Source: Rhodobacter sp. NTK016B (GTDB lineage: Bacteria > Pseudomonadota > Alphaproteobacteria > Rhodobacterales > Rhodobacteraceae). From it: DNA of 64,000 bases. The stretch is taken from NCBI RefSeq assembly GCF_017303295.1, contig NZ_JAFKOK010000013.1:62001-126000 (forward strand), given 5' to 3'. The notes below the pieces were generated by a model that saw only the letters and a list, made by a program, of their open reading frames with translations, ran no database searches and was not told the DNA's origin. Each line of letters starts with the position of its first letter. Positions within the stretch are counted from its first letter, which is position 1. Made by a program: the position numbers and the translations under genes. Positions 1-64,000 of the stretch are shown here, one piece after another.

Positions 1-1168
1 CCGTCAGGCGGCTGAGGGTGTCGCGCGGCAGGACGGGACCGTCGTTCGACACGATCAATTGCGCATCACCCGTCAGGGTGACATCGACTGGCGCAGTCTC
101 CGCCCCATGACGAAGCGCATTCTCCACGAGGTTTCGGCAGAGGATGCCGAAGGCGTCAGGGTCGATATCCGACATGACGGCGGTGTCCGCTAGGGTCAGC
201 GCGATGCGGCCCGGCGCGCTTGCGCGCGCCAAGTCGTCCACCACAACACGCGCAACGGCTCTCAGGTCCGCGCTTCGGTCCATTCGCAGGCGCCCGCCTT
301 CCGCCCGTGCAAGCTGCATCAGGCGTTCGGAAAGCCGCGTCAGGCGCTTCAGCGTCGCCTCGATTTCTGCAGCCCGCGCGTCAGTGGCCGGGTCACTCGT
401 CTCCGACCGAAGCCTCTGCGCCTGAGCGATGGCCCCTGCCAACGGGGTTCGCAATTCGTGCGCTGCATTGGCGGCAAAGCTGCGCTCCGCCTCGAACGCT
501 TCGCGCAACCTGGCCAAAAGGCTGTTCAGGGTAGCGGCCAGCGGGCCGATCTCTGTCGGCAGATCGTCGGCAGCAACCTCCGACAGGTCGCGGGCGCCGC
601 GCGCCTCGAGCTGCGCGCGGAACCGGCGCAAGGGGTCAAGGCTGAAGCGAACGGCCATGACGATCGCCGCCAGCGCGAGGGGCAGCACGATCAGAAGCGG
701 CAGGCCGAGGCCCATCTGGATTTCCCGCGCGACGGACATGCGATGCGCCAGCGGTTCGGCCACCGTGATGCGGATCGTCCCCTGGAGCGCCGCGTCGCTG
801 TAGAGCCGGTGAGTTGCGGTCTGGCGGAACCCCGGCGCATCGTAGGGCGGGAACACTGCGGGGTCTGCCGCATGGGACTGCAGCAGGATCAGACCCTCGG
901 CGTCCCGCACGAGATAGGTGAACAACTCGTCGTGCTCGCGAATGGGCGCGAGCCGTTGGGTCACCCCTTGGTCCTCGCGACCGACGATGTCGGTCACCGC
1001 CAGCGGCAGGATGCGTTCCGCAGTCTCGCGCAGGGCGCTGTCGAAGACCTCGTCCATCTCGCCCCGCACGATCACGGCCGTGACTGTAGCGGCCAGCAGC
1101 CACAGGATCGTCAGCACGAGGCCCAGCGACAGGCCGAGCCGCGCCTGGAGGCTCGCGGGCCAATTCAT
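1..1168 (-). CDS. Sensor histidine kinase of an OmpR-type two-component system (C-terminus cut by window edge)
   Basis: Membrane sensor kinase that should phosphorylate the regulator encoded just upstream. Reading from the ATG at 1168, the protein begins MNWPASLQARLGLSLGLV with a first membrane helix, followed by a periplasmic stretch of about 130 residues, a second helix (LPLLLIVLPLALAAIVMAV), a HAMP-like linker, and the phospho-acceptor H-box AANAAHELRTPLAG. The ATPase domain starts but is cut at position 1 shortly after the N-box (CRNLVENALRHGAE). Its start overlaps the regulator stop as ATGA, so the two are translationally coupled. This kinase type (QseC/PmrB-like) often neighbours PepSY and b-type cytochrome genes, as here. 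Family is sure; the signal sensed is unknown. Confidence 0.9.
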   Translation of the reverse strand, partial: MNWPASLQARLGLSLGLVLTILWLLAATVTAVIVRGEMDEVFDSALRETAERILPLAVTDIVGREDQGVTQRLAPIREHDELFTYLVRDAEGLILLQSHAADPAVFPPYDAPGFRQTATHRLYSDAALQGTIRITVAEPLAHRMSVAREIQMGLGLPLLIVLPLALAAIVMAVRFSLDPLRRFRAQLEARGARDLSEVAADDLPTEIGPLAATLNSLLARLREAFEAERSFAANAAHELRTPLAGAIAQAQRLRSETSDPATDARAAEIEATLKRLTRLSERLMQLARAEGGRLRMDRSADLRAVARVVVDDLARASAPGRIALTLADTAVMSDIDPDAFGILCRNLVENALRHGAETAPVDVTLTGDAQLIVSNDGPVLPRDTLSRLT

Positions 1169-1824
1169 GCTTTACCCAGTCTGTAGCCCATTCCGCGCTC
1201 GGTCTCGATGACGGCGCTCCCCAGCTTCTTGCGCAGACGGCTGACATGAACCTCTATGGTGTTGCTCTCCACCTCCACGTCGAAGGCATAGAGCTTATCC
1301 TCCAACTGCGCCTTCGACAGAAGCTGCCCCGGGCGGGACAGAAACGCCTCGAAGAGCGCCCATTCCCGCGCCGTCAGCTGGACGGACCTACCGTCGCGAT
1401 AGATGCTGTGCGCGGCCAGGTCGATCTGAAGCGACCCGTGCGTGATGATCGGGTTCGGGTTGCCGCTATAGCGCCGGGCGACCGAGCCAATTCGCGCTGA
1501 CAGTTCGGCGAGATCAAAGGGTTTCACGAGATAATCGTCGGCCCCCGCGTTCAGCCCCTCGATCCGGTCTGACACCTGGTCCAGCGCCGTCAGGATGATG
1601 ACTGGCGTCGCTTCGCCCCGTGCGCGCAAGCCCTTGAGGAAACCGATGCCACGGCCGTCGGGCAACATGAGATCGAGCAGGATCAGATCATAGGACGTGG
1701 CGTGCACGGCGTCGCCGGCAACGTCAAGCCGCGTGACCCAGTCCACCGACTGGCCATCCGCGGCTATCTGGTCTCGCACCGCGGCGCCCAGCACAGTATC
1801 GTCCTCGATCAGCAGGATGCGCAT
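1165..1824 (-). CDS. OmpR/PhoB-family response regulator
   Basis: Cytoplasmic transcription regulator of 219 residues. The receiver domain starts MRILLIEDD with acidic pocket residues E7, D8 and D9, phospho-acceptor D51 in DLILLDLMLPDG, and the conserved KPF lysine in DDYLVKPFDL. The C-terminal winged helix carries LTAREWALFEAF and ends with ERGMGYRLGKA. A longer reading from 1875 adds 17 non-conserved residues; the ATG at 1824 was chosen because it gives the canonical receiver start and has a GGGAA-type ribosome site. It is followed by the kinase gene with an ATGA overlap. Tandem CTGA repeats with 11-bp period lie directly upstream and could be its own binding sites. Resembles QseB/PmrA regulators. 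Confidence 0.95.
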   Translation of the reverse strand: MRILLIEDDTVLGAAVRDQIAADGQSVDWVTRLDVAGDAVHATSYDLILLDLMLPDGRGIGFLKGLRARGEATPVIILTALDQVSDRIEGLNAGADDYLVKPFDLAELSARIGSVARRYSGNPNPIITHGSLQIDLAAHSIYRDGRSVQLTAREWALFEAFLSRPGQLLSKAQLEDKLYAFDVEVESNTIEVHVSRLRKKLGSAVIETERGMGYRLGKA

Positions 1825-1868
1825 GATGGTTCCCGTCCTTTCCCGATGACCCTCCATGATCCGTCTGG

Positions 1869-1918
1869 CTGACACGAAGCTGAAGCGTGTGGGCCAAGCC
1901 CCTTCAGGCTGCCGTCAG
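1869..1918. promoter_or_regulatory. Putative response-regulator operator: two CTGA direct-repeat pairs
   Basis: In the divergent gap between the regulator (leftward) and the PepSY gene (rightward) there are two 17-nt elements: CTGACACGAAGCTGAAG at 1869-1885 on the plus strand and CTGACGGCAGCCTGAAG at 1902-1918 on the minus strand. Each holds two CTGA half-sites 11 bp apart, the spacing bound by OmpR/PhoB-type winged-helix dimers. A similar pair lies at 3036-3084. The site identity is inferred from spacing and repetition only. Confidence 0.5.
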
Positions 1919-1969
1919 CTTCGCCGCGCATGAAGTGCATCAAGATGGCCGCAGCGAGGAGTGTGCCCC

Positions 1970-2290
1970 ATGAAGAAGACATTGACAATTCTTGGCTTTC
2001 TCGCGGTCTTTCCGGCTGGTGTCGCCTTGGCGGACGACGATTGCTTCGTGCCGATGGCCGATTGGCAGCCGCGCGACGCCGTCGCCCGGCTGGCGGAAGA
2101 GAACGGCTGGGCGGTGCGCCGCATCAAGATCGACGACGGTTGCTATGAAATCGACGGCCGCGACGCGGAGGGGCGTCGGATCGAGGTGACGTTCCATCCC
2201 GCCACGCTGGAAGTGATCGAGTTCGAGTATGAGGACGAGGACGTCGACGATCGCCCCCGCCGCGACCGCGACGGAGGCGACGATAACTGA
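1970..2290 (+). CDS. Small exported PepSY-domain protein
   Basis: Protein of 106 residues beginning MKKTLTILGFLAVFPAGVALA, a clear Sec signal peptide, followed by a single PepSY-like unit: DWQPRDAVARLAEENGWAVRRIKIDDGCYEIDGRDAEGRR, then a strand and a short helix. It ends in a highly charged Asp/Arg tail (DEDVDDRPRRDRDGGDD). The ATG at 1970 was preferred over the in-frame GTG at 1961 because GAGGAG at 1956-1961 is at ideal distance. PepSY proteins of this size are periplasmic and commonly sit beside two-component systems and cytochrome b561-type proteins; the next gene starts 25 bp later and is such a cytochrome. The exact role is unknown. Confidence 0.85.
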   Translation: MKKTLTILGFLAVFPAGVALADDDCFVPMADWQPRDAVARLAEENGWAVRRIKIDDGCYEIDGRDAEGRRIEVTFHPATLEVIEFEYEDEDVDDRPRRDRDGGDDN

Positions 2291-2315
2291 CGCGACCACT
2301 CAGGACACTGCGAAG

Positions 2316-2942
2316 ATGAACACCACGAGGTCGGGCAAGGTCCGGGTCTGGGACCCTCTCGTCCGGGTGTTCCACTGGGGTCTGGTGGCCGCATTCGCGA
2401 CGGCGTGGCTGACCGCGGACGAGCTGCAGCCCGTGCACGAGATCGCGGGCTACACCGTCGCCGGCCTCGTGGCGTTCAGGCTGATCTGGGGCCTCGTCGG
2501 GAGCCGCTATGCGCGCTTCGCCCAATTCCTGAAAGGCCCGCGCGAGACGCTCGCCTATCTCGGAGACATGGCTCGCGGCAAGGAGCGGCGATACCTGGGT
2601 CACAACCCGGCCGGCGCCGCAATGATGGTGGCGCTACTCGTGACCCTGTCGGGTACCGCATTCACCGGTTGGCTCATGGGGGAACCGGCCCGAGTGGCGA
2701 TGCTGCCAGACCTGCCGCAGATAGTGGCGCCCGCCTGGGCAGACGACGATGGTGGTGAGTACGGCGAGCGCGGCGAAGAGGCGGCTGAAGAGCTGCACGA
2801 GGTCCTTGCCAATCTCATGCTGCTGCTGGCCGCGCTTCATGTCGGAGGCGTGGTGATAACGTCTTTCCGGCATCGCGAGAACCTCGCGCGCGCCATGGTC
2901 ACAGGCGACAAGCGCGCACCACGACCCGGCGACATCAGCTGA
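2316..2942 (+). CDS. Cytochrome b561 / Ni-Fe-hydrogenase-type b cytochrome
   Basis: Membrane di-haem-type b cytochrome of 208 residues that would move electrons between quinones and a periplasmic partner. The sequence shows the family pattern: VRVWDPLVRVFHWGLVAAF at the start (haem-ligand His in helix 1), ELQPVHEIAGYTVAGLVAFRLIWGLVG (helix 2), AAMMVALLVTLSGTAFTGWLMG (helix 3) and LHEVLANLMLLLAALHVGGVV (helix 4, two His). Helices 3 and 4 are separated by an acidic loop of about 45 residues. A longer reading from 2229 would overlap the PepSY gene; the ATG at 2316 gives the usual family N-terminus. It follows the PepSY gene by 25 bp, so the pair is probably one operon and a redox module. Confidence 0.88.
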   Translation: MNTTRSGKVRVWDPLVRVFHWGLVAAFATAWLTADELQPVHEIAGYTVAGLVAFRLIWGLVGSRYARFAQFLKGPRETLAYLGDMARGKERRYLGHNPAGAAMMVALLVTLSGTAFTGWLMGEPARVAMLPDLPQIVAPAWADDDGGEYGERGEEAAEELHEVLANLMLLLAALHVGGVVITSFRHRENLARAMVTGDKRAPRPGDIS

Positions 2943-3035
2943 CCAACCGACAACCCAGTGCCGACCGTCCCTTCGGCGCGAGCTCGCCCCGCCCTCACCG
3001 GCGGGGCTCTTGTCTGTCCAGCGACGCTTTTCTTC

Positions 3036-3084
3036 CTGACGGCAAGCTGAAGCAGGAACCGCCAGCGCGTCAGGAAGCCCTCAG
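3036..3084. promoter_or_regulatory. Putative response-regulator operator, second copy
   Basis: Upstream of the acidic-protein/DUF2271/flavoreductase/ApbE operon lie CTGACGGCAAGCTGAAG (3036-3052, plus strand) and, inverted at 3068-3084, CTGAGGGCTTCCTGACG. The first matches the 1902-1918 element at 15 of 17 positions. Both keep two CTGA half-sites 11 bp apart, and the plus/minus arrangement 32-33 bp apart mirrors the site at 1869-1918. This suggests both transcription units answer to the same regulator. Confidence 0.5.
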
Positions 3085-3129
3085 GTCGGCACTCCAGATT
3101 GTCCTCAGCAGACAAAAGGAGACCCTGCC

Positions 3130-3474
3130 ATGAAAAAGACCTTGGTACTTCTCGTCGGCTCCACAGTGCTGACCGCCGCCATCGGCGTGCCAGCCTGGAG
3201 CGCGATGTACGCCCCCGCGGACGGAAGCATTCGGCCGTTCCCTGCGCTGTTAGAAGAGGGTGAGCAGACAATGCCGCTCGTTCTCGCCAGTGACGACGAT
3301 GACGAAGACCGCCGCCTGCGGGACGGCTCCCGGCGCGGCCACGACGATGATGATGATGACGGTGACGACGATTGCCGAGGTAGCGCCAGCGATCCCGCGC
3401 CCGCTGGAACGGTTGCACCCCCGCAGAACGGTCTCTTCGGAAACGGCGCCCCACCGCGGGTCCAGGTGAACTGA
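3130..3474 (+). CDS. Small secreted Asp-rich protein of unknown function
   Basis: Protein of 114 residues. A signal peptide (MKKTLVLLVGSTVLTAAIGVPAWSA) is followed by a moderately hydrophobic stretch and then a low-complexity acidic region: one run of four Asp before an Arg-rich spacer (DRRLRDGSRRGHD), then a longer Asp run up to a lone Cys (DDDCRG). The tail is rich in Pro and Gly. AAGGAG lies just upstream of the ATG. Acidic runs like this can bind Ca, Fe or other cations, but no known family was recognised. It is the first gene after the putative operator at 3036 and is followed 38 bp later by the DUF2271 gene, so it probably shares that operon and periplasmic location. Confidence 0.75.
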   Translation: MKKTLVLLVGSTVLTAAIGVPAWSAMYAPADGSIRPFPALLEEGEQTMPLVLASDDDDEDRRLRDGSRRGHDDDDDDGDDDCRGSASDPAPAGTVAPPQNGLFGNGAPPRVQVN

Positions 3475-3512
3475 GCCACTCCGCCACAACTCTCCGAACA
3501 AGGACCGATCCG

Positions 3513-3989
3513 ATGAAACTGAAAACTCTTCTTGCAACGCTCGCGCTCACCACTGCGCTGACGCTTCCCGGCCTCGCCATGGCAAGGCCGGTGACGCTGA
3601 CCACGACCCTCAACACCTACGGCGGCGACGGCGCCTATCTTGCGTTGTACGTTACCGACGCCTCGGGCGCCTACATGGGCAGCCTGTGGATGGCCGGCGA
3701 CAAGTCCCGATACTACGAGCATCTGAGCGACTGGTACCGCGCCACCGGCGGCGACACTGCCCAGGTCAACGGCATCACAGGCGCCAGCGTCGGCGCGGGT
3801 CGCACGCTCGAAATCACGCTCGATCTGGCCGACTCGCTGTTCGATGCGGGCTACACGCTCCACATCGACGCGGCGGTCGAGGACATGCGCGATAGCCCGA
3901 ACGAGGTGGCCGTCCCGCTGACGACCGCTGGCGCCGGCACTCCGGTGACCGGCCGGCGCTACATCGCCAGCTTCGCCTACGACATGTGA
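3513..3989 (+). CDS. DUF2271 family exported protein, probable flavinylation substrate
   Basis: Protein of 158 residues with a Sec signal peptide (cleavage likely after LAMA, near residue 24). The mature part has the DUF2271 pattern: AYLALYVTD, then LWMAGDKSRYYEHLSDWYRA, then GITGASVGAG, then LEITLDL and a C-terminal strand ending ASFAYDM. The segment NGITGAS (N86-S92) resembles the FMN-attachment motif used by ApbE transferases (usually Dxx[S/T]GA[S/T]), with S92 as the possible acceptor; Asn rather than Asp at the first position is a deviation. The next two genes encode a PepSY/flavodoxin reductase and ApbE, the partners expected for an extracytosolic flavinylated electron carrier. The family call is solid; FMN attachment is an inference. 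Confidence 0.85.
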   Translation: MKLKTLLATLALTTALTLPGLAMARPVTLTTTLNTYGGDGAYLALYVTDASGAYMGSLWMAGDKSRYYEHLSDWYRATGGDTAQVNGITGASVGAGRTLEITLDLADSLFDAGYTLHIDAAVEDMRDSPNEVAVPLTTAGAGTPVTGRRYIASFAYDM

Positions 3990-3995
3990 GGCGTG

Positions 3996-6206
3996 ATGGC
4001 CATGATCCGTGCACTCCATCGCTGGCCGGGTCTTCTGGCTCTGGCTCTTGTCACCGTCCTATCCCTGAGCGGCGCGGCGCTGTCGGTCTTCCCTGCGGCC
4101 GAGCGCATTGCCGCGCCGCAGGCCGAGGCAGGCATGACGGTGGCCACCCTCGCGGATCGCATTCAGGGCGCCTATCCGGGCGTCGAGCAGATCCGCCGCG
4201 CACCCTCGGGCCGGATCACAGCCTACTGGTTCGATCAGGGCACGCCCGGCGCCGCTGTGATCGACCCCGCCACCGGTCAGGGTGCGGCCTCGGCTGACCC
4301 CAACCAGACGCAACGCTGGCTTACCAATCTGCATCGCTCGCTGTTTCTCGGCGATGGCGGGCGCATCGCTACTGCCGTGGGTGCCGCCGCGATGTTGGTC
4401 CTCGCGCTTTCGGGCACCATGCTCGTTGCGCGGCGCGCGGGCGGCTGGCGTCACTGGTTCGCGCGGCTGCGCGGCCCCCTCGCTGGCCGACTGCATGTCG
4501 AGATCGCGCGCATCGCGGTGGTCGGCCTCGTCCTGTCGTCGACCACCGCCCTGTGGATGACGGCATCCACCTTCGATCTGCTTCCCGGTGGCGGCGTGCC
4601 AGCCATGCCGGTTGGGGTGAGCGGCGAGACCGGGTTCGCACCTGGTCAGATGCTCCTTCTGGCAGAGACGCCCGTCGCCCAACTGCGGGAACTGACCTTT
4701 CCCTATCCCGGGGATGCAACGGACGTCTTCGCGCTGAAGACGGACAAGGGAACCGGGTATCTCGATCAGGGCACCGGTGCGCTGCTCGCCTGGACCGACC
4801 TTAGCGTCTGGGAACGCGTATCAGAGACCATTTACATGCTGCACACCGGACAGGGAGCGGCGACGCTTGGCCTCGTTCTGGGGCTGATGGCGCTCGGCGT
4901 CCCGGCCATGGGCGTGACTGGCGTTGTCGTCTGGCTTGCGGGACGCAGGGGGCGGCCGCGTATCCGGGGCAATCAGTCCGCGGGACGTGCCGAGACGATC
5001 CTGCTCGTCGGGAGCGAGGGCGGCAGCACCTGGGGCTTTGCCGCCACCCTTCACGCCGCACTGACACAAGCCGGGCAGAGCGTGCACACAGCACCGATGT
5101 CGGCCTTCGCGCCAGAACGCTATGCTGCGGCCAACCGGATCATCGTGCTGGCCGCGACCTATGGTGACGGCGATGCACCGGCCTCGGCCAAGGGCTTTCT
5201 CGACCGGCTGGCAGCGGCCGACCGCGCACCCGACGCGCCCCTGGCCGTTCTCGGCTTCGGCGACCGCAGCTTTCCGGCCTACTGCGCCTTCGCCAAGGCT
5301 GTTGCGGCAGCTGCCGAGGCGAAGCGCTGGCCGCAGCTCATGGCCATCGACACCATCGACCGTCAGTCGCCGCAGGACTTCGCCCGCTGGGGCGGCGCCC
5401 TCGGAGACGCTATGGGCGTCGATCTCGAGCTGTCCCACCAGCCCGTTCGCCCAGTGACCGAGACGTTGACCCTCGTCTCGCGGCGGGACTACGGCGCAGA
5501 GGTGCAGGCCCCAACCGCGATCCTTCGCTTCGCCCTGCCGCGTGTCAGCCTGTGGCAGCGATTCGTCCGGGCCGGCTTCGCCCGGTTCGACGCGGGCGAT
5601 CTGATCGGCATCCTGCCCGAGGGGAGCCCCGTACCGCGTTTTTACTCGCTCGCCTCTGCGCGCCGCGACGGCTTCATCGAGATTGTAGTCAAGAAGCATC
5701 CCAGAGGCCTCGCCTCTGGCCAGTTGATCGCCCTCGAACCCGGCGACACAGTTATCGCCTTCCTCCGCCGCAATCCCGGCTTCCGCCCGGGGCGGGGTCG
5801 CGCCCCCCTGATCCTGATCGGCGCAGGTACCGGCATCGGACCTCTGGCGGGCTTTGTGCGCGGCAATGCGCGGCAGCGGCCCGTCCACCTGTTCTTCGGC
5901 ATGCGTCATCCGGACAGCGACTTCTTCTACGGCGAGGAGTTGCGCGCCTGGCAGAAAGAGGGCCGTCTGACCCGTCTGGTCACGGCTGTCTCGCGCGGGA
6001 CAAGACCCCACTACGTTCAGGACGCGCTTCGCGGGGACGCGGCGCAGGTCGCTCAGCTCGTCCGCGACGGGGCCCGTGTGATGGTCTGCGGTGGACGCGA
6101 TATGGCGGCGGGCGTGGCGGATGCGCTGGCAGAGATCCTTGCACCAACCGGGCTCACCCCGGCGGTTCTGAAGACGGAGGGGCGGTATGTCGAAGATGTC
6201 TACTGA
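3996..6206 (+). CDS. PepSY membrane protein fused to flavodoxin and FAD/NAD(P) reductase domains
   Basis: Integral membrane flavoreductase of 736 residues, expected to pass electrons from cytosolic NAD(P)H across the inner membrane. The N-terminal part has the PepSY-TM layout: helix near residues 11-31, a periplasmic PepSY segment, helices near 125-146, 170-190 and 287-316. The cytosolic part is CysJ-like: flavodoxin from about 334 (ILLVGSEGGSTWGFA, AATYGDGDAPASAKGF), FAD domain with R548-F-Y-S551, NAD(P) domain with GAGTGIGP (609-616), MVCGGRDMAAGV, and the CysJ-type end RYVEDVY. GTG 3993, ATG 3996 and ATG 4002 are all possible starts; only 6 bp separate it from the DUF2271 stop. It overlaps apbE by 20 bp, so the three are co-transcribed. 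Confidence 0.92.
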   Translation: MAMIRALHRWPGLLALALVTVLSLSGAALSVFPAAERIAAPQAEAGMTVATLADRIQGAYPGVEQIRRAPSGRITAYWFDQGTPGAAVIDPATGQGAASADPNQTQRWLTNLHRSLFLGDGGRIATAVGAAAMLVLALSGTMLVARRAGGWRHWFARLRGPLAGRLHVEIARIAVVGLVLSSTTALWMTASTFDLLPGGGVPAMPVGVSGETGFAPGQMLLLAETPVAQLRELTFPYPGDATDVFALKTDKGTGYLDQGTGALLAWTDLSVWERVSETIYMLHTGQGAATLGLVLGLMALGVPAMGVTGVVVWLAGRRGRPRIRGNQSAGRAETILLVGSEGGSTWGFAATLHAALTQAGQSVHTAPMSAFAPERYAAANRIIVLAATYGDGDAPASAKGFLDRLAAADRAPDAPLAVLGFGDRSFPAYCAFAKAVAAAAEAKRWPQLMAIDTIDRQSPQDFARWGGALGDAMGVDLELSHQPVRPVTETLTLVSRRDYGAEVQAPTAILRFALPRVSLWQRFVRAGFARFDAGDLIGILPEGSPVPRFYSLASARRDGFIEIVVKKHPRGLASGQLIALEPGDTVIAFLRRNPGFRPGRGRAPLILIGAGTGIGPLAGFVRGNARQRPVHLFFGMRHPDSDFFYGEELRAWQKEGRLTRLVTAVSRGTRPHYVQDALRGDAAQVAQLVRDGARVMVCGGRDMAAGVADALAEILAPTGLTPAVLKTEGRYVEDVY

Positions 6207-7161
6207 AAGTGTACGCTTTGCCCTGAACGGTCCGACGATGGGCACGCGCTGGTCGGCGCTCTTCTTCGCGCCGGATGGCTTCGATCCGGCGCCGGTCCAA
6301 GCGGCGCTGCAGGCGGCCACGGCCGAGGTCGACGCGCAGATGTCCACATGGAACGCAAGCAGCGATCTTATGCGGTTGAACGCAGCGCCTGTTGGCGCTC
6401 GGGTCATGGTACCGGATCGGCTGAGCGAGGTTCTCCGTCTTGGTCTGGAGATCGGTCTTGCCTCGGGCGGGGCCTTCGACATCGGCATGGGCGACGCGGT
6501 GACGGCCTGGGGGTTCGGTCCCGAGGCAGCGGCGCCCGAGCGCATCCGCAGCGCCATGACGGCCAGACGTGTGCCCACCCATCAAGCGCTCGAGATCGAC
6601 AGGACGTCAGGTCTCGTCCGCAAGACCTCGCCGCTGGCGCTGGACCTCAACGGCATCGCCAAGGGGTATGGCGTCGACCGGCTGGCCGAGACGCTGACGG
6701 TGCACGGGATCGGTGACGCGCTTGTCGGCATCGACGGGGAGATGCGTGCGCTCGGGCTCCGGCCTGACGGGGAAGCATGGACCATCGCTGTGGAAGCGCC
6801 TGACCCCGCCCGCCGCGCGCCCCATACCATCCTTGCGTTGCAGGACGCTGCCGTGGCGACCTCGGGGGACTACCGGCACTGGGTCGAGGTGCAGGGCCGC
6901 CGCCTGTCGCACACCATGGACCCCGCGCGCGGTGCGCCCCTGATCGCGTCGCCCGCCTCGGTGACGGTCGTCGCCCGGACCTGCGCCGAGGCGGATGCGT
7001 GGGCGACGGCGCTGATGGTAAAAGGAAGCTTGGAGGGCGCTATGTTGGCGCGTAGTTGTAACCTGAACGCTCTCTTTATTGATCGGGAGGGCGATCATCT
7101 TCGCGAAACGAGAGTGGGACGGCTATTCGAAACCCGTCCGGATCCCGAGCGGGTGAACTGA
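6187..7161 (+). CDS. apbE: FAD:protein FMN transferase (ApbE)
   Basis: Transfers FMN from FAD to Ser/Thr of target proteins. The 324-residue protein has the ApbE signature regions: LNGPTMGTRWSALFF at the start, ASGGAFDIGMGDAV, LALDLNGIAKGYGVDRLAE, VGIDGEMRALG, AVATSGDYRHW and HTMDPARGAPL, and the late TVVARTCAEADAWATALMV with the metal-binding acidic/Thr region. It begins inside the reductase gene (20-bp overlap). Oddly, no signal peptide or lipobox is visible, although the likely substrate (DUF2271 protein) is exported; either the enzyme works in the cytosol before export, or secretion uses a route not visible here. Family assignment is very safe; its target is inferred from neighbourhood. 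Confidence 0.95.
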   Translation: MSKMSTESVRFALNGPTMGTRWSALFFAPDGFDPAPVQAALQAATAEVDAQMSTWNASSDLMRLNAAPVGARVMVPDRLSEVLRLGLEIGLASGGAFDIGMGDAVTAWGFGPEAAAPERIRSAMTARRVPTHQALEIDRTSGLVRKTSPLALDLNGIAKGYGVDRLAETLTVHGIGDALVGIDGEMRALGLRPDGEAWTIAVEAPDPARRAPHTILALQDAAVATSGDYRHWVEVQGRRLSHTMDPARGAPLIASPASVTVVARTCAEADAWATALMVKGSLEGAMLARSCNLNALFIDREGDHLRETRVGRLFETRPDPERVN

Positions 7162-7170
7162 CGCCGGGAC

Positions 7171-9088
7171 ATGCACCAGATGACACCCTTGTTTCATGAT
7201 CGCCTGAACGTCGCCCTACTTGGCCTGGCGTTGCTTGGTCTGGTGTCTGGCCTTGCATTCTGGCTGTTGGGGCAGCTGGATTATGCCGCGATCGCGTGGA
7301 CGGCCGGTGTCGTCCCGGTCCTTTTGGCGCTCGGCGTCGAGATCATTCGAAGTCTTGGACAAGGCGAGGTCGGGCTGGATATCGTGGCGGCGCTGTCGAT
7401 GTCCGCAGCACTGCTGTTCGGGGAAACCCTGGCGGCGGCAGTCGTGGCGCTGATGTATTCGGGCGGCACCTTCCTCGAGACTTTCGCTCAAGGTCGTGCC
7501 CGGCGAGAGATGAGCGATCTTCTGTCCCGCGTGCCCCGCAGTGCGACGCGGCATCGCAATGGCGCTCTGGATGAAGTCCCGCTCGACGACATTGCGCCGG
7601 GCGATCTGCTGCTGATCCGGCAGGGCGACGTGGCCCCCGTGGACGGTCGAGAGCGCCGGCGCGATGCTCGACCAGTCCGCGCTGACCGGCGAGTCGATGC
7701 CTGCCCGGCTGACACGGGGGCAGGACGTGATGAGCGGATCGACCAACGCGGGCGAGGCCTTTGATCTGCGGGTCACACGGCGCGCGGCGGACAGCACCTA
7801 TGCCGGGATCGTCCGGCTGGTCGAGGCGGCGCAGAAGTCCAAAGCGCCAATGGCGCGGCTGGCCGATCGCTACTCTTTGCTGTTCCTCGCTGTCACGGTT
7901 GCATTGGCAACCGCGGCCTGGTGGTTCACGGGCGATCCGATCCGGGCGGTTGTGGTGTTGGTGGTGGCGACGCCGTGCCCGCTGATCCTTTCCGTTCCGG
8001 TGGCGTTGGTCGCCGGTCTGTCGCGCGCAGCGCGTTTCGGGGTGCTGATCAAGGGCGCGAAACCGCTCGAGGCGCTGGCCCGGATTACGACGCTGATCCT
8101 CGACAAGACCGGCACGCTGACCGACGGACGCCCGCAGATCGTGTCGATCGACAGGCATGGCGATTTGTCCGAGGACGCCATTCTGTACTTCGCCGCAGCG
8201 CTCGATCAGGCATCGAAACACCCGATCGCACAAGCCATCGTCGGGGCGGCCCAGGCGCGCGGGATCGCCTTGCCGATCCCCGCGAGCGTGGTCGAGACGC
8301 CCGGCGAAGGCGTTGCCGGGACAATCGACGGACGCATGGTTGTGGTCGGCGGCGCGGCTTTCGTCGCCGCACAGCTTGGCGTCGCCGACCCGGAAAGCAC
8401 GGTGGTCGAGGCGGGATCGGTGGTGGTTTCGCTCGGCGTTGACGGAAAACTCGCCGGCCACATCGTGATGGCTGACGTATTGCGCGCTGGCACGGCTGAA
8501 CTGCTCTCTGGGCTTCGACATCTGGGCGTCGGTCGCATCCTGCTGGCGACAGGTGATCGCCGCGCCGTCGCCGAGGCCGTGACGGCGGGCCTTGGCCTCG
8601 ATGCCGTACGCGCCGATCTGACCCCGGATCAGAAGGTCCTGCTGGTCCTGACCGAGCGGAAGAACGGCCCGGTCATGATGGTGGGCGACGGTGTCAACGA
8701 CGCGCCCGCGCTGGCTGCCGCCGACATCGGTGTCGCGATGGGCGCGCGTGGGACGGTGGCTTCGGCCGAAGCGGCCGATGTCGTGCTGCTGGTCGATCAC
8801 CTTGATCGCCTTCTGCCGGGGATCGAGATCGCGCAACGATCCCGCCGCATCGCCCTCGAAAGCGTCGCGGCAGGGATTGGTCTCTCGGTCGGGGGCATGG
8901 TCGCTGCGGCCTTCGGCTACCTGTCCCCGGTGCAGGGAGCGCTCCTGCAGGAGTTGATCGACGTGGCGGTCATCCTTAACGCATTGCGGGCTCTCAGGAT
9001 CGTGCCGGGTCACGCAGGTCAGATAGAGGGCAGCCTTGGCGATACAGCGGCTCATCGTCCGCCTAAGCCGACATTCAACGCAACATAG
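7171..9088 (+). pseudogene. Heavy-metal P1B-type ATPase interrupted by a frameshift near 7645
   Basis: Metal-pumping ATPase split over two frames. The first frame (7171 to about 7647) holds membrane helices and the start of the actuator domain, up to LLIRQGDVAPVDG. The second frame resumes at about 7646 as VESAGAMLDQSALTGES, and continues through TPCPLILSVPVAL, DKTGTLTDG (phosphorylated Asp), an HP motif (KHPIAQ) and MVGDGVNDAPAL to the last helices, ending at 9088. The junction GACGGTCGAG fits loss of 2 or 5 bases. No obvious slippery sequence is seen, so this is either a true inactivating mutation or a sequencing error. The membrane motif is TPC, not CPC, and there is no N-terminal metal-binding domain, so the metal is uncertain (TPC occurs in Ni/Fe/Co-type pumps). 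It follows apbE by 9 bp. Confidence 0.85.
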
Positions 9089-9107
9089 CCCGGAAGACCC
9101 TTTTGAG

Positions 9108-9809
9108 ATGAACAGACTTTCCCATTCCGAAATTCACATGATCCATCGCATCGGCTGGCTGCGTGCCGCTGTTCTGGGCGCGAACGATGGTCTCGTCTCC
9201 ACCGCAAGCTTGGTCGTCGGGGTCGCTGCGGCAGGTTCCGGGCGTCCCGAGATCCTGATCGCGGGTCTTGCCGGGCTCGTCGCCGGGGCGATGTCGATGG
9301 CGGCGGGCGAATACGTCTCCGTCAGTTCACAGACCGATGCAGAGCAGGCCGACATCGCGCGCGAAACCCGCGAACTGAGGGAAACACCCGAGGCCGAGCT
9401 CGACGAGCTCACACGCATCTACGTTGCGCGCGGGCTTGACGATGGCCTCGCGCGCCAGGTCGCGATCCAGCTGTCCGACAAAGACGCACTTGGCGCCCAT
9501 TCGCGTGACGAGCTTGGTATCTCTGAGACCGTGACCGCGCATCCGATCCAGGCGGCTCTGGTGTCAGCGGCGACCTTTGCTGTCGGCGCCGTCATACCGC
9601 TCATCATTGCTGTGCTGGTTCCTGCGACCAAGATCACTCTCGTCGTCGCGGTCACCACTTTGGTCGCGCTTTCAGTGCTGGGCGGACTCGGAGCATCGGT
9701 CGGTGGTGCGGGCATCGTCAAGGGAGCCGTTCGCGTCACGTTCTGGGGCGCACTTGCCATGGCCGCGACCGCTGGCGTCGGCATGCTCTTTGGTGTGACG
9801 GTCGGCTAA
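9108..9809 (+). CDS. VIT1/CCC1-family iron/manganese transporter
   Basis: Membrane protein of 233 residues related to vacuolar iron transporters and nodulin-21. The start MNRLSHSEIHMIHRIGWLRAAVLGANDGLVSTASLVVG is the typical first helix with its conserved Asp. Then comes GLVAGAMSMAAGEYVSVSSQ, a cytosolic helical metal-binding loop rich in Glu (ETRELRETPEAELDELTRIY), and three final helices (PIQAALVSAATFAVGAVIPL, ITLVVAVTTLVALSVLGGLGA, TFWGALAMAATAGVGMLFG). Upstream in-frame codons overlap the ATPase gene; the ATG at 9108, 19 bp after that gene's stop, matches the family start. Adjacent to a metal ATPase, it may take part in Fe/Mn efflux or sequestration. Confidence 0.9.
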   Translation: MNRLSHSEIHMIHRIGWLRAAVLGANDGLVSTASLVVGVAAAGSGRPEILIAGLAGLVAGAMSMAAGEYVSVSSQTDAEQADIARETRELRETPEAELDELTRIYVARGLDDGLARQVAIQLSDKDALGAHSRDELGISETVTAHPIQAALVSAATFAVGAVIPLIIAVLVPATKITLVVAVTTLVALSVLGGLGASVGGAGIVKGAVRVTFWGALAMAATAGVGMLFGVTVG

Positions 9810-10148
9810 GCGAGGTCGCGCGGAGTCAGCGGTGCCGTTGCTCGCCTGTATAAAAAAAATTAATAGCTTAAGGCGGATAAGGTTGGATATCAGACCCATC
9901 CCCTCCGCCACCCTTCCTTTTTTCCATTTTGTGATCGGTCCTTTACCGGGCCGCGCATTTCGCTCTGGGTCGCGACAACCCAAGGCGCCTCGGATATGAC
10001 CCCTTGTAGACGTGCTGATTTTCTGCGCGTATCTTAGTGGTGTTCTCTCGTAAGAGTAGAGGCCATCATTGGCCTTGCGCGCTAAGGTTAAGCCGCTGCG
10101 CAGTTTTCCGCACAATTGTGAAGAGTCTTGAGCGAAGCACGGAATTGC
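9810..10148. other. Gene-free region upstream of the biosynthetic cluster
   Basis: About 340 bases between the VIT gene and the radical SAM gene. It contains an unusually AT-rich patch (about 9849-9885, a run of eight A followed by TTAATAGC) and a T-rich patch around 9917-9937, against otherwise GC-rich DNA. No convincing open frame, tRNA or strong hairpin terminator was found. It must carry the promoter of the cluster starting at 10149, but I could not assign -35/-10 boxes with confidence. Confidence 0.5.
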
Positions 10149-11696
10149 ATGAAACTATACATTATCGCCCCGCTTCCCGATTTCGGCCACAAGGCCGGCG
10201 CGTCCTCGCGGTTGCTCAATATCGACGAGGCCTACGCGCTGAATGCTTCGGCCGGGATCACCACGGTTGCGGCGCTGCTGGATGACGACTTAGAAATCCG
10301 CCTGTGCGACGAGATGATCGAACCCGTCGATTTCGACGACCCGTCCGACATCGTGGCGATCAGCATAAACGTGGCTCAGGCCGCGCGCGGGATCAGCATC
10401 GCCCGGCGCTTTCGGGAGATGGGGCGGACGGTCATCGTCGGCGGCCCGCATGTTTCCCTGTCGCCCGAAACCTTCACCGACGAGGCGGATTGCCTTGTGA
10501 TCGGCGAATTCGAGACCGTCGCGGAGCAATTCTGCGCGGATCTGAAGGCGGGCGCGCTGAAACCACGCTATCGGTGCGGTCAGGCGGATATGGCGATGAC
10601 GCCGATGCCGCGCTGGGATCTCTATCCCAACGACCGGGCGCTGACCGGCGTCATCCAGACCAGCCGGGGCTGCCCCTTCGAATGCAATTTCTGCGATGTG
10701 ATCCAGTATCTGGGCCGTATCCAGCGCCACAAGCCCGTTGAACGGGTTTTGGCCGAAGCGCAGTTTCTCTATGATCTGGGTTATCGTTCGGTCAATCTGT
10801 CGGATGACAATTTCACCGTCAATCGCCGCAAATCGCGCGCCATGCTGGAAGCTCTGGCCGCCTGGAACGGGCGCGAGGGACGCGCGCCGGTCGAATTCGC
10901 CACGCAATGCTCGATCGACCTCGCACGTGACGCGGACCTGATCGAACTATGCCGTCAGGCGGGGCTGCGCGAGGTCTTCATCGGCATCGAGACCAGCAAC
11001 GAAGAGGCGCTGAAGGAAGCCCAGAAGCGCCAGAACCTGCGTCAGAATCTGGTCGAGACGATCAGCCGGGTCGTCTCGGGCGGACTGGTGGTGTCGGGGG
11101 GCATGATGGTCGGGTTCGACAGCGACGATCTGAGCTGTTTCGAGCGCCAGTTCGAATTCGGCATGTCCCTGCCGATCGTCAATATGCGACCCAGCGTGCT
11201 GGTCGCGCCGGTCGCAACCCCGCTGTACACCCGGATGCAGGCCGAAGGGCGGCTTGTCGTCGATCCGGAGACCATCTTCCCGGGCAGCGGTATCTCGACG
11301 AATTTCATTCCCGCCCAGATGACACGCGAGGAGCTGACCGAAGGGGCGCTGTGGCTGACCGAGGCGCTTTACGCGCCCGACAACGCCATCGTCCGTTTCG
11401 AGCATATGGCCCGTCTTCTGGCGCCGGCGCCCGCCCATCTGACGCGCGAATCCGAGACGCTGACACCCAGCAAGGGCGCCTCGGGCGTGTTGAAGCTGAT
11501 CCGCAAAAGCGCGCGCAACCCCGGCGCACGGCGGGTGATCGACGCCGTCAACGACCTCGCCCATCAGCGTCCGGAAATCGCCCGCGACCTGTCCACGGCG
11601 CTCGTCAACTATCTCAACACCTACAGCGGGCATTCTGGCTTTGCGGATCCCGGCGTGACCAGCGCCCTGCCCCAGCACTACGCGGCAACCGCCTGA
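10149..11696 (+). CDS. B12-binding-domain radical SAM protein (DUF4070 type)
   Basis: Protein of 515 residues. The N-terminal part (about 1-140) has a cobalamin-binding Rossmann fold (VAISINVAQAARGISIARRF, TVIVGGPHVSLSPE). The radical SAM core carries the cluster motif C175-P-F-E-C179-N-F-C182 after TSRGC. The late part (GGMMVGFDSDD, then VLVAPVATPLYTRMQAEGR) matches the C-terminal domain common in B12 radical SAM enzymes annotated DUF4070. Such enzymes methylate unreactive carbons or rearrange lipids and natural products. A TTG start at 10128 would add seven residues; ATG 10149 gives the expected beta-strand start MKLYIIAPLP. First gene of a six-gene cluster; its chemistry is unknown, with C-methylation or cyclisation of the acyl chain as plausible guesses. 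Confidence 0.88.
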   Translation: MKLYIIAPLPDFGHKAGASSRLLNIDEAYALNASAGITTVAALLDDDLEIRLCDEMIEPVDFDDPSDIVAISINVAQAARGISIARRFREMGRTVIVGGPHVSLSPETFTDEADCLVIGEFETVAEQFCADLKAGALKPRYRCGQADMAMTPMPRWDLYPNDRALTGVIQTSRGCPFECNFCDVIQYLGRIQRHKPVERVLAEAQFLYDLGYRSVNLSDDNFTVNRRKSRAMLEALAAWNGREGRAPVEFATQCSIDLARDADLIELCRQAGLREVFIGIETSNEEALKEAQKRQNLRQNLVETISRVVSGGLVVSGGMMVGFDSDDLSCFERQFEFGMSLPIVNMRPSVLVAPVATPLYTRMQAEGRLVVDPETIFPGSGISTNFIPAQMTREELTEGALWLTEALYAPDNAIVRFEHMARLLAPAPAHLTRESETLTPSKGASGVLKLIRKSARNPGARRVIDAVNDLAHQRPEIARDLSTALVNYLNTYSGHSGFADPGVTSALPQHYAATA

Positions 11697-11746
11697 ATTG
11701 CAGAGCAAGCTTGTAATCGGCACGGAAGCCCAGAGAGTCGAAGACC

Positions 11747-13396
11747 ATGAATGATGCAACGCTGCATCCCGATCTGATCGCCGCTATTGCCGACCGACGG
11801 GCGGAGCCGATGTTGACGATCCTCGGCAAGCGTGGACAGTATACCAGCCTGACGGGAGAAGAGCTTCTTGCGCGCACGCAGGCGATGCAAGCGGTTTGGG
11901 ATCGCTGTCTGGGCCCCGGACCGCAGGTCTTGCTGACCGCGCTTCCGGCGGGCGAGGATTTTCTGATCGCGCTGGTGACGGCCTTGCTGGGCGGGGGCAC
12001 CATGGTGCCCGTGGCCCCGCCTCGCGTCGGCGACACGCCCGGGCGGCTGGCGCGCATGGCCCGCACCTGCGACGCCAGTGCCGTATTGTGTACGACTCGC
12101 AACCGCGACGCTGTGGTGCAGCAGCTTATCGATGACGCGGGGGGGCTGCCCTGCCCGGTTCTGGCGCTCGACGCGCCCGAACCCGATGCCACCGCGCTGG
12201 CCCGCGCGCCGCGCCCGGTCAGCAGCCACCCCATCATCCAGCACACATCGGGCTCGACCCGGTTTCCCAAGGCGGTGCCTGTGACCGCCGATCAGATCCG
12301 CGCCAATTGCGCGATGATCCAGTCGCTCTGGGGGATGAACCGCGACACCGTCATGGTCAATTGGCTCCCGCATTATCACGACATGGGGCTGATGGGCTGC
12401 ATCCTGTACCCGCTTCTGTCGCATGCGCATTCGGTGCAGATGAGCCCGTTCGACATGATCCGCCGTCCGTTGTCTTGGCTTGAGGCCGTGTCGCAATGGC
12501 GCGGCACGATTAGCGGCGGCCCGACATTTGCCTTCCTTGAATGCCTCAACCGGATCGATGCCGAAGCCGCGCAAGGGCTGGACCTGAGCTCGTGGCAGCG
12601 CGCCTTTTGCGGGGCCGAGCCGATCCCGGCGGGCCTTTTGCAGCGGTTCAGCGACCGCTTCGCACCGCAGGGTCTGGCGCCCGAGGCGGTGTTCGGCTGC
12701 TACGGCATGGCGGAATGCACGCTCTTTGCCGCGGGCGAAGCGCAAGCGGCAGGCAACGCCGCCCCGGCGCCCACAGACGCACTGGTCGAAGGCTGCCTGT
12801 TGAGCGACACGACCCGCGCGGGCCTGCGCATCGCCGATCCCGCAGGCGGCTGGCCGCGCCCCGAAGGCTTCACGGGCGAGATCTGGCTGACGGGGCCGTC
12901 GGTCATCCACGCCTATCTGGGCGAGGACGACCCCGAGGCCTTCGCCACCGATCCAGAGGGCCGGCACTGGCTGCGGACCGGGGATCTGGGCCATATCGCA
13001 GAGGGGCGGCTGTTCATCACCGGGCGCCTCAAGGACATCGTCATCGTCAATGGCCGCAACATCGCTGCGGCCGAGATCGAATGGATCGCCGCGCAAGAGC
13101 ATGACGACCTGAACCCACTGGCCGCCGCCGCTTTTGCCGATACGCAGACGGCGGGCGGCAAGGCGCATCTGTGTATCGAGATCCGCGCAGGCGCCCCCGC
13201 CCCCGCCGATCCCGAGGCACTGGCCAAGCGCATCCGCGCCTCGGTCATCGGTCGCTGTGGGGCCGAACTGGGCGAGATCCGCATCCTGCCGCGCGGCACG
13301 CTGCCGCGCACCACCAGCGGCAAGATCCGCCGCCGTCAGGTTGCGCAGGAATTCCTGTCCCCGGCGCACCCCGCAACCTTGGAAATGGTGAAATGA
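11747..13396 (+). CDS. Fatty-acyl-AMP ligase (FAAL-type adenylate-forming enzyme)
   Basis: Adenylating enzyme of 549 residues that should activate a fatty acid with ATP and hand the acyl group to a carrier protein. Seen: P-loop-like HTSGSTRFPKAVPVT, the FAAL-typical VNWLPHYHDMGLMGCIL, FCGAEPIPAGLLQRF, the A5-like YGMAECTLF, the GEIWLTGPSV motif, WLRTGDLG, GRLKDIVIVNGRNIAAAEIEW, and the catalytic-lysine region LPRTTSGKIRRRQVAQEF. The WLPHYHDMG block and NGRN in place of the acyl-CoA synthetase pattern favour FAAL over a CoA ligase. The stop overlaps the next start as ATGA. With an ACP gene in the same operon, ACP loading is the natural role; chain length is unknown. Confidence 0.88.
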   Translation: MNDATLHPDLIAAIADRRAEPMLTILGKRGQYTSLTGEELLARTQAMQAVWDRCLGPGPQVLLTALPAGEDFLIALVTALLGGGTMVPVAPPRVGDTPGRLARMARTCDASAVLCTTRNRDAVVQQLIDDAGGLPCPVLALDAPEPDATALARAPRPVSSHPIIQHTSGSTRFPKAVPVTADQIRANCAMIQSLWGMNRDTVMVNWLPHYHDMGLMGCILYPLLSHAHSVQMSPFDMIRRPLSWLEAVSQWRGTISGGPTFAFLECLNRIDAEAAQGLDLSSWQRAFCGAEPIPAGLLQRFSDRFAPQGLAPEAVFGCYGMAECTLFAAGEAQAAGNAAPAPTDALVEGCLLSDTTRAGLRIADPAGGWPRPEGFTGEIWLTGPSVIHAYLGEDDPEAFATDPEGRHWLRTGDLGHIAEGRLFITGRLKDIVIVNGRNIAAAEIEWIAAQEHDDLNPLAAAAFADTQTAGGKAHLCIEIRAGAPAPADPEALAKRIRASVIGRCGAELGEIRILPRGTLPRTTSGKIRRRQVAQEFLSPAHPATLEMVK

Positions 13397-15552
13397 GCCA
13401 TCACGTCTGGTCCGATCGCACAGCGTTCATTCGTGAACCGCAAGCGGCGGCCGAGGTGCTGCGCGTTCTGGATATTCCGCGCCTCGACACCTATCACAAC
13501 GCCGTGGCGCAGGCCACGGGCGTCGATCTGAGCGCTCTTCAGCGCCTGACGCGCAACACGCTGATGGAAATGCCGCCCGAGGATCATCTGAAAGTCCGCC
13601 GCGTGATCGCGCCGTTCTTCAGCCGGGCGGGAATGGCGGGCTGGCGTGATCTGGTCCGCCACGCCTCCGAAGAGGTGGCGGAAAGCCTCGAGGCCATCGA
13701 CGAGCCGGACCTCGTGCGCGACTATTGCGTCCCGCTTTTCCTGCGCACGATCCCCGAGATCATCGGCCTCGACCTGCCGCAAGAGACCGCGTATTTCGAC
13801 GCCGTCGTGACCGCACAGCGACTGACCGAGCCATATCTTTCCGTCTCGGCGCTGAAATCGCTCAACGCGGCTGTCGCGCTTCTGGCCGATTGCTTCACCC
13901 AGCCGCGCGACGACGATCCCGAGGGGCGCCCGAAAACCCTGCGCGCCTACCTGCATGAGCGGCAGGCCGATCTGCCCGACAGGCTTGACCCCGATTTCTT
14001 CGTGCTGGGGATGCTGGTGGGCTCGAATACCATCACGCAATCGCTGGCCTTTGCCTGTCACGGCCTGCTGAGCGGCCCGCCCGAAGACTGGGCCGCCGCC
14101 GCCATTCCCGGCTCGGCGCAGATCGCGCCACAGCGGTTGCTCGGGCTCTACCAATCGACGCGCACGCTGGTGCGCGTCGCCCCCTCGCCCGTCGAGGCGG
14201 GGGGATGCCCCTATTCTGCGGGCGAGACGGCGGTGGTGGATATCGTTGACGCGAATACCTGCCTGCGCGCGCAGACCGGCAATCCGACGGCGCATATGAG
14301 CTTCGGCAGCGGCGCGCATAAATGTCCCGGCGCGTTTCTGAGCGAGACCATCCTCGACATCGCGATCCCGGTCCTTGCCCGCCGCTATCCCGACATGATC
14401 CTCGAGCCCGAACGCTGCCGCTTCGTCCAGACGCCGATGATGCAGGCGCCCATCGCAATGCCCTGCACGCTGCGGCAGGACTCGCGCCGCAAATCAGCGC
14501 GGCTTTGCGACATCCGCGACCTGCCTTCGGCCGGGCAGGTCCTGCGCGACGACGCGACCTTCGCCCCGCCGCCCATGGAAAGCCACCTCAGGGTTCTGGC
14601 GCAAGAAAGCGGACAGGATTTCGACACCGCCGTGCTGGTCGCGCGCAACGCCATGTTCTTTATGGAAGGGCCGCGCCACACGGCCCTGCGCGCGGCGTTG
14701 GCGCGGGATTTCGACGCGGCAATGCTGGCGGAATGGGCACCCCGGATCGACACCGCGATTGACCAAGCGCTCGACGGTCTTGTGCAGGCCAAGAAGCCCG
14801 ACCTTGTCGCCGGGTTCTCCGAGCCGCTGCGCCTGAACGGCGTGGCGCCGGTTCTGGGCGTTCACAGCCCCGACCGCGCGCGTTTCGACGCGGTGGCGCC
14901 GGGCCTGCAGGAAGTGCTGGAGCCCTGGCTGTCGATGCGCCACCTGACGCGGGTGCAGGCCTGTTTCGCCGAAGCGCTGAGCCTGATGCAGGACCCCGCA
15001 CCGAATGAAACGCCGCGCTCGTTGCTGGCCGCGCTTCTGGCCAATCCGCCCGAAGACTTCAGCCCGGACGACCTGCGCGCCGTGGTGCTGGTGCTCTATG
15101 GCGCCAGCTTCAACCTGTCGCATACGCTGGCCAATATCGTCCTGTGGATCCTCTCGCGCCCGGCTGAAGAGCGCCAGAATGCCCGCGACCCGGCATGGAT
15201 TGACGACAATCTCGAAGCGCTGATCGCCCGTTATAGCGGCCCGAAATACATCTACCGTCAAGCGCGCGCGGATCGGCGCGTCGGCGATCTGCACCTGCGC
15301 ATGGGCGATACCGCGCGGCTGGCGGTGCATGCGCTCAACCGGGGCTGTCCGGCAGGCGCCGGGCATCTGTCCTTCGGCAAAGGGCTGCATCGCTGCGTCG
15401 GTGCCCGCCTGTCGCGCGAAATCATTCGCAAGGCCATTCCCGCCCTGTTCACCCGGTTCCCCGGACTGGCACCGCTTGCACAGGCGCACCGTTATCACGC
15501 CATGTCGCAAACCGTGGCGCTAAGCACGCTCCCCTGTGCATTAACCTCCTGA
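13393..15552 (+). CDS. Tandem cytochrome P450: two P450 domains fused in one protein
   Basis: One frame of 719 residues encodes two successive cytochrome P450 domains. Domain 1 (about 1-360): C-helix MPPEDHLKVRR (residues 60-70), I-helix region FFVLGMLVGSNTITQS, haem loop MSFGSGAHKCPGAF with Cys311. Domain 2 (about 365-719): C-helix GPRHTALRAAL, I-helix LVLYGASFNLSHTLAN (G570), haem loop LSFGKGLHRCVGARL with Cys668. Each domain is about 355 residues, short for bacterial P450s. The near-universal K-helix ExxR motif is missing: residues 240-262 of domain 1 contain no Glu, and domain 2 has only E608 with Arg five residues later. The usual I-helix acid/Thr pair is also altered. ATGA overlap with the FAAL gene fixes the start; an ACP gene follows. 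Likely oxidises the ACP-bound acyl chain, possibly with unusual chemistry. Confidence 0.88.
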   Translation: MSHHVWSDRTAFIREPQAAAEVLRVLDIPRLDTYHNAVAQATGVDLSALQRLTRNTLMEMPPEDHLKVRRVIAPFFSRAGMAGWRDLVRHASEEVAESLEAIDEPDLVRDYCVPLFLRTIPEIIGLDLPQETAYFDAVVTAQRLTEPYLSVSALKSLNAAVALLADCFTQPRDDDPEGRPKTLRAYLHERQADLPDRLDPDFFVLGMLVGSNTITQSLAFACHGLLSGPPEDWAAAAIPGSAQIAPQRLLGLYQSTRTLVRVAPSPVEAGGCPYSAGETAVVDIVDANTCLRAQTGNPTAHMSFGSGAHKCPGAFLSETILDIAIPVLARRYPDMILEPERCRFVQTPMMQAPIAMPCTLRQDSRRKSARLCDIRDLPSAGQVLRDDATFAPPPMESHLRVLAQESGQDFDTAVLVARNAMFFMEGPRHTALRAALARDFDAAMLAEWAPRIDTAIDQALDGLVQAKKPDLVAGFSEPLRLNGVAPVLGVHSPDRARFDAVAPGLQEVLEPWLSMRHLTRVQACFAEALSLMQDPAPNETPRSLLAALLANPPEDFSPDDLRAVVLVLYGASFNLSHTLANIVLWILSRPAEERQNARDPAWIDDNLEALIARYSGPKYIYRQARADRRVGDLHLRMGDTARLAVHALNRGCPAGAGHLSFGKGLHRCVGARLSREIIRKAIPALFTRFPGLAPLAQAHRYHAMSQTVALSTLPCALTS

Positions 15553-15565
15553 AGGAGTTCACAAA

Positions 15566-15835
15566 ATGTCTGCCGTCGTTGACAAGAATGCCCTGATCGA
15601 CAGCGAATTGTTCCAGTTTCTGCGCGCGCAGGTCGTCAAGCGCAGCCGCATTCCGGCAGAGAGCGTCACACCCGACGCCGCTCTCTCGGATCTGGGTCTG
15701 CAGTCGATCGACGCGGTGCTGCTCTGCGGCGAGGTCGAAAGCAAGTTCGACGTCGAAATCGACCCGATCGAGATTTTCGAACACGAGACCGTCGGCGACT
15801 TCGTGCAAACTTTGCTTGATCGCATTGGTACCTGA
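15566..15835 (+). CDS. Acyl carrier protein
   Basis: Small carrier protein of 89 residues. The helix-loop-helix core holds the phosphopantetheine site DLGLQSIDA with Ser47, followed by the acidic recognition helix (DAVLLCGEVESKFDVEI) and a last helix (TVGDFVQTLLDRIG). It is more divergent than housekeeping AcpP (LQSID instead of the DSLD form), as expected for a pathway-specific carrier. A very strong AAGGAG site overlaps an inverted repeat CTCCTGAAGGAG at the P450 stop, so its translation may be coupled to the upstream gene. Its stop overlaps the carbamoyltransferase start (TGATG). Expected partner of the fatty-acyl-AMP ligase upstream. Confidence 0.93.
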   Translation: MSAVVDKNALIDSELFQFLRAQVVKRSRIPAESVTPDAALSDLGLQSIDAVLLCGEVESKFDVEIDPIEIFEHETVGDFVQTLLDRIGT

Positions 15836-17526
15836 TGGCGCTCTTCCACCTTGGCCTGTCGACATCGGGGCATGATCCTGCCCTCGCGCTGGTTTCGGAG
15901 ACCGGCGAAATCCTGTTCGCCGAAGCGACCGAGCGCTTCGTGCAGGACAAGCGCGCATGGGGTGTGGTGCCCGATCATTTCAACCACCTTGCCAGTGCGC
16001 TGAAGATGGTGGGCTTCGATGTCGCCCGCGACCGCCTGCGCGTCGCGACGACATGGAGCCGCGCCAAGGCCGATCTGCCGGTGCAGATGTCGGGTGAATT
16101 GCTCGACATCGCCGATGCGAACTGGGTGCGCGAATTGCAGGCAGACATGCACCGCATGGCGGGGGCCTCGCTGATGCGGCTTGGTCTGACGACCGAGATG
16201 CCCGAGGCGCGGCGCTTCGATCACCATCTGTGCCATGCCGTCGCCGCCTGCGCCTTTGCCCCGGTCGAGGATGCCGCCTGCCTTGTCATCGATGGCGAAG
16301 GCGAGGTCGGCGCCGTCTCGCTGTTCGACCTGCGCGCGCGCAGCCTCAAGCGGCGCTGGCGCTCTTGGGGGCCGGGCAGCCTTGGCGCGCTTTATAGCGC
16401 GCTGACGCAGCTTTGCGGGTTCGACTGGCGTCAGGGCGAGGAATGGAAGGTCATGGGCCTTGCCGCGTTCGGCACCGTGCGGCCCGAACTGCGCGATGCG
16501 CTCGCGGCGATTCTGGAGGTCGATAACGGGCGCCTGCTTCTTGCCGATCACGCCACGATCACCGCAATGATCGCGCGGCTTCGGCAGGCATCGCGCGCGC
16601 CGTCGGCGCCGATCATGGACGCCGCTGATCTGGCCGCCAGCGGACAGGCCGCTTACGCGCAGCTGGTCGACCGGATGCTCGCCGATTGCACCGACAAGGA
16701 TGTGGACACACTGATCCTGTCGGGCGGCTGCGCGCTTAACTCGTCCTATAACGGCACCATTGCCGGGCGCTCGGGCTTCGACCGGCTGTGTGTCCCCCCC
16801 GCCCCTGCCGATGACGGCAACGCCATCGGCGCGGCGCTGTTGAGCTACATGGAAACCGCGGGCACGACCCGCATCCCGCAGGGCGACGGATCGCCGTATC
16901 TGGGGACGCCCGTCGATGCGAACCGCGTGGGCAAGCTGCACCACGCGCAACGCAGCGCGCATGTCACCGATCTGGGCGCGGACAGTGCAGAGCGTCTTGC
17001 GGCCTGTCTGGCCGAGGGCAAGATCGTCGGTGTGATGCGCGGACGGGCCGAATTCGGCCCTCGTGCGCTTGGGAACCGCTCGATCCTTGCCGATCCGCGT
17101 CCGGCGGGGATGAAGGACCGCGTCAACGCGGCGGTGAAAGGGCGCGAGCCGTACCGCCCCTTCGCCCCGGTCATCTGCGCCGAGGACCTGCCCGACTGGT
17201 TCGAGACGCCGCAAAGCTCGCCCTACATGTCGCTCACCCTGCGCTGGCGCGCGGAACGGGCGGCGCAGGTGCCGGCGGTGGTGCATGCGGACGGCACCGG
17301 GCGGCTGCAAAGCGTCACGCCCGACAGCACGCCATGGCTGCACCGGGTGGTGCGCAGCTTCGGTGCGCAGACTGGCGTGCCGGTGATCCTGAACACCAGT
17401 TTCAACGTGATGGGCAAGCCGATCATCCACTCGGTCGAAGACGCATTGTCGGTCTTCATGACCACGGGTCTGGACGCGGTGCTCATCGAAGACACGCTGA
17501 TCGAAAAAACCACGCCCGCCGCCTGA
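15835..17526 (+). CDS. NodU/CmcH-family O-carbamoyltransferase
   Basis: Enzyme of 563 residues that transfers a carbamoyl group from carbamoyl phosphate (via carbamoyl-AMP) to a hydroxyl of the pathway product. The N-terminal Kae1-like domain shows LGLSTSGHDPALALV, FDHHLCHAVAACAF (metal-binding His130/131 and His134), VIDGEGEVGAVSLF, GEEWKVMGLAAFG, LILSGGCALNSSYNG and PADDGNAIGAAL. The C-terminal carbamoyltransferase domain shows RAEFGPRALGNRSILADPR and VILNTSFNVMGKPIIHS. Start overlaps the ACP stop by one base. Members modify nodulation factors, cephamycin, novobiocin and similar compounds; here the acceptor could be a hydroxyl placed by the tandem P450. The family call is very safe. Confidence 0.93.
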   Translation: MALFHLGLSTSGHDPALALVSETGEILFAEATERFVQDKRAWGVVPDHFNHLASALKMVGFDVARDRLRVATTWSRAKADLPVQMSGELLDIADANWVRELQADMHRMAGASLMRLGLTTEMPEARRFDHHLCHAVAACAFAPVEDAACLVIDGEGEVGAVSLFDLRARSLKRRWRSWGPGSLGALYSALTQLCGFDWRQGEEWKVMGLAAFGTVRPELRDALAAILEVDNGRLLLADHATITAMIARLRQASRAPSAPIMDAADLAASGQAAYAQLVDRMLADCTDKDVDTLILSGGCALNSSYNGTIAGRSGFDRLCVPPAPADDGNAIGAALLSYMETAGTTRIPQGDGSPYLGTPVDANRVGKLHHAQRSAHVTDLGADSAERLAACLAEGKIVGVMRGRAEFGPRALGNRSILADPRPAGMKDRVNAAVKGREPYRPFAPVICAEDLPDWFETPQSSPYMSLTLRWRAERAAQVPAVVHADGTGRLQSVTPDSTPWLHRVVRSFGAQTGVPVILNTSFNVMGKPIIHSVEDALSVFMTTGLDAVLIEDTLIEKTTPAA

Positions 17527-17577
17527 ACTCTCTTTCGGCCAGCCGGCACGACCGCGCACACATACCGAGACCCCGCC

Positions 17578-20292
17578 ATGATGACGGATCGCCCGTTTCC
17601 AATGCAACTGCCCGATGCCACACTGCCCCCGGCTCTACGGCGGCAGGAGATCTTCGCCACCCTGAGCGCGCTTGAATCACGCAAGGACTTCACCACCGCC
17701 CTGGCTTTTGCCGAGGACGCGTTGGACGCGTTCCCAAACGATCCGAAACTGATCATGCGCCGCGCGGGCATTCTTCGCCAGCTCGGACAGCTTGATGAAA
17801 GCGTGGCGCAGCTTCAGCAATTGGTGAAAGCGCGCCCCGACGATCTGTCTGCCAAGCATGAGCTTTCGGTCGCGCTGCGCTTTGCGGGGGCGCATGAACA
17901 AAGCCTCGCACAGAGCGATGAGATCCTGCAAGCTAACCCGACGCACCGCGCTGCGCTGTTTGCTCGCATCTACACCCATCTTCATGCTCAGGACTTTCCC
18001 GCCGCGATCAAGGCCGCCCGCGATCTGCGCGTCCGCCTGCCCGATGACGGCGAAGGGCTGCTCCGTCACGCGCGCGCGCTGAGGCTGGCGGGCCAGCCCG
18101 AGGCGGCCCGCGACGAGATTGACGGCGCGCTGATCGGCGGGCGGCGGCTTGAGATGACCGCCGATACCGACAGGCGGCTGCGGCTGGAACTCGCGCGGGC
18201 GCTGCTCGACGCGCAGGACATCCGCCGGTCCGACAAGGTGCTGGCCGATCTGCTGCGTGATTTCCCGGATGAGCGCGACGTGGTGATGCAGGGGCTGGCA
18301 CAGGCGCGGGCTGCGCTGAACCACAATGCGGCGTTCGATCTGTGCGAGCGTGGCTTGCGTCAATGGCCAAGCGAGACACGGTTCGCGCGCGAGAAGGTCG
18401 CGGCGCTGCTTGCGATGGGCAATCTGGTCACGGCGCAAGAGGCGCTCGACACCCTGGCGTTGCCCGATGCCGACCTGCGTATCCGGCTGCTCATCGAACT
18501 GCGACGCTTCGATGAGGCGCGCGAACGGGTCCGGGCGCTGCCAGACAAACAGGCGCTCGAGCGCGACCGGTTCGAGGCAAAGATCCTGCAGGCCGAAGAA
18601 CGGACCGAAGCCGCCTTCGCCCTGCTCGACAGGCGCTACAAGAAGCGACAGACGCCCGAGCTTGCGCCGCTGCTGATGGGGCTGTTGTCCAATCTGCAGC
18701 GACCCGATGAGGCACAGAGCTTTGCCGAATGCCTGCCCGCCAGCGTCAGCCAAACCCCCGCCATGATCTTCGCACGGGCCGATATCCTGCGCCTGAAGGG
18801 CGACGTCGATGCTTGGAGTGCGATGATCGTACGGGCAGCCAAGGACGGCATGCGCGTCCTTCCGGTGGTCCGGCGGCTGGTATCAACCGCCGTGCAATGG
18901 GGGATCGGAACGCCCCATTTCCATCGCATCATAGCCCGGCTTGACGGGCTTCTCGCCGACCTAGCCCCCCGCCTTCCCGACACGACCCTTACCCTGCTCA
19001 GACTGAACCGCGCCTTCGGGCTTGGCGACTGGGACACGGTGCTGGCGCTGTCCGGTCAGGCCTGCATCACGGCCCCGCGCGATCTGACACTGGCAGCGAT
19101 GCGGGCCCGGGCGCTTGCCGAGACCGGCGATCTAGACGGCGCGGTCGCGGTTTGCGATCAGATACTCGCACAAGCCCCGACGATGAGCGCGGTCATCGAG
19201 TTGCGGCTGGCGCTTCATCTTGCCCAAAGGGATGCGCCGGCGGGCGCGGCGTTTCTGTCGGCCAAGCTGATGCGCGATGAACTGGCGCTGACCTTGCGGC
19301 TTGCCCAACACCTGCAATTCACCGGGCAAACCGATATCCTGCGCTCGGTCGTTGCCCGGCAGATCGCCCGCGCCGGCGATGACACGCCCCGCTGGCTTCG
19401 CTCGCTGAGCGACGTTTTCGAAGGCACCGACACCGCCGGACCGCCCGGGTTCCAGACCTATCCGGTCTACGAGCCGCTGTCGCCCGAGGACGCGGCGGCG
19501 CTGATGGATCCCGCGTCGGGCAATCTGGCAGGCTCCGATCTGTTTCTGGCCGAGGCAGCGACCCTCTGGCGGCTTCAGAACAAGCCCGAGGCGCTGCGAC
19601 ACAGCTGGATGCGACAGGCCCTGCGCGCGACACATGCCTCCCGCACGGTCGCGACCCGCTCGACAGCACCCGAATCGCTCGTGCCTTATCGCACGTCGGA
19701 CGCTTTCAGCACGTTGAAAGAGCGCCTCGACAACCGCGAGCCCTGCCTGCTGGCCAGTACGCATTTCGGCCCGCACAACCGGCTCACGGTGGCACCTGAA
19801 CTGAGCAATCTCACCTACCTGATGCAGGACGGACCGCGTCATCCCGAGCTGGAAAAGCAGTATTCCTTGATCCGGGCCGTCGAGTCCAATCCCGCAGCCC
19901 AGATCATCAAGGCCCTGCGGGCAAGACAAAGCCTGATTGCGACCCCGGACTTCCCCGCCGAGATGCGCTGGAAAGCCGAGTTCCGCTCGGATGCGACGGC
20001 CCTGCTGTTCGGGCTTCCCTGCCAGTTGATCGACACAATTCCCAAACTGGCCCATGCCATGCACTATCCGGTTTTCTGGATCCAGCAGGCCTTTCGCAAC
20101 AACGAAATCGTCGTGGAGGTCCGCCGCATGTCGGACCCCGAACCCGATGAGCCGCTCGCGGCCTATCAGGAAAGGTGGGCGCAGGAATACCTCGATCTTC
20201 TGGCCGAGATCATGACGTCAGATCCGCGAAACCAGAACCTCTACGCACCGCTCACACGTTTCCTGGCCGCCCGTGGCGGCGCAGCAAACTGA
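17578..20292 (+). CDS. TPR-repeat protein with C-terminal LpxL/HtrB-like acyltransferase-type domain
   Basis: Large protein of 904 residues. About the first 560 residues are helical repeats of TPR type (e.g. LAFAEDALDAFPNDPKLIMRRAGILRQLG split over several units). The last 250 residues resemble lipid A acyltransferases: LASTHFGPHNRL (His729) in place of the HX4D/E motif, YLMQDGPRHPELEKQYSLIRAVES, a strand with LIATPDFPAE, LLFGLPCQLIDTIPKLAH and PVFWIQQAF, and a final helix with YLDLLAEIMTSDPRNQNLYAPL. The acidic residue after the catalytic His is Asn734, so activity is uncertain. No signal peptide is seen. As last gene of the cluster (51 bp after the carbamoyltransferase), it may transfer the finished acyl chain from ACP to a lipid or glycan. 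The acyltransferase assignment is moderate. Confidence 0.65.
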   Translation: MMTDRPFPMQLPDATLPPALRRQEIFATLSALESRKDFTTALAFAEDALDAFPNDPKLIMRRAGILRQLGQLDESVAQLQQLVKARPDDLSAKHELSVALRFAGAHEQSLAQSDEILQANPTHRAALFARIYTHLHAQDFPAAIKAARDLRVRLPDDGEGLLRHARALRLAGQPEAARDEIDGALIGGRRLEMTADTDRRLRLELARALLDAQDIRRSDKVLADLLRDFPDERDVVMQGLAQARAALNHNAAFDLCERGLRQWPSETRFAREKVAALLAMGNLVTAQEALDTLALPDADLRIRLLIELRRFDEARERVRALPDKQALERDRFEAKILQAEERTEAAFALLDRRYKKRQTPELAPLLMGLLSNLQRPDEAQSFAECLPASVSQTPAMIFARADILRLKGDVDAWSAMIVRAAKDGMRVLPVVRRLVSTAVQWGIGTPHFHRIIARLDGLLADLAPRLPDTTLTLLRLNRAFGLGDWDTVLALSGQACITAPRDLTLAAMRARALAETGDLDGAVAVCDQILAQAPTMSAVIELRLALHLAQRDAPAGAAFLSAKLMRDELALTLRLAQHLQFTGQTDILRSVVARQIARAGDDTPRWLRSLSDVFEGTDTAGPPGFQTYPVYEPLSPEDAAALMDPASGNLAGSDLFLAEAATLWRLQNKPEALRHSWMRQALRATHASRTVATRSTAPESLVPYRTSDAFSTLKERLDNREPCLLASTHFGPHNRLTVAPELSNLTYLMQDGPRHPELEKQYSLIRAVESNPAAQIIKALRARQSLIATPDFPAEMRWKAEFRSDATALLFGLPCQLIDTIPKLAHAMHYPVFWIQQAFRNNEIVVEVRRMSDPEPDEPLAAYQERWAQEYLDLLAEIMTSDPRNQNLYAPLTRFLAARGGAAN

Positions 20293-20310
20293 CCACGCCG
20301 ACCTCAGGGG

Positions 20311-21081
20311 TCACGCGCCGTCATAGGTCCAGCGATAGCCCGGCGGCGTCGGCCCCTTGTTGCGCCCGCCCTGCTGGCGCTGTTCCCACGCATGAGCAAG
20401 GATCCCGACCGAGCGCGACAGGCCGAAGAACCCGCGTGCCAGCGGTGCCGGGCAGCCCAGTTCGGCATAGATCACCGCCGTCGCGCCATCGATATTCATT
20501 GGCACGGGCTTGCCGCGTTCCGCCGCCAGATACGCCTCGATGGCGCTGGCGATGCCTGCGAAGCGGCCCGACACGGCGCCCTGTTGCGCGGCATCCGTCA
20601 CAAGCGCGAGAAGCCGGGGCGCGCGTGGATCGACGGGTTTGTGAAAGCGGTGCCCGAAGCCCGGCAGGTAGCGCCCCTTCGCCGTGCGCCATGCATCGAG
20701 CGTATCGCCCAGCGCATCGGGTCCGGCCGCGTCCACGGCTGAATAAAGCTCGACCGCCTGTTCGCCCGCGCCCCCATGCACGTCGCCCAGCATGTTGAGC
20801 CCGGTCGCCATCGCCGATTGCAGCCCGACACCGCAGGTCGCCGCCATGCGCGCGGCGGCGATCGACGGCGCCTGCGGGCCGTGATCCACTGCGGCAACAA
20901 GCGCGGCTTCGAACAGGTGCGCGCGGGGGCCGGAAATCTCTTCGCCGGTGACCATCAGCCAGATCATCGGTGCGAAACCGGTATTGCCGATCAACTCCTG
21001 CACCGGACGGCCACGCAAGGCGATGCGCCCCGGCTCCATGTCGATGATCGCGGTCCGCCACCAGTCGGAAACGTCGCTCAT
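20311..21081 (-). CDS. Citryl-CoA lyase / short citrate synthase-like protein
   Basis: Protein of 256 residues in the citrate synthase superfamily but much shorter than citrate synthase (about 430). Active-site segments are present: DVHGGAGEQAVELY (first His), LPGFGHRFHKPVDPRAPRLL (second His region with the DPRA motif), MNIDGATAVIYAELG (catalytic Asp region) and LARGFFGLSRSVGILAHAWEQ. Short family members of this kind cleave citryl-CoA or related acyl-CoAs into acetyl-CoA and a 2-oxo acid. It overlaps the CoA transferase gene by 4 bp and belongs to a unit with the TctABC transporter, which supports catabolism of an imported di- or tricarboxylate. The exact substrate cannot be read from sequence. 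Confidence 0.85.
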   Translation of the reverse strand: MSDVSDWWRTAIIDMEPGRIALRGRPVQELIGNTGFAPMIWLMVTGEEISGPRAHLFEAALVAAVDHGPQAPSIAAARMAATCGVGLQSAMATGLNMLGDVHGGAGEQAVELYSAVDAAGPDALGDTLDAWRTAKGRYLPGFGHRFHKPVDPRAPRLLALVTDAAQQGAVSGRFAGIASAIEAYLAAERGKPVPMNIDGATAVIYAELGCPAPLARGFFGLSRSVGILAHAWEQRQQGGRNKGPTPPGYRWTYDGA

Positions 21082-22289
21082 GTCACCCCCTCGCGCCGAA
21101 GCGTGTCGATGTCGTCGTCGGAATAGCCAAGGTCCCGCAGGATCGCGTCGCTGTCTTGCCCCAGAGCCGGCGGCGGTGCTTCGACCGAGGGCCGCAGCCC
21201 GTCGAACATCGCCCCCATGCGCACAAGGTCGATGGGCCGCCCCACCCCCGGCACATCGTCGAAATGCGCAAGGAAATCACGCCCTGCGACCTGCGGATGC
21301 GTCAGGATCTCGGGCACCGACAGGACCGCGCCGGCGGGCACGCCGATGGCATTGAGCTCGCGCGCCCAATCGCGCGCGGGACGCGTGGTCAGTACCGTCT
21401 CAAGCTCGGCGCGCAGGCGAAAGCGGTTGGCCTTGCGATCTTCGCGTGTGGCGAAATCCGCGTGCCCGATCAGATCGTCGCGGCCCAGATGCTGCGCCAG
21501 CAGAACCCATTGTTCGTCCTTGTTGGCGGCGATGTTGATCGGCGCGTCGGCGCATTGGAACGTGCCCGAGGGGGCCGAGGTGGGGTTCTCGTTCCCCTGC
21601 GGCGCGGGATCGACGCCGCCGATCAGGTGGTTCGACACCACCCAGCCCATCGTCGCCAGCACCGCCTCGAGCATGGACACGTCGATGGACGTACCGCGTT
21701 CGGGATCGTTGAGCGCCGCACAAATCGCCATCGCGGCGGTCAGGCCGCCGACCGTATCGGCCAGTGGATAGCCAACCCGCAGCGGCGCGCTGTCCGCGTC
21801 GCCCGTGACCGACATGACGCCCGAGGCCCCCTGCACGATCTGGTCATAGGCCGGGCGCCCGGCCCATGGCCCGTCCTGCCCGTAGCCCGAGATCGCGCAA
21901 TAGATCAGGCGGGGATTGTGGGTCTTCAGCGTCTCGTATCCCAGACCCAGCCGGGTCATCACGCCGGGACGGAAATTCTCGACCAGCACGTCGGCCTCGG
22001 CCACGAGACGGATCAGCGCCTCTTTGCCGCGCGGGTCTTTCAGGTTCAGCGTGAGCGACCGCTTGCCCGCGTTCTGGGCAAGGAAGCTGATCCCCATGCC
22101 GCGCGCCGACAAAGCCGGGTCGGCGCCCAGATTACGCGCAAGGTCACCGCGTGCGACCGCCTCGACCTTGATCACCTCGGCGCCCATATGGGCGAGTTGG
22201 TGACAGGCGAAGGGACCGGCCAGCACATTTGTCAGATCCAGCACCCGCACCCCCGACAGGGGCGCGGGTGCGCGCGATTCAGTCGCCAT
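21078..22289 (-). CDS. CaiB/BaiF family CoA transferase
   Basis: Family III CoA transferase of 403 residues that moves CoA between carboxylic acids without a covalent enzyme-CoA intermediate of the class I type. Family features: LSGVRVLDLTNVLAGPFACHQLAHMGAEVIKVEAV, SFLAQNAGKRSLTLNLKDP, VLVENFRPGVMTRLGLGYE, YCAISGYGQDGPWAGRPAYDQIVQGASG (with the catalytic Asp in PAYD) and the late GVPAGAVLSVPEIL. It overlaps tctA by 11 bp upstream and the lyase gene by 4 bp downstream, so the substrate acid imported by TctABC could be activated here and cut by the lyase. Confidence 0.93.
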   Translation of the reverse strand: MATESRAPAPLSGVRVLDLTNVLAGPFACHQLAHMGAEVIKVEAVARGDLARNLGADPALSARGMGISFLAQNAGKRSLTLNLKDPRGKEALIRLVAEADVLVENFRPGVMTRLGLGYETLKTHNPRLIYCAISGYGQDGPWAGRPAYDQIVQGASGVMSVTGDADSAPLRVGYPLADTVGGLTAAMAICAALNDPERGTSIDVSMLEAVLATMGWVVSNHLIGGVDPAPQGNENPTSAPSGTFQCADAPINIAANKDEQWVLLAQHLGRDDLIGHADFATREDRKANRFRLRAELETVLTTRPARDWARELNAIGVPAGAVLSVPEILTHPQVAGRDFLAHFDDVPGVGRPIDLVRMGAMFDGLRPSVEAPPPALGQDSDAILRDLGYSDDDIDTLRREGVT

Positions 22290-23799
22290 CGGCGACCCCT
22301 TGGGCGCGTTTGCGCGCGCGCCGGGCCCGGTAGCTGGGCAACAGGACCAGAAGCGCCGCCAGCACCAGAAGACCCAGCGTCATCGGCCGCTCGATGATGA
22401 AATCGAGCCCCCGATAAAGCTGCATCGAGCGGGCGAAATTGTCTTCCAGCATCGTGCCCAGGATGAACCCGATCAGCAGCGGCGCCAGCGGGTAGTCGGC
22501 AAAGCGGAAGATCGTCGCCATCACCCCCAGCCCGACCAGGATCAACAGTTCTGTCGCGTTGTTCTGGCCGATATAGGCCCCCATCAGCGTGAAGAACAAA
22601 ATGAAGGGGATGAGATAGTTGCGCGGAATGGCAAGGATCTTGGCGATATAGGGGATGAGCGGCAGGTTCAGCACCAGAAGCACAAGGTTGCCGATGAACA
22701 TCGAGATGATGACGGCCCAGAAGATCTCGGGCGTGTCGGTCATCAGGCGCGGCCCCGGAGTCACGTTCAGCGCGATCAGCGCCCCCAGCAGGATCGCCGT
22801 CGTGCCCGAGCCGGGAATGCCCAGCGTCAGGAGCGGCACGAAAGACCCCGTACAGGCCGCGTTATTGGCGGTTTCGGGGGCCGCAAGCCCCTTGACCGAA
22901 CCATGTCCGAACTCGGCCTGTTCCTCGCCTTTGGCGATGTTTCGCTCGACCGCGTAGCCGAGGAATGAGGCAATGGTCGCCCCCGCCCCCGGCAGCACGC
23001 CGATGAAGAAGCCCTGCACCGACTGTCGGGCGATCACCGGGGCGATGGCGCGCCCTTCTTCGCGCGAGAAGCGCAGATTGGTGATCTTGTTGGTTTCACC
23101 CTCGGCGCTGGCGCCGCGCAGCGGGTTCAGCACGAGAAACAGCGCCTCGGGCAGCGCGAACATCGCCATGGCCAGCGTGATGAACGAGATGCCCGATTGC
23201 AGATCCATCATTCCCAGTGTGAAGCGCGGCATGTTGAACAATGCGCCTTCGCCCACGGTAGCAAGGATCAGGCCCAGCAGCGTCATCATCAGCGCCTTGG
23301 CCACCTGCCCGGTGCCCGCGAAGGCAGCGATGGCGCTGAGCCCCACCACCATCAGCGCGAAGTACTCGGCCGAATGGAACAGCAGCGCCACGGTGCTGAG
23401 CGCAGGCGCGAAGATCATCAGCAGGACCGCCCCCACGGTGCCGCCCGCGAAGCTGGCGACAGCGGCGATGGTCAGCGCCTTGCCCGCCTGCCCCTTGCGG
23501 GCCATCGGGTAGCCGTCGAAGCTGGTGGCGACGGTGCCCGCGACCCCCGGCGCGTTCAGCAGGATGGACGAGGTCGAGCCGCCGAAGATCGCGCCGTAAT
23601 AAACGCCGGCGAGAAGGATCAGCGCCGCCGCCGGATCCCCCAGCGAGATCGCCACCGGGATCATGATGGCAATGATCGACATCGGGCCGAGACCCGGCAG
23701 CATGCCGATGAAGGTGCCGATCAGGCAGCCTCCGATCACCATCAGCAGATTTTGCAACGAGAACGCGGCCGAAAGGCCGATCATGATGCCTTCAAGCAT
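22279..23799 (-). CDS. tctA: Tripartite tricarboxylate transporter, large permease TctA
   Basis: Membrane subunit of 506 residues with about 11-12 helices. The conserved TctA start is seen: GCLIGTFIGMLPGLGPMSIIAIMIPV, then ALILLAGVYYGAIFGGSTSSILLNAPGVAGTVATSFDGYPMA, then GAGATIASFLGYAVER and a second TctA block (ETANNAACTGSFVPLLTLGIPGSGTTAILLGAL). It works with TctB and the periplasmic binder TctC in secondary, ion-driven uptake. It lies 3 bp downstream of tctB and overlaps the CoA transferase gene. Confidence 0.95.
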   Translation of the reverse strand: MLEGIMIGLSAAFSLQNLLMVIGGCLIGTFIGMLPGLGPMSIIAIMIPVAISLGDPAAALILLAGVYYGAIFGGSTSSILLNAPGVAGTVATSFDGYPMARKGQAGKALTIAAVASFAGGTVGAVLLMIFAPALSTVALLFHSAEYFALMVVGLSAIAAFAGTGQVAKALMMTLLGLILATVGEGALFNMPRFTLGMMDLQSGISFITLAMAMFALPEALFLVLNPLRGASAEGETNKITNLRFSREEGRAIAPVIARQSVQGFFIGVLPGAGATIASFLGYAVERNIAKGEEQAEFGHGSVKGLAAPETANNAACTGSFVPLLTLGIPGSGTTAILLGALIALNVTPGPRLMTDTPEIFWAVIISMFIGNLVLLVLNLPLIPYIAKILAIPRNYLIPFILFFTLMGAYIGQNNATELLILVGLGVMATIFRFADYPLAPLLIGFILGTMLEDNFARSMQLYRGLDFIIERPMTLGLLVLAALLVLLPSYRARRARKRAQGVADGD

Positions 23800-23802
23800 G
23801 GC

Positions 23803-24297
23803 TCAGGTCCCCATGAAATACGGAAGCGGCCGCAGGAAGATGCCCAGCACCTCCTGCACCAGATACCAGACAAGCCCGGTCGCCAGCATCGCTACGGGAA
23901 GCATGATGTGCCATTTGCGCTCGCCCAGAATGGCGCTGCCCGCGACCAGAAAAACGGTTGTGGCCAGCAGGAAACCGGCGGTGCGCAGCGACAGCGCATA
24001 AAGCACCATCAGCGCCAGAAGCATCAGCGCCTGACCGATCTTGTATTCGCGCAACCGCGACAGGTTGATGTCGGTGGCCGCCGGACCCTTGCCCGCTTCG
24101 GGCTTTTCCAGCCCCAGCAGCACGACCAGCCCGGTCAGTGCGCCCAGAACCGACAGCACCTTGGGAAAGGTGGATGGCCAGACCGGATTGCGCTGCATGA
24201 AGGGCGGCAGAAGCTGGTCCATCGTGAAGAAGGCCAGATACCCGTAAGCACAGCAGAATGTAACGAAGATAAGCGCGATCCAGCGATCCAGCGCCAT
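23803..24297 (-). CDS. tctB: Tripartite tricarboxylate transporter, small permease TctB
   Basis: Membrane protein of 164 residues with four predicted helices: ALDRWIALIFVTFCCAYGYLAFF, TFPKVLSVLGALTGLVVLLG, IGQALMLLALMVLYALSLRTAGFLLATTVFLVAGSAILG and HIMLPVAMLATGLVWYLVQEVLGIFL. The internal helix pair separated by an amphipathic linker is the usual TctB layout. The ATG at 24297 was chosen over an upstream start at 24327 because a GGAGG site sits just before it. It lies between tctC and tctA. Confidence 0.9.
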   Translation of the reverse strand: MALDRWIALIFVTFCCAYGYLAFFTMDQLLPPFMQRNPVWPSTFPKVLSVLGALTGLVVLLGLEKPEAGKGPAATDINLSRLREYKIGQALMLLALMVLYALSLRTAGFLLATTVFLVAGSAILGERKWHIMLPVAMLATGLVWYLVQEVLGIFLRPLPYFMGT

Positions 24298-24375
24298 GAC
24301 AGCCCCTCCTGTCCGGTAATGGGTCATGCGGCGCGGCGGGACAGGCCCCCCGCGCCATGGTTCAGTGCGACGCGT

Positions 24376-25359
24376 TTACAGGAAGCCCATCGTGCGCATC
24401 AGGTCGCCGATTTCCTGCTCCTGCGCTTCGAGGAAGGTGCTGAACTCGTCCCCCGGATGGAAGATGTTCACCCAGCCATTGCGCGAACGGACCACTTCCC
24501 AGGCGTCGGTGTCGTACATGGCCTCGAAGGCCGCGATGTACTGCGCGACGCGCTCGTCCGAGGTGCCCGGAGCGGCGAAGAAACCGCGCCAGTTGACGAA
24601 GGTCGTGTCGATGCCCTGCTCGATGAAGGTGCGGGCGCTGTCATAGGCCGGGACGCGCTCTTCAGCGGTCACGCCAAGGATGCGGACCTCGTCCTGCTCG
24701 GCCAACGCGATGGCTTCCGAGAAGCCCGTCGACAGCGCGTCGATCTCGCCCGAAAGCAAACCCGCCATCGCCTCGCCACCCGCGTCATAGGGGATGTAAT
24801 TGACCGCGATCGGGTCCTCGCCCGCCGCCTGCATCACCATCGCCGCAACCAGATGGTCCATGCCGCCCGGCACCGAGCCGCCACCGATGGCGAAATCGTC
24901 GCCCTGATCGTGATACACCGACAGCAGGCCCGCCATGTCCTGAATGGGCGAATCCGCCGGCACGACGATGGCGGCGTAATCGCCGATGGTGCCAGCAACC
25001 AGCGTCAGGTCGCGAAAGCTCTGCGGGAAGACCCCGGTCAGCGAGCGGATGATGATCGGCGTCGAATTGACCATCAGCGTGTTGTCGAGGCTCTCGGCAT
25101 TCTCGATCATGTAGCCGATCGCCACGCCCCCGCCGCCGCCCGACATGTTCTCGTAGCTGGCCGACCCGACCAGACCGGATTCGGTCAGCGCCTCGCCCGT
25201 GCCGCGCGCGGTTCCGTCCCAGCCGCCGCCGGCGCCGCCGGGAACCACGAAATGCAGGCTTTCGAGAATCTGGTGATCGTCGGCCTTGGCCATACCGGAC
25301 ACGGCCAGCGTTGCCGCAGCAGCGGCCATCACGACCCGGCGGGTCATGTACATGTTCAT
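24376..25359 (-). CDS. tctC: Tripartite tricarboxylate transporter, periplasmic binding protein TctC (Bug family)
   Basis: Periplasmic receptor of 327 residues with signal peptide MNMYMTRRVVMAAAAATLAVSGMAKA. Mature features of TctC/Bug proteins: LHFVVPGGAGGGWDGTARG (ligand loop 1), SYENMSGGGGGVAIGYM, IVVPADSPIQDMAGLL, IGGGSVPGGMDHLVAAMVM, VNYIPYDAGGEAMAGLLSG and VNWRGFFAAPGTSDERV. The glycine-rich loop GGAGGGWD differs from the PxG(S/G)xD form in many Bug proteins and may mark a distinct ligand. The start at 25359 has a GGGAGGA site. It faces the tctD gene across a 110-bp divergent promoter region. Confidence 0.93.
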   Translation of the reverse strand: MNMYMTRRVVMAAAAATLAVSGMAKADDHQILESLHFVVPGGAGGGWDGTARGTGEALTESGLVGSASYENMSGGGGGVAIGYMIENAESLDNTLMVNSTPIIIRSLTGVFPQSFRDLTLVAGTIGDYAAIVVPADSPIQDMAGLLSVYHDQGDDFAIGGGSVPGGMDHLVAAMVMQAAGEDPIAVNYIPYDAGGEAMAGLLSGEIDALSTGFSEAIALAEQDEVRILGVTAEERVPAYDSARTFIEQGIDTTFVNWRGFFAAPGTSDERVAQYIAAFEAMYDTDAWEVVRSRNGWVNIFHPGDEFSTFLEAQEQEIGDLMRTMGFL

Positions 25360-25423
25360 CTGGAATCCTCCCATTTGACAGGCTGCTCCTCGCCGCCCAT
25401 GCTCAGACACCATGCACATGAAG

Positions 25424-25441
25424 CTGACACGGGCCTGACAC
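25424..25441. promoter_or_regulatory. Putative TctD operator
   Basis: Between tctC (leftward) and tctD (rightward) lies CTGACACGGGCCTGACAC: two identical CTGACAC half-sites 11 bp apart, the geometry expected for an OmpR-family regulator such as TctD. It is about 65 bp before the tctC start. The similarity to the CTGA repeats at 1869 and 3036 suggests related DNA recognition by two paralogous regulators. Confidence 0.5.
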
Positions 25442-25469
25442 AGGCGTGATTCTCGGCAAAGGAGGTCGG

Positions 25470-26129
25470 GTGCGTTATCTTCTGGTCGAGGACAATCACG
25501 AGCTGGCCGAGGCCGTGATCAACCGGTTGGGCCTTGACGGACACGCGGTCGACCATGCCGGAACCCTTACCGAGGCCGAGGACTGGCTCGCCGCGACGGG
25601 CTACGATCTGATCTTGCTCGACGTGATGCTGCCCGATGGCGACGGGCGCGATTTTCTGGCCCGCAGCCGCGCACGGATCGAAACCCCGGTCATCATGCTG
25701 ACCGCGCGCAGTCAAGTTTCCGACCGCGTGGGCGCGCTGGATCAGGGGGCCGATGACTACATCACCAAGCCCTTCGATTTCGAGGAACTCGAAGCCCGTT
25801 GTCGCGCCGTCCTGCGCCGCCGGGGCGGATCCGCGCGCAACGAGATCACGCTGGGCGAGGCCGTGTTCGACCCGATGGCGGGCACGCTGCGCCACGGCGA
25901 TGTCAGCGTCGAGCTGCGCAACCGCGAGATCCGCCTGCTCGAGATCTTCGCCCGCCATACCGGGCAGATCCTGTCGAAGGGTCAGCTCATGGACCGCCTG
26001 TTCTCGTTCGACGCTGATGTCACCGAGAACGCGATCGAGGTCTATGTCGGCCGCCTGCGCCGCCGCATCGAGGGCATGGGCGTGCGGATCGAGACGGTCC
26101 GCGGGCTCGGCTACCGGATGGAAACCTGA
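25470..26129 (+). CDS. tctD: TctD-type response regulator (OmpR family)
   Basis: Regulator of 219 residues. The receiver starts VRYLLVEDNHELAEAV with phospho-acceptor Asp in DLILLDVMLPDGDG, the switch Thr in MLTARSQVSDRV and Lys in DDYITKPFDF. The winged helix includes LRNREIRLLEIFARHTGQILSKGQLMDRLF and ends ETVRGLGYRMET. The start is a GTG at 25470 preceded by a near-perfect AAAGGAGGT; an upstream GTG at 25446 would place that ribosome site inside the gene. It sits divergent from tctC and one base before the kinase gene, so control of the tricarboxylate transporter is the expected role. Confidence 0.92.
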   Translation: MRYLLVEDNHELAEAVINRLGLDGHAVDHAGTLTEAEDWLAATGYDLILLDVMLPDGDGRDFLARSRARIETPVIMLTARSQVSDRVGALDQGADDYITKPFDFEELEARCRAVLRRRGGSARNEITLGEAVFDPMAGTLRHGDVSVELRNREIRLLEIFARHTGQILSKGQLMDRLFSFDADVTENAIEVYVGRLRRRIEGMGVRIETVRGLGYRMET

Positions 26130-26130
26130 C

Positions 26131-27504
26131 ATGTGGCGCACGGCCTCGATCTGGCAGCGGCTGACGCTGCTGCTGGCCGGTGTCGCGGCGCTGCTGTCGC
26201 TTCTGTCATGGGGCATGGTCAGCGCGCTGGCGCGCGAGGCAGCCGAACGCACGCAGGACAACGTGCTGGCCGCCTCGGCCACAATCATCGCCGAAACCCT
26301 GCGCAGCGAACAGGGCGAGGTGCGGCTGGAACTGCCCTACTCTGCCTTCTCGATGCTGGGCGCGATCAGCGAGGACCGGGTGTTTTACCGCGTCACCGCC
26401 GATGACCGGCTGCTGACCGGCTATACCGACCTTCCCGTGCCGCGTCCGCCCGCCAGCGGCAACAGCCGCGTCGGCTTCGAGACCGCAGAGTTCCGCGGCG
26501 AGGCGGTGCGCATGGCCAGCGTGACCCGGCAGATCCTTGCGGGCAGCGCGCCGGTCGCCGTGACCGTCACCGTGGCGCAGACCCGCGCGGGTGTCTCGGC
26601 CATCGCCAGCGCCCTGTCGCGCACGGCGGCGATGCTGTCGGTGGCGTTCTTCGTGGTGGCCGTGGGTTTGTCCGCCTTTGCCGCGCGCGCCTCGCTGCGG
26701 CCGCTCAACGAGATCGCCGCCGCCGTCGCCCGGCGCGGCCCGTCCGACCTGCGCCCGCTGCGCCGCAATGCCCCCGCCGAACTGGCGCCGCTTCTGACAT
26801 CACTCAACCGGCTGATGGAGCGGCTGGGCCTGTCGATCCGCCGCTCGGAGGATTTCATCGCCGAAGCCGCCCACCGCGTGCGCACGCCTCTGGCCACCGT
26901 GCGCGCGCAGGCCGAGGTCGCGCTGCGATCGGTCGAGGATGAAGACACCAAGCAGCGCCTGCGCCGGATGATCCGCGCGGTCGACGAAAGTTCGCGTTCG
27001 GCCGGGCAGCTGCTGGACCACGCGACCGTCGCCTACCGCGCCGACGATCTGGCCCGCAGCCGTATCGACCTGGCCGCGCTGGCCGCCCGCACCGCCGAGG
27101 CGCTGTCGCCCACCGCCGCGCTGCGCGACATCACGCTCCGGCTCGATACAAGGCCAGCCGAGGTGACCGCGGATGCGGTACTTCTGGACAATGCCCTGCG
27201 CAACGTGCTCGACAATGCGATCAAGTATTCGCCCGAAGATACCTGCGTGACGCTTGCCATCCGCCACGATTCCACCTTCGCACGCATCACCGTCACCGAT
27301 GAAGGCCCCGGTCTGGGCAATGCTGCCGACGGCGATCTGACCGAGCGGTTCCGCCGGGGCGCCAATGCCGAGGGAATCGTCGGTTCGGGGCTGGGGCTGA
27401 CGATTGCACGCGATGTGCTGGTCGCGCATGGCGGGCGGCTGGAACTGGGCGCCGGGCCCGATGGGAGGGGTGCATGCGTATCGCTTGTCTTGCCGTTGTC
27501 CTGA
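26131..27504 (+). CDS. tctE: TctE-type sensor histidine kinase
   Basis: Membrane kinase of 457 residues: N-terminal helix (LTLLLAGVAALLSLLSWGMVSAL), a periplasmic domain of about 140 residues typical of TctE/2CSK_N kinases, a second helix (MLSVAFFVVAVGLSAFAARA), HAMP-like segment, H-box FIAEAAHRVRTPLATV, N-box LRNVLDNAIKYSPE and G-boxes (TDEGPGLG, GSGLGLTIARDVLV). The residue after the phospho-His is Arg, not the usual acidic or Gln residue; this position influences phosphatase activity in other kinases. It overlaps the following binding-protein gene by 31 bp, and the three are probably one operon. Confidence 0.92.
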   Translation: MWRTASIWQRLTLLLAGVAALLSLLSWGMVSALAREAAERTQDNVLAASATIIAETLRSEQGEVRLELPYSAFSMLGAISEDRVFYRVTADDRLLTGYTDLPVPRPPASGNSRVGFETAEFRGEAVRMASVTRQILAGSAPVAVTVTVAQTRAGVSAIASALSRTAAMLSVAFFVVAVGLSAFAARASLRPLNEIAAAVARRGPSDLRPLRRNAPAELAPLLTSLNRLMERLGLSIRRSEDFIAEAAHRVRTPLATVRAQAEVALRSVEDEDTKQRLRRMIRAVDESSRSAGQLLDHATVAYRADDLARSRIDLAALAARTAEALSPTAALRDITLRLDTRPAEVTADAVLLDNALRNVLDNAIKYSPEDTCVTLAIRHDSTFARITVTDEGPGLGNAADGDLTERFRRGANAEGIVGSGLGLTIARDVLVAHGGRLELGAGPDGRGACVSLVLPLS

Positions 27505-28499
27505 GCCTGTGGGCGGTCGTCGCGCCCGCCTACGAGCTTGAGGATCACAGCCGCATCGATGGGACCGGCCCCCGCGTTCTGCGCATCCTGTCCACCGCCG
27601 ATCTTGATGTCTTCGCGCCCTATCTCGACGCGTTCCATCAGGCCTATCCGCAGATCACGCTGGATTACGCGGTCGCTTCGTCCTCGGAACTGCATCGCGC
27701 GATCCGCGAAGACGCGTCCTTCGATCTGGTGATCTCATCGGCGATGGACCTGCAATTCCAGCTGGTCAATGACGGCTATGCGCGCAGTCACGAGTCGGTC
27801 CTGGCCGATGCTTTGCCGGTCTGGGCCCGCTGGCGCGACCAGATCTTCGCCTTCACCACCGAACCCGCCGTCGTGGTGATCTCGACCGAGCGTTTCGCGG
27901 GCCTCAGCATTCCCGCGACGCGGCAGGAACTGACGGCGATCCTGCGCGATCATCCCGAGCGGTTTCAGGGCGCGGTCGGCACCTATGACGTGCGCGAAAG
28001 CGGACTGGGCTATCTGTTCGCGACGCAGGAATCGCGCGCAACCGATGCCTATTGGCGGCTGTCCGAGGTGATGGGACGGCTGGCGCCCCGACTTTATTGC
28101 TGCTCGAGCGCGATGATCGACGATGTGCTCTCGGGGCGTCTGGCGCTGGCTTACAACGTGCTGGGAAGCTACGCGGCGGACCGGTTGGCGCGGGGGTCAG
28201 GGGGGCGGCTGCAGATCTTGCGGATGACCGATTTCTCAAATGTCATCCTGCGCACCGCTTTCATCACGCGCAGCGCCGAAGAGCCGGAAGCGGCGGGATG
28301 GTTTCTGGACCTGCTTCTGAGTATCGGCCTGCGCGACACGCCGGGGCCGTGGCCGCTGCCCCCGGTCGGCGACGGGTCCGAGGATCTGGGCAGCGTCTTC
28401 GGCCCGATCCGGCTGGGCCCTGCGCTGATGGTTTATCTGGACCCGCTGAACCGTCAGGCCTTCCTGAGCGAATGGCTCGACGCCATCGAACAGCACTGA
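27474..28499 (+). CDS. Periplasmic ABC-type substrate-binding protein linked to the TctDE system
   Basis: Protein of 341 residues with signal peptide MRIACLAVVLSLWAVVAPAYA-like. The mature part has the type-II binding-protein layout of Fe/polyamine-type receptors: LRILSTADLDVFAPYLDAFHQAYPQITLDY, FDLVISSAMDLQFQLVNDGYA, then a hinge and LALAYNVLGSYAADR. No permease or ATPase gene accompanies it. It starts inside the kinase gene and so is translationally coupled, suggesting it delivers ligand information to TctE rather than feeding an ABC importer. The sensor role is an inference from gene order. Confidence 0.8.
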   Translation: MRIACLAVVLSLWAVVAPAYELEDHSRIDGTGPRVLRILSTADLDVFAPYLDAFHQAYPQITLDYAVASSSELHRAIREDASFDLVISSAMDLQFQLVNDGYARSHESVLADALPVWARWRDQIFAFTTEPAVVVISTERFAGLSIPATRQELTAILRDHPERFQGAVGTYDVRESGLGYLFATQESRATDAYWRLSEVMGRLAPRLYCCSSAMIDDVLSGRLALAYNVLGSYAADRLARGSGGRLQILRMTDFSNVILRTAFITRSAEEPEAAGWFLDLLLSIGLRDTPGPWPLPPVGDGSEDLGSVFGPIRLGPALMVYLDPLNRQAFLSEWLDAIEQH

Positions 28500-28551
28500 G
28501 TCATTCTGATATTCGCGCACTATCGAAATTTGGTCCGGAGAATGTTTGGCG

Positions 28552-29604
28552 CTAGGCTTTTGCCGCGCGAAGCTCCTGCGCCAGCACGGCAACCAAGTCC
28601 GCCGCCGGAAGCGACCGCGCCAGCGGCGCGCCCTGCCCGGCCCAATACGCCCCGAACCCGGTCTCGCCCCGCGCCTTGGCCGCCGCGTGCAGCGCTTTCC
28701 CGGCGTCATAGGCAATCGGATAGGCGGGCGGCTGTCCCGCAAATCCCCTGCCCGTGGCCTGCGTGAACCGATTGGCCAGCGCGCGCGCCGGGCGACCGGA
28801 AATCACCGAGGTCAGACAGGTATGATGGCCCGCTGCGCTGCGCAGGGCTTGCCGGTGGGCGGGTTCTGCGCTCGTCTCCGGGCAGTCGATGAAAGCGGTC
28901 CCAAGCTGGGCCGCCACCGCGCCCAGATCCAGCGCCGCTGCAATGCCCGCCCCGTCCATGATCCCCCCGGCGGCGATGACCGGCAGCCCCGCGCGCGCCA
29001 CCAGAAGCCGGGTCAGTGCGAAGGTCCCAAGCTGCGGATCCGTTTGCGTGTCATCGAAGAGGCCGCGATGCCCGCCCGCCTCGATCCCCTGCGCGACGAT
29101 ACCGTCGATCCCGGCAGCCTTGATGCGCCGGGTTTCGTCGAGATTGGTCGCGGTCGCCAACAGCGTGATCCCGGCATCCTGCAAAGCGGCAATCGCGTCC
29201 GCCCCGGGCAGACCGAAGTGAAAGCTCACCACCGCAGGCCGCATCTCGATCAGCAAAGCCAGCAGGGCGGGATTGTCGTTGAAGCTTTGGTAGATAACGC
29301 GCAGCTCTGCCGGAGGCTCGGCACCGAATTCAGCGAAAAGCGGGCGCATCGCGGAAAGCCATGCGCGCTCGCCCTCGGGGTCGGGTGTCGGGGACGCATG
29401 GGTGAAGACGTTGACGTTGAAGGGCCGGTCCGTCGCCTGTTTGGTCTCGGCGATCATGCGGCGCGCGCCGGCAAGGTCGCTCGCCCCGATACCGATCGCC
29501 CCCAGCCCGCCTGCGTTCGACACAGCAGCAGCCAGTTGCGGGGTCGAGACGCCCGCCATCGGGGCTTGCAGGATCGGATGAATGAGGCCGAGCTTGTCCA
29601 GCAT
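28552..29604 (-). CDS. Nitronate monooxygenase / 2-nitropropane dioxygenase-like flavoprotein
   Basis: FMN-dependent TIM-barrel protein of 350 residues. Family features: [30 protein letters not shown] at the start, [26 protein letters not shown] (FMN phosphate loop), [33 protein letters not shown], and late [15 protein letters not shown]. Enzymes of this group oxidise alkyl nitronates, including the toxin propionate 3-nitronate; related proteins have other oxidative roles. It is divergent from a LysR regulator that starts 119 bp away and may control it. Confidence 0.9.
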
Positions 29605-29722
29605 GAGACGTCCTTTCCGGGCGCAGCGCGCACATAATCATTCCCTTTATGGGAACCATATTTGACACTTGTTATCAATTACAGAATATAAGGCGCAAGA
29701 TATTCGCTTCAGGAAAACACCC

Positions 29723-30595
29723 ATGGATCTTGCGACCCTGACCGTCTTTCGCGCCGTCGCGCGCGAAGAAGGTGTCACCCGCGCCGCCGATCTTCTGGGG
29801 CGCGCGCCGTCCAACGTGACCACGCGCATCCAGCAGCTTGAGGCCGAACTGGGCACGCCGCTTTTCGACCGGCACCGCAAACGCATGGTCTTGTCCGAGG
29901 ACGGGCGCCTGTTCCTTGATTATGCCGAGCGCATCCTCGCCCTTGCCGATGAGGCGCGCCAGCGGCTGGATCCCTCTCGCCCGAGCGGCACGCTGCGCAT
30001 CGGCGCCATGGAAAGCACGCTTGCCAGCCGCCTGACCGCGCCGCTGTCCCGGTTCAGCCGCGACTGGCCCGATGTGACGCTCGAAGTGACCTCGGGTCCC
30101 AGCGGAGCGCTTACCGATGCGCTGCTGGCGGGACGGATCGACGGTGCGCTGGTTGCCTTCGCGCCCGGTGATGACCATCCAAGGCGCGAGGCTCTGGACG
30201 CGACGCCGCTTTTTCGTGAAGAGCTGGTACTGTTGCTGCCACCGGACCACCCTGAGATACGCGGCCCCGCCGATCTTCGGCTGAGAACCCTCGCCGCCTT
30301 CGCCCCCGGCTGCACCTATCGCGCCGTGGCCGAGGACTGGCTGGCATCCGCAGGCGGCCCTTTCCGGGTGCAAGAGGTGCCGTCCTATCACGCGATGTAC
30401 GGATGTACCGCGGCGGGCGCCTGCGTCAGCATCATGCCCCGAAGCGTCGTCGCGCTCATGGCGCAGCCCGCATCTCTGCATGCCGTGCCGGTGGCGGACA
30501 TCGTGACCCATCTGATTTGCCGCAGCGGCTACGACACAGCTGCGTATCGCGCATTCCGCGCCTGCCTTGTCGAAGAGGCAGGCGCGGAAACTTAG
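29723..30595 (+). CDS. LysR-family transcriptional regulator
   Basis: Regulator of 290 residues with an N-terminal winged helix (MDLATLTVFRAVAREEGVTRAADLLGRAPSNVTTRIQQLEAELGTPLF) and a C-terminal periplasmic-binding-like effector domain (GTLRIGAMESTLASRLTAPLSRF, then the hinge). The start at 29723 has AGGA 8 bp upstream; a longer reading from 29669 adds residues outside the family pattern. The arrangement, divergent from the nitronate monooxygenase gene, is the classic LysR layout and suggests that gene as target. It ends 13 bp from the convergent adenosine deaminase stop. Confidence 0.92.
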   Translation: MDLATLTVFRAVAREEGVTRAADLLGRAPSNVTTRIQQLEAELGTPLFDRHRKRMVLSEDGRLFLDYAERILALADEARQRLDPSRPSGTLRIGAMESTLASRLTAPLSRFSRDWPDVTLEVTSGPSGALTDALLAGRIDGALVAFAPGDDHPRREALDATPLFREELVLLLPPDHPEIRGPADLRLRTLAAFAPGCTYRAVAEDWLASAGGPFRVQEVPSYHAMYGCTAAGACVSIMPRSVVALMAQPASLHAVPVADIVTHLICRSGYDTAAYRAFRACLVEEAGAET

Positions 30596-30607
30596 ACGGG
30601 CCTACGC

Positions 30608-31615
30608 TTACGCCCCGGCGATCAGGGCGTCGATTTCCCCCGACCATTCAGCGGCGAGCCGCGTTTTCTCGGCCTCGGGCAGCCAGCTCTTGGCAAGCCC
30701 GGTCAGGACGGAGCCCTTCAGCGCCTCCAGCGAGAACCCAAGGTCGCGATGCGCGATCTCGTATTCTTTGGCGAGCGTGGTCGAGAAGAACGGTGGATCG
30801 TCGGAATTGATCGTCACCGCAAGGCCCGCTTCGTGCATCCGGCGGATCGGATGGCGGGGATCGGTCAGGTCGCGCCACGGCGTGGTGTAGATCGTTGTCG
30901 TCGGACAGCAGGTGAACAGGATACCCGCGTCGCGGCACCGGGCGACCAGATCGGGATCGTCCATCACCGCGTAACCGTGGTCGATCCGCTGGCATTCCAG
31001 CGCTTCGATCGAGCCGCGCACATAGGCCGCTGGCCCGCCCTCGCCCGCATGGGCGCTGACCTGCAACCCCTCGGCCCGCGCCCGGGCGAAGACCGGCGCG
31101 AAGGGTTCGGGCGGAAACGGGGCCTCGTTGTAATCAAGGCCGATCCCCGCCATCGCGTCGCAGCGCTGCGCGAGACAGGCGTCGAGATACGCCATCGCCG
31201 CCTCGGGCCCCTGTTCGCGGTTGATGCCGGGGGCGAACAGCGCGCTCAGGCCGATTGTCTCGCGCGCCTGCGCGATGCCTGCGCGGATGCCGGCGAACTG
31301 TGTGGCGAAGGGGATGCCTTCATGGGCGTGGGGGCTGATGAAGAATTCGACATGGCGCGCGCCCGAAGCGTGGCATTCGCGCAGCATCTCGAAAGTGACG
31401 CGCTGAAAATCCTCTTCGGTCACAACGGCCTGACAGATGCGGCCATACATCGCCAGAAACTCGGACAGGTCGGCATAGGAATACAGATCCTCTGGCTTCG
31501 CGCCCAGATCGACGCCGTTCTTTTCGGCCAGTTCGGCGGCGGTGCCGGGCAGGATCGCCCCTTCGAGATGAAGGTGAAGCTCGGCCTTGGGCCAGAGGGC
31601 GAAATTGGGGGTCAT
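30608..31615 (-). CDS. Adenosine deaminase (or adenine deaminase)
   Basis: Zinc hydrolase of 335 residues converting adenosine to inosine, or adenine to hypoxanthine in some members. Metal and catalytic motifs: AELHLHLEGAI (His14, His16), SAHAGEGGPAAYV (His and the catalytic Glu), QRIDHGYAVMDD (His), and TINSDDPPFFSTTLAKEY (Asp pair). The ATG at 31615 follows AAGGACA; an upstream start would add 30 residues outside the family. The CPTTTIYTTPW segment (TTTI where many adenosine deaminases have SN) leaves the choice between adenosine and adenine open. Confidence 0.9.
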   Translation of the reverse strand: MTPNFALWPKAELHLHLEGAILPGTAAELAEKNGVDLGAKPEDLYSYADLSEFLAMYGRICQAVVTEEDFQRVTFEMLRECHASGARHVEFFISPHAHEGIPFATQFAGIRAGIAQARETIGLSALFAPGINREQGPEAAMAYLDACLAQRCDAMAGIGLDYNEAPFPPEPFAPVFARARAEGLQVSAHAGEGGPAAYVRGSIEALECQRIDHGYAVMDDPDLVARCRDAGILFTCCPTTTIYTTPWRDLTDPRHPIRRMHEAGLAVTINSDDPPFFSTTLAKEYEIAHRDLGFSLEALKGSVLTGLAKSWLPEAEKTRLAAEWSGEIDALIAGA

Positions 31616-31771
31616 GGGTGATGTCCTTGCGGCTTTGCGCGGCAAGGAAAGGCCGACCGGCAAACGCCCGCAAGCCCGAGGCCGCGAACAAACCGGCGCG
31701 CGCATGGGGGTGCCGAAAAAGCGGGCACAGGGCGGGCCGGGGCCTGCCCCGTGGTCGCCGCCCGAACCGGC

Positions 31772-32698
31772 TCAGGCGTTCTTCGTGGCCTCTTCGACCG
31801 CCAGCTCCGCCATCCTCAGGATACCCTCGCGGGTCTGCGCCACGGCGATGAACCGCGCGGAATGGCAGAACTTCGCGCCCGGGACACCGCTGGCGGCCTC
31901 GAGCGCCTCATCGGCGAGGCCCGCCCAGCCCTTGGGCAGATCCGCGCGGCTCTCGAACGTGTCGGCGCCTTTGCGGATCGTCGTCATCGCCCAATCGCCG
32001 TCGCGCGGATGCACCACGAAGAGCAGATGATCGGCGCCCGCCTTTTCGACCGCCGAACGGAACGGCATACCCATCGGCAGCTCAAGCACCGCCGAGGTAC
32101 CCGCTTCCTCGATCGCGGCCATGACCATGGTTTCGGCGCGCAGCTTCGCCGATCGCGCGCGGATCGCGGCTTCGACAAAGGCACGGGCGACCGGCAGAGC
32201 GTCAAGAAAGGCGCGGTCATCGGCTTCGGGGCTGCGGTCGTCGAAGGCGGGCTTCAGAGACTCCAGCAGCACCGGCAGCGTCAGCCCGGCCAGAGGCCCG
32301 GCAACCGACGGCTCCATCGCGCCATTGTCCATCAGGTCGACGGGCAGGACGAAACCCTGATCGAAGCTCTGATGCAGCGCGTCGATATGGCCGTCGGGCG
32401 TCCCGCCTGCGCGCAGGTAATCGTGACCGAACCGCGCCCAGATCAGCCCGAACGAGCTGTAGGGCTGGCCATCGTCACGCAGCGGGCCGGGGCGCTGATG
32501 ATGGTCGAAGATCCCGGCGGCGGGGTCATAGGCGCGGCCCACATCGTAGATGATCCGCCCCTCGCCCGGTGTGATCCATTCGGGCGCGCGCGAACGGATG
32601 ATCTCGGCCTGCGGAAACAAGCGGCTGAGGATCACGGTCGACAGAAGTTCGTCGGCATGAAAGCCGCCGGAATGGGTAACGAGATGGGTGATGGTCAT
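31772..32698 (-). CDS. MYG1 / UPF0160 family metal-dependent protein
   Basis: Protein of 308 residues starting MTITHLVTHSGGFHADELLSTVIL, the hallmark N-terminus of the MYG1 family (DHH-like phosphoesterase fold), followed by YDVGRAYDPAAGIFDHHQRPG with the DHH motif and the family's late HPRDGDWAMTTIRKG and GWAGLADEALEAASGVPGAKFCHSARF. Family members act as exonucleases in eukaryotes; the bacterial role is not established. An upstream in-frame extension to 32854 is GC-rich and unlike the family. It lies about 155 bp upstream of the adenosine deaminase gene on the same strand. Confidence 0.88.
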   Translation of the reverse strand: MTITHLVTHSGGFHADELLSTVILSRLFPQAEIIRSRAPEWITPGEGRIIYDVGRAYDPAAGIFDHHQRPGPLRDDGQPYSSFGLIWARFGHDYLRAGGTPDGHIDALHQSFDQGFVLPVDLMDNGAMEPSVAGPLAGLTLPVLLESLKPAFDDRSPEADDRAFLDALPVARAFVEAAIRARSAKLRAETMVMAAIEEAGTSAVLELPMGMPFRSAVEKAGADHLLFVVHPRDGDWAMTTIRKGADTFESRADLPKGWAGLADEALEAASGVPGAKFCHSARFIAVAQTREGILRMAELAVEEATKNA

Positions 32699-32822
32699 GG
32701 CGGCCCGCACAAAAATGGGGGCAACCGTACCGCCCCGGAACATCTGTCCGAACCGGGCCAGACGGGCACGGTCGGATTGATGCGGGCTTGCCGTGGATGG
32801 GGGGCGGGTGTCAAGGTGCAAG

Positions 32823-32848
32823 AAGGGGGCGGGATTGCCCCGCCCCCT
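32823..32848 (-). terminator. Hairpin terminator after the ABC importer operon
   Basis: A 9-bp perfect stem GGGGGCGGG / CCCGCCCCC (32825-32833 with 32839-32847) and five-base loop lies just past the leftward permease stop at 32873. On the minus strand it is followed by a moderately T-rich TTCTTGC, so it may act as an intrinsic terminator. Confidence 0.55.
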
Positions 32849-32872
32849 GTGCAAAGCCGCCTCTGAGCGGTC

Positions 32873-33787
32873 TCAGATCTTCTTGACGGTCGGGTCCAGC
32901 AACACGCGGATCGACTCCCCCAGCGCGTTGAAAGCCAGCGCCGTGAACAGGATCGCAAAGCCCGGCGCGTACATCTGCGCAGGCGCGATCTCGATATAGG
33001 AATAGGCCCGCGCCAGCATCCCGCCCCAGCTGGCCTCGGGCGCCTGCACGCCCAGCGACAGGAAGCTCAGCCCCGCCTCGGCCAGCAGCGCCACGGCCAA
33101 GAGCAGCGTGACCTCGACGATCACCGGCTGGATGGCGTTGGGCAGGATATGCTTGCGGATCAGGTGAAAGCGCGAGGCGCCGAAACCGACGGCGGCATCG
33201 ACATAAAGCGCGCCCTTCACCACCAGCGTCTGCGCGCGCATGGTCCGCGCCAGATAGGGCGCGAAGGCAAAGCCCACCGCCAGCATGGCGTTGGTCAGGC
33301 CGATCCCCAGCGCGCCGGTGATGGCCACGGCCAGCACGATCGGCGGAAAGGCGAGCACGGCGTCGATGACGCGGCTCATCGCCTCGTCGATCCAGCCGCC
33401 GACAAAGCCGATGAACACACCAACCGGCACGCCGATCAATACCGCGACGCCGACCGCGAGGCTGGCGGCATAGAGCGCGTTTCCAGCGCCGTACATCAGC
33501 CGCGACAGCGTATCGCGGCCCAGATCGTCGGTGCCCAGCCAATGCTCGGCCGAAGGTTCGGCCAGCATGTTCATCACGTTCTGCTCGGTCGGCGAATACG
33601 GCGCCAGAAGCGGAGCAAGGATCGCTGCCACAACAAGGATCGCCAGATAGGTCAGCGCCAGCGCCGCGCGGGTATCGCGCCGCATCCAGCGCCAGAACGA
33701 AAAGCCCTCGGGCTTGGGCGCGGACGGGGCCGAAGCCCCTGCCCCGCTGCCCGCCATGGATTTCGGGTTTGCGTCGAGATCGGTCAT
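32873..33787 (-). CDS. Peptide/nickel-type ABC transporter permease (DppC/OppC-like)
   Basis: Inner membrane subunit of 304 residues. After a low-complexity N-terminus (Gly/Ala/Ser-rich, about 30 residues) comes the OppC N-terminal helix (DTRAALALTYLAILVVAAILAPLLAPY), the HWLGTDDLGRDTLSRLMYGAGNALYAA motif, and the EAA loop region (VDAAVGFGASRFHLIRKHILPNAIQPVIV). Transport helices continue to the end. It overlaps the upstream permease gene by 4 bp and is the last gene of the importer operon. Confidence 0.94.
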   Translation of the reverse strand: MTDLDANPKSMAGSGAGASAPSAPKPEGFSFWRWMRRDTRAALALTYLAILVVAAILAPLLAPYSPTEQNVMNMLAEPSAEHWLGTDDLGRDTLSRLMYGAGNALYAASLAVGVAVLIGVPVGVFIGFVGGWIDEAMSRVIDAVLAFPPIVLAVAITGALGIGLTNAMLAVGFAFAPYLARTMRAQTLVVKGALYVDAAVGFGASRFHLIRKHILPNAIQPVIVEVTLLLAVALLAEAGLSFLSLGVQAPEASWGGMLARAYSYIEIAPAQMYAPGFAILFTALAFNALGESIRVLLDPTVKKI

Positions 33788-34740
33788 GTCGAAGCCGCCA
33801 CCCTCGGGTCAAGGATCGAGTTGAAGACATCCACCAGCAGGTTGACGGCGATCACCAGCACCACCAGCACCAGCGCCACGCCCTGCACGACGGGGAAGTC
33901 CTTGTTGAGCGCGGAATAGCTGATGAGCGAGCCGACGCCCGGCACCGCATAGACGGATTCCACGATCACCGCCGATGAGAACAGCAGGTTGAACTGCAGC
34001 CCGGCGACGGTGAGGATCGTCGCCGCGATATTGCGCAGCCCGTGGCGCCACAGCACCGCCTGAGGGCGCAGGCCCTTGGCGCGCAGCGTGCGGATGTATT
34101 GCGCGCTCAGCACTTCCAGCAGCGCAGAACGCACCTGCCGGGTCAGCACCGCGGTGACGTTGGTGGACAAAGCCACCGCGGGCAGGGTTGCGTAATAGAT
34201 CGCCTGTATCGGGTCTTCGAAGATCGACACCGCGCCTGTCGCCGGGAAGATCCGCCAGTCGAGCGCGAAAGCCGATACAAGGATGATGCCGAGCCAGAAG
34301 TTCGGCACGGCAACACCCAGCGAGGCAAGGCTTGTGATCGCCTTGTCCAGCCGCGTGCCCTGACGGGTGGCGGCCAGGATCCCCAGGGGGATCCCGGTGA
34401 TCGCGCCAAGGATCAGGGCGTAGAACACCAGAAGCAGGGTATGGGGAAGGCGCATGAGGATCAGCGTGCTGACCTCTTCGTTCGAGAACAGCGATTGTCC
34501 CAGATCGAAATGCAGCGCGTTCCACAGCCAGCGGCCGTATTGCACGATGAACGGCTGATCGAACCCGTAGAGCGCCCGGATCTCCATGATCCGCTCTTCG
34601 GTCGCGAAGTCACCCGCCAGCGTTGCCGCAGGATCCCCCGGCATCAGGAAAACCAGCGCGAACACCACGAAGGTGGCGATGATCATCACCGGGATCAGCT
34701 GCGCACCGCGCCGCATCACCATTCTGCCTACGCCATGCAT
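33784..34740 (-). CDS. Peptide/nickel-type ABC transporter permease (DppB/OppB-like)
   Basis: Inner membrane subunit of 318 residues: RGAQLIPVMIIATFVVFALVFLMPGDPAATLAG at the start, then LYGFDQPFIVQYGRWLWNALHFDLGQSLFSNEEVSTLILMRLPHTL, the typical OppB sequence. Later come the EAA loop (LSAQYIRTLRAKGLRPQAVLWRHGLRNIAATI) and the closing VVESVYAVPGVGSLISYSALNKDFPVVQG. It lies 24 bp after the binding-protein gene and overlaps the next permease by 4 bp. Confidence 0.94.
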   Translation of the reverse strand: MHGVGRMVMRRGAQLIPVMIIATFVVFALVFLMPGDPAATLAGDFATEERIMEIRALYGFDQPFIVQYGRWLWNALHFDLGQSLFSNEEVSTLILMRLPHTLLLVFYALILGAITGIPLGILAATRQGTRLDKAITSLASLGVAVPNFWLGIILVSAFALDWRIFPATGAVSIFEDPIQAIYYATLPAVALSTNVTAVLTRQVRSALLEVLSAQYIRTLRAKGLRPQAVLWRHGLRNIAATILTVAGLQFNLLFSSAVIVESVYAVPGVGSLISYSALNKDFPVVQGVALVLVVLVIAVNLLVDVFNSILDPRVAAST

Positions 34741-34764
34741 GGCGTCCCTCCCCTATCGCCTGCT

Positions 34765-36342
34765 TCAGGCGTTCTCGTCGAGCCAGACGGTATGGAACCG
34801 CGGCGCGGCAAGGATACCGAAGGTGAAATCCTTGACCTTGCCTGTCTGGATCGCCATCCCGGCCGACATGTATTGCGGCAGGTGCAGCGCGTTTTCGGCG
34901 ACGAACAGTTCGAGTTCGAAGAGCTTCTGCTGGCGCTCGTCGAAATCATAGGTGGTCATCGTCGCTTCAAGCAGCTCGCGGTAGCCCGGAAGCTCGATCT
35001 TGCCCGCATTGCGCAGCGCGGTGGCCGAGAACTGGCGGTCGAAGGCCAGCGACGGGTCCGGGTTGCCCCCGGTGGGCGAGATCAGCATGTCGCCCTGTCC
35101 GTCGATCATGAAGACCTGGATCGCCTGCGCGGGCTGCACCGGGGTCACGTTCAGTCGGATCCCCACCTGAGCCAGCTGGTTGCCGATGATCTCGGTGCGC
35201 TGCATGGCGGCCTGATCGGGCCAGGACAGAGTCGCGATCTCGACCCCGTCGGGATAGCCCGCCTCGGTCAGCAATTCGCGCGCGCGCTCGGGATCGTGCG
35301 GGTAATAGTCCTTGGCGTCGGGACCCGAGGCCCAGAATTCGCTCGGGAAGATCGAACAGGTCGCCTCGCCCAGACCCATCATCAGCACCTGCTGCAGATC
35401 GGCGCGGTTCAGCGCGTAGTTCATCGCCTGACGCACTTTCAGATCCGCCAGCGGCCCCCGGGCATAGTTGAAGAACGCGGTGTAATAGGTCATCGACGTC
35501 GTCGCCGTGGCGATGATGTTGTCGCTGCGCCGGGCCACCATGATCTGCTGCGCCGCCAGTTGCAGGGCCAGATCGGCCTGCCCCGAGGTGACGGTGCGCG
35601 CGGCGGTGTTGAGCTCGTTGATGATCCGGTACTCGATCCCGTCGAGATACGGCAGTTCCGGCCCTTGCCAGTAGCTGTCGTTGCGCTCGACCCGGATCAG
35701 GTCGTTATCGCGCCATTCGATGAAGCGGAACGGCCCGGTGCCGACCGGCGCGCGGTCGATATTGCCGCCTTCCGCCGCCTGAACAGCCGTGGGCGACACC
35801 ATGCAGCCCGCACGGTTCGACAAGATCGCCGGCAGCGCCGCGTTCGGCGCGTCGAGGCTGATCGTGACCTGCATCGGGCCGGTCGCCTCGACCGCGTTGA
35901 CGCCGCTCAGGTCCGAGCGGACATTCGAGCGCTCATAATCAAGGCCACGGCGCAGGTTGAACACCACCGCATCGGCGTCGAAGGGCGTGTCGTCATGGAA
36001 GGTCACGCCTTCCTGAAGTTCCAGAACCAGCGTGCTGGGATCGGACCATTCCCAGCTTTTCGCCAGCATCGGCTGCAGTTCCAGCGTTTCGTCGTCAAAC
36101 CCGATCAGCGCGTCGTAAAGCGCGTAGAGCGAGTTGAAATCGGGCAGGTTGCGGCCCGTGATCGGGTCGAGCGAGGCCGGGTTATACGGCATCGACACAC
36201 GCAGCGTCCCGCCGCGCTGCGGGGTGGCGTCCTGCGCGCGGGCACCGGCGGGCATCATCATTCCAGCGCCGACCGCAGCGGCGCCCATCAGCACCGAACG
36301 GCGGCTGGGGCGAAGGGTGTTGTCGTAAAGCACTCTATGCAT
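34765..36342 (-). CDS. Family 5 ABC solute-binding protein (peptide/nickel type)
   Basis: Periplasmic receptor of 525 residues. The N-terminus MHRVLYDNTLRPSRRSVLMG has a twin-arginine-like signal followed by a hydrophobic Ala/Met-rich stretch ending GARAQ. The mature protein shows SBP family 5 blocks: GGTLRVSMPYNPASLDPITGR, LAKSWEWSDPSTLVLELQEGVTFHDDTPFDADAVVFNLRR, VGTGPFRFIEWRDNDLIRVERNDSYW and ADLKVRQAMNYALNRADLQQ. The start at 36342 was preferred over a longer Arg-rich reading from 36519 that is antisense-like and overlaps the OppF end region. Ligand is unknown; such receptors bind peptides, opines or metals. Confidence 0.93.
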   Translation of the reverse strand: MHRVLYDNTLRPSRRSVLMGAAAVGAGMMMPAGARAQDATPQRGGTLRVSMPYNPASLDPITGRNLPDFNSLYALYDALIGFDDETLELQPMLAKSWEWSDPSTLVLELQEGVTFHDDTPFDADAVVFNLRRGLDYERSNVRSDLSGVNAVEATGPMQVTISLDAPNAALPAILSNRAGCMVSPTAVQAAEGGNIDRAPVGTGPFRFIEWRDNDLIRVERNDSYWQGPELPYLDGIEYRIINELNTAARTVTSGQADLALQLAAQQIMVARRSDNIIATATTSMTYYTAFFNYARGPLADLKVRQAMNYALNRADLQQVLMMGLGEATCSIFPSEFWASGPDAKDYYPHDPERARELLTEAGYPDGVEIATLSWPDQAAMQRTEIIGNQLAQVGIRLNVTPVQPAQAIQVFMIDGQGDMLISPTGGNPDPSLAFDRQFSATALRNAGKIELPGYRELLEATMTTYDFDERQQKLFELELFVAENALHLPQYMSAGMAIQTGKVKDFTFGILAAPRFHTVWLDENA

Positions 36343-36389
36343 TTTTCTCTCTCCCTGTTTGCGGCACGCGTTGCCGCGACGTCTTCGTA

Positions 36390-37433
36390 TCAGCCGACAC
36401 TTTCGTGCTTCTGCCCGCCTCCTTCGGGCGCGAAGCGTGCCAGCATCTCTTCGGCGAAATGGCAGGCGACGAAGCGACCGGGGGCCAGTTCGCGCTGCTC
36501 GGGTTCGTTGCTTGCGCACATCTCGACCGCGCGCGGGCAGCGGGTATGAAACCGGCAGCCCGAGGGCGGGTTGAGCGCGCTGGGGATCTCGCCTTGCAGG
36601 ATGATCCGCTCGCGCGCGCGCGCCTGATAGGCGGCGATCTCGGGCTCAGCCGAGCGCAGGGCCTCGGAATAGGGATGCAGCGGGCGGTTCATCACCTCGT
36701 CGGCGGGACCGATTTCCATGATCTTGCCGAAATACATCACCGCGACGCGGTCCGAGATATGGCTGACCACGTTCAGATCGTGGCTGATGAACAGATAGGT
36801 CAGGTTGAAGTCGCGCTTGAGCCGCCAGAACAGGTTCAGCATGTCGGCCTGAATCGACACGTCGAGCGCCGCGACCACCTCGTCGCAGACCAGCACTTCG
36901 GGGTCGAGCACCAGCGCCCGGGCGATATTCGCGCGCTGCTTCTGGCCGCCCGACAGATCGTGCGGATAGCGTGCGCTCATTTCCGGCGACAGCGCGACGG
37001 TATCGAGCATCGCCAGCGCACGCTCGCGCCGCTCGGCCCGGTTGCCCATACCGGCGATATACATCGGCTCCATCACGCTTTCGAGGATCGTCATGCGCGG
37101 GTTGAAGGCCGCGTTGGGGTCTTGCGCGATGATCTGGTACTTGCGCCGGTGCGCGTTGAGCTGTTGACGGCTCAGCGCGAACGGATCGACCGCGCCATGG
37201 CGCACCTCCCCGCCCGAGGGCGTGACCATCCCCACCGCCGCGCGCCCGAGCGTCGATTTGCCCGACCCGGATTCGCCGATGATGCCGAAGATCTCGCCCG
37301 GTGCGACCGTGAAGGACACACCGTCCACCGCCCGCACCAGCGTGCGGCTACGCCCGAACGACACGGTCATGTCCTGAACGCTGACTGCCGGAACACCGGT
37401 TGAAGCAGAGCTTTCCGTCTGTCGCGACGACAT
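36390..37433 (-). CDS. Peptide/nickel-type ABC transporter ATPase (OppF-like)
   Basis: Cytosolic ATPase of 347 residues: Walker [11 protein letters not shown]-loop region, signature [15 protein letters not shown], Walker [16 protein letters not shown], His switch [13 protein letters not shown], and the family C-terminal Cys-containing oligopeptide motif ([19 protein letters not shown]). Walker B ends DEVVAALD where most have DEPTSALD. Start at 37433 overlaps the stop of the preceding ATPase gene as TAATG. Confidence 0.94.
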
Positions 37434-38467
37434 TATTGAGCCCCCCCGGTTATGGATGTCAGGTCCTGCCAGCGATGGCAGCGGATCTGCCGGTTGCCGA
37501 TGTCCTCGATCCCCACTTCGCGCGCGCAAATCGTGGTCGCATGGGGGCAGCGGGGCTCGAACCGGCAACCTGGCGGCATCGCACGCAAGGACGGCACGCG
37601 GCCCGGAATGGCGTTGAGCGTGCCCCGCTCGCGGCCCGCATCGGGGACCGAATGCACGAGCCCCTTCGTGTAAGGATGCAAGGGCTTCGACAACACGTCG
37701 TCGACCGGCCCGCCCTCGATGATCTGGCCGCCATACATGGTGATCATCCGGTCGCAATTCTGCGACACCAGCGCGAGGTTGTGAGTGATGAACATGATCG
37801 CCGTGCCGCGCTTTTGCGACAGGTTCAGCAGCAGATCCATGATCTGCGACTGGATCGTCACGTCGAGCGCGGTGGTCGGTTCGTCGGCGATCAGCAGATC
37901 GGGCTCGCAGACCAGCGCCATGGCGATCATCACCCGCTGGCGCATCCCGCCCGACAGGCTCATCGGATAGAGCTTGGCAATTTCGCGCGGCGCAGCAATG
38001 CCGACACTGTCGAGCGCCTCGATCGCGCGCTCATCGGCTTCGCGTTTTGATACGTCGAAATGGCATTGCACCGTCTCGCGGATCTGCGCGCCGACGGTAA
38101 AGACCGGGTCCAGCGCGCTCATCGGCTCCTGAAAGATCATCGAGATATTGCGGCCCCGGATCCGGCTCATCTGCCGACGCGACAGCTTCAGCAGATCGCG
38201 CCCCTGAAAATTGATCCGGCCGTCCAGCCGCGAATAGCGGGGCGATTGCAGCTGCATCACCGACAGCGCGGTCATCGACTTGCCGCAACCGCTTTCGCCG
38301 ACGACGCCCAGCGTCTCGCGCGGCTTGATGTCGAAGGACACGCCATCGAGCACGCGCACCCAGCCCTGCTCATCGCGCAAATCAAGCTTCAGATCCTCGA
38401 CGCTGAGCAGCGCGGCCTGATCGGCGGGCGCCTCGGCGCGAGCCGGCATCGCCTCAGTGGCGGACAT
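37433..38467 (-). CDS. Peptide/nickel-type ABC transporter ATPase (OppD-like)
   Basis: Cytosolic ATPase of 344 residues and first gene of the importer operon. Walker [10 protein letters not shown], signature [15 protein letters not shown], Walker [16 protein letters not shown], His switch [13 protein letters not shown] and the C-terminal Cys region [17 protein letters not shown] are all present. It follows a 398-bp gene-free stretch that carries palindromic sites, so operon control probably acts there. Confidence 0.95.
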
Positions 38468-38604
38468 GCATTTCCTCCCGTGCAGACCTGAGCCTGCTCT
38501 TCCAACTCGCGGACGCCGAAGCGCGGGCTGGTTGAAAGCCCGGTATCGACGCTGGAGCTGCCTCTCCTATTTGTATGCAAACACAGGGCAGTTTAACAAG
38601 CAAC

Positions 38605-38617
38605 ATGCAATTTGCAT
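38605..38617. promoter_or_regulatory. Inverted repeat ATGCAA-T-TTGCAT upstream of the importer operon
   Basis: A perfect 6-bp inverted repeat with one central base, about 140 bp upstream of the oppD-like start, in an AT-rich patch. A related TTGTATGCAA lies 25-30 bp nearer the gene. It could be an operator half-pair for a dimeric regulator; unproven. Confidence 0.35.
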
Positions 38618-38823
38618 CTTTCACATAGATATTTTCCGGCGCGCTCCCCAAAGCCCGACAAGACATGCGCAAACACTCCGGACGAGAAAAAATCCTCGCC
38701 TAAGCAAATAATTAAGGCACGACGCGGGAAACATCAGGATCGCCGCGACGGCTGCGCCGGGGCCAAAAAAGCGGTTTCAAGCACCGGACCCGATACGTTT
38801 CCAAAGCCATGCCCTGAGCAAAG

Positions 38824-38831
38824 TGTATACA
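38824..38831. promoter_or_regulatory. TGTATACA palindrome (GntR-type operator candidate), copy 1
   Basis: Exact 8-bp palindrome in context AAAG-TGTATACA-TTGC, between the amidohydrolase stop and the importer operon. GntR-family regulators often bind TNGTATACNA-like palindromes. Two more exact copies lie at 41730 and 42056. Confidence 0.45.
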
Positions 38832-38865
38832 TTGCGTCGACGCCGGGTCGCCCCGGCGCCAGCAA

Positions 38866-39972
38866 TCACTGATCCAGCCGGAACAGGTTCATCGCGTTCT
38901 CGCGGAAGATCTTCGCCCGGTCGGCGGGGTCCAGCGGCGAGCGGAAGGCAAAGCGCGGATCGTCGAAATCCCAATGAGGATAATCGGTCGAGAACATCAG
39001 CCGGTCGGCACCGATCCAGCGGACAATATCGTCGATATGGCGGTTTTCCTCGGGCTCTTCGATCGGCTGCGTGGTGAACCAGAAATGATCGCGCAGGTAT
39101 TCGCTCGGCTTGCGCTTGACCTGCGGCACTTCCGAGCCCATTCGCTTCCATTCCCGGTCCATGCGCCACGCAAGCGACGGCACCCACGAGAACCCGCCTT
39201 CGACCACGACGATCTTCAGCTTCGGGAAACGCTCGAACACGCCCTCCATGATGAGCGAGACGATGATCGTCTGCAGGCTGTTCGAAGCGGCGTAATGCTC
39301 TTCCAGATAGAAGGACGACCAGCCCGACGGCGTGTTCGCACGATGCCCGAACGCGCCGGTATGCAGGCCGATGGGCAGGCCGTAATGCTCGGCGGCCTCG
39401 AAGATCGGCCAGTAGCGGCGGCGACCGATCGGCTCGATCGTGCGCGGCGGGATCGAGATCTGCACGAAACGGCGGTCATGCGCGCGGCGGTCGATCTCGG
39501 CTACGGCCTCGTTCGCGTCTTCCTGCGCCACACAGATCGACGCGCGCAGACGCGGCTCGGGCCCGGCGAACTTGTCGATCTGCCAGTCGTTGATGCCCAC
39601 GCATAACGCGGCGCCGAGGTCCTGATTGTTGGTCACCGCCCCCGCTGCCAGCGGCTGCAGGACGCCATGGTCGATATTGCACTGATCGAGAAGCTGTTCG
39701 CGCAGGAACGGCAGGTCCGAGGCCGGCGGCTTGCCACTGGGCGGCCAGCTGTCGCGGCGCATCCCGTTGCCGGGCGTCATGCGCGGATAGGTCATCGCCC
39801 CAAGGAAAGGGTTGGGCGTGCGCAGCGCATAGTCGCGGATATGCTCGCGCCAGCGCTGCGGCAGATAGGTGCCCAGTTCCTGAGGGCTTTCGAACGAGGG
39901 GTGGATATCGCAATCGACGACGCCCAGACGTTTCGGGGCGGTCTTTTCGCGGTCGAGTTCGGTCGCTTCCAT
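38866..39972 (-). CDS. Amidohydrolase family 2 (ACMSD-like) protein A
   Basis: Metal-dependent hydrolase or decarboxylase of 368 residues. Family segments: LGVVDCDIHPSFESP (metal-binding start), RLRASICVAQEDANEAVAEIDR, YWPIFEAAEHYGLPIGLHTGAFGHR (His ligand), FPKLKIVVVEGGFSWVPSLAWRMDREW and the Asp-containing ADRLMFSTDYPHWDFDDP, ending AMNLFRLDQ. ACMSD-like enzymes decarboxylate or hydrolyse aromatic breakdown intermediates. The ATG at 39972 was chosen because it lies one base after the paralogous upstream gene; the longer reading overlaps that gene. Its substrate is unknown. Confidence 0.9.
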   Translation of the reverse strand: MEATELDREKTAPKRLGVVDCDIHPSFESPQELGTYLPQRWREHIRDYALRTPNPFLGAMTYPRMTPGNGMRRDSWPPSGKPPASDLPFLREQLLDQCNIDHGVLQPLAAGAVTNNQDLGAALCVGINDWQIDKFAGPEPRLRASICVAQEDANEAVAEIDRRAHDRRFVQISIPPRTIEPIGRRRYWPIFEAAEHYGLPIGLHTGAFGHRANTPSGWSSFYLEEHYAASNSLQTIIVSLIMEGVFERFPKLKIVVVEGGFSWVPSLAWRMDREWKRMGSEVPQVKRKPSEYLRDHFWFTTQPIEEPEENRHIDDIVRWIGADRLMFSTDYPHWDFDDPRFAFRSPLDPADRAKIFRENAMNLFRLDQ

Positions 39973-39973
39973 A

Positions 39974-41047
39974 TCAGCCTCCAAGACGGGGATAGGTGGC
40001 CAGCGCATTGGCGCGCATGGCCTTTTGCAGCATCTCCTCGGGCACGCCATGCGGCAGCACGTCGAGCCCCTCATAATGCCAGTGGGGATAGTCGCTGGAG
40101 AACAGCAGCATGTCGTCGGACAACAGGTGCGACAACATCTTTTCGACCTCGGCCGGATCCTCGGGCGCGTCGAACGGCTGCGAGGTCAGGCGCACATGCT
40201 TGCGGATCAGCGCCGCCGGGCTGTCCTTGACCCAAGGCACCTCGACCCGCGTGCCGCGCCAGTCCTTCGACATCCGCCACATCAGCGGCGGAACCCAGGA
40301 CACGCCGGATTCGATGGCCACGACCTTCAGCGCGGGATACTTGGCGAACACCCCTTCCGAGATCATGCTGGCGATCTGCGTGGCAAAGCCATGCGTCATC
40401 GCGATGTGATCCTCGATCAGGAAGGAATGATAGCCGCTATGGCTGGGCGCGTGGCGCAGCATGCTGCCCGCATGGATGCCGATCGGCAGGCCGTGCTTTT
40501 CGGCGGCCTCGAAGATCGGCCAATAGACCTGACGGCCCAGCGGCAACTCGCCCGCCGCCAGCGTCAGGATCTGCACGAAGCGCTTGTCGGCGGCGAGACG
40601 CTCGATCTCGGCCACCGCCCCCGCGACATTCGAGAACGGCACGATCATCGACGCGCGCAGACGATCATCGCGCGACAGCCATTTCTCGGCCAGCCAGTCA
40701 TTCGTGGCCCGGCACACCGCCTGCGCGAGATACGGGTCGAACAACGCATGCGCGCCGGAAACGACATTGAGGATCGCATGCCCCAGTTCCAGCGGGTCGA
40801 GCAGGTTCTTCTGCATCGCCGCAAGCGCATCGCCCTCGCCCACCCAGTCGGGGCGGCGATAGGGTTTGGTGCGCTCGGGGAAGCTCATGAGCTCCAGAAT
40901 ATCGACGTCGCGCGACTGAAACGTCTCACGCCAGTAATCGTCGACATAGGGCAGCAGATCGGCCTGACGCGGCAGCGGCGGATGGACATCGGTGTCGATG
41001 GCGCCTGCCGTCGTGACCGCGCGGGGCCTGTCGAGAGTGTCGCTCAT
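39974..41047 (-). CDS. Amidohydrolase family 2 (ACMSD-like) protein B
   Basis: Protein of 357 residues paralogous to the downstream amidohydrolase: AGAIDTDVHPPLPRQADLLPYV, RLRASMIVPFSNVAGAVAEIER, YWPIFEAAEKHGLPIGIHAGSMLRH, YPALKVVAIESGVSWVPPLMWRMSKDW and MLLFSSDYPHWHYEG. Shared layout suggests a duplication, with the two products perhaps forming a heteromer or acting on successive intermediates. It is separated by 26 bp from the Rieske gene upstream and by one base from the second amidohydrolase. Confidence 0.9.
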   Translation of the reverse strand: MSDTLDRPRAVTTAGAIDTDVHPPLPRQADLLPYVDDYWRETFQSRDVDILELMSFPERTKPYRRPDWVGEGDALAAMQKNLLDPLELGHAILNVVSGAHALFDPYLAQAVCRATNDWLAEKWLSRDDRLRASMIVPFSNVAGAVAEIERLAADKRFVQILTLAAGELPLGRQVYWPIFEAAEKHGLPIGIHAGSMLRHAPSHSGYHSFLIEDHIAMTHGFATQIASMISEGVFAKYPALKVVAIESGVSWVPPLMWRMSKDWRGTRVEVPWVKDSPAALIRKHVRLTSQPFDAPEDPAEVEKMLSHLLSDDMLLFSSDYPHWHYEGLDVLPHGVPEEMLQKAMRANALATYPRLGG

Positions 41048-41073
41048 TCTTGCATCTCCTGTTGTGTGGCCGC

Positions 41074-41487
41074 TCAGAGCGTCACGATGACGTAATCGTC
41101 TTTGACCGATACGTCGTAGATTTCGATCTGGAACGGTCCCTCGGCCAAGGTCTCGCCGGGGGCGATCTTGACGTCATAGCTGCGCACTTTCATGCGCGCG
41201 GGGTCGCAATAGGACTTGCCGGTCAGGATATCGAATTCCCAGCCGTGCCACGGGCAGCGCACCATCTCGCCCCGGCGCTCCAGCCGGTACTCGCCCGGCT
41301 CATCGCCCGAGACCAGCGACGTGATCACGCCCTTGCACAGGCTCGCGCCCTCATGCGGGCAGCGATCCGCGATGGCGTGCAGATTGCCCTGCACGTTGAA
41401 GATGGCGATATCGCGTTTTCCGGCGGTGAATCTGCGTGACTCACCGGCGGGAATGTCGGTCAGCTTGCAGACGACGTAATCGGGCAT
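41074..41487 (-). CDS. Rieske [2Fe-2S] ferredoxin
   Basis: Small electron carrier of 137 residues. The Rieske cluster ligands are present: C43-P-H45 and C78-P-W-H81, separated by an unusually long 32-residue insertion (SLVSGDEPGEYRLERRGEM region). Strands DYVVCKLTDIP, RDIAIFNVQGNLHAIADRC and the C-terminal FQIEIYDVSVKDDYVIVTL complete the fold. It is the first gene of the unit with two amidohydrolases. No catalytic oxygenase subunit gene is in the window, so its oxygenase partner must lie elsewhere or the protein has another redox role. Confidence 0.93.
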   Translation of the reverse strand: MPDYVVCKLTDIPAGESRRFTAGKRDIAIFNVQGNLHAIADRCPHEGASLCKGVITSLVSGDEPGEYRLERRGEMVRCPWHGWEFDILTGKSYCDPARMKVRSYDVKIAPGETLAEGPFQIEIYDVSVKDDYVIVTL

Positions 41488-41729
41488 ACTCGGGTCCTCA
41501 ATTGGTCAGCGATCATCGGGGAATGCGAAGGTCGCAGCACCCGGCGAAGAACGAGAGGAGCATCCGGCAGGGCCGCGCGGCGATCCGCGACCGGATTTCG
41601 AGTTGCAATATCAACCGGATGCTCGCAAAAATGCGCGGGCGTGCTGCGGATGCCGCACATATCGTTGCGCCCAAACGCGGCCTGCCCCCTGCCCGACGCA
41701 AGGCGCTCGGCACGGCGCATCGTACGTTT

Positions 41730-41737
41730 TGTATACA
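41730..41737. promoter_or_regulatory. TGTATACA palindrome, copy 2
   Basis: Exact palindrome in context GTTT-TGTATACA-CCTC, about 243 bp upstream of the Rieske gene start on the strand it is read from. Candidate GntR-type operator. Confidence 0.45.
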
Positions 41738-42055
41738 CCTCGGAGAGGCCTGCAGGATGCGAGGCTTCGGAACGCCCCCTTTCCGAACACTGCCCAAATC
41801 CCGCAAGCCTATTGCTGAAGCGGCCTTGAATAGCCGGGCCCGAACACCACGCACCATGCCCATTTTGGGCATGGGACCGTGACATTAGCTCTGTCCTGAA
41901 AGAAAAACCGGGCATTCCGGCATAGGCCTGCAAACGCAAGCCTGTGTTGTCCCGGCTTGCTGCATACGCAGTTCGACATGTCCGTGCGAAACGCACTTCC
42001 GGTCTGATCGCCATATCTCCTCCCTCGAGCCGGCATGGCGAGCCGACTCTCTACT

Positions 42056-42063
42056 TGTATACA
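42056..42063. promoter_or_regulatory. TGTATACA palindrome, copy 3
   Basis: Exact palindrome in context TACT-TGTATACA-CAAC, within the same gene-free region. Candidate GntR-type operator. Confidence 0.45.
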
Positions 42064-42271
42064 CAACTATCGGAGCTTGGTGTAGCCCTTAACGCAATCG
42101 TGCGGCAGAAGATCGGCAGCAAGACGCCCGCCGCAGGCTCGGCAGCGCGCGGTTTGGGCATTTGGCTAAAATGACGTCACAGCCGGCCAGGACCAAGCGA
42201 GGCACACGGGATACCGCGCGCGCCAAGGCGCGGCGCGGTACCGGAAGCGCGGGTGGCAGGACGAAAGACTG

Positions 42272-43438
42272 TCAGTCCACGCCGAACAGATCGCGGCTGA
42301 ACACCTTGTCGCCCAGCCCCTTCAGATCGGGCGTGCGGCGGTTGGCGATGATCACATCGGCCTCGTCACTGAAAGCCGCGAAATCCTCGATCACCCGCGC
42401 ACCGGCGAATTCGCTTTCCGCCAGTGCGGGCTCATAGACGATGATCTCGATCCCGCGCGCACGCAGGCGCGACATGATCGACAGGACCGAGCTTTCGCGG
42501 AAATTGTCGCTGCCGTTCTTCATCACCAGCCGGTAGATACCCACCGTCTTGGGATTGCGCGCGGCCACCTGATCGGCCACGAATTCCTTGCGCGTGCGGT
42601 TGGCATCGACCACCGCCGCGATCAGGTTCTGCGGCACGTTATGGTAGTTGGCCAGCAACTGCTTGGTATCCTTGGGCAGGCAATAGCCGCCATAGCCAAA
42701 GGACGGGTTGTTGTAGTGGTTGCCGATCCGCGGATCGAGACCGACGCCGTCGATGATCTGGCGCGTATCGAGGCCCCGTGACATCGCGTAGCTGTCAAGT
42801 TCATTGAAATAGGCCACCCGCAGCGCGAGATAGGTATTGGCGAAGAGTTTGATCGCCTCGGCCTCGGTCGAGCCGGTGAACAGGACGGGGCAATCGGGTT
42901 CGACCGCGCCCTCTTTCAGCAGATCGGCCACCTTGTGCGCGCGCGCGTCCGTGCCGCCGACGACGATCCGCGTCGGATGCAGCGTGTCGTGCAGCGCCTG
43001 CCCTTCGCGCAGGAATTCGGGCGAGAACAGGATCTGCGCATAGCCGCTCTCGCGCCGCGCCTCTTCTGTAAAGCCTACCGGCACGGTCGACTTGATGACG
43101 ATCTGCGCCTCGGGCGCGTGCTGACGGCAGAGCGCAATCACCGCTTCGACGCTCGACGTGTCGAAGACCTTGGTGTCGTCGTCGAAATTGGTGGGTGTTG
43201 CGATGAATACGATCTCGGCCCCGCCCAGTGCCTCGGCCGGGTCGGTCGTCGCGGTCAGGCTGAGCGCATGGCTTTCCAGATAGGTGCTGCAGGCCTCGTC
43301 GCGGATCGGAGAGCGGCGCGCATTGACCAGTGCCACGCGCTCGGCCGAAATGTCGAGCGCCCGCACATCATGGTTCTGCGCCAGCATGATCGCATTGGCC
43401 AGACCGACATATCCCAGACCCACAACGGCAATTCTCAT
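42272..43438 (-). CDS. ugd: UDP-glucose 6-dehydrogenase
   Basis: Oxidises UDP-glucose to UDP-glucuronate for capsule, exopolysaccharide or LPS sugars. The 388-residue length equals that of the enterobacterial Ugd. NAD Rossmann start MRIAVVGLGYVGLANAIMLAQ, substrate segment ILFSPEFLREGQALHD, central helix with EAEAIKLFANTYLALRVAYFNELDSYA, catalytic Cys253 in FGYGGYCLPKDTKQL, and a C-terminal domain ending with VIIANRRTPDL are all present. It stands alone without glycosyltransferase genes, so the polymer it serves is not visible here. Confidence 0.94.
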   Translation of the reverse strand: MRIAVVGLGYVGLANAIMLAQNHDVRALDISAERVALVNARRSPIRDEACSTYLESHALSLTATTDPAEALGGAEIVFIATPTNFDDDTKVFDTSSVEAVIALCRQHAPEAQIVIKSTVPVGFTEEARRESGYAQILFSPEFLREGQALHDTLHPTRIVVGGTDARAHKVADLLKEGAVEPDCPVLFTGSTEAEAIKLFANTYLALRVAYFNELDSYAMSRGLDTRQIIDGVGLDPRIGNHYNNPSFGYGGYCLPKDTKQLLANYHNVPQNLIAAVVDANRTRKEFVADQVAARNPKTVGIYRLVMKNGSDNFRESSVLSIMSRLRARGIEIIVYEPALAESEFAGARVIEDFAAFSDEADVIIANRRTPDLKGLGDKVFSRDLFGVD

Positions 43439-43728
43439 TCACTCGACCTTTGACATTCTGCACTGTTGCGCCCGCGACCGGACCCACAGGGCCCGCGCGT
43501 GGAAACACGGCGGCATAGTATCGGTTGCGCAAGGCAGGGAAAGGCGAAAGTGCCCCGCGGCCACGGGACCGGGCGCGCCCGTCCCCTGCCCGGCTGTTGC
43601 AGATCGGCATCCCCTGCGCGCGGCGATCCGGAGAGTATTTTCCACCCTGAAAGAACGGTGTAATCCTTGACCCGACCGGGACTTGCGTAACCTTAGTCCC
43701 AGCTTGCCTTTTCGGAACCGGGGGTTTC

Positions 43729-44025
43729 ATGACTTTTCATCGCAGTCTTTCAGCGTGTTCGCTGCTTGTGCTTTCCATCGCTCTTGCCGGTTGCGTCAGC
43801 ACCACCGCGCCGGATCCGACCAACGAATCCCAGTTCCTGCCGGAACTGCCCGAAGGCATCATGAACGTGGTGGGCCCCAATCAGGACCTGACCGCCGTGC
43901 GCATCATGCCGTCGGATGGCTGCTACTGGTATCGTCACACCAACGTGGTCGAAACGACCTTCGTGCCGCTGCGCACCCGCGACGGGCGGATGATCTGCAC
44001 CAGTTCCGGCGCCGCCCCGGCGTAA
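43729..44025 (+). CDS. Small outer-membrane-type lipoprotein of unknown function
   Basis: Protein of 98 residues with a lipoprotein signal ending in the lipobox LAGC (Cys22). The mature part is short: acidic/Pro-rich linker (STTAPDPTNESQFLPELPEG), then a compact domain with conserved-looking Cys residues (DGCYWYRHTNVVETTFVPLRTRDGRMIC). The function is unknown; similar small lipoproteins are widespread in Rhodobacterales. An intrinsic terminator follows 22 bp after the stop. Confidence 0.85.
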   Translation: MTFHRSLSACSLLVLSIALAGCVSTTAPDPTNESQFLPELPEGIMNVVGPNQDLTAVRIMPSDGCYWYRHTNVVETTFVPLRTRDGRMICTSSGAAPA

Positions 44026-44047
44026 CGGTAAGGGCCAGACCCGAATG

Positions 44048-44079
44048 AAAAAGGGCGCCGCAATCGCGGCGCCCTTTTT
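44048..44079. terminator. Strong bidirectional intrinsic terminator
   Basis: A perfect 14-bp stem, AAAAAGGGCGCCGC paired with GCGGCGCCCTTTTT around a four-base AATC loop, with A- and T-runs at both ends. It lies between the convergent lipoprotein and L,D-transpeptidase genes and can stop transcription from both sides. Confidence 0.92.
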
Positions 44080-44102
44080 CATGGTCAGCGGGCCAGAAGC
44101 GA

Positions 44103-44750
44103 TCAGGCCGCGTAAAGATGCGCGGTCGCGCCCACCTCGACCTGATCGTAAAGGGCGATGATATGCGGCATCACCATACGCACGCAGCCCGAGCTGGCGC
44201 GTGAGCCGATCGACCACGGCTGCGGCGTGCCGTGGATACGCAGATAGGTGTCGCGGCTGCCGACATAGAGATACAGCGCGCGCGCGCCCAGCGGGTTGTT
44301 CGGACCGCCCGGCATGCCACCGGCGAATTCCTCGTATTCCGGGTTGCGGCGGATCATGTTGGCCGTCGGCGTCCAGGAGGGCCAACGCGCCTTGCGGCCG
44401 ATGCGGAAGGTGCCCGGCTCGTACAGGTCGTCCTGACCGATCGCCACGCCGTAGCGCATCGCCGTGCCGTCGCCCTGAATGTGGTAGAGATACCGCGCCA
44501 CCGCGTCGACATGGATATCGCCCGCGCGCAGCCCGTCATTGGCCTCGACCCGGCGGGGAAGGAAGCGCGGATGCAGATCCCACGGGTTCGAAAAGGACGG
44601 ATCGTAGCCTGCGGGCGTGACCTGAGCGTCCCAGCTGTCCCACTGGTTTTCCTGAGCGGTCTGGGCGAAGAGCTGGCGCGGGCCAGCGACAAAGGGCGCA
44701 GCCAGGGCAGCAGCGGCGCTTTTAGTCATGAAAGAGCGTCTGGACGTCAC
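44103..44750 (-). CDS. L,D-transpeptidase (YkuD domain), Tat-exported
   Basis: Cell-wall cross-linking or protein-anchoring enzyme of 215 residues. The N-terminus TSRRSFMTKSAAAALAAPFVAG is a twin-arginine-type signal. The YkuD catalytic motif is HGTP...SSGCVRM with His173 and Cys189. Preceding family segments AMRYGVAIGQDDLYEPGTFRIGRKARWPSWTPT and ALYLYVGSRDTYLRIHG are present. The protein makes 3-3 peptidoglycan links, or attaches outer membrane proteins. Single gene flanked by a terminator. Confidence 0.93.
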   Translation of the reverse strand: MTSRRSFMTKSAAAALAAPFVAGPRQLFAQTAQENQWDSWDAQVTPAGYDPSFSNPWDLHPRFLPRRVEANDGLRAGDIHVDAVARYLYHIQGDGTAMRYGVAIGQDDLYEPGTFRIGRKARWPSWTPTANMIRRNPEYEEFAGGMPGGPNNPLGARALYLYVGSRDTYLRIHGTPQPWSIGSRASSGCVRMVMPHIIALYDQVEVGATAHLYAA

Positions 44751-44952
44751 GAAACTGTTCCTCTTGTCAACCGGGCGAGCAGCGCCAGCAGATTATGGGG
44801 TGTCATAAGCGCAATATGCGTCAACGGGCAAGTGAGGCAAACCCGCCGAGGGCTTTGTGGGGCAAAATCATGCTCACAGATGCGTAACCCGGAATGCTTT
44901 GCCGCCGGTTGGGCCGGAAAACGGCCTCCCCGCCCGCAAAAAACCGCCGCCC

Positions 44953-46632
44953 CTAATGCGCCGAGGGGTTGTCCATCGCCCGGCTGAGCAGGATCACCGG
45001 AATGATCCCGATGGCAACGATCAGCATGGCCGAGGTCGAGGCCTCGTCCAGACGCCCGTCCGAGGCCAGCCGATAGGTTCGAATCGCCAGCGTATCGAGG
45101 TTGAAGGGCCGCACGATCAGCGTCGCGGGCAGCTCTTTGAGGACATCGGCGAAAATGAAGATCGCCGCCGACAGAAGCCCCCCGCGCAGAAGCGGGAAAT
45201 GCACCGTCGCCAGCGTCCGCGCGGGCCCCGAGCCAAGGCCGCGCGCGGCCTCGTCCAGCGAGGGCGGGATGCGCTGCAAAGACGCCTCGATCGTGTTGAG
45301 CGAAATGGCGAGGAACCGCACCGCATAGGCGAAGATCAGGCCGAAGTAAGAGCCGGTCAGCAGCAGCCCCGTCGAGATGTCGAAGGTCTCGCGCATCCAC
45401 GCATCGAGGCTGCGGTCGACCCAGCTCAGCGGCAGCAGGATCCCCACGGCGATCACCGCGCCCGGCATCGCGTAACCGATCCCCGCCACCCCCAGCGCGC
45501 CGCGCACCGCAAGCCCGCCATCGAGCCTGCGCGCATAGGCCAGAAACACCCCCAGCGTCAGCAGGACAAGCGCCGCCAGCGCGGCCAGCATCAGCGAATT
45601 GCCGGCAAAGGCATAGAAGCGCGCGCCCCACATCGGGTCGCCCACAAGGATCGCCCGCCGCGCCAGATCGCCGAAAGGAAAGGCAAAGCCCGCGATGATC
45701 GGAAAGGCGCAGAGCCCCATCACGATGACCGCGCGCCAGCCCGTCAGCGGACGCCGCGCCGCCGCGCTTGCCGATTGCCCGCCGGGATCGCCGACATAAC
45801 GGCGCGAGCCGCGCAAGAGCCGCTCAAGCACCAGCGCCACGCCGACCAGACCGATCAGAAGCGCCGCGATCTGCGCCGCCGCCACCGGCTCGCCCCGCGC
45901 GAACCATGTGCGGAAAATGCCCGATGTCAGGGTCTGAACGCCCAGATGCTGCACGGTGCCGAAATCGGCCAGCGTCTCCATCCCCACGAAGGCGCAGCCC
46001 GCGACGATGGCCGGACGCGCCATCGGCAAGGCCACGCGGAAAAACGCGCCGCGCGCGGATTGTCCCAGCGCACGGGCCGCTTCGATCAGGTGCAGCGACT
46101 GCGTGGCGAAGGCCGCGCGGGCCAGCAGGTAGACGTAGGGATACAGCACCAGCGCCAGCATGATCGCGGCGCCCGGCAGGCTGGCGATATCGGGGAACCA
46201 ATAGTCGCGCCGCCCCCAGCCGAACAGCGAACGCAGACCCGACTGCACCGGCCCGGCAAAGGTGAGCGTTTCGTAATAGACATAGGCGATGACATATCCC
46301 GGCATCGTCATGGGCAGCATCAGCGCCCATTGCAGAACGCCGCGCCCGCGGAACTCGAACCCCGCGATCAGCCAGCCCGCGCCCACCCCCATCGCCGCCG
46401 CCAGCGCGATGGTCAGCATCACCAGAAACAGCGAATTTCGCAGGTAAAGCGGCAGCACGGTCGAGACCAGATGCGCCCAGGCCCCGCCCGAGGGCAGAAA
46501 GACCTGCGCCACCACCGCCAGAATCGGCAGCGCGATGAATGCCGCGATGACGAGCGCACCAAGGCTCCAGCCGCTCAGCCTCAGGCGCCGTGGGCGCGCT
46601 CGCGGAGAAAAGGTGTCATCGGTCGTGGCCAT
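44953..46632 (-). CDS. Ferric-iron ABC transporter permease (FbpB/SfuB type, fused double permease)
   Basis: Inner membrane protein of 559 residues formed of two homologous six-helix halves, each with an EAA loop (first: LIEAARALGQSARGAFFRVALPMARPAIVA; second: LDEAARGLGSGPARTLATVHFPLLRGG). This architecture is typical of ferric-iron permeases of the Fbp/Sfu/Hit type. It is divergent from the binding-protein gene at 46830. No ATPase gene is adjacent on either side, so the ATP-binding subunit must be encoded elsewhere. An iron-responsive operator may lie in the 197-bp gap. Confidence 0.92.
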   Translation of the reverse strand: MATTDDTFSPRARPRRLRLSGWSLGALVIAAFIALPILAVVAQVFLPSGGAWAHLVSTVLPLYLRNSLFLVMLTIALAAAMGVGAGWLIAGFEFRGRGVLQWALMLPMTMPGYVIAYVYYETLTFAGPVQSGLRSLFGWGRRDYWFPDIASLPGAAIMLALVLYPYVYLLARAAFATQSLHLIEAARALGQSARGAFFRVALPMARPAIVAGCAFVGMETLADFGTVQHLGVQTLTSGIFRTWFARGEPVAAAQIAALLIGLVGVALVLERLLRGSRRYVGDPGGQSASAAARRPLTGWRAVIVMGLCAFPIIAGFAFPFGDLARRAILVGDPMWGARFYAFAGNSLMLAALAALVLLTLGVFLAYARRLDGGLAVRGALGVAGIGYAMPGAVIAVGILLPLSWVDRSLDAWMRETFDISTGLLLTGSYFGLIFAYAVRFLAISLNTIEASLQRIPPSLDEAARGLGSGPARTLATVHFPLLRGGLLSAAIFIFADVLKELPATLIVRPFNLDTLAIRTYRLASDGRLDEASTSAMLIVAIGIIPVILLSRAMDNPSAH

Positions 46633-46690
46633 GCGGCATCCTGCACATTCGGCTCCTCCCCTAGCGGATGCATGCCGGGCTGTCCAGTTT

Positions 46691-46736
46691 TCCGATTCTT
46701 ATTGTCGGGAAATAATCCGATTGATATTGTCAGGAA
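46691..46736. repeat. Direct repeat in the iron-transport promoter region
   Basis: Two 21-nt copies (46691-46711 and 46716-46736) begin TCCGATT and contain ATTGTC; they match at 18 of 21 positions, with a 25-bp period. They sit in the divergent gap between the ferric permease and binding-protein genes, 94 bp before the latter. Repeats here could be operators for an iron regulator (Fur, Irr, RirA type), but they match none of the consensus sites I know closely. Confidence 0.5.
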
Positions 46737-46829
46737 TGTCGCGAGCCGCTAAGGCTCGTGCCGACGGGTCGCAAGCGGCCCTGACCCCGCGCGCCAATCG
46801 GCGCGACACATCTACGTCCGGAGGACCCC

Positions 46830-47867
46830 ATGTTTCGCAATCTGACGGCCCTTGGCACCGCTTTCGCCGCCGTGCTGACCGCCGCTGCGCCGGCCGCGCT
46901 GGCACAGGAAGTCAACCTGTATTCCTCGCGCCACTACGATACGGATCTGCGCCTTTACGAGAACTTCACCGCGGCCACCGGCATTCGCGTGAACCTGATC
47001 GAAGGCACCGGCGAGCAGCTGCTCGAGCGCATCCAGACCGAAGGCGAGGCGTCGCCGGCCGATCTGTACATCACCGTCGATGGCGGGCGCCTGCACCGTG
47101 CGGTCGAAGCCGGTGTGTTCCAGCCCATCGAAAGCGCGGTGCTTGAAGAGCGCGTGCCGTCGAATTTCCGCCATCCCGACAATCTGTGGTTCGGGCTGTC
47201 GTCGCGCGCCCGGGTCATCTTTACCCGCGTGGGCGAGCGTCCGGACTGGCTGAACGATTACGAAGACCTCGCCGATCCCCGGCTTGAGGGCGAGATCTGC
47301 ATCCGCTCGTCGTCGAATATCTACAATATCTCGTTGATGGCCGAGATGATCGAGGTGATGGGCGCCGAGGGCGCGCAGGACTGGGCCGAGGGCGTGAACA
47401 ACAACCTCGCCCGCCAGCCGCAGGGCGGCGACCGCGATCAGCTGCGCGCGCTGGCGGCCGACGAATGCTCGGTCGCGGTGTCGAACACCTATTACTGGGG
47501 CGCGCTGGCCGCGTCGGACAACCCCGATGACGTCGCCGTCGCCGAGGCGGTCGAGTTCTTCTATCCCAATCAGGGCACCGAGGACGAACCGGGGCGCGGC
47601 GCGCATGTGAACATCTCGGGCGCGGGCGTCACCGTGAACGCCCCCAACCGCGACAACGCGATCCGCTTTCTGGAATACCTCGTCTCAGATGAAGCGCAGG
47701 CGATCTTCGCGGATTCCAACAACGAATTCCCGATCGTGCCGGGCGTCGAAATCCACGGGCCCGTCGCCCCCTTCACCGACTTCCGCAATTCGGGCGTCAA
47801 CGTTTCGGTCTACGGGCTGAATGCGGGTGAGGCGACGGATATCTTCGACCGCGTGGGCTTCCCGTAA
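46830..47867 (+). CDS. Ferric-iron ABC transporter binding protein (FbpA/FutA type)
   Basis: Periplasmic iron receptor of 345 residues: signal peptide MFRNLTALGTAFAAVLTAAAPAALA, then EVNLYSSRHYDTDLRLYENFTAATGIRVNLIEG, ADLYITVDGGRLHRAVEAGVFQPI, and the Tyr pair region VAVSNTYYWGALA that ligates Fe3+ in this family. It ends with INGAGVTV-like core (SGAGVTVNAPN) and a last helix. Divergent from the permease gene; an intrinsic terminator follows. Co-regulation through the promoter repeats is likely. Confidence 0.93.
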   Translation: MFRNLTALGTAFAAVLTAAAPAALAQEVNLYSSRHYDTDLRLYENFTAATGIRVNLIEGTGEQLLERIQTEGEASPADLYITVDGGRLHRAVEAGVFQPIESAVLEERVPSNFRHPDNLWFGLSSRARVIFTRVGERPDWLNDYEDLADPRLEGEICIRSSSNIYNISLMAEMIEVMGAEGAQDWAEGVNNNLARQPQGGDRDQLRALAADECSVAVSNTYYWGALAASDNPDDVAVAEAVEFFYPNQGTEDEPGRGAHVNISGAGVTVNAPNRDNAIRFLEYLVSDEAQAIFADSNNEFPIVPGVEIHGPVAPFTDFRNSGVNVSVYGLNAGEATDIFDRVGFP

Positions 47868-47962
47868 GCCGCCGCGCCCCGGGCAAACCGGGTCGTCAGG
47901 GGGCTGTCTGCCCCCCTCGCGCTACGCGCTCACCCCCCGAGGATATTTAGGGATCAAAGATG

Positions 47963-47990
47963 AAGGGGCCTCGCCTGCGGGGCCCCTTTT
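47963..47990 (+). terminator. Intrinsic terminator after fbpA-like gene
   Basis: An 8-bp stem AAGGGGCC / GGCCCCTT around a ten-base loop, followed by TTTTG. It lies 95 bp after the binding-protein stop and before the GST gene. Confidence 0.8.
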
Positions 47991-48076
47991 GTCATGCCCC
48001 GAGGCGGGGCGCCCTTGACCTCGGGCGATCCGTTCGCATGTTCACAAAGACGATTTCATTTAGCCAAGGACATCCG

Positions 48077-48910
48077 ATGCCGAGTGACAGCTACACCCCG
48101 CCCAAGGTCTGGACCTGGGAGCAAGAGAGCGGCGGGCGGTTTGCCTCGATCAACCGCCCGATCGCCGGGCCCACGCATGACAAGGAGCTGCCGGTCGGCG
48201 AGCATCCGTTCCAGCTGTATTCGCTGGGCACGCCCAATGGCGTGAAGGTCACCATCATGTTGGAGGAATTGCTGGCTGCGGGCCATGCAGGCGCGGAATA
48301 CGATGCGTGGCTGATCAATATCGGCGAGGGCGATCAGTTCGGCTCGGACTTCGTGGATATCAACCCGAATTCGAAGATCCCGGCGCTGATGGACCGCTCA
48401 GGCCCCGAGCCGGTGCGGGTGTTCGAATCGGCCTCGATCCTGTTCCATCTGGCCGAGAAATTCGGCGCGTTCCTGCCCGCCTCGGGGCCCGCACGGACCG
48501 AGGTGATGAACTGGGTCTTCTGGCAGATGGGGGCGGCGCCCTATCTGGGCGGCGGGTTTGGCCATTTCTATGCCTATGCCCCCGAGAAGTTCGAATACCC
48601 CATCAACCGTTTCGCGATGGAGGTGAAGCGCCAGCTTGACGTGCTGGACCGCAACCTTGCCGATCGCAAATGGATCGCGGGCGACGACTACACCATCGCT
48701 GATATGGCGATCTATCCGTGGTACGGGCGGCTGGTCGAAGGCGGCGCCTACGATTCCGCCGAGTTCCTCTCGGTGCACGAATACAAGAACGTCGTCCGCT
48801 GGGCCGCCGACATGGCGGCGCGTCCGGGTGTCGAGCGCGGCAAGCGTGTCAACAAGCCCAGCCCCGACGACGGCATCCGCGAGCGCCACAGCGCGGCGGA
48901 TCTGGACTGA
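48077..48910 (+). CDS. YghU-family glutathione S-transferase
   Basis: Protein of 277 residues in the YghU/YfcG group of GSTs, which act as disulfide-bond reductases and peroxidases. Thioredoxin-fold N-domain: HPFQLYSLGTPNGVKVTIMLEELL (active Thr-Pro-Asn region), FVDINPNSKIPALMD, VFESASILFHLAEKFGAFLP. All-helical C-domain: MNWVFWQMGAAPYLGGGFGHFY and WIAGDDYTIADMAIYPWYGRLV. An N-terminal extension of about 50 residues (MPSDSYTPPKVWTWEQES) is typical for YghU. The ATG at 48077 follows AAGGA at good distance. A terminator follows the gene. Confidence 0.93.
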   Translation: MPSDSYTPPKVWTWEQESGGRFASINRPIAGPTHDKELPVGEHPFQLYSLGTPNGVKVTIMLEELLAAGHAGAEYDAWLINIGEGDQFGSDFVDINPNSKIPALMDRSGPEPVRVFESASILFHLAEKFGAFLPASGPARTEVMNWVFWQMGAAPYLGGGFGHFYAYAPEKFEYPINRFAMEVKRQLDVLDRNLADRKWIAGDDYTIADMAIYPWYGRLVEGGAYDSAEFLSVHEYKNVVRWAADMAARPGVERGKRVNKPSPDDGIRERHSAADLD

Positions 48911-48916
48911 ACACAG

Positions 48917-48943
48917 AAGGGCGGCCCTGGTGGCCGCCCTTTT
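48917..48943. terminator. Bidirectional terminator between GST and exonuclease III genes
   Basis: A 10-bp perfect stem AAGGGCGGCC / GGCCGCCCTT around a five-base loop, with T-run on the plus side and AA(G) start on the other. It separates the two convergent genes, which end at 48910 and 48946. Confidence 0.88.
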
Positions 48944-48945
48944 CC

Positions 48946-49722
48946 TCAGGCCGCGAGATCCACCCAGACCGGGGTGTGATCCGACGGCTTCTCCCAGTCG
49001 CGTGGCGCGGTTTCGATCCAGCAATCGGTGAGCCAGTCGGCGGCCTTGGGCGACAGGAGCCAATGGTCGATACGGATGCCATTATTCTTCTGACGCGCCC
49101 CGGCCTGATAATCCCAGAACGAATAGAGCCCCGGCTCGGGGTGACGCAGGCGCAGCGCATCGTAGAGCCCCATTGCTTCGAGCCGCCGGAACGCGGCGCG
49201 GCTTTGCGGCAGGAACAGGGCGTCGTCGCCCCAGACCTCGGGCCGTGCGGCGTCCTCGGGCTGGGGGATCACGTTATAGTCACCCGCGAAGGCCACCGGG
49301 ATTTCGCGCGCCAGCAATTCCGCCGCGCGGGTCTGCAAACGCTCCATCCACGCCAGTTTGTAGTCGTATTTCGGCCCCGGCGCCGGGTTGCCATTGGGCA
49401 GGTAGAGCCCGCAAACGCGCAGGCCCGTGTCGCCGATATCGGCCTCGATATAGCGGGCCTGTTCGTCGCTGTCGTCGCCCGGCAGCCCGCGCGTGACATC
49501 GTTCAGCGGCAATTTCGACAGGATCGCCACGCCGTTGAAGCCCTTCTGGCCATGCGTTTCCAGATGATAGCCGCGATCTTCGATCAGCGCGCGGGGAAAG
49601 GCCTCGTCCACGGACTTGATCTCTTGCAGCACGGCCACGTCGGGCGCAGCGGTGTCGAGCCAGCGGCCGAGCACTTCAGCGCGGGCCTTGACGCCATTGA
49701 TATTGAAGGTGGCGAGTTTCAT
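48946..49722 (-). CDS. xth: Exodeoxyribonuclease III (AP endonuclease)
   Basis: DNA repair nuclease of 258 residues: MKLATFNINGVKARAEVLGRWL start, VLQEIKSVDEAFP (metal Glu), GLYLPNG, FAGDYNVIPQPEDAARPEVW (Asp-Asn pair), LRHPEPGLYSFWDYQAGARQKNNGIRIDHWLLS (His/Asp region) and the final PSDHTPVWVDL with catalytic His. It cuts at abasic sites and removes 3'-blocking groups. The start at 49722 has an AGGAGA site; the upstream reading to 49872 is non-homologous. Confidence 0.96.
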   Translation of the reverse strand: MKLATFNINGVKARAEVLGRWLDTAAPDVAVLQEIKSVDEAFPRALIEDRGYHLETHGQKGFNGVAILSKLPLNDVTRGLPGDDSDEQARYIEADIGDTGLRVCGLYLPNGNPAPGPKYDYKLAWMERLQTRAAELLAREIPVAFAGDYNVIPQPEDAARPEVWGDDALFLPQSRAAFRRLEAMGLYDALRLRHPEPGLYSFWDYQAGARQKNNGIRIDHWLLSPKAADWLTDCWIETAPRDWEKPSDHTPVWVDLAA

Positions 49723-49886
49723 GCGGTCTCCTGCTGCGCGGGGCGCCAGAATGGCATCGCGGCGGGTTGACGGCAACCGCCAGAGCGCGCCGTGGCGATT
49801 GCAAACCCGCGCGTTCCGCAACCGGCTTGCCCCGCGCCGCCTGAGCCAATACACAACAGCCAGCATTGACAATCGGAGCCCATTCG

Positions 49887-51746
49887 ATGGCCAAGAAATC
49901 GAGCGCGCAGAATATCGTTATGTGGATCCTGATGATCCTCCTGATCGCCGGTCTGGGGGGCTTCGGGATCGACAGCTTCCTGGGAAGCCGCGCGACCTCG
50001 ATCGGGCAGGTCGGCGATCGCAGCATCCCGGCGCAGACCTATGCCAACGCCCTGCAGCAGGAAATGAACGCCTATAGCCAGCAGACCGGCGAGCCGATCA
50101 CGCTGGCGCGCGCGCAACAGCTGCGCATCGACGAAAGCGTGCGCTCGCAGCTGATCGTGCAGGCCGCGCTGGATAACGAGGCCGAGCGGATCGGCATCTC
50201 GGTCGGCGATGAGGCGGTGCAGGAAGCGCTGGTGGGCATCGACGCGTTTCAGGGCCCGACCGGTGGCTTCGACCGGGAAACCTATCGCTTCCGGCTGGAA
50301 AACAGCGGCCAGACGCCCGCGCAATTCGAGGAAGAGCTGCGCCGCGACACCGCGCGCAGCCTGCTGCAGACCGCGACCGCAGCGGGCATCGAGACGCCCG
50401 AGAACCTGCGCGCCGCGCTGATGCAGTTCTATGCCACCCCGCACAGCTTCGATGTCTTCACCCTGACCGAAGAGATGCTGCCCGAGCCGGTGGCAGACCC
50501 GTCGGATGACGCGGTGCAGGCCTATTACGACGCCAATATCGAGCGCTTCACCGCGCCCGAGTTGCGCGAGATCACCTATGCCTGGCTCACGCCGGAAATG
50601 GTGCGCGACGATGTCGAGGTCTCGGATGACGCGATCCGCACGCTCTACGAGCAGCGCATCGACGAATATGTCCAACCCGAACGCCGTCTGGTCGAGCGTC
50701 TGGTCTTCGGCACCGAAGACGAGGCGCAACAGGCGCTGGCGCAGATCGAAGCGGGCGATACCAGCTTCGATGCGCTGGTCGAGGCACGCGGCCTGACACT
50801 TGACGATGTCGATCTGGGCGATGTGAGCGAAGCGCAGCTCGGCGCGGCGGGTGAAACCGTCTTCGCGCTGGACGAGGCCGGTTCGGTGGTGGGCCCCCTG
50901 CCCTCGACGCTGGGCCCGGCGCTGTTTCGCATGAACGCGATTCTCAACGCGCAGGAAGTCAGCTTCGAGGAAGCGCGCGACGAACTGCGCGACGAGCTGG
51001 CCGCTGATGGCGCGCGCCGCCTGATCGCCGACCGGCGCGAGGCGCTCGACGACCTTCTGGCCGGCGGCGCAACGCTCGAGGACATGGCGGACGAGACCGA
51101 GATGCAGCTCGGCACGATCAGCTGGAGCGCGGAATCGAACGAAGGTGTCGCCGCCTATACCGAATTCGCCGATGCCGCCGCTACGGTGACCAGCGACGAT
51201 TTCCCCGAACTGGGCGGTCTGTCGGATGGCGGGCTTTTCGCGCTGCGTCTTGACGCGGTCATTCCCCCCGCGCCGCGTCCGCTGGACGAGGTCCGCGACG
51301 AAGTCGCCGCGGGCGCGCGCGAACAGGCGGTCGAGGCTGCCCTGATGGCGCTGGGTCAGGACTGGAGCGCTGAGCTGGCCGCGAACGGGACCGAAGCCTT
51401 TGGCGAGGCCCATCAGATCGCCGCCGAAAGCTTCGAGGGCGTGACCCGTCTGGACCGCATCGGCCAGATCCCCGACGAGATGATGGAATCGCTGATGACC
51501 GCCGAGCCGGGCACGCCGATCCTGAATGTGGGCGACGGACAGGCGCTTCTGGCGCTGACCGGTCCGGTGGGCGAGGCTGATCCCGAGAACCCGCAGACGG
51601 CGCAGCTGATGCAAAGCATCGACGGCCAGATCGGTCAGGCGCTGGCGCAGGATGTCTACACCTACTTCGCCCGCGCGCTGCAGGCCGAGGCGGGGATCTC
51701 GCTCGACCAGAACGCGATCAACGCCGTGCATGCCAATTTCCGCTGA
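49887..51746 (+). CDS. Membrane-anchored PpiD/SurA-like peptidyl-prolyl isomerase
   Basis: Periplasmic folding factor of 619 residues. One membrane anchor near the N-terminus (QNIVMWILMILLIAGLGGFG), a SurA_N-like helical chaperone domain with repeated N-terminal helices (VGDRSIPAQTYANALQQEMNAYS), then a central parvulin-like PPIase region (REITYAWLTPEMV, later RRLVERLVFGTEDEAQQALAQIEAGDTSFDALVEARGL, GDVSEAQLGAAGETVFAL) and a long acidic C-terminal helical domain. No classical catalytic HxxH-type residues are obvious. PpiD-like genes directly upstream of trpE are common in Rhodobacterales. Start at 49887 with CGGAG. Confidence 0.9.
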   Translation: MAKKSSAQNIVMWILMILLIAGLGGFGIDSFLGSRATSIGQVGDRSIPAQTYANALQQEMNAYSQQTGEPITLARAQQLRIDESVRSQLIVQAALDNEAERIGISVGDEAVQEALVGIDAFQGPTGGFDRETYRFRLENSGQTPAQFEEELRRDTARSLLQTATAAGIETPENLRAALMQFYATPHSFDVFTLTEEMLPEPVADPSDDAVQAYYDANIERFTAPELREITYAWLTPEMVRDDVEVSDDAIRTLYEQRIDEYVQPERRLVERLVFGTEDEAQQALAQIEAGDTSFDALVEARGLTLDDVDLGDVSEAQLGAAGETVFALDEAGSVVGPLPSTLGPALFRMNAILNAQEVSFEEARDELRDELAADGARRLIADRREALDDLLAGGATLEDMADETEMQLGTISWSAESNEGVAAYTEFADAAATVTSDDFPELGGLSDGGLFALRLDAVIPPAPRPLDEVRDEVAAGAREQAVEAALMALGQDWSAELAANGTEAFGEAHQIAAESFEGVTRLDRIGQIPDEMMESLMTAEPGTPILNVGDGQALLALTGPVGEADPENPQTAQLMQSIDGQIGQALAQDVYTYFARALQAEAGISLDQNAINAVHANFR

Positions 51747-51787
51747 CGCCCGTCGCGGCCGCTACCCGTACTGAAAGGCCCCGTCCC

Positions 51788-53308
51788 GTGCCCCATTCCG
51801 CCCTTCTGACCCCCTCGTTCGCCGAGTTCGAAGCCGGTTGGGACCGGGGCGAGAATCAGGTCGTCTATGCCCGGCTGGCCGCCGATCTGGACACGCCGGT
51901 CTCGCTGATGCTGAAAATCGTCGGTAACCGCAAAGACAGCTTCATGCTGGAATCGGTGACCGGCGGCGAGGTGCGCGGGCGCTATTCGATCATTGGCACC
52001 AAGCCCGATCTGATCTGGCAATGCCGGGGCAACAAGAGCCGCCTGAACCGCGAGGCGCGCTTCGACGATGCGGCCTTTACCGACCTGCCGGGGCACCCGC
52101 TGCAGGAACTGCGCGCACTTCTGGCCGAAAGCCGGATCACCCTTCCCAAGGATCTGCCCGCCGCGTCGGCCGGGCTGTTCGGCTATCTCGGCTATGACAT
52201 GATCCGTCTGGTCGAGGATCTGCCCCAGAACAATCCCGACCCGCTGGACCTGCCCGACGCGGTGCTGATGCGGCCCTCGGTCGTGGCGGTTCTGGATGGG
52301 GTGAAGGGCGAAGTGACGATCGTCTCGCCCGCCTGGATCCGCTCGGGCCTGAGCGCGCGCGCCGCTTATGCGCAGGCAGCCGAGCGCGTGATGGACGCGC
52401 TGCGCGATCTCGAACGCGAGGCGGTCAGCGGTGGCCGCGCGCTGGGGGACATGGCAACGGTGGGCGAGCCGCGCTCGAACTTCACCAAGGACGGCTACAA
52501 GGCTGCGGTCGACAAGGCCAAGGACTATATCCGCGCGGGCGACATCTTTCAGGTCGTGCCCTCGCAACGCTGGGCGCAGGACTTTCCGCTGCCGCCCTTC
52601 GCGCTCTACCGTTCGCTGCGCCGCACGAACCCCTCGCCCTTCATGCTGTATTTCGACTTCGGTGGCTTCCATGTCGTCGGCGCCTCGCCCGAGATCCTCG
52701 TGCGGGTGCGCGACCGTGAAGTGACGATCCGCCCGATTGCCGGCACCCGACCGCGCGGCGCCACACCCGAAGCGGACAAGGCGCTCGAAGCCGACCTGAT
52801 GGCCGACAAGAAGGAACTGGCCGAGCATCTGATGCTTCTGGATCTGGGCCGCAACGATGTGGGCCGTGTCTCGAAGATCGGCAGCGTGCATCCGACCGAG
52901 AAATTCATCATCGAGCGGTATTCCCACGTCATGCATATCGTCTCGAACGTGGTGGGCGAGATCCGCGACGACGAAGACGCGCTCTCGGCCCTGCTGGCAG
53001 GCCTGCCCGCGGGCACCGTCTCGGGCGCGCCGAAGATCCGGGCGATGGAGATCATCGACGAGCTGGAACCCGAGAAACGCGGCGTCTATGGCGGCGGGGT
53101 CGGCTATTTCTCGGCCGATGGCGAGATGGATTTCTGCATCGCGCTGCGCACCGCCGTGCTGAAGGACGGAGTGATGTATATCCAGTCCGGCGGCGGCGTG
53201 GTCTATGACAGCGATCCCGAGGCCGAATGGCAGGAAACGGTCAACAAGGCCAAGGCCCTGCGCGCCGCCGCCGAAGGCGCCGGGCTGTTCGTGCGCGGAA
53301 ACGGCTGA
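51788..53308 (+). CDS. trpE: Anthranilate synthase component I
   Basis: Converts chorismate and ammonia (from TrpG) to anthranilate, first step of tryptophan synthesis. The 506-residue protein has the chorismate-binding fold: MLESVTGGEVRGRYSIIG (near the tryptophan feedback site), AGLFGYLGYDMIRLVE, DIFQVVPSQRW, SPFMLYFDFGGFHVVGASPEILVR, RPIAGTRPRGATPEAD, LMLLDLGRNDVGRVSKIGSV and GTVSGAPKIRAMEIIDELE, IQSGGGVVYDSDPEAEWQE. Start codon is GTG at 51788. No trpG follows; the next gene is convergent, so the glutaminase subunit must be elsewhere. Confidence 0.95.
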   Translation: MPHSALLTPSFAEFEAGWDRGENQVVYARLAADLDTPVSLMLKIVGNRKDSFMLESVTGGEVRGRYSIIGTKPDLIWQCRGNKSRLNREARFDDAAFTDLPGHPLQELRALLAESRITLPKDLPAASAGLFGYLGYDMIRLVEDLPQNNPDPLDLPDAVLMRPSVVAVLDGVKGEVTIVSPAWIRSGLSARAAYAQAAERVMDALRDLEREAVSGGRALGDMATVGEPRSNFTKDGYKAAVDKAKDYIRAGDIFQVVPSQRWAQDFPLPPFALYRSLRRTNPSPFMLYFDFGGFHVVGASPEILVRVRDREVTIRPIAGTRPRGATPEADKALEADLMADKKELAEHLMLLDLGRNDVGRVSKIGSVHPTEKFIIERYSHVMHIVSNVVGEIRDDEDALSALLAGLPAGTVSGAPKIRAMEIIDELEPEKRGVYGGGVGYFSADGEMDFCIALRTAVLKDGVMYIQSGGGVVYDSDPEAEWQETVNKAKALRAAAEGAGLFVRGNG

Positions 53309-53371
53309 GGGCAGGTCCGACCGCCTGTCCGCGTAGGCGCAGACGCTTCGCTGAGCATCACTTTCGAAATG

Positions 53372-53400
53372 GAAAAGGCCGCGCCCTTGCAGACGCGGCC
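53372..53400 (-). terminator. Intrinsic terminator of the MttB-like gene
   Basis: On the minus strand the stem GGCCGCG / CGCGGCC with a ten-base loop is followed by TTTTCC. It lies about 45 bp after the stop of the leftward methyltransferase gene. Confidence 0.75.
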
Positions 53401-53444
53401 TCGCTGTAGGGTGCGTGCTGTGCACGCACCGTCGCGTATCGGTC

Positions 53445-54989
53445 TTAACCGAAGGCGTCGGGTTCGCTCGCCTTGCGCTGATCGACGAAGGCCTGCAGCG
53501 CCTCGACGATGGCCGGATCGATGGCCGGGGCCTGATAATCGCGCAGAAGTTTCTTCACGCGCACATCGGCCAGCTGTGCCGAATCGCGGGCGCCCTCTTC
53601 TTCCCACGTCTCGTAGGGTTTGTAATCCAGCACATCGGTGCGCCAGAACGCCGTCTTGAAGTTGTTCTGCGTGTGCTGGCAGCCAAGGAAGTGACCGCCC
53701 GGCCCCACTTCGCGCAGAGCGTCCATCGCCTGCCCGTTATCGTCCATGTAGATGCCCTTGGCGAGGTGGTGCAGCGTCCCCAGCTGGTCGGCATCCAGCA
53801 CGAATTTCTCGTAAGACGATACCAGCCCGCCTTCCAGCCAGCCGCAGGAATGGAGCATGAAGTTCACGCCCGCCAGCAGTGCCATGTTGAGCGAGTTCGC
53901 GGTCTCGTAGGCGGCCTGCGCATCGGGCAGCTTCGAGCCACAGAACGACCCGCCCGAACGGTAGGGCAGCCCCAGACGCCGGGCCAGCTGCCCCGCGCCA
54001 TAGGTGATATGCGCGGCTTCGGGCGTCCCGAAGGTCGGCGCGCCCGAGTTCATGTCGATCGAGGTCACGAAGGCGCCCATGATCACCGGCGCGCCCTTGC
54101 GGATGAGCTGGCTATAGGCCACGCCCGCCAGCACCTCGGCCAGCACCTGCGTCAGGGTGCCCGCGACCGTCACCGGCGCCATCGCGCCGCCGACGATGAA
54201 GGGCGAGATGATCGCGGCCTGGTTATGCTTGGCGTAGACTTCCAGCGCTCCCATCATCACCGAATCGAAGGTCAGCGGCGAGTTGATGTTGATGAGCGAG
54301 GTCATCACCGTGTTCTGTTCGACGAAATCGTCGCCGAACAGGATCTTCGACATCTTGACCGAATCCTCGGCCCGGACGGGTTCGGTGACCGAGCCCATAT
54401 AGGGTTTGTCCGACAGCGTCATATGCGCCAGCAGCATGTCGAGATGGCGCTTGTTCACCGCGATATCGGTCGGTTCGCAAACCGTGCCGCCCGAATGGTG
54501 CAGCCATTTCGACATATAGCCGAGCTTCACGAAGTTGCGGAAATCCGCGATCGTGGCATAGCGGCGGCCGCCTTCGTTGTCGCGCACGAAGGGCGGGCCA
54601 TAGACCGGCGCCAGAACCAGGTTCTTGCCACCGATCTCGACATTGCGCTCGGGATTGCGGGCGTGCTGCGTGAACGCGGACGGCGCGGTCGCGCAAAGCT
54701 GGCGGGCCAGACCGCGGGGGATGCGCACGCGCTCGCCCTGCACATCGGCACCGGCATCGCGCCAGCGCTGCAGCGCCTCGGGGTTCTCGACGAAATTGAC
54801 GCCGATCTCTTCAAGCACGGTCTCGGCGTTGTATTCGATGATCTCGAGCGCTTCCTCGTTGAGGATCTCGAAATTCGGGATATTGCGCTGGATGAACTTG
54901 GCCGTCTCGACCGAAACGGCGGTGCGCTCCGCCCGGCGGGCGGCTCCGCCGCCTCCCCGTGTCCGACGCTCGGCCCTGACTTCGCTCAT
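53445..54989 (-). CDS. Non-pyrrolysine MttB-family (trimethylamine methyltransferase-like) protein
   Basis: Corrinoid-dependent methyltransferase homologue of 514 residues. Family segments: NEEALEIIEYNAETVLEEIGVNF, QHARNPERNVEIGGKNLVLAPVYGPPFV, DIAVNKRHLDMLLAHMTLSDKPYMGSV, ININSPLTFDSVMMGALEVYAKHNQAAII, SIDMNSGAPTFGTPEAAHITYGAGQLARRLGLPYRSGG and DPGGHFLG-like end (VGPGGHFLGCQHTQNNFKTAFW). There is no internal amber codon, so it belongs to the non-Pyl group (glycine-betaine, carnitine or related demethylases). No corrinoid protein or activation partner is adjacent. A GGGAG ribosome site supports the ATG at 54989. Confidence 0.93.
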   Translation of the reverse strand: MSEVRAERRTRGGGGAARRAERTAVSVETAKFIQRNIPNFEILNEEALEIIEYNAETVLEEIGVNFVENPEALQRWRDAGADVQGERVRIPRGLARQLCATAPSAFTQHARNPERNVEIGGKNLVLAPVYGPPFVRDNEGGRRYATIADFRNFVKLGYMSKWLHHSGGTVCEPTDIAVNKRHLDMLLAHMTLSDKPYMGSVTEPVRAEDSVKMSKILFGDDFVEQNTVMTSLININSPLTFDSVMMGALEVYAKHNQAAIISPFIVGGAMAPVTVAGTLTQVLAEVLAGVAYSQLIRKGAPVIMGAFVTSIDMNSGAPTFGTPEAAHITYGAGQLARRLGLPYRSGGSFCGSKLPDAQAAYETANSLNMALLAGVNFMLHSCGWLEGGLVSSYEKFVLDADQLGTLHHLAKGIYMDDNGQAMDALREVGPGGHFLGCQHTQNNFKTAFWRTDVLDYKPYETWEEEGARDSAQLADVRVKKLLRDYQAPAIDPAIVEALQAFVDQRKASEPDAFG

Positions 54990-55142
54990 CACTCATTCTC
55001 CCGCGTTGAGGGTCATGAAGCAGAGCAATATTGCCTTGAACCGGACCGGGATGGCCGGGAAGCGTCCTTTGGCAACCAAAGGCGACATCCGGGCGTTATC
55101 GGCGCCCTTCCAGGCGCTCTGCCCGTTGTCCCTTGCCGGATC

Positions 55143-55400
55143 TCAGCGCGGGCGGCGCGCGCCGAGGATCCGCTGCCAGAGCGTCCCGCCCAGATAGCGC
55201 CCCAGCACAACGAAATAGGCGACGATCAGCACGAAAAGCGCGATGGCAGGCGCGCCCGAAAGCTGGAAGCCGGTTTCGGTCAGATTGCCGGTCAGCCGCG
55301 CGATCACGTAACCGCCCACCGCGAAGATCGTCAGGAAATCGAGGATCGCTGCCAGCACGATGCGCCAGGTCGAAGGATAGGAAGGTTGGGTATCGCTCAT
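55143..55400 (-). CDS. Small RDD-family-like membrane protein
   Basis: Protein of 85 residues with two membrane helices: [27 protein letters not shown] and [36 protein letters not shown]. The R...A.xxDFxTIF pattern in the first helix and GTLWQRILG near the end match RDD-family proteins, which are often linked to transport or stress responses. It is truncated compared with the usual RDD size. Function unknown. Confidence 0.75.
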
Positions 55401-55603
55401 GTCGGGCTCCGGGTCGCGGCCGTTACCGGCATGGGTCGGGCGCGCAGGGGTTGCGGTGTGGTCGATCGCGGTCGGAAGGGCCGGATGGGGCGCTTATAAT
55501 CCCGCGATGCGGCGGATGCCACCATGCCCGCAATCGCCCTCGATCACCGCCCGCCCCGCGCGATCCCTCTTGTGATTTTTTCCAACGCGCGCTACGCGAC
55601 GGC

Positions 55604-57187
55604 ATGACCGAGCACACCTCTCATAGCGGGCACGACCGCCTTCTCATCATTGATTTCGGGTCTCAGGTGACGCAGCTCATCGCGCGTCGCCTGCGCGAGC
55701 TGAACGTCTATTGCGAGATCCACCCCTATCAGAACGTCACCGACGCGTTCCTGAAAGATTTCGCCCCCAAGGCGATCATCTTTTCGGGCGGCCCGGACAG
55801 CGTGACGCGCGAAGGATCGCCGCGTCCGCCGCAATCGGCCTATACGCTGGGCGTGCCGATCCTTGGCATCTGCTACGGTCAGCAGGTGATGACGCAGGAT
55901 CTGGGCGGGATCATCGAAGCGGGGCAAAGCCACACCGCCGAATTCGGCCGCGCCTGGGTGAAGCCGACCGAGCTGAAGACCGATCTGTTCAACGGCTGGT
56001 TCATGGACCCGTCGGGGCGTGAACAGGTCTGGATGAGCCACGGCGACCACGTTGCCAAACTGGCCCCGGGTTTCGAAGTCTACGGCACCTCCACCGGCGC
56101 GCCCTTTGCCATGACTGCCGATCTTGAGCGCCGCTTCTACGCCGTGCAATTCCACCCCGAGGTGCACCACACCCCGAACGGCGCCACGCTTTACGAGAAT
56201 TTCGTGAAGCTCGCGGGCTTCAAGGGCGACTGGACGATGGGCGCCTACCGCGAAGAAATGATCGCCAAGATCCGCGAGCAGGTGGGCGACAAGAAAGTCA
56301 TCTGCGCGCTCTCGGGCGGCGTCGACAGCTCGGTCACCGGCATTCTGTTGCACGAGGCCATCGGCGACCAGCTAACCTGCGTCTTTGTCGATCACGGCCT
56401 TCTGCGGCTGGGTGAGGCCGAGCAGGTCGTGCAGATGTTCCGCGAGAACTACAACCTGAACCTGATCCACGCCGATGAGAGCGAGCTGTTCCTCGGCGCG
56501 CTCGAAGGCGTCACCGACCCCGAGGTCAAGCGCAAGACGATCGGCAAGCTGTTCATCGACGTGTTCCAGAAATACGCCGATCAGATCGACGGCGCCGAAT
56601 TCCTCGCGCAAGGCACGCTCTACCCCGATGTCATTGAGTCGGTGTCGTTTTCAGGCGGCCCCTCGGTCACGATCAAGTCGCATCACAATGTCGGCGGCCT
56701 GCCCGAAAAGATGGGCCTGAAGCTGGTCGAGCCTCTGCGCGAGCTCTTCAAGGACGAGGTCCGCGCGCTGGGCACCGAGCTGGGCCTGCCCGCGTCCTTC
56801 ATCGGGCGCCACCCCTTCCCCGGGCCGGGTCTGGCGATCCGCTGCCCCGGCGAGATCACGCGCGAAAAGCTCGAGATCCTGCGCAAGGCCGATGCGATCT
56901 ATATCGACCAGATCCGCAAGCACGGCCTCTACGATGAGATCTGGCAGGCCTTCGCCGCGATCCTTCCCGTGCGCACCGTGGGCGTGATGGGCGACGGCCG
57001 GACCTATGACTACGCGCTCGCGCTGCGCGCCGTGACCTCGGTCGACGGGATGACGGCGGATTACTACCCGTTCACGCATGACTTTCTGGGCGAAACCTCG
57101 ACCCGGATCATCAACGAGGTGCAGGGCATCAACCGCGTGTTCTACGACATCACCTCGAAACCGCCGGGCACGATCGAGATGGAATGA
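55604..57187 (+). CDS. guaA: GMP synthase (glutamine-hydrolysing)
   Basis: Converts XMP to GMP using ATP and glutamine, last step of guanine nucleotide synthesis. The 527-residue protein has the glutaminase triad Cys90 (LGICYGQQ), His184 and Glu186 (QFHPEVHHT), the PP-loop 237-243 ([11 protein letters not shown]), and the C-terminal dimerisation domain with [17 protein letters not shown] and end GTIEME. The ATG at 55604 gives the family start [20 protein letters not shown]; a longer reading overlaps the RDD gene region and lacks homology. Confidence 0.97.
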
Positions 57188-57255
57188 CACCACGGGGCCG
57201 TTAACCCTTTGGCAACAGATCGGGGCCATCCTGTCCGCACGGAGAGGATGGCCCT

Positions 57256-58125
57256 ATGCATCTGGACTACCCCGACTGGCTGCGCGAAGCGGTGCCCACG
57301 GACAGCACTTTTCGCACGAAACTGTCCGAATTGCGGCGGGTCGAAGCGGCTTATGGCGATCTCGACGCGCTTTATGACGACGATGAACTCACGTCTCTGA
57401 TCGACGAGCTGAGCTATTCCAGCGAGGATGCGCGCAGCGAACGGCCCAATCCCTCGCGGCTGGAAATCACCGGCGATCTGCGCAACAACCTTGCCTCTTA
57501 CAAAAGCGCGGTCGCGAAATATCAACGATTCCGGCAGGATATAGAAAGCGAAGCGGCGCACATCACCCTGCGTCGCGCCCTGCCCGACGCTGCCGACGAA
57601 CCGGTCGCCCCGCCCGGACGGGTGCTCTCGATGGAATCCGATCTGCAACGCGCACTCCGCGACGCGCTGAGCGACCTGGAACCGGGGCTGGAAGCGGTGG
57701 ATGGAGGGGGCGAAAAGGCGGTGCCTTCGGGCCGGATCGATATCCTTGCCCGTGACCGACAGGGCGGGTTGGTGGTGATCGAACTGAAAGCCGCCTGCGC
57801 GCGGCGAGAGGTGCTGGGGCAGATCGCGGGCTACATGGCCGATATTGAGCGCGAAACCGGCGCCCGCCCGCGCGGCCTGATCATCGCGCCCGACTTTCAC
57901 CCAAGCACGGTTTCGGGCGCTCGGATGATCGACGGGCTGGGCCTGAAACGCTACAAGATCCACTTCGGCTTCAGCGACATGACCGAAGAAACCGGCCAGC
58001 CGGGCGGCAGCGGGACTGCCCCCCTTGCCCAAGCGTCGCCCGAAACGCCAGAAGCCCCCGCCGGGGCGGAGGCTTCACAGTCGCAAAGCGCGCGAAGGGC
58101 AGCGCTTACATCGGCGGCAGGCTGA
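57256..58125 (+). CDS. NucS-like endonuclease (DUF91/PD-(D/E)XK)
   Basis: Protein of 289 residues whose later part carries the NucS nuclease core: LSMESDLQRALRDALSDLEPGL, then SGRIDILARDRQGGLVVIELKA, with the catalytic Asp, Glu-x-Lys triad of PD-(D/E)XK enzymes, then VLGQIAGYMADIERETG and RGLIIAPDFHPS. The N-terminal part is a helical region of about 115 residues unrelated to actinobacterial NucS. It may act in mismatch or branched-DNA processing. It ends in a Pro/Ala/Ser-rich tail that overlaps the convergent gene by 20 bp. Confidence 0.82.
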   Translation: MHLDYPDWLREAVPTDSTFRTKLSELRRVEAAYGDLDALYDDDELTSLIDELSYSSEDARSERPNPSRLEITGDLRNNLASYKSAVAKYQRFRQDIESEAAHITLRRALPDAADEPVAPPGRVLSMESDLQRALRDALSDLEPGLEAVDGGGEKAVPSGRIDILARDRQGGLVVIELKAACARREVLGQIAGYMADIERETGARPRGLIIAPDFHPSTVSGARMIDGLGLKRYKIHFGFSDMTEETGQPGGSGTAPLAQASPETPEAPAGAEASQSQSARRAALTSAAG

Positions 58126-60262
58126 AGAACATCGTCTCGCCCGAATGGTCATCGACGCCGTCATTGTCGGTGGCGATCCACATCGTGCCATCGGCGGTGA
58201 TGGCAAGGCTTTCGACCTTGTCGAGCACATAGCCCCCCGTCGCGGCCAGATGCGGCAGCAGATCGACGACCCGCTCGGGCGTCACCACCGGCAGCTCGCC
58301 ACCCAGTGGCGCGGGCTGCAGATCGGCCAGCGCCACGCGGGTGACCTGTTTCACCGCCGCCAGATCGCCCAGCTGGTTATCGCGCTCGAGCAGATACAGA
58401 TAGCCGTCATGCGCGACGATTTCCGACAGACCGACCCAGCCCCGCTCATGCGTGGCCAGCGGATAATGCACCGCCCCCCATTCGCCACTTGCCGGCGTAT
58501 AGGCGACCAGCTTTACCATCCCCTCGGGATCGTCGGCCCATTCGCGCTGCACGGCCATCCACAACGTGCCGTCAACCATCGTCACGCCCTCGAACCCGAA
58601 GCGGCGTTCTTGCGCCAGCAGTGCCTCGGGCAACGTCACTTCCTGGGTGATCGCGCCTGACACATCAACATGATAGAGCGCATGCGGCACGTCGCGGTCG
58701 GTGCGGCCCTCATTGGCGATCCAGAAACCGCCCTGCCCGTCCAGCGTGATGCCTTCCATATCCATATGCGCGGCGGGCGCCCCGTCGCGGGTGACACGGA
58801 TCGCGCGGGTGATGTGGGCGGGCTGTTGGGACGGGTCGATCACGAAGATCGTCGGCTGCGCGCCATAGGCGGAATCATTGACCGCGTAGAGCATCCCATC
58901 CGCGTCCGCGACCATGCCCGAGATCGCGCCCCAGCCGGTAAGGTCCTCCATCCCCGCCGAGGTAAGCTGCGGGTAGGCGGCGGGCGCCTCCTGCCATTCA
59001 TAGATCATGACATGCGAACGCGCGGCCCCGTCCTGACCCAGATCGGTCTCGTTCGCGGTGACGAACAGGCCGCGCGACGGGATCGGCAACAGCCCTTCGG
59101 GCCCGATGCCCGACGGCAGAAGCTGGCGCAGCACCGGGTTCGCCGGATCGGTCGCATCATAGACAGCGATCACCGAGCCGCGTTCGGACGCGACAAAAAG
59201 CATCGGCGTGCCGTCAAAGGTCGCGGCGACGATGGCTTCCGGTTCGGCACCCTTCTTGCCCGAGCGGCCTTCAGGATAATGACCGATCTCGACGATGGCG
59301 TGCTCGAGCGACGCGCCGCTGTCATGCACCAGCGTCCCGTCCTGCGCAAAGATCGACCAGGTACGGCTGCCGCCCTGCCAGTCGCCTTCATTGGCGATGG
59401 CGATGTGGTCGGCATCGAGCCACGTAATCGCATCGGGCTCGCGCAGCCGTGTGATGGTCTGATCGAACACCAGCTGCCCGTCGCGCGCGATGTCGACATC
59501 CTCGGCCGTCGCCTCGCCCGCCGGGAAATGGCTGAGCACCGTCCCGGTGCGGTCGAGAATGACGATATGGTTGTTTTCCTGCAGCGTCAGCGCGATTTCG
59601 CCCGCGTCGTTGATCGCAACGAATTCGGGTTCAGGATCTTCCGGCGCGATCTCGGCCAGCCCGGTCACATCGGCGCGGATCAACCCCGCACAATCGACCG
59701 CACCATCGGTCATCGGCAGGATGGCGACAAAGCCTGCGGGCATCTGCGGCAGCGCACCGTCGTTGAGATCCTCGTCACGCTCGTTCTCGATGGCGACGGC
59801 AAGAAAGCTGTGATCGGGAGCGATGGCGATGGAATCCGGCTGGCCGCCCAGATCGCAGGTCGCGGTGACACTCTGGCCAGCCACGTCCACGCTCAGCAGC
59901 GCGCCACCCGTCCGGACATAGTCCTCAGAGGTGTTGAGCGCGACGAAGGCGGTCGCCCCGGCGATGGCGACCGAGGTCGGCTCGCCATCGAGCAACAGCG
60001 CGCCAAGGGGCGCGGGCGCCGCGGGATCGGTGAGATCGATGAAGCCGACCGCGCCCGCCGGGCTGTCAGTATAGACCAGCGTCAGGCCGTCTCCGGTGGC
60101 GGCGATGATCTCGGACGAGGTTTCCTCGGCCTCGGGCAGGTTCGAGGCGACTGGGAACGAGGCGATCCGGTTGAAATGCGCCTGTTGCGCAAGGCCGGGG
60201 GTCGCAAGGACCAGCGAGGGGACCAGCGAAAGCGCGGTCGTGGCCAGAAGGCGGGCGGACAT
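58106..60262 (-). CDS. Secreted phytase-esterase-like beta-propeller protein
   Basis: Exported protein of 718 residues with signal peptide MSARLLATTALSLVPSLVLATPGLAQ. The long beta-rich sequence contains repeated blade-like units (VGFIDLTDPAAPAPLGALLLDGEPTS; VIAVYDATDPANPVLRQLLPSG) and a C-terminal 'esterase-like activity of phytase' domain (DMEGITLDGQGGFWIANEG, GFEGVTMVDGTLWMAVQ, KVESLAITADGTMWIATDNDGVDDHSGET). Likely periplasmic or surface, with an acid Ca-binding surface; may hydrolyse phosphate esters. Substrate is uncertain. It overlaps the convergent nuclease gene by 20 bp. Confidence 0.85.
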   Translation of the reverse strand: MSARLLATTALSLVPSLVLATPGLAQQAHFNRIASFPVASNLPEAEETSSEIIAATGDGLTLVYTDSPAGAVGFIDLTDPAAPAPLGALLLDGEPTSVAIAGATAFVALNTSEDYVRTGGALLSVDVAGQSVTATCDLGGQPDSIAIAPDHSFLAVAIENERDEDLNDGALPQMPAGFVAILPMTDGAVDCAGLIRADVTGLAEIAPEDPEPEFVAINDAGEIALTLQENNHIVILDRTGTVLSHFPAGEATAEDVDIARDGQLVFDQTITRLREPDAITWLDADHIAIANEGDWQGGSRTWSIFAQDGTLVHDSGASLEHAIVEIGHYPEGRSGKKGAEPEAIVAATFDGTPMLFVASERGSVIAVYDATDPANPVLRQLLPSGIGPEGLLPIPSRGLFVTANETDLGQDGAARSHVMIYEWQEAPAAYPQLTSAGMEDLTGWGAISGMVADADGMLYAVNDSAYGAQPTIFVIDPSQQPAHITRAIRVTRDGAPAAHMDMEGITLDGQGGFWIANEGRTDRDVPHALYHVDVSGAITQEVTLPEALLAQERRFGFEGVTMVDGTLWMAVQREWADDPEGMVKLVAYTPASGEWGAVHYPLATHERGWVGLSEIVAHDGYLYLLERDNQLGDLAAVKQVTRVALADLQPAPLGGELPVVTPERVVDLLPHLAATGGYVLDKVESLAITADGTMWIATDNDGVDDHSGETMFFSLPPM

Positions 60263-60368
60263 GGGCTTCTCCGATTGACGGCTTGAGACTTGTACCCGGC
60301 GGGATTACGTCGCTTGGGTCACGGGCGCGTCACGGTTCGATGACGAAACGATGACGGGAGAGAGCGTG

Positions 60369-60641
60369 ATGACCATTCGTCTGACGGGAAAACTGATCTG
60401 CGCGACCGAGGCGCAGGCGGCCATCGTGCGCGAATACTTGCCCGAACATGTGCGGCTGACGCTGGCCGAGCCCGGCTGCCTTGAATTCGAGGTGAGCCAT
60501 GCGGGCGCGATGACATGGGACGTGCTCGAGCGTTTCACCGACCGCGCGGCGTTCGAGGCGCATCAGGCGCGGACGGGGGCGAGCGCTTGGGGGCAGGCCA
60601 CTGCCGGGATCGCACGCGAATACGAGGTCCGCGAGGGCTGA
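60369..60641 (+). CDS. Small antibiotic-biosynthesis-monooxygenase-like protein (ABM fold)
   Basis: Protein of 90 residues with the ABM/ferredoxin-like dimeric barrel pattern: TIRLTGKLICATEAQAAIVREYLPEHVRLTLAEPGCLEFEVSH, DVLERFTDRAAFEAHQ. Many family members are involved in haem degradation or quinone oxidation; others are uncharacterised. The ATG at 60369 follows a GGGAGAGA site. A single gene, transcribed away from the phytase-like gene. Confidence 0.85.
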   Translation: MTIRLTGKLICATEAQAAIVREYLPEHVRLTLAEPGCLEFEVSHAGAMTWDVLERFTDRAAFEAHQARTGASAWGQATAGIAREYEVREG

Positions 60642-60851
60642 CGCTAACGGCTTCTGAACGTCCCGATGATCTGCGGGATGCCGCAAAGACCGTGACGCTT
60701 CGCAAGGGCGGGGGTTTCACAAATGCCAAGGGGTTTCGCCCTCACCCGGCATGCCGCTGGCATGCAGGTCTCGCGCGACCGGGCGCGCCGCCGTCGGCGG
60801 CGCGCGGGGCCCTGTGGCGCCCCTACGGCTCGTGCAAACACGGTAAACCGC

Positions 60852-61889
60852 TCAGCAGATCCGCGGCAATTGCTCGCCCACCAGCATATCGACGATCCGG
60901 CTACCGCCGAACGCCGTGCGCAAGGTGACGGGCACCGGGCCGGGTTCGGTCGCGCCACCGATGATGCAGGCGCCATGCCCCGCTTCCGTCCTGTGCATCG
61001 CGGCCAGCGCGGCCTCGGCCTGATCGGGGGGAACGAAGGTGACGAGCGTGCCCTCATTGGCCAGATAAAGCGGGTCGAGACCCAGGATCTCGCACATCCC
61101 CTTGACCTCGGCGCGCAGCGGCAGCGCCGCTTCGTCCAGTTCGACCGACACGCCCGCCGCATCGGCCAGTTCGTTCAGGGTCGAGGCCAGACCGCCGCGC
61201 GTCGCGTCCCGCGCGCAACGCGTATCGGGCGCGGCCTGCAGCACGGCCTCCATCAGTGCACCCAGCGACTGACAATCCGAGCGCAGATCGGCCGACAGCG
61301 CCATGTCGCCCCGCGCCGCAAGGATCGTCGCGCCGTGATCGCCCAGCACACCATTCACGATAGCCACATCGCCGGGCCGGATCCGCCGCGCATCGAGGTT
61401 GCGTCCGGGAGCGATCACGCCGATGCCGGCGGTGGTGATATAGACCTGATCGCAGGCGCCGCGATTCACCACCTTTGTATCCCCTGTAACGATCCGCACG
61501 CCCGCCGCCGCCGCTTCGGCCGCCATCGAGGCGACAAGCCTGCGCAACAGCGCGATCTCGCAGCCCTCTTCGATGATGAAGCTCGCGGATAGCCAGAGCG
61601 GCGTCGCGCCGCCGACGGCGAGGTCGTTTACCGTTCCGCACACGGCGAGCTTGCCGATATCGCCGCCGGGAAACTCGACCGGAGTAACGACGAAACTGTC
61701 GGTGGTGAAGGCAAGCCGCGCGCCCGGTTCCTGAAGCGCGGCATCGGTCAGACGCGCCTGATCCTCCATCCCGGGCGGGGCGAAAACGCTGAGGAAAACG
61801 CTCTCGATCAACTCGCGCATCGCCTTGCCGCCCCCGCCGTGGGCGAGCGTGACGCGCTCTTCGCGCAGGGTCATGAATGTATCCTTCAT
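60852..61889 (-). CDS. hypE: Hydrogenase maturation protein HypE
   Basis: Makes the cyanide ligand of the [NiFe] active site by dehydrating a thiocarbamate on its C-terminal Cys. The 345-residue protein starts MKDTFMTLREERVTLAHGGGGKAMRELI and has the AIR-synthase-like fold: FTTDSFVVTPVEFPGGDIGKLAVCGTVNDLAVGGA, DTKVVNRGACDQVYITTAG, GDHGATILAARGDMAL, RDATRGGLASTLNELADAAGV. It ends in PRIC, the family-defining C-terminal Cys. Start overlaps the hypD stop as ATGA. Last gene of the hypCDE run. Confidence 0.97.
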   Translation of the reverse strand: MKDTFMTLREERVTLAHGGGGKAMRELIESVFLSVFAPPGMEDQARLTDAALQEPGARLAFTTDSFVVTPVEFPGGDIGKLAVCGTVNDLAVGGATPLWLSASFIIEEGCEIALLRRLVASMAAEAAAAGVRIVTGDTKVVNRGACDQVYITTAGIGVIAPGRNLDARRIRPGDVAIVNGVLGDHGATILAARGDMALSADLRSDCQSLGALMEAVLQAAPDTRCARDATRGGLASTLNELADAAGVSVELDEAALPLRAEVKGMCEILGLDPLYLANEGTLVTFVPPDQAEAALAAMHRTEAGHGACIIGGATEPGPVPVTLRTAFGGSRIVDMLVGEQLPRIC

Positions 61890-63040
61890 TGCGCCGCGAC
61901 CTCGGGATTCACCCGCGGCAGTGCCCGCGCGCCGCCATAGGTCCAATAAGCCGCGCAGGCGCCCTCGGACGACACCATCAGCGCGCCGAGCGGGGTTTCC
62001 GGTTTGCAGCCCCGTCCGAATTGCGGACAGGCGGTGGGTTTGATGCGCCCTGTCATCACCGACGAACAGGCGCAGCCCTCGGGCTCGTCGTCGGGCGAGG
62101 CGGCATAACCGATGCCGAATTTCTCCTCGGCGTCGAACGCAAGGTAGGTATCGCGGATCCGCAGCCCCGAGGCGTCGATTTCGCCCAGGCCCCGCCAGGC
62201 GAAACGCGGGCGGCGCTCATAAACATCGGCGATGGCCGCAAGGCTGACGGGATTGCCATGCTCAGGCACGACGCGGGCATATTGGTTTTCGACCTCGGCC
62301 CGGCCATCGCGGATCTGTTCGAGCACCATCAGAACCGATTGCAACAGATCGATCGGCTCGAACCCCGCGACGACGATCGGCTTGCCGTAATCGCGCGCGA
62401 TGAAATCGTAAGCATGGACACCAATCACCATCGACACATGACCCGGACCGACAAACCCGTCGAGAACCATATGCGGATCGTCGAGCAGCGTCTTGATCGG
62501 TTCAGGCACGGTGATGTGGTTGCAGAAGACGCTGAAATTCGTCAGCCCCTCGCGTGCGGCCTGCTGGATCGACAGGGCCGTCGAGGGCGTCGTCGTTTCG
62601 AACCCGAGGCCGAAGAATACCACCTCGCGCTCGGGGTTGCGGCGAGCGAGTTCCAGCGCGTCGAGCGGCGAATAGACCATGCGGATATCGGCGCCATCGG
62701 CCTTGGCCTGAAGCAGCGACTTGCGCGTGCCGGGCACCCGCATCGCATCGCCGAACGTGGTAAAGATCACGCCTTCGCGCTCGGCAATGGTCACACAATC
62801 ATCGACCCGCGACATCGGCAGCACGCAGACAGGACAGCCGGGGCCGTGAATGAACTCGATCCCCTCATGCACCAGTTTGTCGAGCCCGTAGCGGAAGATC
62901 GCATGCGTGTGGCCGCCGCAAACCTCCATGATATGGACGGGCTTCTCGCGCGTCGCGCCGATCGCGTCGGCGACCCGGGCAATCGCGGACAGCAGAGCCT
63001 TGGCCGCTTTCGGGTCGCGGAACTCTTCGACGTATCTCAT
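61886..63040 (-). CDS. hypD: Hydrogenase maturation protein HypD
   Basis: Iron-sulfur protein of 384 residues that, with HypC, assembles the Fe(CN)2CO unit of [NiFe] hydrogenases. Conserved motifs: HIMEVCGGHTHAIFRYG (catalytic Cys), EFIHGPGCPVCVLP, FTTFGDAMRVPGT, and the C-terminal Fe-S region (EGCACSSVMTGRIKPTACPQFGRGCKPETPLGALMVSSEGACAAYWTYGG). Start overlaps the hypC stop (ATGA) and its own stop overlaps hypE. Confidence 0.97.
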   Translation of the reverse strand: MRYVEEFRDPKAAKALLSAIARVADAIGATREKPVHIMEVCGGHTHAIFRYGLDKLVHEGIEFIHGPGCPVCVLPMSRVDDCVTIAEREGVIFTTFGDAMRVPGTRKSLLQAKADGADIRMVYSPLDALELARRNPEREVVFFGLGFETTTPSTALSIQQAAREGLTNFSVFCNHITVPEPIKTLLDDPHMVLDGFVGPGHVSMVIGVHAYDFIARDYGKPIVVAGFEPIDLLQSVLMVLEQIRDGRAEVENQYARVVPEHGNPVSLAAIADVYERRPRFAWRGLGEIDASGLRIRDTYLAFDAEEKFGIGYAASPDDEPEGCACSSVMTGRIKPTACPQFGRGCKPETPLGALMVSSEGACAAYWTYGGARALPRVNPEVAAQ

Positions 63041-63324
63041 TGCTCTTCCAACGCTTTCGCGCCCTCCGCCATCGCGTCGAGGGTCTCTTGTGCCTCGCCC
63101 AGCCCTCGCAGCGCTTCAAGCGTATCGGCGGCTTCCTGTGCGTCGATCACCGCCATTGCGAAGCCCACATGGATAAGCACCCATTTGCCCACCAGCGCGT
63201 CGAGCGGCCGGTCGGCCACCGGAGCGAGCGAGACTTCGCGCCGCACGCCCGACACATCGGCCATCGCCATCTGGCGTGCCGCGTCGGTGATGGCCACGAT
63301 CTGACCGGGAATACCCAGGCACAT
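63037..63324 (-). CDS. hypC: Hydrogenase assembly chaperone HypC
   Basis: Small chaperone of 95 residues starting MCLGIPGQIVAITDA, the invariant HypC N-terminus with the essential Cys2. The SVGxG-type core is REVSLAPVADRPLDALVGKWVLIHVGFAMAVID. It carries an acidic helical C-terminal tail. It lies two bases after the hupR stop and overlaps hypD by 4 bp. Confidence 0.97.
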   Translation of the reverse strand: MCLGIPGQIVAITDAARQMAMADVSGVRREVSLAPVADRPLDALVGKWVLIHVGFAMAVIDAQEAADTLEALRGLGEAQETLDAMAEGAKALEEQ

Positions 63325-63326
63325 GG

Positions 63327-64000
63327 TTAATCCTCCTCGCTCATTGCATGCGGCTCAATGCCGTAGCGATCCAGTTTCGAACGAAGGCCGACGCGGCTGA
63401 GACCCAGCTCGGCGGCGGCGCGGCTCTTGTTCCATTTGAGCCGCGTAAGCGTCTCGCGCAGGATGCGCATCTCCATGAATTCAACGCGCTCCTTGAGCGT
63501 CCCCTCCAGATTGCCCACCAGCGTCGCGGTGCGGTCCGCACCATCTTCGCCGGGCGCGGCCATCAGGATATGACGCGAAATGATCTCGGGACCTATGGTC
63601 ACGTTCTGGGCGAGGATCAGCATGCGCGTGACCTCGTTTCGCAGTTCCGGCAGATTGCCCGGCCAATCGTAATTCTCAAGGAAATCAAGGGCGGCCTGCG
63701 TGAAACCCCGCGCCGCCTTGCCATGCTCGGCGGCCAGATCGTGCAGATAGCGCTCGGCCATCAGCGCAATGTCGCCCTGCCGCGCGCGTAGTGGCGGTAC
63801 CTGCAACGCGGTCACTGCCAGCGCATAATAGAGATCCGCGCGGAACAGCCCGTCGGCGACCAGATCCATCAGCTCGCGATGCGCGCCGACGATGATCCGC
63901 GCGCCCGACGACAGCGTTTCGCGCGCGCCGACGGGCTGGAACGCCCCCTCGGTGACGACGCGCAACAGAGCGATCTGCATGGCCGGGCTCAGGCTGTCGA
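63327..64000 (-). CDS. hupR: NtrC-family hydrogenase regulator HupR/HoxA (N-terminus beyond window)
   Basis: Only the C-terminal 224 residues or so are in the window. They comprise the end of the AAA+ domain ([53 protein letters not shown], the arginine-finger block [20 protein letters not shown]) and a Fis-type helix-turn-helix ([32 protein letters not shown]). Position directly upstream of hypCDE is as in Rhodobacter capsulatus, where HupR controls hupSL transcription. The receiver domain and GAFTGA loop are beyond the edge. Confidence 0.92.

Follow-up and report, generated by a model that had tools for sequence, protein, structure and literature searches.

The conserved unit of the gene cluster analysed here is a four-gene core encoding a fatty acyl-AMP ligase (FAAL), a cytochrome P450, an acyl carrier protein (ACP) and a NodU-type carbamoyltransferase, which recurs in distant groups of bacteria together with one of three alternative transfer modules. 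The cluster was found in a stretch of 64,000 nucleotides from Rhodobacter sp. NTK016B, hereafter referred to as the window, in a genome of 4.84 Mb. The gene sets probably constitute carrier-protein acyl-tailoring cassettes with a swappable transfer module, which would serve a Dlt-like acylation of the cell envelope.

Organisation of the cluster in the window

According to the list of open reading frames, positions 10149-20292 of the window hold six consecutive genes on the + strand, assigned as follows.

10149..11696, + strand: B12-binding-type radical SAM enzyme with a DUF4070 C-terminal part, accessory (Pfam, cysteine motif)
11747..13396, + strand: FAAL-family adenylating enzyme (Pfam AMP-binding, NCBIfam, solved relatives)
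13393..15552, + strand: tandem P450 of 719 aa with two short domains, A and B (Pfam, motifs)
15566..15835, + strand: ACP (Pfam PP-binding, Ser in GLQSID)
15835..17526, + strand: NodU/GdmN/TobZ-type carbamoyltransferase (Pfam; GdmN is the best solved relative)
17578..20292, + strand: TPR protein with a putative C-terminal LpxL-like acyltransferase domain (profile search, hhalign)

The intergenic spacings, from the radical SAM gene to the TPR gene, are 50, -4, 13, -1 and 51 bases, which bears out the overlaps and gaps described in an earlier note on this DNA; its remark that the six genes include no polyketide synthase (PKS) or non-ribosomal peptide synthetase (NRPS) also holds. The preceding gene lies 339 bases upstream, and a convergent gene begins 18 bases downstream. 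A search for a sigma-70 promoter in the gap to the left of the cluster found none. Deviant GC content was considered as a sign of horizontal acquisition and rejected, the values in 1500-base segments being 0.61-0.68 for the cluster vs 0.64-0.70 elsewhere in the first 30 kb.

Distribution and conservation of the core

A scan of a genome collection for the carbamoyltransferase confirmed 168 relatives, of which the best 80 were analysed for FAAL and P450 genes located upstream within 6 kb on the same strand. Among these 80, both genes are present at all 15 loci with a carbamoyltransferase of at least 50% identity; of the 65 with lower identity, none has both and four have one of the two. An ACP gene was detected by tblastn at 14 of the 15 close loci, and the fifteenth (L022) has a diverged ACP that is readable by eye. 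The 15 close loci, two plasmid loci (L103 and L104), a further locus in the window's own genome (L101) and the window itself make up the set of 19 cassettes discussed below, in which ACP is present throughout and FAAL in 18 (absent from L101).

The hosts of the 15 close loci are alphaproteobacterial (Pararhodobacter, Tateyamaria, Aurantimonas, Methylorubrum, Sphingopyxis, Brevundimonas, Breoghania and Phycocomes), gammaproteobacterial (Pseudomonas twice, Stutzerimonas, Hahella and Marinomonas) and members of the Bacteroidota (Roseivirga and Galbibacter), and the L103 and L104 cassettes reside on two Rhodobacterales plasmids. Conservation of the core order in three distant bacterial groups indicates a recurrence beyond chance. 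The earlier note had regarded the six genes as a unit; the co-occurrence search found all six together in three of the 19 cassettes, namely the window, Pararhodobacter marinus (L021, with the TPR gene in two frames) and Breoghania (in two opposed operons), and the six genes are therefore not the unit. The ACP-centred acyl pathway that it had proposed, with FAAL, P450 and carbamoyltransferase, is supported; the LpxL-type module is one of three alternatives.

Phylogenetic trees of the last P450, the FAAL and the carbamoyltransferase were compared over 18 loci (15 splits). The P450 and FAAL trees share 11 of the 15 splits, the P450 and carbamoyltransferase trees 8 and the FAAL and carbamoyltransferase trees 6, as against a mean of 0.3 shared splits and maxima of 3-4 when the labels of the same trees were shuffled. 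This concordance suggests that the core has mostly been inherited or moved as one, with the FAAL-carbamoyltransferase pair the least concordant.

Within its groups the module is sparsely distributed. At an E-value of 1e-40 the tandem P450 occurs in four of 394 genomes of the window's family, its own genome included. The other three (L105-L107) carry ACP and carbamoyltransferase genes beside the P450, and two of them also a FAAL; the third is a short, frame-broken contig piece. As their transfer modules lie beyond the fetched pieces, these three are kept outside the 19, and one of them may be the species of a cassette already counted. The tandem P450 was found in one of 398 genomes of a phylum-level sample (the window's own), in one of 349 genomes of the Galbibacter family and one of 48 of the Marinomonas family, in both cases the query genome. 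A search of plasmids with the Hahella P450 gave no match.

The additional locus in the window's genome (L101; G000:C13:8000-27999, positions 10522-15934) is a second cassette, devoid of FAAL, with genes for a Cys-thioesterase-like protein, a tandem P450, an ACP and a carbamoyltransferase; it is perhaps served in trans by the FAAL of the window. Several other features of the neighbourhoods were recorded. IS21 genes lie immediately upstream of the L103 cassette (plasmid pSC52_1, 5972-21582), and defence or toxin-antitoxin-like neighbours occur at L022 (12650-17761, a SIR2/TPR protein) and L025 (4691-5659, a HEPN/nucleotidyltransferase protein). An open reading frame of 1703 aa in L022, considered as a PKS/NRPS partner, proved to be the SIR2/TPR protein. 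Within 10 kb of the cassettes, L023, L061 and L092 share an ABC-ATPase family (two ABC_tran matches in L023 and L092).

Activating enzyme, carrier protein and carbamoyltransferase

The FAAL of the window matches the Pfam AMP-binding family with 146.9 bits and is the only close copy in its genome (1250.8 bits for itself, 71.5 for the next match). In NCBIfam, where no model reaches its cut-off, an NRPS/PKS model ranks at the top and is followed mostly by fatty acyl-AMP ligases, with CoA ligases lower. The best solved relatives include the FAALs 7r7f and 3kxw, 3pbk ('Fatty Acyl-Adenylate Ligase') and FadD proteins. Judged by its sequence, the enzyme is nearer to FAALs than to acyl-CoA ligases. 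The region following GMAE, presumably the FAAL-specific insertion, is about 15 residues short in comparison with 7r7f and is short in the 18 aligned sequences, so that CoA ligation is possible. In Pseudomonas mangiferae (L027, 6664-9720) FAAL and P450 lie in one frame of 1019 codons, joined by a linker rich in Pro/Arg/Gln, and represent a possible FAAL-P450 fusion; L028 was considered as another such fusion and rejected, the two lying there in different frames.

The ACP of the window (Pfam PP-binding, 52.3 bits) carries the phosphopantetheine Ser in the motif GLQSID, and this residue is kept in all 18 aligned ACPs as well as in the diverged ACP of L022. The carbamoyltransferase matches Carbam_trans_C with 221 and Carbam_trans_N with 102.5 bits in Pfam; among solved structures GdmN is its best relative, with the novobiocin carbamoyltransferase and others, then TobZ. 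The N-terminal GHD and HHxxH motifs are found in all 19 cassette carbamoyltransferases.

Radical SAM enzyme

The first protein of the window cluster matches Radical_SAM (60.8 bits) and DUF4070 (34.5 bits) in Pfam, scores 31.4 bits for B12-binding, just below the cut-off of 32.1, and has its radical SAM cysteines in the motif CPFECNFC. A place for this gene in the core was rejected, as it is present in only 8 of the 19 cassettes, and the enzyme is accessory. When 11 other cassette genomes were searched whole at an E-value of 1e-20, eight gave no match and two have one beside the cassette; Roseivirga has only relatives of 30-34% identity, located away from it.

Transfer modules

Mapping of the neighbouring protein families assigned to each of the 19 cassettes one kind of transfer module and never a second: an MBOAT and SGNH-like pair in 11 (L025-L033, L092 and L103), a Cys-thioesterase-like protein in five (L022, L023, L024, L101 and L104) and a TPR-LpxL-like protein in three (the window, L021 and L061). 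A search of the window with the cassette proteins found no MBOAT, SGNH-like or thioesterase-like module.

A profile of the cassette MBOATs has DltB as its sole match among solved structures (E 2e-35). The eight of the 11 that were scanned with the DltB model score 100.4-123.9 bits, below the equivalog level (cut-off 375), and the Pfam MBOAT family passes its cut-off in one of three scanned (L030; L103 scores 17.9 of 27 and L029 has no match). In each of the 11 a Tyr lies among the nine C-terminal residues and follows F, Y or V at a distance of two positions; in six of them a motif F-x-Y-x-x-F/L reaches the C-terminal end. As described in the accessible text of PMC12148441, a hexapeptide of this sort is the acyl shuttle in PatA and DltX, and other MBOAT/SGNH pathways work without a carrier protein. 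All 11 partner proteins have the motifs G-x-S and W-x-D-x-x-H. They gave no credible match in Pfam, NCBIfam or the solved structures (their profile has 0 matches among the latter), and the designation SGNH-like follows from motif and gene position.

Directly downstream of the L103 cassette lies a second, non-cassette MBOAT/SGNH pair, the MBOAT of which scores 131.9 bits to the DltB model and ends in FIYFQF. Since this protein matches DltB as well as the cassette MBOATs do, such features mark the MBOAT/SGNH class and not the use of a carrier; similarity to DltB was accordingly discarded as proof of carrier use, to which the FAAL and ACP genes point instead.

The Galbibacter and Marinomonas cassettes are located among genes for sugar-nucleotide dehydrogenases, epimerases, UDP-GlcNAc 2-epimerase and glycosyltransferases; Galbibacter has in addition genes for sulfate activation beside the cassette and a weak match of the Wzx type (26.1 of 28.2 bits). 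A polysaccharide context is thus seen in 2 of the 10 MBOAT cassettes with sampled flanks (L028 left out): in L025, L026, L027, L029, L030, L033 and L092 the one or two flanking genes scanned include no polysaccharide-synthesis gene, and the plasmid annotation shows none for L103.

The thioesterase-like proteins have a Cys in a G-x-C-Q-G block in five of five and a C-terminal His in four, L024 lacking it; their similarity to thioesterases is weak (E 0.021 in Pfam, 7e-5 for the best solved chain).

The TPR-LpxL-like module is rare, the only strong match in 149 genomes of the family being that of the window itself (727.4 bits), with two others at 25.9 and 27.8 bits. In P. marinus (L021, 11752-14450) the gene occupies two reading frames, owing to either a sequencing error or decay. 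Lipid A acyltransferases use acyl-ACP, and VexE is linked to the attachment of lipid to the Vi capsule. A profile built from the TPR protein and its relatives, five sequences in all, retrieves 5knk, a solved lipid A acyltransferase, at an E-value of 1.9e-4 (whole; 0.0011 for the domain), its alignment by hhalign to LpxL-type proteins of related genomes has a probability of 86.6, and beside the TPRs there is a match to VexE at residues 820-890 (37.9 bits, far under the cut-off of 1200). These similarities would suit a modified membrane lipid as the product of the window, the protein acylating lipid A, a glycolipid or an aminolipid. The last 324 residues of the window protein have no Pfam match, Lip_A_acyltrans included, and in the HX4D/E motif the His is present in five of five family members and the acid in none, which counts against a membrane lipid and leaves it a possible product that we think less probable than the Dlt-like acylation proposed above. 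Possibly the domain is an acyltransferase that has been altered and is still active. The earlier note's idea that the acyl group is passed to a lipid or glycan is now a better-founded guess.

Unusual P450 domains

The tandem P450 of the window reaches 32.2 bits in Pfam, above the cut-off of 22.8, with the haem cysteine in FGSGAHKCPG and FGKGLHRCVG in domains A and B, respectively, and an intact ExxR motif in neither. Among the 19 cassettes the P450 is a fused A-B protein in 10, encoded by two genes in three, fused with a degenerate domain A in one and single in five. A comparison was made of 31 domains from 18 loci selected by the haem loop FxxGxHxCxG, without the L022 P450, whose loop reads FGGGRHLCSA, or domain A of L024, which has no haem loop. 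Only one of the 31 (L025 domain A) has a complete ExxR, the Arg being present in 8 and the Glu in 2, and the D/E of the I-helix motif is found in none. The aligned control P450s retain ExxR in all 15 rows (13 distinct P450s) and the I-helix acid in 11 of the 15, two of the 13 distinct proteins being without it. At L024 (7969-9747, Methylorubrum rhodinum) the haem-binding loop is lost from domain A and retained in domain B. Two adjoining P450 genes of ordinary length in the window's genome (G000:C6:61483-63185; L004, L008) keep ExxR and lack the I-helix acid.

From these motifs, the cassette P450s are in all likelihood haem-thiolate proteins, possibly with unusual catalysis. The scarcity of both motifs and the L024 domain without a haem loop could also mean that the domains are not oxygenases at all, being haem-binding scaffolds or O2-independent enzymes (isomerase, dehydratase or peroxygenase), and that the carbamoylated group comes from the fatty acid itself. 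We regard this as unlikely: the haem cysteine motif is intact in 31 of 31 domains, though these were chosen by that motif, absence of the I-helix acid is shared by two of the 13 distinct control P450s, and the accessible text of PMC3599690 describes CYP157 as a P450 family likewise without ExxR. The earlier note had the chain oxidised by the fused P450s; the P450 is there, and as the motifs of an ordinary hydroxylase are missing, the oxidation is something we infer.

Proposed pathway

From gene content, conservation, motifs and locus context we infer all of the reactions, their order, the substrate and the acceptor in the model of Dlt-like envelope acylation. The FAAL would adenylate a carboxylic acid and load it onto the cassette ACP, the P450 domains would alter the ACP-bound chain and the NodU-type enzyme would carbamoylate a hydroxyl (or amine) of the bound chain; in 8 of the 19 cassettes the B12-type radical SAM enzyme would make an extra change, probably C-methylation. 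In the 11 cassettes with an MBOAT/SGNH-like pair, the acyl group would be carried across the membrane via the C-terminal Tyr to a surface polysaccharide, by a Tyr-mediated transfer as in Dlt and PatAB. In five, the Cys-thioesterase-like protein would move it from ACP to the acceptor, and in the window its delivery, to either a lipid or a glycan, would take place on the cytoplasmic side by means of the TPR-LpxL-like protein. We further propose, tentatively and with a little less than even confidence, that, next to D-alanylation, the cassettes represent a second class of envelope acylation that depends on a carrier protein. In this class a fatty acid would be carried by FAAL and ACP and decorated by the carbamoyltransferase and by P450s without ExxR, and exchange of the transfer enzyme in the course of evolution would change the acceptor.

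That the product is instead a small metabolite, secreted or kept inside the cell, which acts as a signal or inhibitor and is only released by the terminal proteins (an oxidised fatty acid bearing a carbamoyl group, or an ester or amide of it), would agree with the conserved Cys of the thioesterase-like protein in five cassettes, the FAAL-ACP-P450 sets generally typical of natural-product clusters, the patchy occurrence (4/394, 1/349 and 1/48 family genomes), the copies on two plasmids and the ABC-ATPase family common to the 10-kb flanks of L023, L061 and L092, and is quite unlikely in view of the MBOAT/SGNH-like pair and its Tyr tail at the end of 11 of the 19 cassettes, which fits acylation of a polymer, the two cassettes among polysaccharide genes and the absence of an exporter gene within the cassettes (flanks sampled only).

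In keeping with the earlier note, which knew of no matching pathway, a literature search whose scope left most subscription papers and preprints outside turned up no characterised pathway with, and no report of, this gene set or its product, and none of the literature naming both 'fatty acyl-AMP ligase' and 'carbamoyltransferase' is titled on such a system. If envelope acylation by the cassettes is correct, several bacterial groups would use a Dlt-like route to attach complex acyl groups, oxidised and carbamoylated, to surface molecules, tying tailoring of the natural-product style to envelope modification, and the P450s would provide a family in which to test what ExxR and the acid of the I-helix do. 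The cassettes would also be an exception to the MBOAT/SGNH pathways without a carrier protein treated in the accessible text of PMC12148441.

Comparison with known systems

The C-terminal domain of the window's TPR protein is related to 5knk and thereby to the LpxL-type acyltransferases, from which it differs in the missing acid of HX4D/E and the lack of a Pfam match; its layout of TPR and acyltransferase parts is like that of VexE, although the score is far below the VexE cut-off. The cassette carbamoyltransferase belongs to the family of NodU, GdmN and TobZ and conserves the N-terminal His and HHxxH, but reaches 163.1 bits vs the NodU equivalog cut-off of 1000, and its substrate, unlike theirs, is presumably ACP-bound. 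With the natural products made by FAAL-ACP systems (jamaicamide, polyyne and cylindrocyclophane) the cassettes share the loading of a fatty acid and its modification on a discrete ACP; however, the six window genes include no desaturase, halogenase, PKS or NRPS, and the cassette core is built on a carbamoyltransferase and a P450.

A close parallel is the Dlt system (DltA-DltC-DltB/DltX-DltD), in which an adenylating enzyme likewise loads a carrier protein and which shares with 11 of the 19 cassettes an MBOAT with a Tyr shuttle tail and an SGNH-like partner. The cassettes have a FAAL instead of a D-Ala ligase, insert a P450 and a carbamoyltransferase between loading and transfer and carry the Tyr tail on the MBOAT itself, and that of the window differs further in having no MBOAT. 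PatA/PatB-type O-acetylation has in common with the cassettes an MBOAT with a C-terminal tail like F-x-Y-x-x-F and an SGNH protein, but according to the accessible text of PMC12148441 it draws on acyl-CoA and has no carrier protein, whereas the cassettes have FAAL and ACP genes. Carrier-based acylation is already known, and what would be new here is the tailoring on the carrier.
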